Source: Thermoplasmata archaeon
GTDB lineage: Archaea > Thermoplasmatota > Thermoplasmata > Thermoplasmatales > Thermoplasmataceae
NCBI GenBank assembly: GCA_021850745.1
Contig: JAJZKX010000012.1
Span: 1-16,025, forward strand
Reading direction: 5' to 3'
DNA: 16,025 nucleotides
Shown here piece after piece: positions 1 through 16,025 of this stretch. Numbering within the stretch: position 1 is the first letter of the stretch; each line of letters begins with the position of its first letter. Under the pieces are notes generated by a model. The model saw nothing but the letters and a program-made list of their open reading frames with translations. It searched no databases and had not been told where the DNA came from. Made by a program: the position numbers and the translations under genes.

Positions 1-1
1 C

Positions 2-1021
2 TCAGGCAGTTTTGAGCTCATAAAGGTAGGCCCAATTTCATCACTAGTGTCAATAATGCAGTTGGGCACAAACGGGGGCGGATATTTCGGCGCAAATTCA
101 GCATATCCCTTTGCCAATCCCAGCCCGCTTACAAATTACATAGAGCTTGGCGGAATGATGCTCCTCCCCACTGCCATGCCATTCCTCTTCGGAAGAATGC
201 TCCGCATGAAGAAAGAGGGCAGGACTCTCCTGATTGCATCCTATGGGCTTTATGCCATTGATCTTGCAATCGCCCTTATTCCAGTTACTACACTGGGCGC
301 CGGCATGGAGACTAGGCTAGGAGGATTTTCAACAGCCCTTTATACTGTTACTACAACCGCATTCACCACTGGATCAGTCAATACCTCACTGGCAGCAATG
401 CATCCACTGGTTATCATGGCAGCCCTCATGGGCATGATGATACAGGCCACTCCCGGGGGGATCGGTGTGGGGGCCATGTATATGCTCATGTACGTGCTGA
501 TTACAGTATTCATTGTGGGGCTCATGGCGGGCAGGACCCCAGAATACCTTGGGGCAAAAATAACTGCAAATGATGTAAAGCTTGCAGTTATAGCATTCCT
601 GGCACATCCAGTAGTAATTCTGGTTCCAACAGCCCTTGCCTACGCACTAGGTGCAGTTCATGCCATAGGATTGGGGACGGGTCCTGTAGGGTTCACACAG
701 ATACTCTATGAATACACTTCAGCTGCAGCCAACAACGGTTCAGATTTCCTGGGGACAACTGGAAATACTGTGTTCTTCAATGTTTCCACCGGGATAGTAA
801 TGTGGGCCGGCCGTTTCATACCCATATTCATAATGCTGGCAATGGCAGGCAGAATGCTTGACAAGAAGAGGAGCACAGAAGTTGCACTAAGGACTGACAA
901 CCTGATTTTCCCGGCGATCCTCATTATCAGCATCCTAATACTTGCAGTTCTGACATTCTTCCCGTTCCTTGCGGTTGGACCAATTCTTATGCATCTGGAG
1001 GGGATAAAAAATGCCCTTTAA
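2..1021 (+). CDS. kdpA: Potassium-transporting ATPase subunit KdpA, C-terminal part (5' end outside window)
   Basis: KdpA is the potassium-selective membrane subunit of the KdpFABC pump. The frame is open from base 2, so the gene is cut by the window edge; about 210 residues of a family length near 560 are missing. The GTG at 47 is internal, because conserved KdpA sequence precedes it. Selectivity-filter loops are visible: LGTNGGGYFGANSA soon after the window start, TTTAFTTGSVN in the middle, and TSAAANNGSDFLG later. The family motif GRTPEYLG is also present. Several hydrophobic membrane spans run to the C-terminus. The stop overlaps the start of kdpB by 11 bases, so the two are surely co-transcribed. 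Promoter and any kdpF lie outside the window. Identification is very secure. Confidence 0.96.
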   Translation, partial: SGSFELIKVGPISSLVSIMQLGTNGGGYFGANSAYPFANPSPLTNYIELGGMMLLPTAMPFLFGRMLRMKKEGRTLLIASYGLYAIDLAIALIPVTTLGAGMETRLGGFSTALYTVTTTAFTTGSVNTSLAAMHPLVIMAALMGMMIQATPGGIGVGAMYMLMYVLITVFIVGLMAGRTPEYLGAKITANDVKLAVIAFLAHPVVILVPTALAYALGAVHAIGLGTGPVGFTQILYEYTSAAANNGSDFLGTTGNTVFFNVSTGIVMWAGRFIPIFIMLAMAGRMLDKKRSTEVALRTDNLIFPAILIISILILAVLTFFPFLAVGPILMHLEGIKNAL

Positions 1022-3173
1022 TGAGAAACAGATTAGCGGAAGGACAGCCGGGCAGGAAAATCTTGAGGAACCCATCAGCTGGCTATATGTGGCTAAGGAC
1101 TCCCTCCTAAGGATGAGTCCTATGAGGCTCATAAAGAACCCTGTGATGTTCGTAGTAGAACTGTCCTTCCTGGTAGTTTTGCTCATGACAATAGTGCCGG
1201 GGGCTTTTCCTCATCTGGCACACCAGAACGACAGGGTTTTCTATGCGTATGTAACGGCAATACTCTTTGTAACTGTGTGGTTCAGCACCATTTCTGACTC
1301 TTTTGCGGAAGCAAGGTCCAGGGCAACTGCTGCAAACCTGAAGAAGCTAGAAAAAGAGGGAGTTGCCAGGAGAATTCACGAAAACGGAAGCGAGGGGAGA
1401 ACCATCGAAACTGTGAAATCATCTGATCTCAGGAAAGGGGACGTCATACTTATTGAGAAGGGTGACCAGGTTCCAATTGATGCGGAAGTATCGGAGGGAA
1501 TTGCTATGCTGGACGAGTCCCTTCTCACCGGTGAATCGGTGGGAGTGAGGAAATCAAAGGGTGACACCGTAATTGGGGGTTCTACTGTTGTCAGCGATTC
1601 CATCGTTGCAATTGTAAATGTAAATCCAGACGAGACTTACATCAGCAAGCTTGTGAAAATGGTTGAATCCTCGGAAAGGCCCAAGACGCCAAATGAGGTG
1701 GCACTCTCCATACTGCTCCTTGGGCTGACAGGCGTGTTCACCATCATCCTGTTTGCACTCATAGCGCTCTCCCTTCTGCTCAATCTCGGCGCCGATCTCT
1801 CTGTGCTTATCGCGCTCTACGTGTGCCTTCTTCCAACCACGATTGGCGCATTGCTGCCGGCAATAGGAATCTCTGGAATAACCAGAATGTCAAAGAACAG
1901 CATTATCGCCAAATCCGGCAAAGCCATAGAGACTGCAGGAGACGCAGACACAATACTGCTGGACAAGACTGGAACCATAACTGTTGGGAACAGGCTCGCA
2001 CATGAGTTTATCCCTCTAGGCGGCCACTCAGAAAGAGAACTTGCTGAAGCTGCATTCCTGTCATCATGGAATGATGATACACCGGAAGGGAGGAGCATAG
2101 TGGAACTTGCCTTCGCAAAGAGGTTTGTCCCGAGGGAATATGATGCACTTAGGGAAGGCGTGCATGAGGAATTCAGCGCAGTCACAAGAAGGAGCGGAAT
2201 AACCCTTGTTGACTCCGACGACTTCACCCTCCCCAAAGGCGGGAGGGAATTCTACCAGAGGCACAGGTTCAGGAAGAAATTCGAGCTCCAGACTCCCCTG
2301 ACGGAAGATACGACCATTCACAAGGGTGCCCCAGATGCCATAAAGGATTCAGCGGAAGCCTGCCCTGACAATTATGATGATGTGGTTACCAGGATCACTT
2401 CGGAGGGAGGTACCCCAATTGCCGTATCCATGAACGGGACTGTACTCGGGATCATATACTTCAAGGATGTGATCAAGCATGGTATCAAGGAGAGAATCCT
2501 CGGGCTCAGGAAAATGGGGATAAGGCCGGTGATGATCACGGGAGACCACCCCCTTACGGCAAGAAGCATTGCCGGCGAGGTGGGGATTGATGAATTTGTT
2601 GCCCAGGCCAAGCCCGAGACCAAGTACCAGAAGGTCAAGGATGAACAGGCGGAGAACCGGATTGTTGCAATGATAGGGGACGGCACAAACGATGCCCCGG
2701 CCCTTGCCGCTGCAGACGTGGGGCTTGCGATGGCCTCAGGTACATTCGCTGCAAAGGATGCCGCAAACATGGTGGACCTTGAGTCAAACCCTTCAAAGAT
2801 CATCGACGTAGTAATGCTAGGAAAGCAGCTTCTGATGACCAGGGGGGCCGTTACTACATTCAGCATCACCAATGATGTTGCCAAGTACTTTGCTATCGTG
2901 CCAGTAATGTTTGCCAGCATCCCTGCGCTTGGCGCCCTGAACATTCTTGGCCTGGCTCCGCAAACCGCTGTGCTTTCTGCACTGATCTTCAATGCCATTG
3001 TCATTCCTGCACTCATACCCATAGCGCTGCGGGGAACGAGGTTCAAACCCCAGAGCACTCTGAGAATATTCCTGAAAAACCTATTCCTGTACGGAGTGGG
3101 AGGAGTGCTGCTGCCATTTGCGGCCATAAAGCTGATTGCTGTATTCCTGGTATTTACAGGAGGCATAATATGA
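1011..3173 (+). CDS. kdpB: Potassium-transporting P-type ATPase subunit KdpB
   Basis: KdpB is the catalytic P-type ATPase subunit that hydrolyses ATP to drive potassium import through KdpA. It is 720 residues; the E. coli protein is 682. Motifs in order: RNPVMF-like start of the first membrane span (KNPVMFVVE), actuator loop TGES at residues 173-176, phosphorylation motif DKTGTIT with the aspartate at 318, nucleotide-domain KGAPDAI, MITGDH, and hinge GDGTNDAPAL from residue 556. Membrane helices lie near 45-105, 235-295 and in the last 120 residues. Relative to E. coli there is a short N-terminal extension and about 25 extra residues in the nucleotide-binding domain before KGAPDAI. ATG 1011 is preceded by a strong SD (GGAGGGG, 997-1003). 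The stop overlaps kdpC as ATGA. Confidence 0.98.
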   Translation: MPFNEKQISGRTAGQENLEEPISWLYVAKDSLLRMSPMRLIKNPVMFVVELSFLVVLLMTIVPGAFPHLAHQNDRVFYAYVTAILFVTVWFSTISDSFAEARSRATAANLKKLEKEGVARRIHENGSEGRTIETVKSSDLRKGDVILIEKGDQVPIDAEVSEGIAMLDESLLTGESVGVRKSKGDTVIGGSTVVSDSIVAIVNVNPDETYISKLVKMVESSERPKTPNEVALSILLLGLTGVFTIILFALIALSLLLNLGADLSVLIALYVCLLPTTIGALLPAIGISGITRMSKNSIIAKSGKAIETAGDADTILLDKTGTITVGNRLAHEFIPLGGHSERELAEAAFLSSWNDDTPEGRSIVELAFAKRFVPREYDALREGVHEEFSAVTRRSGITLVDSDDFTLPKGGREFYQRHRFRKKFELQTPLTEDTTIHKGAPDAIKDSAEACPDNYDDVVTRITSEGGTPIAVSMNGTVLGIIYFKDVIKHGIKERILGLRKMGIRPVMITGDHPLTARSIAGEVGIDEFVAQAKPETKYQKVKDEQAENRIVAMIGDGTNDAPALAAADVGLAMASGTFAAKDAANMVDLESNPSKIIDVVMLGKQLLMTRGAVTTFSITNDVAKYFAIVPVMFASIPALGALNILGLAPQTAVLSALIFNAIVIPALIPIALRGTRFKPQSTLRIFLKNLFLYGVGGVLLPFAAIKLIAVFLVFTGGII

Positions 3174-3646
3174 AAGGAGGAAAACTGATTTCAGGAACCC
3201 TGCGGCTTGCCCTGGTCCTAGCCCTGATTTGTGGTGTGATATACCCCGTTGTTGTCACAGGCATTGGGCAGGCACTGTTTCCGTTCCAGGCAAACGGTGA
3301 GATGGCACAGTTGAACAATGCAACCGTGGGGTCATACCTCATAGGGCAGTCCACAAACAACTCGCACTACCTGTTCAATGTGAGGAATGATTCAGCCTCA
3401 GGGGTGGATCCTGATATCACGGTAACAAGTGCAATGGCCCAGGCCCAGGTGATTCACAACTCTACAAACATATCCCTGGCCTACCTGGATGGCCTGATAC
3501 ATAACAATACCCGGTACTCCATGTTCTTTTTCGGAACAGCGTATGTGGATTCACTGAGCCTGAACATCCTGATCATAGATCATTTCCACAACAGCATTGC
3601 TGTCTACGGGAAGATCTATAATGGCCTGAACACAACAGGAAGCTGA
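3170..3646 (+). CDS. kdpC: Potassium-transporting ATPase subunit KdpC, asparagine-rich
   Basis: KdpC is the single-span accessory subunit of the Kdp pump, with its C-terminal domain outside the membrane. It is 158 residues, shorter than E. coli KdpC (190). The N-terminal span (about residues 11-36) ends in the family pattern LICGVIYPVVVTGIGQALFPFQANG. The motif SASGVDPDIT at 75-84 matches the family SASGLDNNIT, and YVDSLSLN near 125-132 matches the C-terminal motif. The region between them is compressed. The outer domain carries seven N-x-S/T sequons, which suggests heavy surface N-glycosylation (inference). ATG 3170 overlaps the kdpB stop and has AGGAGG at 3158-3163, six bases upstream. It is the last gene of the kdp cluster; no kdpD or kdpE follows. 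Confidence 0.93.
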   Translation: MKGGKLISGTLRLALVLALICGVIYPVVVTGIGQALFPFQANGEMAQLNNATVGSYLIGQSTNNSHYLFNVRNDSASGVDPDITVTSAMAQAQVIHNSTNISLAYLDGLIHNNTRYSMFFFGTAYVDSLSLNILIIDHFHNSIAVYGKIYNGLNTTGS

Positions 3647-3681
3647 CCACTTGGAGTGCCCTGATGCCTGATTTTGGGAAA

Positions 3682-3726
3682 GCCGGCCTTGTACACCGGG
3701 GCCGGTAAAATTTATTCAAATTTTTT
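3682..3726 (+). terminator. GC-rich hairpin then T run, possible kdp terminator
   Basis: GCCGGCC (3682-3688) pairs with GGCCGGT (3700-3706, one G-U) around an 11-base loop. It is followed by A/T-rich sequence with six T at 3721-3726. It lies 36 bases past the kdpC stop. Archaeal termination depends mainly on T runs, so the hairpin may instead protect the mRNA end. Confidence 0.45.
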
Positions 3727-3731
3727 GAAGA

Positions 3732-3740
3732 TTTATATAA
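3732..3740 (+). promoter_or_regulatory. Consensus TATA box upstream of mscS
   Basis: TTTATATAA is an excellent archaeal TATA match and predicts transcription starting near 3760-3764, about 120 bases before the mscS start. Just upstream is an inverted repeat, TTCAAA (3715-3720) and TTTGAA (3724-3729), which could be an operator. No gene with a normal start begins at the predicted start site, so this would give mscS a long leader or drive a small RNA. Confidence 0.5.
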
Positions 3741-3852
3741 GCTATAATTCCAGTTAATTCCAATAAATACGGCATAGTGGTGCATGCGGGCAATGCCATA
3801 TTTTTCCTATTGGCATGTATTTTCTATTTTGCAGGTTATTTTCAAGCAATCA

Positions 3853-3860
3853 CTATATGT
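3853..3860 (+). promoter_or_regulatory. Proximal TATA box for leaderless mscS
   Basis: CTATATGT is centred about 25 bases before the mscS ATG at 3881, and no SD precedes that ATG. This is the arrangement expected for a leaderless transcript. The rest of 3647-3880 holds the hairpin and distal TATA box listed separately, and otherwise AT-rich sequence with a 6-bp stem (3793-3798 with 3811-3816). Confidence 0.5.
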
Positions 3861-3880
3861 AATGGGCGCAATTTAGTATC

Positions 3881-4765
3881 ATGCCCGGGTCGCTCAGGGG
3901 AAGCATACTCAAGATCATAGCAGCCATCGTGATCGCAGTTGCTATCCTGTACGCAGCCAGATATCTCCTAGAATTTCTTTCAGGCACCTACACCGATCTC
4001 TCACATTACCTGGTTTACATAGAGGATGCCATTGCAGGAGTCATTGCAATAGGAGTTGCCGCAGCAACTGTCCGCATTCTGGGGCAGTTCATAGGATCGC
4101 TCTCTGAAAGGACCAACGGAAAGAGCAATTTCAGGGGCATCTTCATCATTGCCAGGATTGTGATTTATGCAGCAGTCATTTTCTGGTTCCTTTCCTACAT
4201 TGGAGTGAACCTTGAGGGGGCCCTGGTTGGAGGCGCAATCGGAGGGGTAGCTATCGGTTTTGCCGTTCAATCAGTTGTTTCAAACCTGCTCTCAGGCATC
4301 ATGGTAAGCGGGGGTGGCTTCATAAGGCCTGGAGATGCAGTCTCAGTTTATTCCTGGCTGTTTGGGCAGACCATCACAGGCCGGGTCGAAGATGTAAGGG
4401 CCCTATACACAAGGATTAGGAACCCACTGGGCCAGACCTTCCTCATACCTAACACCGCACTTCTTGGGACAACCGTTTACACTTCACTTGGATCCGGAAG
4501 CGGCCTCTCATTTACGTTTAGCGTGGCGTTGCCCGCTGATATCCCTGCCGACAAGCTCATAGGCAAGGCACGGGACGAACTTGGTGGTATACCCAGTTAT
4601 GGCAGCGGCTTCACAGCGGAAATTTACCTGGCCTCAAAAGCAGGAGGCACCAATACATTTTCCGTGGTAACGAAGTTCTCTGATATAGAGAAGCTTTCTA
4701 TTTTCCAGGATGCCATTAACAGGGCATTTGATCGTGCTTACTGGGGCATAAGGGACGCTGCCTGA
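3881..4765 (+). CDS. MscS-family small-conductance mechanosensitive channel
   Basis: A 294-residue membrane protein of the MscS family, which opens under membrane tension to release solutes during osmotic downshift. Hydrophobic spans lie at about 9-33, 45-71 and 86-108. The pore helix, at about 111-142, has the Gly/Ala-rich pattern VGGAIGGVAIGFAVQSVVSN typical of MscS TM3. It is followed by the beta domain (IRPGDAVSV at 148-156, GRVEDVRALYTRIRN at 167-181, IPN at 189-191) and an alpha/beta C-terminal domain. The usual extension after the cytoplasmic vestibule is short. ATG 3881 is the natural start, with a TATA box 25 bases upstream and no SD. It follows kdpABC, so the neighbourhood concerns ion and osmotic balance, but it has its own promoter. 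Which osmolyte it passes cannot be told. Confidence 0.92.
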   Translation: MPGSLRGSILKIIAAIVIAVAILYAARYLLEFLSGTYTDLSHYLVYIEDAIAGVIAIGVAAATVRILGQFIGSLSERTNGKSNFRGIFIIARIVIYAAVIFWFLSYIGVNLEGALVGGAIGGVAIGFAVQSVVSNLLSGIMVSGGGFIRPGDAVSVYSWLFGQTITGRVEDVRALYTRIRNPLGQTFLIPNTALLGTTVYTSLGSGSGLSFTFSVALPADIPADKLIGKARDELGGIPSYGSGFTAEIYLASKAGGTNTFSVVTKFSDIEKLSIFQDAINRAFDRAYWGIRDAA

Positions 4766-6448
4766 TCAATCTGATATTATCCTGTTCCTCAGCCCGTCGT
4801 AGTACCTGTAAAGGAAGATCAGGAATGAGGAGAATGTTATATTGTGGTGCTTGGACCATTCGATCTCTTTCACCATGTAGTTCAGGTGCATTCCCATTGC
4901 GTCAGCCGTGACAATAGAGCCACCTTCCCTGTATGCATCGATATTCCTTACGATGCCTTCCATTTCCGACTTCGATATGAGTCCGAGCCTCTCCCTGACC
5001 TGAGCCATCATTTTCCCTGTCTCGTATGTAATGTGGACAAGATCTTCCCTGCTCATTTCCTTAGTCTCGTAATTGAGGTAATCCTCCCAGCTCTTCCCCT
5101 GGTCTAGAAGCATGTAATAGTCACCCAGGGTCTTTGCCCTGAGGGTTATCCCATACCTGTCATGCATCTCATAGAACAGTGATCCGGGATCAAGGAATGG
5201 GGTAAGGGGCGAGAGGAAGGCATGCATCTCCATCCTTCTCCCGATATGCTGCGACATGAGATATTCGGAGAATTCAACATCTGCAATGACGTCTTCCTTC
5301 TTCTGCCTGGGAAGCCCAATGGTGAAATATACGTCAAATTTCCTGCAGCCGTTTTTTGCGGCGTTAAGAAGGGATTTTTCCAGTTCATGGTTTGAATAGC
5401 CTCGCCCAGCTATGAGCCTTATGCTCTCTTTCGAGGAATCTGGCGAGATTTCAGCGGTGAAGTTTGGAAATGACCTGCTGAGCTTTTCAAAATATTCCTT
5501 GCTTGGAGGGATGAAGTATTCTGTGAGCAAAGGGATATCCACGCCCCTCTCCTTTGCGGCTTTGAAGAAGCCATCCTGGAACTTCTCCCCGGCTGCGAAA
5601 ATATCCCCTGCAATGAAAACCGGGGTGCCTATGCTGTCCTGTATTATCTCCAGTTCCTCGGTGACCCTGTCAGGGTTTCTGAAAATTGGTGACTCCTGGC
5701 AGTAATTGTGGGAAAATGCAAAATTTGATCCTCCGCAGAAACCACAATTGTACTGGCACCCATGCTCTATGAGGGTCATGGCAGAGGGATTCTTTATCCA
5801 GAGCTTGTAAGGCAGGTGCCCCTTTACATCAGCGTACTTGATTGCGTTCTTCATCAGGAGGTTGTAGTTCAGAAGCACATCATTTATTGCCCCCGGATCA
5901 AAACTTGGGGGATTGCTCCGGACTTTTCCCTCCTCCCTGTACATGAGGTTAGGGACTGTTGAGAGATTCCTGTTTCCCTCCACCGCCTCAGCAAGCTGCA
6001 CGATGGAATGTTCCTGGAGGTCCCCGTTCAGGATGAAATCAACGAATGGAAACTGCTTCATTATCTCATTGGCAAAATAGGTTGTGGAAAAACCACCCAT
6101 GAGAAGCTTTGATTCAGGGTGTATTGATTTTATTACCCTTGCGAGGTTGATAGCGCCATGCACGTGAGGGAGCCAGTGGAGGTCTATGCCAAAGATGTCC
6201 GCTTCGATGTTTGACAGGTATTTTTCAGGGTCAAAAGCATTGGATCCGAGCATGAGTACGGCAATATTGCTTATCCTGGCATTGTAACCATTTGATACCA
6301 GAGAGTTCAGCATGCTTATGAACCCGACAGGGTACATTTCAAAAAGGGGAGTAGATGGAACAACATCGCTGATTGGCCCAGATCTTAAGTTCTTCTTCCT
6401 GAAATCATAAATACTAGGGGGATGGACAAGGCATACGTTGACTTTCAT
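4766..6448 (-). CDS. B12-binding domain / radical SAM protein of unknown function
   Basis: About 560 residues from the chosen start. The N-terminal 150 residues form a cobalamin-binding-type Rossmann domain: strand MKVNVCLVHPP at the start, FGIDLHWLPH, then GGFSTTYF and FILNGD. The family DxHxxG cobalt-ligand motif is not visible, as is common in this class. The radical SAM cluster motif CxxxCxxC is CQYNCGFC (Cys 231, 235, 238), followed by TIM-barrel features such as FIAGDIF and FTIGLPRQKKED. I recall a related family named after Thermoplasma Ta0216, but could not check it. The ATG at 6446-6448 is preferred to the upstream in-frame ATG at 6491-6493, because the conserved first strand begins there. 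The substrate is unknown; such proteins often do methylations or unusual C-C chemistry. The gene stands alone and converges on mscS with no gap. Confidence 0.85.
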   Translation of the reverse strand: MKVNVCLVHPPSIYDFRKKNLRSGPISDVVPSTPLFEMYPVGFISMLNSLVSNGYNARISNIAVLMLGSNAFDPEKYLSNIEADIFGIDLHWLPHVHGAINLARVIKSIHPESKLLMGGFSTTYFANEIMKQFPFVDFILNGDLQEHSIVQLAEAVEGNRNLSTVPNLMYREEGKVRSNPPSFDPGAINDVLLNYNLLMKNAIKYADVKGHLPYKLWIKNPSAMTLIEHGCQYNCGFCGGSNFAFSHNYCQESPIFRNPDRVTEELEIIQDSIGTPVFIAGDIFAAGEKFQDGFFKAAKERGVDIPLLTEYFIPPSKEYFEKLSRSFPNFTAEISPDSSKESIRLIAGRGYSNHELEKSLLNAAKNGCRKFDVYFTIGLPRQKKEDVIADVEFSEYLMSQHIGRRMEMHAFLSPLTPFLDPGSLFYEMHDRYGITLRAKTLGDYYMLLDQGKSWEDYLNYETKEMSREDLVHITYETGKMMAQVRERLGLISKSEMEGIVRNIDAYREGGSIVTADAMGMHLNYMVKEIEWSKHHNITFSSFLIFLYRYYDGLRNRIISD

Positions 6449-6518
6449 GGAAAAAGAATCGTAAATGTGTAAATGAACTGAGTATGCTAACATTCAGGTG
6501 TAAGAGTCTTATCTGCAT

Positions 6519-6710
6519 TTACTTGGCCGATATTCCTAATGGATTTGCTGGCCATATAATGTTCAAAGCATTCTCTAAGCTTCCTCCCATATGCTGCTTC
6601 CCAAAGGGCCATCTGGCCTTGCATGTCGCGGCCTGGAGCCCAGCATCCATAATGGCATTTTCATGTTTAACCCATTCTAGGGCCCTATTCAGTTTTTCCC
6701 AGGTGCCCAC
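6519..6710 (-). CDS. Possible small protein or gene remnant (63 codons), doubtful
   Basis: Bases 6449-6817 hold no recognised gene. Within them this minus-strand ORF reads like real protein: it includes WEKLNRALEWVKHENAIMDAG and KARWPFGKQHMGGSLENAL, with four Trp. It begins with GTG immediately after an in-frame TAA (6711-6713) and has no SD. Upstream of that TAA the same frame is open again for 29 codons (it includes MGLTDNRYYFAFMNLG), which hints at a broken longer gene, possibly an insertion-sequence remnant. I do not recognise the family. A chance ORF is quite possible. Confidence 0.3.
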   Translation of the reverse strand: MGTWEKLNRALEWVKHENAIMDAGLQAATCKARWPFGKQHMGGSLENALNIIWPANPLGISAK

Positions 6711-6771
6711 TTAACAGAGTCCCAAATTCATGAATGCAAAATAGTATCTGTTATCTGTCAGACCCATATTC

Positions 6772-6788
6772 AAGCTTATCGTAAGCTT
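6772..6788. promoter_or_regulatory. Perfect palindrome, candidate operator of the transporter operon
   Basis: AAGCTTA (6772-6778), TCG spacer, TAAGCTT (6782-6788): a perfect 7-bp inverted repeat that ends just before the TATA box of the DUF3311/SSS operon, over the expected TFB-binding position. A dimeric regulator bound here would interfere with or assist transcription initiation (inference). Confidence 0.45.
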
Positions 6789-6789
6789 A

Positions 6790-6797
6790 TTATATTT
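6790..6797 (+). promoter_or_regulatory. TATA box of the DUF3311/SSS transporter operon
   Basis: TTATATTT is centred about 25 bases before ATG 6818, and that ATG has no SD. This is the geometry of a leaderless transcript. A near-palindrome (GATCATATCATC, 6802-6813) sits between box and start. Confidence 0.6.
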
Positions 6798-6817
6798 CTG
6801 AGATCATATCATCGCAT

Positions 6818-7063
6818 ATGCCAAATGTTAGCACTGTTCAGTCAGGACAGGATAAGAAGAGGGCATACATGATAGCCGGCATTTTAATGGCTATACCATT
6901 CTTTGCGTACATAATTCTCCCTGTGTACGACAGAGTCGACCCTCAGTTATTCGGAGTGCCCCTCTTCTACTGGTATCAGACGGTGTGGCTTGCAATCTCT
7001 GCCGTGTTATTCGGCGTGGCCGCGTTTCTCATAGGACGCGCTAAGGGCGGTGAAGAAGAGTGA
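6818..7063 (+). CDS. DUF3311 small membrane protein, partner of SSS permease
   Basis: An 81-residue protein with two membrane spans, at about 17-34 and 48-72. Between them is the DUF3311 signature PVYDRVDPQLFGVPLFYWYQTVW. DUF3311 proteins are typically encoded directly before a sodium:solute symporter family permease, and here the stop overlaps the next gene's start as GTGA. They are thought to act as a small accessory subunit of the permease; this role is inferred from gene pairing. The C-terminus is a short charged tail (GGEEE). ATG 6818 is supported by the TATA box 25 bases upstream. Confidence 0.88.
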   Translation: MPNVSTVQSGQDKKRAYMIAGILMAIPFFAYIILPVYDRVDPQLFGVPLFYWYQTVWLAISAVLFGVAAFLIGRAKGGEEE

Positions 7064-8604
7064 TCAGCGCAAGTGGAGGGCTTCCCCTAGATGGATTCAT
7101 CGTATTCATCGCATTATTCATAGTGTTCGCTGCACTAGGATTCCTGGGAAGATTCTTCAGGAAGGGTGATGAAACACAGCTGCATGAATGGTCACTGGCG
7201 GGCAGAAAACTTGGTGTGTTCCTTACCTGGTTCCTCGTGGGAGCCGATCTTTATACGGCATATACCTTCATTGCAGTTCCTTCAAGCCTTTTTGCAAAAG
7301 GTGGAATATACTTCTTTGCAGTTCCATACGTTGCTGTAACATTTGCCGTGGCAATGCTGATGATGCCAAAGTTGTGGACTATCTCAAAGAAAAAGGGGTA
7401 CGTAACTGCAGCAGATTATGTCACTGACACCTTCTCCAGCAGGACACTTGGCCTTCTTATTGCAGTGACAGGCATTGTTGCAGAATTGCCCTATGTTGGA
7501 TTGCAACTTGTAGGGATGAAGGCTGTGCTGACTGTCATGTTCCCAGTTAACACAGGCAACCTTGGCCTAATCATTAACCTTGCACTGGTTGCGTCTGTTA
7601 TCATTCTCATAGCTTTCACGTTTATGAGTGGTCTCAGGGGAGTCAGCCTTACGGCACTTTTCAAGGATATGATCATATTCATAACGGTCATAGTAGTGAT
7701 TATAGCTGTCCCCATGGCGTATGGAGGATTCCAGCATGCTTTTGCTGCTAAGACGGCGTTCCAGACTCTTTCGCAACCCACTTTTGCAGTTGGATATCCA
7801 ACTCTCTGGATAGGCAGTGCCCTTGCATTATACCTTTATCCGCATGCAGTCAATGGATCCCTGAGCTCAAACAGCGCAAAGAATCTCAGGATGAGCACAG
7901 CGCTTCTGCCAGTGTATGGTATAGGGCTTGCATTCCTGGCACTCTTCGGCGTATTGATTTATGCAGTTGGCCCAGCATTGAGCTATGTTAACAGTTTTGG
8001 TTCTTCAGGCGGTGTCTACGTAGTACCGGCTCTGATTCTCTACACAATGCCAAGCTGGTTCGCAGGTTTTGCTTTCCTTGGAATATTCATCGGAGGGCTT
8101 GTCCCGGCTGCAATCATGTCCATAGCGTCTGCAAACCTGTTCATCAGGAATGTTGTGAAACCGTACAAGAAAGTGCCACTGGAGCCGAAACGTGAAACGT
8201 TCTGGGCAAAGATTGCCACAATAATATTCATCTTCCTGGCAGTGGGTTTCACACTGATCATCAATGATACCTTCGCAATTCAGCTACAGCTTCTTGCCGG
8301 AGGTTTCATCCTAGAGACTCTCCCTGCATTGTTCCTCGGGCTCTACTGGCCAAAACTGAACAAGCATTCAATGATGGTTGGATGGGCTGTTGGAATGATC
8401 CTGGATGTTTATATGATGCTTGATGCCAACAAATTCGGCCAGATAGCAACATCGTTCTACACCTTCGGCAAGCTGGGAACCAGCGAGATACTTGTCTTCG
8501 TTGGACTGTTTGCGGTCATGGTAAACGTCATAATATCAATCCTTGGCACATTTCTGGCAAGGGCAATGGGCGTTAGGAACAGCAAGGACGAAGTCCCAAC
8601 TTAA
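7060..8604 (+). CDS. Sodium:solute symporter (SSS) family permease, monocarboxylate-transporter-like
   Basis: A 514-residue polytopic protein with about 13 hydrophobic spans, of the SSS fold. Diagnostic stretches are WSLAGRKLGVFLTWFLVGADLYTAYTF after the first span, GYVTAADYVTDTFSSRTLGLL, and AELPYVGLQLVGMKAVL, which resembles the corresponding segment of MctP-type monocarboxylate transporters (from memory). It likely imports a small organic acid such as lactate, pyruvate or an amino acid, coupled to a cation; in an acidophile this could be protons. Substrate and ion are inferred only. GTG 7060 overlaps the DUF3311 stop by four bases and has GGCGGTGA (7046-7053) six bases upstream. The last span is followed by a short polar tail. 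A T-rich terminator follows. Confidence 0.88.
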   Translation: MISASGGLPLDGFIVFIALFIVFAALGFLGRFFRKGDETQLHEWSLAGRKLGVFLTWFLVGADLYTAYTFIAVPSSLFAKGGIYFFAVPYVAVTFAVAMLMMPKLWTISKKKGYVTAADYVTDTFSSRTLGLLIAVTGIVAELPYVGLQLVGMKAVLTVMFPVNTGNLGLIINLALVASVIILIAFTFMSGLRGVSLTALFKDMIIFITVIVVIIAVPMAYGGFQHAFAAKTAFQTLSQPTFAVGYPTLWIGSALALYLYPHAVNGSLSSNSAKNLRMSTALLPVYGIGLAFLALFGVLIYAVGPALSYVNSFGSSGGVYVVPALILYTMPSWFAGFAFLGIFIGGLVPAAIMSIASANLFIRNVVKPYKKVPLEPKRETFWAKIATIIFIFLAVGFTLIINDTFAIQLQLLAGGFILETLPALFLGLYWPKLNKHSMMVGWAVGMILDVYMMLDANKFGQIATSFYTFGKLGTSEILVFVGLFAVMVNVIISILGTFLARAMGVRNSKDEVPT

Positions 8605-8622
8605 AAACTTTTAAACCACAAA

Positions 8623-8642
8623 TTTTCCTTTTTTCTTTTTTT
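8623..8642 (+). terminator. Pyrimidine tract, archaeal terminator
   Basis: An almost pure T tract (TTTTCC, T6, C, T7) lies 18 bases after the permease stop, without a hairpin. This is typical of archaeal intrinsic termination. Confidence 0.65.
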
Positions 8643-8731
8643 AGTAAGTCAATTTTCTTATGATCAAAGTTCCCCAAATCAGTGCATTCCAAGCGATTAA
8701 ATTATTACTTGTTTTATACAAAACAGTAATG

Positions 8732-8740
8732 TTTAAATAA
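8732..8740 (+). promoter_or_regulatory. TATA box of the shikimate operon leader
   Basis: TTTAAATAA matches the archaeal TATA consensus. Taking the usual spacing of 24-31 bases from box to start, transcription would begin at 8760-8763, exactly at ATG 8761. A weaker TTTTATAC at 8712-8719 is a second candidate, which would start near 8742. No comparable box lies 25 bases before the DAHP synthase start at 8859. Confidence 0.65.
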
Positions 8741-8760
8741 TAACAGTGATACAGAGTGTC

Positions 8761-8835
8761 ATGGCTATCGGGGAAGATCATATAAAGATATCTGCGGGAA
8801 TGTTTGTATTCCCGTTCTGGATACGGTATGCATGA
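8761..8835 (+). CDS. Putative aromatic-rich leader peptide (24 codons)
   Basis: ATG 8761 opens 24 codons ending in TGA at 8833-8835. The predicted peptide begins MAIGEDHIKIS, and its second half holds FVFPFWIRY: three Phe, one Trp and one Tyr within nine codons (8803-8829), covering all three aromatic amino acids. It sits at the predicted transcription start, so it could be translated without any SD, and it ends 23 bases before the DAHP synthase gene of a complete aromatic pathway operon. The composition fits a regulatory leader peptide of the trp/phe attenuator kind. No such archaeal case is known to me. It is in a different frame from DAHP synthase, so it is not an N-terminal extension. An in-frame GTG at 8746 exists but is too close to the TATA box. 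Confidence 0.5.
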   Translation: MAIGEDHIKISAGMFVFPFWIRYA

Positions 8836-8851
8836 TCTTCCTCATTTGAGG
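8770..8851 (+). promoter_or_regulatory. Structured mRNA leader with mutually exclusive stems before DAHP synthase
   Basis: Bases 8770-8781 pair with 8832-8843 in a 12-bp stem with one G-U (core GGAAGATCAT / ATGATCTTCC). Inside it, CGGGAAT (8795-8801) pairs with ATTCCCG (8808-8814) around a six-base loop. The 3' end of the long stem, CCTC (8840-8843), can instead pair with GAGG (8848-8851), which is the SD of DAHP synthase. Thus the long stem frees the SD and the small hairpin hides it. No T run follows, so control of translation is more likely than transcription termination. The pairings are read from sequence; stabilities were not computed. Confidence 0.55.
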
Positions 8852-8853
8852 GA
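8848..8853 (+). promoter_or_regulatory. Shine-Dalgarno deciding the TTG start of DAHP synthase
   Basis: GAGGGA lies five bases before TTG 8859, and an in-frame TGA at 8856-8858 directly precedes that TTG. This forces the start at or after 8859 and shows the gene is translated from an internal site, not leaderless. Confidence 0.7.
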
Positions 8854-8858
8854 TTTGA

Positions 8859-9848
8859 TTGGTAAAATACAGGGTTTTTGTTCTGAAAGGGGGCGCTGAT
8901 TCCCCAAAACTGCTGGAGAACTTAGGCAACGGCACGGCTTCTGTAAAGACTGTCCAACTTTATGGAAAGACTGTGGTGCTTTCATGGCCTGATTCCGGAC
9001 AGCCGGTTAACAATCCCGATATTGAATTCCAGACTTCAATTGATGGAGATTTCATTCTTAGCTCTATGGAGTGGAAGATGGAAAGGACAATCGTTGATGT
9101 GGGCGGGGTCGAGGTGGGCGAAGGAGTTACCATTGCCGCTGGCCCCTGTTCAATTGACTTCACTGAAGGGGTGGAGGAATTTGCAAAACAGCTGAAACAT
9201 GCTGGGGCTAACATAATCAGGGGAGGCGCATACAAGCCAAGGACTAGCCCGTTCTCTTTTCAGGGGAAGGGAACTGATGGCCTCGATATACTCAGGAGAA
9301 TGGGAGATGCTGCTGGCCTCCCCATCGTTTCGGAAATACTGGATCCAGACAATATCCGGAACTTCAACGGAGTGGATTTGCTGCAGATAGGATCAAGAAA
9401 TGCCCAGAATTTCCAGCTCCTGAGGAAGGTTGCCAGGGATGGAAGGCCCATACTCCTTAAGAGGGGGATGGGCAACACATACACCGAATGGATGGCAACC
9501 GCCGATTACGTCATGGGCGAAGGGAATGGATCGGTTATACTCTGCGAGAGGGGCATAAGGACTTTTGAGAATGCCACCAGATTCACTCTTGACGTTGGAT
9601 CCATTGCAAGGGCCAAGAACGAGTCACACCTGCCAATTTGCGCCGATCCCAGCCACCCGGCCGGAAGGAGGGACCTTGTCGTTCCCATGGCCCTTTCGTC
9701 AGTTGCTGCTGGGGCGGACATGCTTCTTGTTGAGGTCCACCCAAACCCTGATAGTGCCCTGAGTGATGAGAAACAGCAGATTACTGTCCAGGACCTGGAA
9801 AAATTGGCAAATTCGGTGAAATCCCTCCGGCAGGCAATCAAGGTATAA
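8859..9848 (+). CDS. aroF: 3-deoxy-D-arabino-heptulosonate 7-phosphate (DAHP) synthase, type I beta
   Basis: DAHP synthase condenses phosphoenolpyruvate with erythrose-4-phosphate, the first step of the shikimate pathway. The protein is 329 residues and aligns closely with the Thermotoga maritima type I-beta enzyme. Catalytic stretches: AGPCS (Cys97), RGGAYKPRTSPFSFQG (121-136), QIGSRNAQNF, LLKRGMGNT (199-207), CERGIRTFE (229-237), DPSHPAGRRD (263-272), VEVHP (291-295), LSDEKQ (301-306). Expected metal ligands are Cys97, His266, Glu292 and Asp303. Residues 1-75 correspond to the ferredoxin-like regulatory domain that mediates Tyr/Phe feedback in T. maritima, but are divergent. Start is TTG 8859 with an SD. 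First structural gene of the operon, one base before aroB. The symbol is by analogy; aroG is also used. Confidence 0.95.
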   Translation: MVKYRVFVLKGGADSPKLLENLGNGTASVKTVQLYGKTVVLSWPDSGQPVNNPDIEFQTSIDGDFILSSMEWKMERTIVDVGGVEVGEGVTIAAGPCSIDFTEGVEEFAKQLKHAGANIIRGGAYKPRTSPFSFQGKGTDGLDILRRMGDAAGLPIVSEILDPDNIRNFNGVDLLQIGSRNAQNFQLLRKVARDGRPILLKRGMGNTYTEWMATADYVMGEGNGSVILCERGIRTFENATRFTLDVGSIARAKNESHLPICADPSHPAGRRDLVVPMALSSVAAGADMLLVEVHPNPDSALSDEKQQITVQDLEKLANSVKSLRQAIKV

Positions 9849-9849
9849 G

Positions 9850-10893
9850 ATGCTCAAACTAACATACAGGCTTTCCAGAGGCACAACACGCATTACACTT
9901 GGCAATGGTGCAATAAGTTCCCTTAAGGGACTCGAAGATTCACTCGTGGTATGCCCCCGCTCCCTCAGGAACATGGCCAGCTCCAGGCTCCATGGCTCCT
10001 TTGAGATTATTGAGATCCCTGAAGGGGAAGAATCAAAGGCTCTGGATACTGTCGTAACGATCCTGGATAAACTCGTGGATGGAGGGTTCAAACGCACCTC
10101 CAGGCTCATTTCATTTGGAGGCGGCACAGCATCAGACGTGGCAGGGCTAGCCGCTTCCCTATATCTCAGGGGCATCAGCTACACATCCATCCCCACGACC
10201 CTTCTCGCTATGGTTGATGCCGCGCTTGGAGGCAAGAACGGCGTCAACTACAGAGGCGTAAAGAATATGCTTGGAACTTTCTACAGCCCCTCGGAGATCA
10301 TAGTGGACACTTCTCTTGTTGGGGAAATGCCGCACAATCTGGTGGAGGACGGCATAGGTGAAATAGCAAAGTACGCGACCATAATGGACGGTGAACTTTA
10401 CGGATTCCTCATGGCAAATCAAATGGACAGTATTCTTGATGATGCTGAAAAAACAGAATACCTGATTTCAAGATGCGTCAGTGATAAGATGGATCTTGTT
10501 TCCCAGGATGAATTCGACCTGGAAGGAAAGAGGGTTATCCTGAATTTCGGCCATACCTTCGGGCATGCGCTGGAGGGAGTTTCTGAATTTTCCATAGGAC
10601 ATGGCCATGCAGTCCTGGGCGGAATGCTTCTTGAAACTGATTATGCAGCTGGAAACGGGCTTATGAACCTAGAAACAAAAGAAGGCCTCCATGCGCTCAT
10701 CAGGCACCTTGGCTTCTCAACAAGGGAAGAGGATTACCTGCCTGGACTGAGAACGGAACTCCTGAAGTACATAACATCTGACAAGAAGTCCACAAGGCAT
10801 TCCATCAGGCTGCCTCTCCCCGAAGAGATTGGAATTCCAAAAGTATGTGAAGTCGAACTCAGTAGCATAAGTGATTACCTTGGCCACCACTAA
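9850..10893 (+). CDS. aroB: 3-dehydroquinate synthase
   Basis: Converts DAHP to 3-dehydroquinate with NAD and a divalent metal, the second pathway step. It is 347 residues, normal for the family. Motifs: SFGGGTASDVAG (89-99, nucleotide loop), IPTTLLAMVDAALGGKNGVN (114-133), GVKNMLGTFYSP (136-147), GEIAKYA (170-176), NFGHTFGHALE (232-242), and SIGHGHAVLGGM (248-259). Likely metal ligands are Glu171, His235 and His251. This is the bacterial-type enzyme, not the methanogen DHQ synthase II, which fits the DAHP synthase upstream. ATG 9850 follows the previous stop by a single base and has AAGGT a few bases upstream. Confidence 0.95.
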   Translation: MLKLTYRLSRGTTRITLGNGAISSLKGLEDSLVVCPRSLRNMASSRLHGSFEIIEIPEGEESKALDTVVTILDKLVDGGFKRTSRLISFGGGTASDVAGLAASLYLRGISYTSIPTTLLAMVDAALGGKNGVNYRGVKNMLGTFYSPSEIIVDTSLVGEMPHNLVEDGIGEIAKYATIMDGELYGFLMANQMDSILDDAEKTEYLISRCVSDKMDLVSQDEFDLEGKRVILNFGHTFGHALEGVSEFSIGHGHAVLGGMLLETDYAAGNGLMNLETKEGLHALIRHLGFSTREEDYLPGLRTELLKYITSDKKSTRHSIRLPLPEEIGIPKVCEVELSSISDYLGHH

Positions 10894-10900
10894 GGGGACA

Positions 10901-11689
10901 ATGCCGCAAATATTCGGCCTATTGGGGCACGGGATAAAGTATTCCCTGTCTCCCCGTATTCATAACTACATATTCAAGAAGTTTGGAATTAATGCCATAT
11001 ACGCACTGTTCGACGTTCCGCCGAACGATTTCAAGAAAGCCCTGAAGGCACTTGTTGGACGGGCATCAGGATTCAATGTCACAAAACCCTACAAGGAAGA
11101 AACCGCACTATTCATTCCTGATCTCTCCGGGGAAGCATCTTTGACGGGAAGCGTTAACCTTGTGAAAAAGAACAAGGGTTACAATACCGATTATCTTGCA
11201 CTGCGGGATCTGGTAGGCAACCAAAACCAGGAATTTGCGGGAAAGGAATGCACAATACTTGGTTCCGGAGGGGCCGCCAGGACTGCGGCATACCTGTTTG
11301 GGAGCTTGAAGATGAATGTAACTGTAATCAACCGGAACCTTGAAAGGGCAGAAAAGCTGGAAACTGGCCTTTCAAAGGCAGGCATCCATGCACAGGCAAT
11401 AGCCATGGGCACCGGGATTTCAGGCGGGGTTATTGAGTCAGATGTCATAGTGAACTGCATTTCTTATCCTGAATACAGGTATCCTCGCATGAAGGGCGAA
11501 CTGGCAGTGGATTTTAACTACGGATCCAGGTCCGGAGATTTCCGTAACAGGCTTATGGGCAACAGGCCATTAATCACAGGGGAGCAGATCCTGGTGGCGC
11601 AGGCAATTCACTCACAGAAGATCTGGAATAACTTGGAACCTGGTTTCGAGGAAATAATGGAGGCCATAAATGTCAAGCACACTGGGTAG
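10901..11689 (+). CDS. aroE: Shikimate 5-dehydrogenase
   Basis: Reduces 3-dehydroshikimate to shikimate with NADPH. It is 262 residues from the preferred ATG 10901. Motifs: [14 protein letters not shown] (substrate Ser15 and Ser17), FNVTKPYKE (catalytic Lys62), SVNLV (Asn86), NTDYLAL (Asp97), Rossmann loop [14 protein letters not shown] (119-132), NRNLERA after strand 2, and GEQILVAQA (Gln234) near the end. An in-frame GTG at 10871 would add ten residues and overlap aroB, but it lacks an SD and the extra residues do not look like family sequence. The ATG lies seven bases after the aroB stop, with AAGGGG upstream. The 3' end overlaps aroC by 20 bases. Confidence 0.93.
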
Positions 11690-12827
11690 GCAGTTTGTTG
11701 TCACAACATTCGGGGAAAGCCATGGCCCGGCAATGGGTGTTGTTATTGATGGAGTGCCTGCTGGCCTTGAGATCACCACTGAGGACATCAGGTTCGAGCT
11801 GCAGTACAGGAGAACAGGCAATTACCTGGTTTCCGGTAGAAGGGAAGCTGACGAGCCGGAAATATTGAGCGGCCTATACAATGGAAAGACTACAGGCGCA
11901 CCCCTTTCCTTGATTTTCAGGAACACCGATGCAATATCGTCCCTTTATTCTGAAGTGAGCCACAAACCAAGGCCGGGCCATTCTGACCTGCCGCTGATCA
12001 GGAAATATGGAAGGGAAAATTGGGACTACAGGGGAAGCGGAAGGTCCAGTGCCAGGGAAACAATTTCAAGGGTTGCTGCAGGGGCAGTGGCGAAAAAACT
12101 CCTCATGCATGTATCAACTTACATAAGCGGTTACCTGAAATCTATCGGCCCAGTTGACGGCACTGCCTGCACAGACCCGATTGCATCCCTAAATTCAAAA
12201 AAATTCCAGACTAGGGCCATTGACCGGGAAACTGATGAGAGATTCACTGCCCTGATCAAAAGTGCCATGAAAGAGGGAAACAGTTACGGGGGACTGGCAG
12301 AGGTTTTTGCCATAAACCCGCCTGAGGGCATGGGGGAGCCGGTATTCCACAAGATAAAGGCAGAGCTTGGCGGAGCTATACTTTCCATGCCTGCAGTTAC
12401 CGGCTTTGAATACGGAATGGGATTCCGTGCGTCCAGGATGAAGGGATCAGAGGCTGCCGATGAGATAGTGAAGGCTGGCGGGAATAGGCTCAGGCTAAAA
12501 GGCAACCTTTCCGGCGGGATGCTCGGAGGTTTGACCACGGGTGAGGATATTGTTGTGCGGTGCGCGTTCAAGCCAACCAGCTCAATAAGGATCCCTTCGA
12601 AGACTGTGGACCTTGACACAATGGAACCTGCGGAAATTTCCGTAACAGGTAGGCATGATCCCGTCGTCGCAGTGAGAGGGGTATCGGTGGCGGAGGCAAT
12701 GATGGCAATTGTGCTGGTTGATTATGCGATGATCTTGGGCGTTATTCCGCACGCAAGGCTTTCAGAAAAGGAATCAGGCACTATTGGGGAAAGATGGGAG
12801 GAATACATCAAGAAATGCCGGTCATAA
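11670..12827 (+). CDS. aroC: Chorismate synthase
   Basis: Converts 5-enolpyruvylshikimate-3-phosphate to chorismate using reduced FMN, the last common step to Phe, Tyr and Trp. It is 385 residues. Signatures: [14 protein letters not shown] (His18), [97 protein letters not shown] near the C-terminus. ATG 11670 lies inside aroE and is preceded by GGAGG (11659-11663) with six-base spacing, so translation re-starts locally. Its 3' end overlaps the shikimate kinase start. There is no fused flavin reductase domain, so reduced flavin must come from elsewhere. Confidence 0.96.
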
Positions 12828-13582
12828 CCCATGGGGGCGTTTCAATACTCAATGCGATTCCACTGGGGCTTGGCTCATCCTGTGCCGTTGACATAAGCGT
12901 TGAAGTGGAAGCTTCCTTCGGCCAGCAGAAACCGGGATCTGCACTGCTTGACACAATAACCAGGCATTTCAGCGAACTCTCCGGGAGGGATGTCTCCGTA
13001 AAAGTGAGAAGCGATCTGCCCCCGGGAGGAGGATTGAAAAGCAGCAGCGCGGTTGCTGCAGGTGCGGTCAAGGCCCTTGCTGAAATCACAGGGTTGGAAG
13101 TTGATATTCCGGTTCTGGCGGCCCGGCTGTCCATGGAAGCAGGCGTTTCATTTACAGGTGCGCTGGATGATGTTGCGGCATCCCTCTATGGGGGAATTTC
13201 TGTCTGTGACAATACCAGAATGAAGATACTGAAAAAAGAGCCATTCCCGGATGGCTATAGCTTTGTCCTTCTGCCCCGCGGCCCCAGGCGGGACTTTGAT
13301 CCATCCCTTCTTAGAAGGAGATGGCCCGCTTTCAAGAGCATTTCAACTCTCCTTTACACTGGAAACTATATCGAGGCTATGTCCAGAAACGGCCTCACGG
13401 TGTCGCAGGCACTTGGCTATGAAACAGATCTTCTCCTCAAAGCTCTTGAGCTTGGTGCAAAAGCCTCAGGCGTTTCAGGAAACGGGCCCTCCCTTTTTGC
13501 ACTGGTAAAAGAGGGTGATGAGGGGCCCATATTGGACTTATTCTCTCAGCTTGGGGCCCCAATTGCAAGGAGGACTGTTTAA
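12815..13582 (+). CDS. aroK: Shikimate kinase, archaeal GHMP type
   Basis: Phosphorylates shikimate at the 3-position with ATP. It is 255 residues and belongs to the GHMP kinase superfamily, not the bacterial P-loop AroK, as in other archaea. Features: [24 protein letters not shown] near the start, matching the archaeal shikimate kinase N-terminus; the GHMP ATP loop [17 protein letters not shown] (69-85); [13 protein letters not shown]; and [11 protein letters not shown] near the end. An in-frame ATG at 12794 would add seven residues; ATG 12815 is preferred because it aligns with family N-termini, although its SD (GGAGG, 12797-12801) is somewhat distant. It overlaps aroC by 13 bases. Some databases use aroK for the P-loop enzyme only. 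Confidence 0.9.
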
Positions 13583-13583
13583 A

Positions 13584-14798
13584 TTGGATGCCATGGTTTC
13601 TCCATCTGCCATAAGGGGCAGGATTGAAGCCCCCCAGTCCAAAAGCATCGCCATAAGGCTCCTCTTTGCAGGACTGCTTGGCGATGTTTCCCTGGAGGGC
13701 CTGCAGCCATCAGATGATGTGTCTTCTGCGGTGAATGCAATTGGCAGGCTGAAGGAAGCAGTGCGCTCTCACCATCATAGTCTGGGCATACTTGATCTCA
13801 AAGGTTCAGGAACAACCCTGAGGATGCTGCTCCCTGTCCTTGCTTTCCTTGGGATTGAATCCGAAATTCACGGAGACCAGACCCTTGAGCAACGGCCGTT
13901 GGGTATAATCAAATCCTGGATGGGGGAAAACGGTGCCCATCTGAGCAGCGATCACCTTCCACTGAGAATTTCAGGAAGAATTGCCACTGATGTTGTTGAA
14001 ATTTCCGGATCTGAAAGCAGCCAGTATATCAGTGGAACCATTTATGGCCTGCTTCTCACTGGTGGCGGAAAGATCAGGCTTATCCCTCCCATCAGATCCA
14101 GGGCCTATATTGAAATGACCTGCAGTGTCCTTAACAGCATAGGCTGCAGCATCAGATACCGTGGTATGGAGATAGATGTGGAACCCATGGACCAGGAAGC
14201 CCGGTTTCATGGTGCGGTTCCTGGAGATTTCCTTCTTTCCTCATTTTACGCAATTGCCTCATTGCTCACGGGTGGGGAAATGGAGATCAGCGGCCTTGTT
14301 AACCCGCAGTGGAGCAGCGGGGATTCTCGCATTGTTGACATAATCAGGTCATGTGGCGCTGCAAGCTCAATCAACGATGGCACATGGAAGATAAGCGTTA
14401 ACGGTGACCTTTCCCCTTTTAAGGAGGATGTTGAGGATTCCCCTGACATGGCTGTTTCACTTGCTGCACTTTCTGCCGGGGCTTTGGGTGAGTCCAGGAT
14501 ACTTGGAACCCACCTGCTTGGGATAAAGGAGAGCAACAGGAACCTTTCCATCTCCAATACCCTTGGGGCATTTGGGATAGAAGTTACCACGGATAACGAG
14601 ATAGTGATCCACAACACAGGAAGCTATCATGAAGGCGTTGTCAGTGACTGGAAAGACCACAGAATTGCGATGCTTGGCACAGCCCTTGCACTCAGGTCCG
14701 GCGGATTGGTCCATGGAGCTGAAGCTGTTTCCAAGAGCAACCCGCGTTTCTTCGATGGCCTGGCCAGATTGGGAGGTAGGTTTTCATTAAGATCCTGA
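13584..14798 (+). CDS. aroA: 3-phosphoshikimate 1-carboxyvinyltransferase (EPSP synthase)
   Basis: Transfers the enolpyruvyl group of PEP to shikimate-3-phosphate. About 404 residues from TTG 13584. Motifs: APQSKSIAIR (Lys20, Ser21, Arg25; equivalent to PGSKS in E. coli), KGSGTTLRML, DQTLEQRPLG, SESSQYISG, PPIRSRAYIEMT, DSPDMAVSLAALSAGALG, LLGIKESNR, DWKDHRIAM, SKSNPRFFDGL. Start choice: AAGGAGGA at 13567-13574 lies nine bases before TTG 13584, while ATG 13593 (three codons later) would have 18-base spacing; an earlier ATG at 13515 lies inside the kinase gene and adds unrelated residues. The TTG follows the kinase stop by one base. The 3' end overlaps aroD. Confidence 0.93.
   Translation: MDAMVSPSAIRGRIEAPQSKSIAIRLLFAGLLGDVSLEGLQPSDDVSSAVNAIGRLKEAVRSHHHSLGILDLKGSGTTLRMLLPVLAFLGIESEIHGDQTLEQRPLGIIKSWMGENGAHLSSDHLPLRISGRIATDVVEISGSESSQYISGTIYGLLLTGGGKIRLIPPIRSRAYIEMTCSVLNSIGCSIRYRGMEIDVEPMDQEARFHGAVPGDFLLSSFYAIASLLTGGEMEISGLVNPQWSSGDSRIVDIIRSCGAASSINDGTWKISVNGDLSPFKEDVEDSPDMAVSLAALSAGALGESRILGTHLLGIKESNRNLSISNTLGAFGIEVTTDNEIVIHNTGSYHEGVVSDWKDHRIAMLGTALALRSGGLVHGAEAVSKSNPRFFDGLARLGGRFSLRS
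14772..14777 (+). promoter_or_regulatory. Shine-Dalgarno supporting an ATT start of aroD
   Basis: GGAGGT inside the end of aroA lies eight bases before ATT 14786. The next ATG in the aroD frame is 138 bases further on, too far to use this site. Confidence 0.6.
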
Positions 14799-15424
14799 CC
14801 AAAACGGTTGCATCTCTCCCGTTCACAGGGCTGGAAGACCTAGAAAAGATTCCAGAAATCCACACAGATTTCGTCGAGCTCAGACTTGACTATTGCGAGG
14901 AACTCGAAAATCTGGACCTTGAAATGCTGAAGAAGTTCAGGGACAGGCTGATACTCACCATAAGGGATCCCCAGGAAGGCGGGGTCCGTGCCATTGAGCC
15001 ACATATAAAGTCAGGGTTGATCCAGTCTGCAATAGAGGGCGGGTTTCTGGTGGACATCGAAATTTCTTATCTCAGAAATATTTCAGTAGATTATGGGAAC
15101 CAGATCCTCTCCAGGCATTACCTTGGCGAACCACCGCTCTACAGGGAACTGGAAGCCCTTGCTGTAGAATATGAAAAAAAATGCAGGTTTCTCAAGATTG
15201 CACTCCGAAAATCGGGAAACTCCTCAAAATACCTGATTTCACTGCTAAATCGCCACAGAAACCTTGTTGCCATGGAAACTGACGGCGAACCGGCCTCAAG
15301 GATTGTTTACTCCATTCTAGGGTCCAGGCTGATTTACTGCCACATATTGGAAAAAACAAGCCCCGGGCAGATCAGCTGCGACAAGGCAATGAGAATTCTT
15401 AACCTGCTGAAAAAATTGGATTGA
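14786..15424 (+). CDS. aroD: 3-dehydroquinate dehydratase type I, apparent ATT start
   Basis: Dehydrates 3-dehydroquinate to 3-dehydroshikimate through a lysine Schiff base, completing the set of pathway enzymes. From ATT 14786 it is 212 residues, close to the family's usual 220-250. The N-terminal strand reads ILTKTVASLPF, then DFVELRLDY (28-36), ILTIRDPQEGG (Glu64), VDIEI, SRHYLGEPP (catalytic His111), KIALRKSG (Schiff-base Lys137), EPASRIVYSILGS (Arg172) and SPGQIS. The frame is closed upstream by TAG 14777-14779, and no ATG, GTG or TTG occurs before ATG 14924, which would delete the first 46 conserved residues. ATT 14786 has an SD and overlaps aroA by 13 bases. CTG 14795 or a sequencing error are alternatives. 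Last gene of the operon. Confidence 0.85.
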   Translation: MKILTKTVASLPFTGLEDLEKIPEIHTDFVELRLDYCEELENLDLEMLKKFRDRLILTIRDPQEGGVRAIEPHIKSGLIQSAIEGGFLVDIEISYLRNISVDYGNQILSRHYLGEPPLYRELEALAVEYEKKCRFLKIALRKSGNSSKYLISLLNRHRNLVAMETDGEPASRIVYSILGSRLIYCHILEKTSPGQISCDKAMRILNLLKKLD

Positions 15425-15436
15425 CTGGAAAAACGG

Positions 15437-16025
15437 TCAGGAAGGTTTGCTGATAACCTCAAACCTTCTCTCGTTCCTTACAAAAGCCAGGATGCCGAGC
15501 GCCCCGCCCAGAAGTTCAAGCGGCCCTATGACAAGGAAGAAAAGCGGTATCATTATCAGTGCGCTCTTCCAGAAAGGTGCTGGCTTTTCTGAGACCCTGT
15601 TGTTTATGTGCAGGCCGTTCCAGTAGAACCATATCCAGAAGCTGAATGTGAATGCCCACATCACTCCCATGGGCGGGGTGATGAGCGTGAATGAGATAAC
15701 ATGGAAGAATTGCAGGATCATGACCACCAGGGTTACATTCTGGCCAACCATGCTGCTCCAGAACAGCACTGAATAGATGAAAACCAGCCTGTACTTCCAT
15801 GGAAGGGGGCCATAGATGCCAAGGTTTGTGAGGTCCACGAGCCATCTCCTTCTCTGCCTGATCATATCCCTCACGGTGGAGGGCGAAGCGCCATATGTGA
15901 ACGCTGGAAGGAATGATGATTTTCCGGGGTATTTCTCTGAGAATCTCAGGCCGAAGCAGCTGTCATCTGAGATGGGCCTGTTCCCATTGTCCCAGCCAAT
16001 GTCGGCCTCTATGTCAGACCTTACC
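15437..16025 (-). CDS. Family 2 glycosyltransferase, membrane-anchored, C-terminal part (5' end outside window)
   Basis: The minus-strand frame is open from its stop at 15437 to the window edge, giving 195 visible residues. The visible start reads RSDIEADIGWDNGNRPISDDSCFGLRF, with an acidic pair (DD) at the place of the catalytic base of processive GT2 enzymes, followed by QRRRW, the acceptor-binding Q/RxxRW motif. Three to four hydrophobic spans follow: near KYRLVFIYSVLFW, VTLVVMILQFF, MGVMWAFTFSFWIWF, and SALIMIPLFFLVIGPLELL. The donor-binding N-terminal part is outside the window. It probably builds a cell-surface or lipid-linked glycan; the sugar is unknown. It converges on aroD with 12 bases between the stops and is not part of that operon. 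A GTG at 15874 is internal. Confidence 0.85.
   Translation of the reverse strand, partial: VRSDIEADIGWDNGNRPISDDSCFGLRFSEKYPGKSSFLPAFTYGASPSTVRDMIRQRRRWLVDLTNLGIYGPLPWKYRLVFIYSVLFWSSMVGQNVTLVVMILQFFHVISFTLITPPMGVMWAFTFSFWIWFYWNGLHINNRVSEKPAPFWKSALIMIPLFFLVIGPLELLGGALGILAFVRNERRFEVISKPS

Follow-up and report, generated by a model that had tools for sequence, protein, structure and literature searches.

A candidate leaderless attenuator peptide and a shared putative operator precede the shikimate operon in a Thermoplasma-related archaeal lineage

Here, we describe a short, predicted leaderless open reading frame (ORF) with clustered phenylalanine, tryptophan and tyrosine codons ahead of a seven-gene shikimate operon in an archaeal genome, and propose that it may act as a ribosome-mediated attenuator, probably of the translational kind, with both its translation and its response to aromatic amino acids predicted. 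We consider this explanation the most likely, with middling confidence, and favor somewhat more tentatively its fuller form, in which ribosomes stalling on a leaderless archaeal leader peptide would sense each of the three aromatic amino acids and gate the Shine-Dalgarno (SD) sequence of the first operon gene, together with an operator that overlaps the leader start codon and is common to chorismate mutase.

The window, the whole stretch of 16,025 nt analyzed here, belongs to a genome (G000) of 1.73 Mb in 81 contigs that is 89.6% complete. On its plus strand, a TATA box (TTTAAATAA, 8732-8740) marks the promoter of the aro operon, and the ATG of the leader ORF (8761-8763) lies 29 nt past the first T of this box. 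The leader ORF has 24 codons (8761-8835, plus strand) and would encode the peptide MAIGEDHIKISAGMFVFPFWIRYA, in which five F/W/Y codons fall within nine (F15, TTT 8803; F17, TTC 8809; F19, TTC 8815; W20, TGG 8818; Y23, TAT 8827). From its stop codon it is 23 nt to the TTG start of DAHP synthase (DAHPS; 8859-9848, plus strand, NCBIfam match), the first gene of the operon; an in-frame TGA immediately precedes TTG 8859, which is therefore the first possible DAHPS start. Behind it on the same strand (9850-15424) follow, by best NCBIfam match, aroB, aroE, aroC, an archaeal shikimate kinase, aroA and a type I aroD, where DAHPS, aroC and the kinase score above the curated cut-offs and the best matches for aroB, aroE, aroA and aroD fall below them. 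A cluster of F/W/Y codons in a short ORF preceding the operon for their own products, all seven shikimate genes of it, is the arrangement looked for in an attenuator. An earlier note on this DNA had placed the TATA box, the ATG, the 24-codon ORF and the 23-nt distance to DAHPS at these positions, and all were re-read as it gave them. Farther upstream, the window holds apparent kdpA (cut), kdpB and kdpC potassium uptake genes, named by eye (1-3646), and on the minus strand a gene for a B12-binding radical SAM protein of the TIGR04190 family (4766-6493).

Judged from the TATA spacing, the most likely 5' end of the aro transcript is the leader ATG itself or a position a few bases 5' of it. A search of G000 for TTTAAATA-N(12-34)-ATG gave 44 matches, where the reversed pattern gave 29. 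Among the 30 matching loci that were read, 10 ORFs of at least 80 codons stand behind this TATA box: six start 30-33 nt from it, trpB (30 nt) among them, and four at 36-41 nt. The same set includes a 44-residue ORF at 28 nt and, at 30 nt, an ORF truncated by the end of its contig. The 29 nt at the aro leader are thus compatible, by spacing, with a leaderless ORF of the mycobacterial type, and it is to this spacing that the leaderless start claimed in the earlier note owes its backing. Leaderless mRNAs are described as widely used in Thermoplasma (PMC7531240). At the trp operon, a similar promoter element (ACTAAYGTTTAAATAA) lies 5' of trpB, whose ATG is at leaderless spacing in G000, a spacing kept in the alignment; the region upstream of the operon in five of the six genus genomes showed no leader peptide (trpE was assigned by PF00425, the other trp genes by eye). 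Of other biosynthetic genes, hisG was found in one of the six genomes, and KARI gave a strong match in two and a weak match above cut-off in the rest.

Our genus sample consists of six genomes (G000-G005), and DAHPS is present in all but G003. Searches of the G003 assembly for DAHPS and chorismate synthase returned no match, while matches to trpE and chorismate mutase are present, which could mean that the assembly is incomplete there or that the organism relies on importing the products. In the other five, the gene order DAHPS-aroB-aroE-aroC-shikimate kinase-aroA-aroD is identical. Since the MctP-like permease gene upstream of the operon is flipped in G004 and G001, the neighbouring gene is not what keeps the sequence 5' of DAHPS conserved. 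The leader ORF is kept at exactly 24 codons, without any indel, in G000, G004 (MAIEEDHINISAGMFVFQRWIPYL), G001 (MAIEEDHIKISAGMFVFQRWIGYS) and G005 (MDIEEEHIKVTVVIFLFFPWIQYA), four of the five operon-bearing genus members, and in all four its stop lies 23-24 nt from the DAHPS start.

Conservation within the ORF is centred on the aromatic codons. Only F15, F17, W20 and Y23 are unchanged among codons 9-24 in the four genomes (hypergeometric P = 0.003, for a range picked after the data were seen); over codons 2-24, seven are unchanged and four of these are aromatic (hypergeometric P = 0.017). At codons 18, 19, 22 and 24 all 12 of 12 columns vary, and the W20 and Y23 codons between them are constant (P = 0.0005, with columns taken as independent), while I21 changes at its third base only. 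The invariant aromatic pattern, F-x-F-x-x-W-I-x-Y, comprises three amino acids. The expectation of the earlier note, that relatives would keep the F/W/Y codons while other residues vary, is therefore borne out in four of the five operon-bearing genus members and fails in G002. Synonymous exchanges in the leader F or Y codons were sought among the four genomes and none was found. Tests for selection at the peptide level gave P values of 0.004-0.27 over six non-independent pairs; such weak values are as expected if selection acts on the aromatic codons alone, and fit weak evidence equally well.

The nucleotide sequence tells of constraint beyond the codons themselves. Across the six pairs formed by only four leader sequences (G004 and G001 are close, and G000 shares most of its 5' part with both), DAHPS differs at 39-67% of four-fold sites; in the 36 nt from -80 to -45 relative to the leader ATG, 17-24 positions differ (ungapped; 47-67%), which is near random. 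By comparison, 0-3 of the 29 positions from TATA to ATG differ, as do 1-13 of 51 nt in codons 1-17 (12-13 of 51 in pairs with G005), 6-11 of 24 nt in codons 18-25, and 0-3 of the 20 nt 3' of the leader stop. Between G000 and G004 or G001, codons 1-17 differ at 2 and 1 of 51 nt, against 65-67% of DAHPS four-fold sites and 17-21 of 36 positions upstream of the TATA box. Going by these alignments, the leader element is under constraint at the nucleotide level.

Part of this constraint is accounted for by a site that recurs elsewhere in the genus. The sequence AGTGATACNNAGTGTCATG (8745-8763, plus strand), an imperfect inverted repeat TGATAC/GTGTCA that takes in the leader ATG, occurs exactly 5' of DAHPS in G000, G004, G001 and G005 and exactly 5' of chorismate mutase (assigned by PF01817) in G002 and G003; 5' of chorismate mutase it has two mismatches in G000 and G005 and is more divergent in G004 and G001. 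At up to two mismatches, 77 family genomes gave 25 matches, of which 21 were read, against 22 for the reversed pattern, so that inexact matches elsewhere are at chance level; all six exact matches are aro or chorismate mutase promoters. We propose that this site, at the predicted transcript start, probably serves as operator for a regulator governing the Phe/Tyr branch together with the common pathway, and that a transcription factor probably also acts at 8745-8763. It accounts neither for the conservation of codons 2-24 nor for that of the SD region. Because the leader ATG belongs to the site, the placement of the ATG could be explained without translation. Each of the six genomes also has a short ORF that begins at an ATG within the shared site or at its place and runs, in another frame, across the chorismate mutase start (MPKEDGDLLFIL, MPKGESDPFFI, MPKEESDPFFI, MPKEECDPVFIQ, MPLNGSDSLYRENK and MPLNGSDSLYQENQW, each followed by a stop); since these ORFs overlap the mutase start, their codons are not independent, and they are possibly a second leader or a mere by-product of the site. 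The known archaeal Tar site TGGACA-N8-TGTCCA was rejected as a candidate, having nine matches in the window at up to three mismatches (8.7 expected), none of them near 8732.

Could a transcription factor alone suffice? The constrained stretch would then be promoter plus operator, through which a regulator controls aro and chorismate mutase, by repression or by activation, and the ORF would be a by-product of the ATG within the operator. We regard this as unlikely. In its favor are the exact and two-mismatch copies of AGTGATACNNAGTGTCATG 5' of chorismate mutase in G002 and G003 and in G000 and G005, respectively, and the archaeal precedents of TrpY and Tar at aromatic operons (PMC6737238). Against it, constraint runs past 8763, with codons 1-17 as conserved as the promoter in G000, G004 and G001 (less so than the promoter in G005), and the 20 nt after the leader stop differ at 0-3 positions in all four genomes. 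Codons 18-24 vary in a codon-phased manner that spares W and Y, and the chorismate mutase promoters have the site without an aromatic leader.

Three segments of the leader RNA (all plus strand) are predicted to pair in alternative ways. Strand 1 (GGGGAAGATCAT, 8770-8781) covers codons 4-7; strand 2 (ATGATCTTCCTC, 8832-8843) consists of the last base of codon 24, the stop and an anti-SD; and strand 3 is the SD sequence of DAHPS itself (GAGGGA, 8848-8853). Strand 2 could pair with strand 1 or, via 8838-8843, with the SD, and from sequence these two pairings exclude each other, their formation being predicted. The helix of strands 1 and 2 has 12, 11, 9 and 8 bp in G000, G004, G001 and G005, and is matched by 0.35, 0.85, 8.1 and 14.7% of shuffles, respectively; a helix of strand 2 and SD of the observed length also arises in 47-65% of shuffles. 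Variable columns number 2 of 12 in strand 1, 3 of 12 in strand 2 and 1 of 13 in the loop and SD, against 20 of 50 in between. Compensatory pair changes were sought in both helices in the four genomes, and none was found. The minimum free energy z-score is -3.0 in G000 (-3.36 in another fold analysis) and weak in G004, G001 and G005 (-1.0, -1.0 and -0.7).

To this arrangement we applied a model in which the RNA folds at 50 C and pairing under the ribosome is forbidden. With A-site codons 2-11, the SD is closed in all four genomes (0.02-0.29 unpaired), and with codons 14-17 it is open in all four (0.45-0.92); an equally large switch occurred in 7, 19, 8 and 0 of 200 shuffles for G000, G004, G001 and G005. 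A ribosome at W20 leaves the SD unpaired at 0.41, 0.62 and 0.61 in three genomes and at only 0.15 in G005, and at codons 21-22 the SD is mostly closed. At Y23 the value is 0.19-0.36 with a mask of +-12 nt and 0.55-0.81 with one of -15/+14, and the prediction for ribosome-free RNA is an open SD (0.53-0.90). The modelling thus supports a putative position-dependent SD switch. In a variant that bars pairs across the ribosome, the SD stays closed when the ribosome stalls at F15, F17 or W20 and opens only when it is at Y23 or the stop; the direction of the switch under Phe starvation hence hinges on modelling assumptions.

We propose the following sequence of events. Transcription would begin at or just before AUG 8761, as the TATA spacing suggests, and the leader ORF would be translated as a leaderless message. 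Where strand 2 pairs with strand 1 the DAHPS SD would be open, and where it pairs with the SD, closed. A ribosome at codons 2-11 would, in the model, mask strand 1 and let strand 2 close the SD; one held at the aromatic codons for want of charged Phe-, Trp- or Tyr-tRNA would free strand 1 or cover strand 2, so that the SD opens and, in aromatic shortage, DAHPS and the products of the downstream genes are synthesized. The earlier note had gone as far as having the peptide set expression of the whole pathway, and the predicted folds permit the SD switch by which it might do so. Neither the competing helices nor the site at 8745-8763 figured in that note. The output is more likely to lie at translation initiation than at termination because the hairpin at 8838-8853, which a terminator search flagged too, has no clear U run after it. 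An attenuator with an intrinsic terminator was rejected: the one match was weak (TTCCTCATTTGAGGGA followed by TTTGATTGGT), with six pairs, 0.2 expected in shuffles and a U run of at most three. A DNA-binding regulator at 8745-8763 would probably add transcriptional control common to chorismate mutase.

The same folds might serve a structured RNA whose ORF is untranslated, such as a leader that resembles a riboswitch or binds a protein and thereby controls access to the DAHPS SD. The strong G000 fold (z = -3.36), the near-invariant strands and SD, and the nucleotide-level conservation of codons 1-17, synonymous sites included, in G000, G004 and G001 would all suit such an element. We consider it improbable, however, as G005 has lost the inner hairpin present in G000, G004 and G001 yet keeps the aromatic codons, as I21 changes at the third base only, and as the leader belongs to no Rfam family: of five matches up to E 10, the best had an E value of 1.5, all were far below the gathering score, and none placed the leader in a T-box or other family.

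Similarly improbable, in our judgement, is an upstream ORF without any aromatic sensing, either feeding ribosomes to DAHPS by termination-reinitiation or encoding a functional small hydrophobic protein. The stop lies 23-24 nt 5' of the DAHPS start in all four genomes, exchanges between G005 and the others are conservative (D/E, I/V, S/T), and with pairing across the ribosome barred the model opens the SD near the stop only, all of which would sit well with such a role. Under it, however, it would be coincidental that F, F, W and Y correspond to the three pathway products, and the remaining C-terminal positions (P/Q/F, F/R/P, R/P/G/Q, A/L/S) change freely, in contrast to those of a small protein.

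The attenuator that we favor does not extend to every relative. By the terms of the earlier note, it would be refuted by relatives that have this operon but lack an aromatic-rich short ORF, and G002 is such a relative: it has the same seven-gene operon, a DAHPS that is 61-62% identical, and the TATA-ATG spacing of 29 nt, and its ORF at the leaderless position encodes only MEIVVVFV, with one Phe; the other four operon-bearing genus members keep the ORF. A comparable switch was absent from the G002 leader RNA in mask-model folding. Some 207 nt 5' of the DAHPS TTG in G002 (minus strand of the locus), 5' of the conserved promoter, lies another 24-codon ORF (MTTNSTILTNMPQCDHWFKIFSYQ) that ends in DHWFKIFSYQ, with its aromatic cluster at the end and Y next to last; from one genome, we cannot tell it from chance (7% of G000 intergenic shuffles).

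Beyond the genus, DAHPS is found in 69 of the 77 family genomes, and a leader screen of 38 loci (5 from the genus, 25 from the rest of the family and 8 from the wider order) used the first possible DAHPS starts and reported the best ORF per locus. None of the 33 loci outside the genus had an aromatic short ORF within 200 nt as best candidate, and at 31 of them the 300 nt examined gave no short ATG-initiated ORF in which four of nine codons are aromatic. Aromatic ORFs at the other two (G034 at -269 and G098 at -237) were judged to be chance; that of G034 is absent from its congener G018. At 18 of the 33, an ORF of at least 100 codons reaches or overlaps the DAHPS start. From these comparisons, the aromatic leader looks lineage-specific.

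On G000 alone, the case for the aromatic ORF is suggestive, not compelling. Dinucleotide shuffles of the 254-nt intergenic region (n = 5000) contained an ATG ORF with at least five aromatics in nine codons in 5.96% of cases, and one with at least four aromatics including F, W and Y in 7%. Chance, that is, a conserved promoter region that happens to be open in one frame and owes its aromatic codons to T-rich sequence, has in its favor these 6-7% of shuffles with a comparable ORF somewhere and the two outside-genus loci with one more than 200 nt upstream, but is very improbable, as only 0.13% of 20000 shuffles of the leader's 69 nt at the fixed leaderless place stay open with at least five aromatics in nine, and as the ORF is kept in four species despite freely diverged sequence 5' of the promoter; it is by this conservation among relatives that the leader ORF goes beyond chance.

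Attenuation through leader peptides that respond to amino acids is a textbook mechanism of bacteria, as in the trp and phe operons. Like those attenuators, the aro leader combines an ORF rich in product codons with competing RNA helices, here predicted; unlike them, it lacks a U-run intrinsic terminator, uses the SD as one helix partner, has a putative leaderless start and belongs to an archaeal host. Translational attenuation of the ermC type involves four strands, whereas the aro leader would use three. At ermC, the position of the leader ribosome decides the exposure of the downstream SD, and induction is by a drug (PMC10219788); the same dependence of SD exposure on ribosome position is modelled here, with an amino acid as the presumed signal.

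Among archaea, the aromatic operons with described regulation are, in the account of PMC6737238, controlled by the DNA-binding proteins TrpY and Tar. Our candidate shares with TrpY/Tar a common control site before separate aromatic operons, but the Tar site sits upstream of BRE/TATA (PMC6737238), whereas ours falls between TATA and ATG, has another sequence and is accompanied by a leader ORF. Attenuation is named in general terms as the way in which upstream ORFs work in bacteria, archaea and eukaryotes alike (PMC10219788), and candidate upstream ORFs have been described in Methanosarcina by Ribo-seq (PMC11456600). Among the matches listed in a search of open-access full-text literature, which leaves most subscription journals outside, we found no archaeal leader-peptide attenuator; if true, the aro leader would be the first ribosome-sensing attenuator described in archaea, so far as that literature shows. 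A conserved candidate that combines a predicted leaderless start, product codons and a possible SD-gating switch makes the question of whether archaeal ribosomes serve as amino acid sensors directly testable.

By analogy, the nearest mechanism would be the leaderless poly-cysteine short ORFs that act as attenuators in mycobacteria (Canestrari et al. 2020, as cited in PMC9031893 and PMC9094748). Like them, the aro leader ORF is predicted to be leaderless, adjoins a biosynthetic operon, carries codons for the product and is proposed to control downstream translation through ribosome speed. Unlike them, it belongs to an archaeal host, its codons specify three amino acids and are spaced rather than contiguous, and its amino acid response is a prediction. 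If true, our proposal would suggest that the leaderless-leader-peptide route arose separately in mycobacteria and in a Thermoplasma-related lineage.
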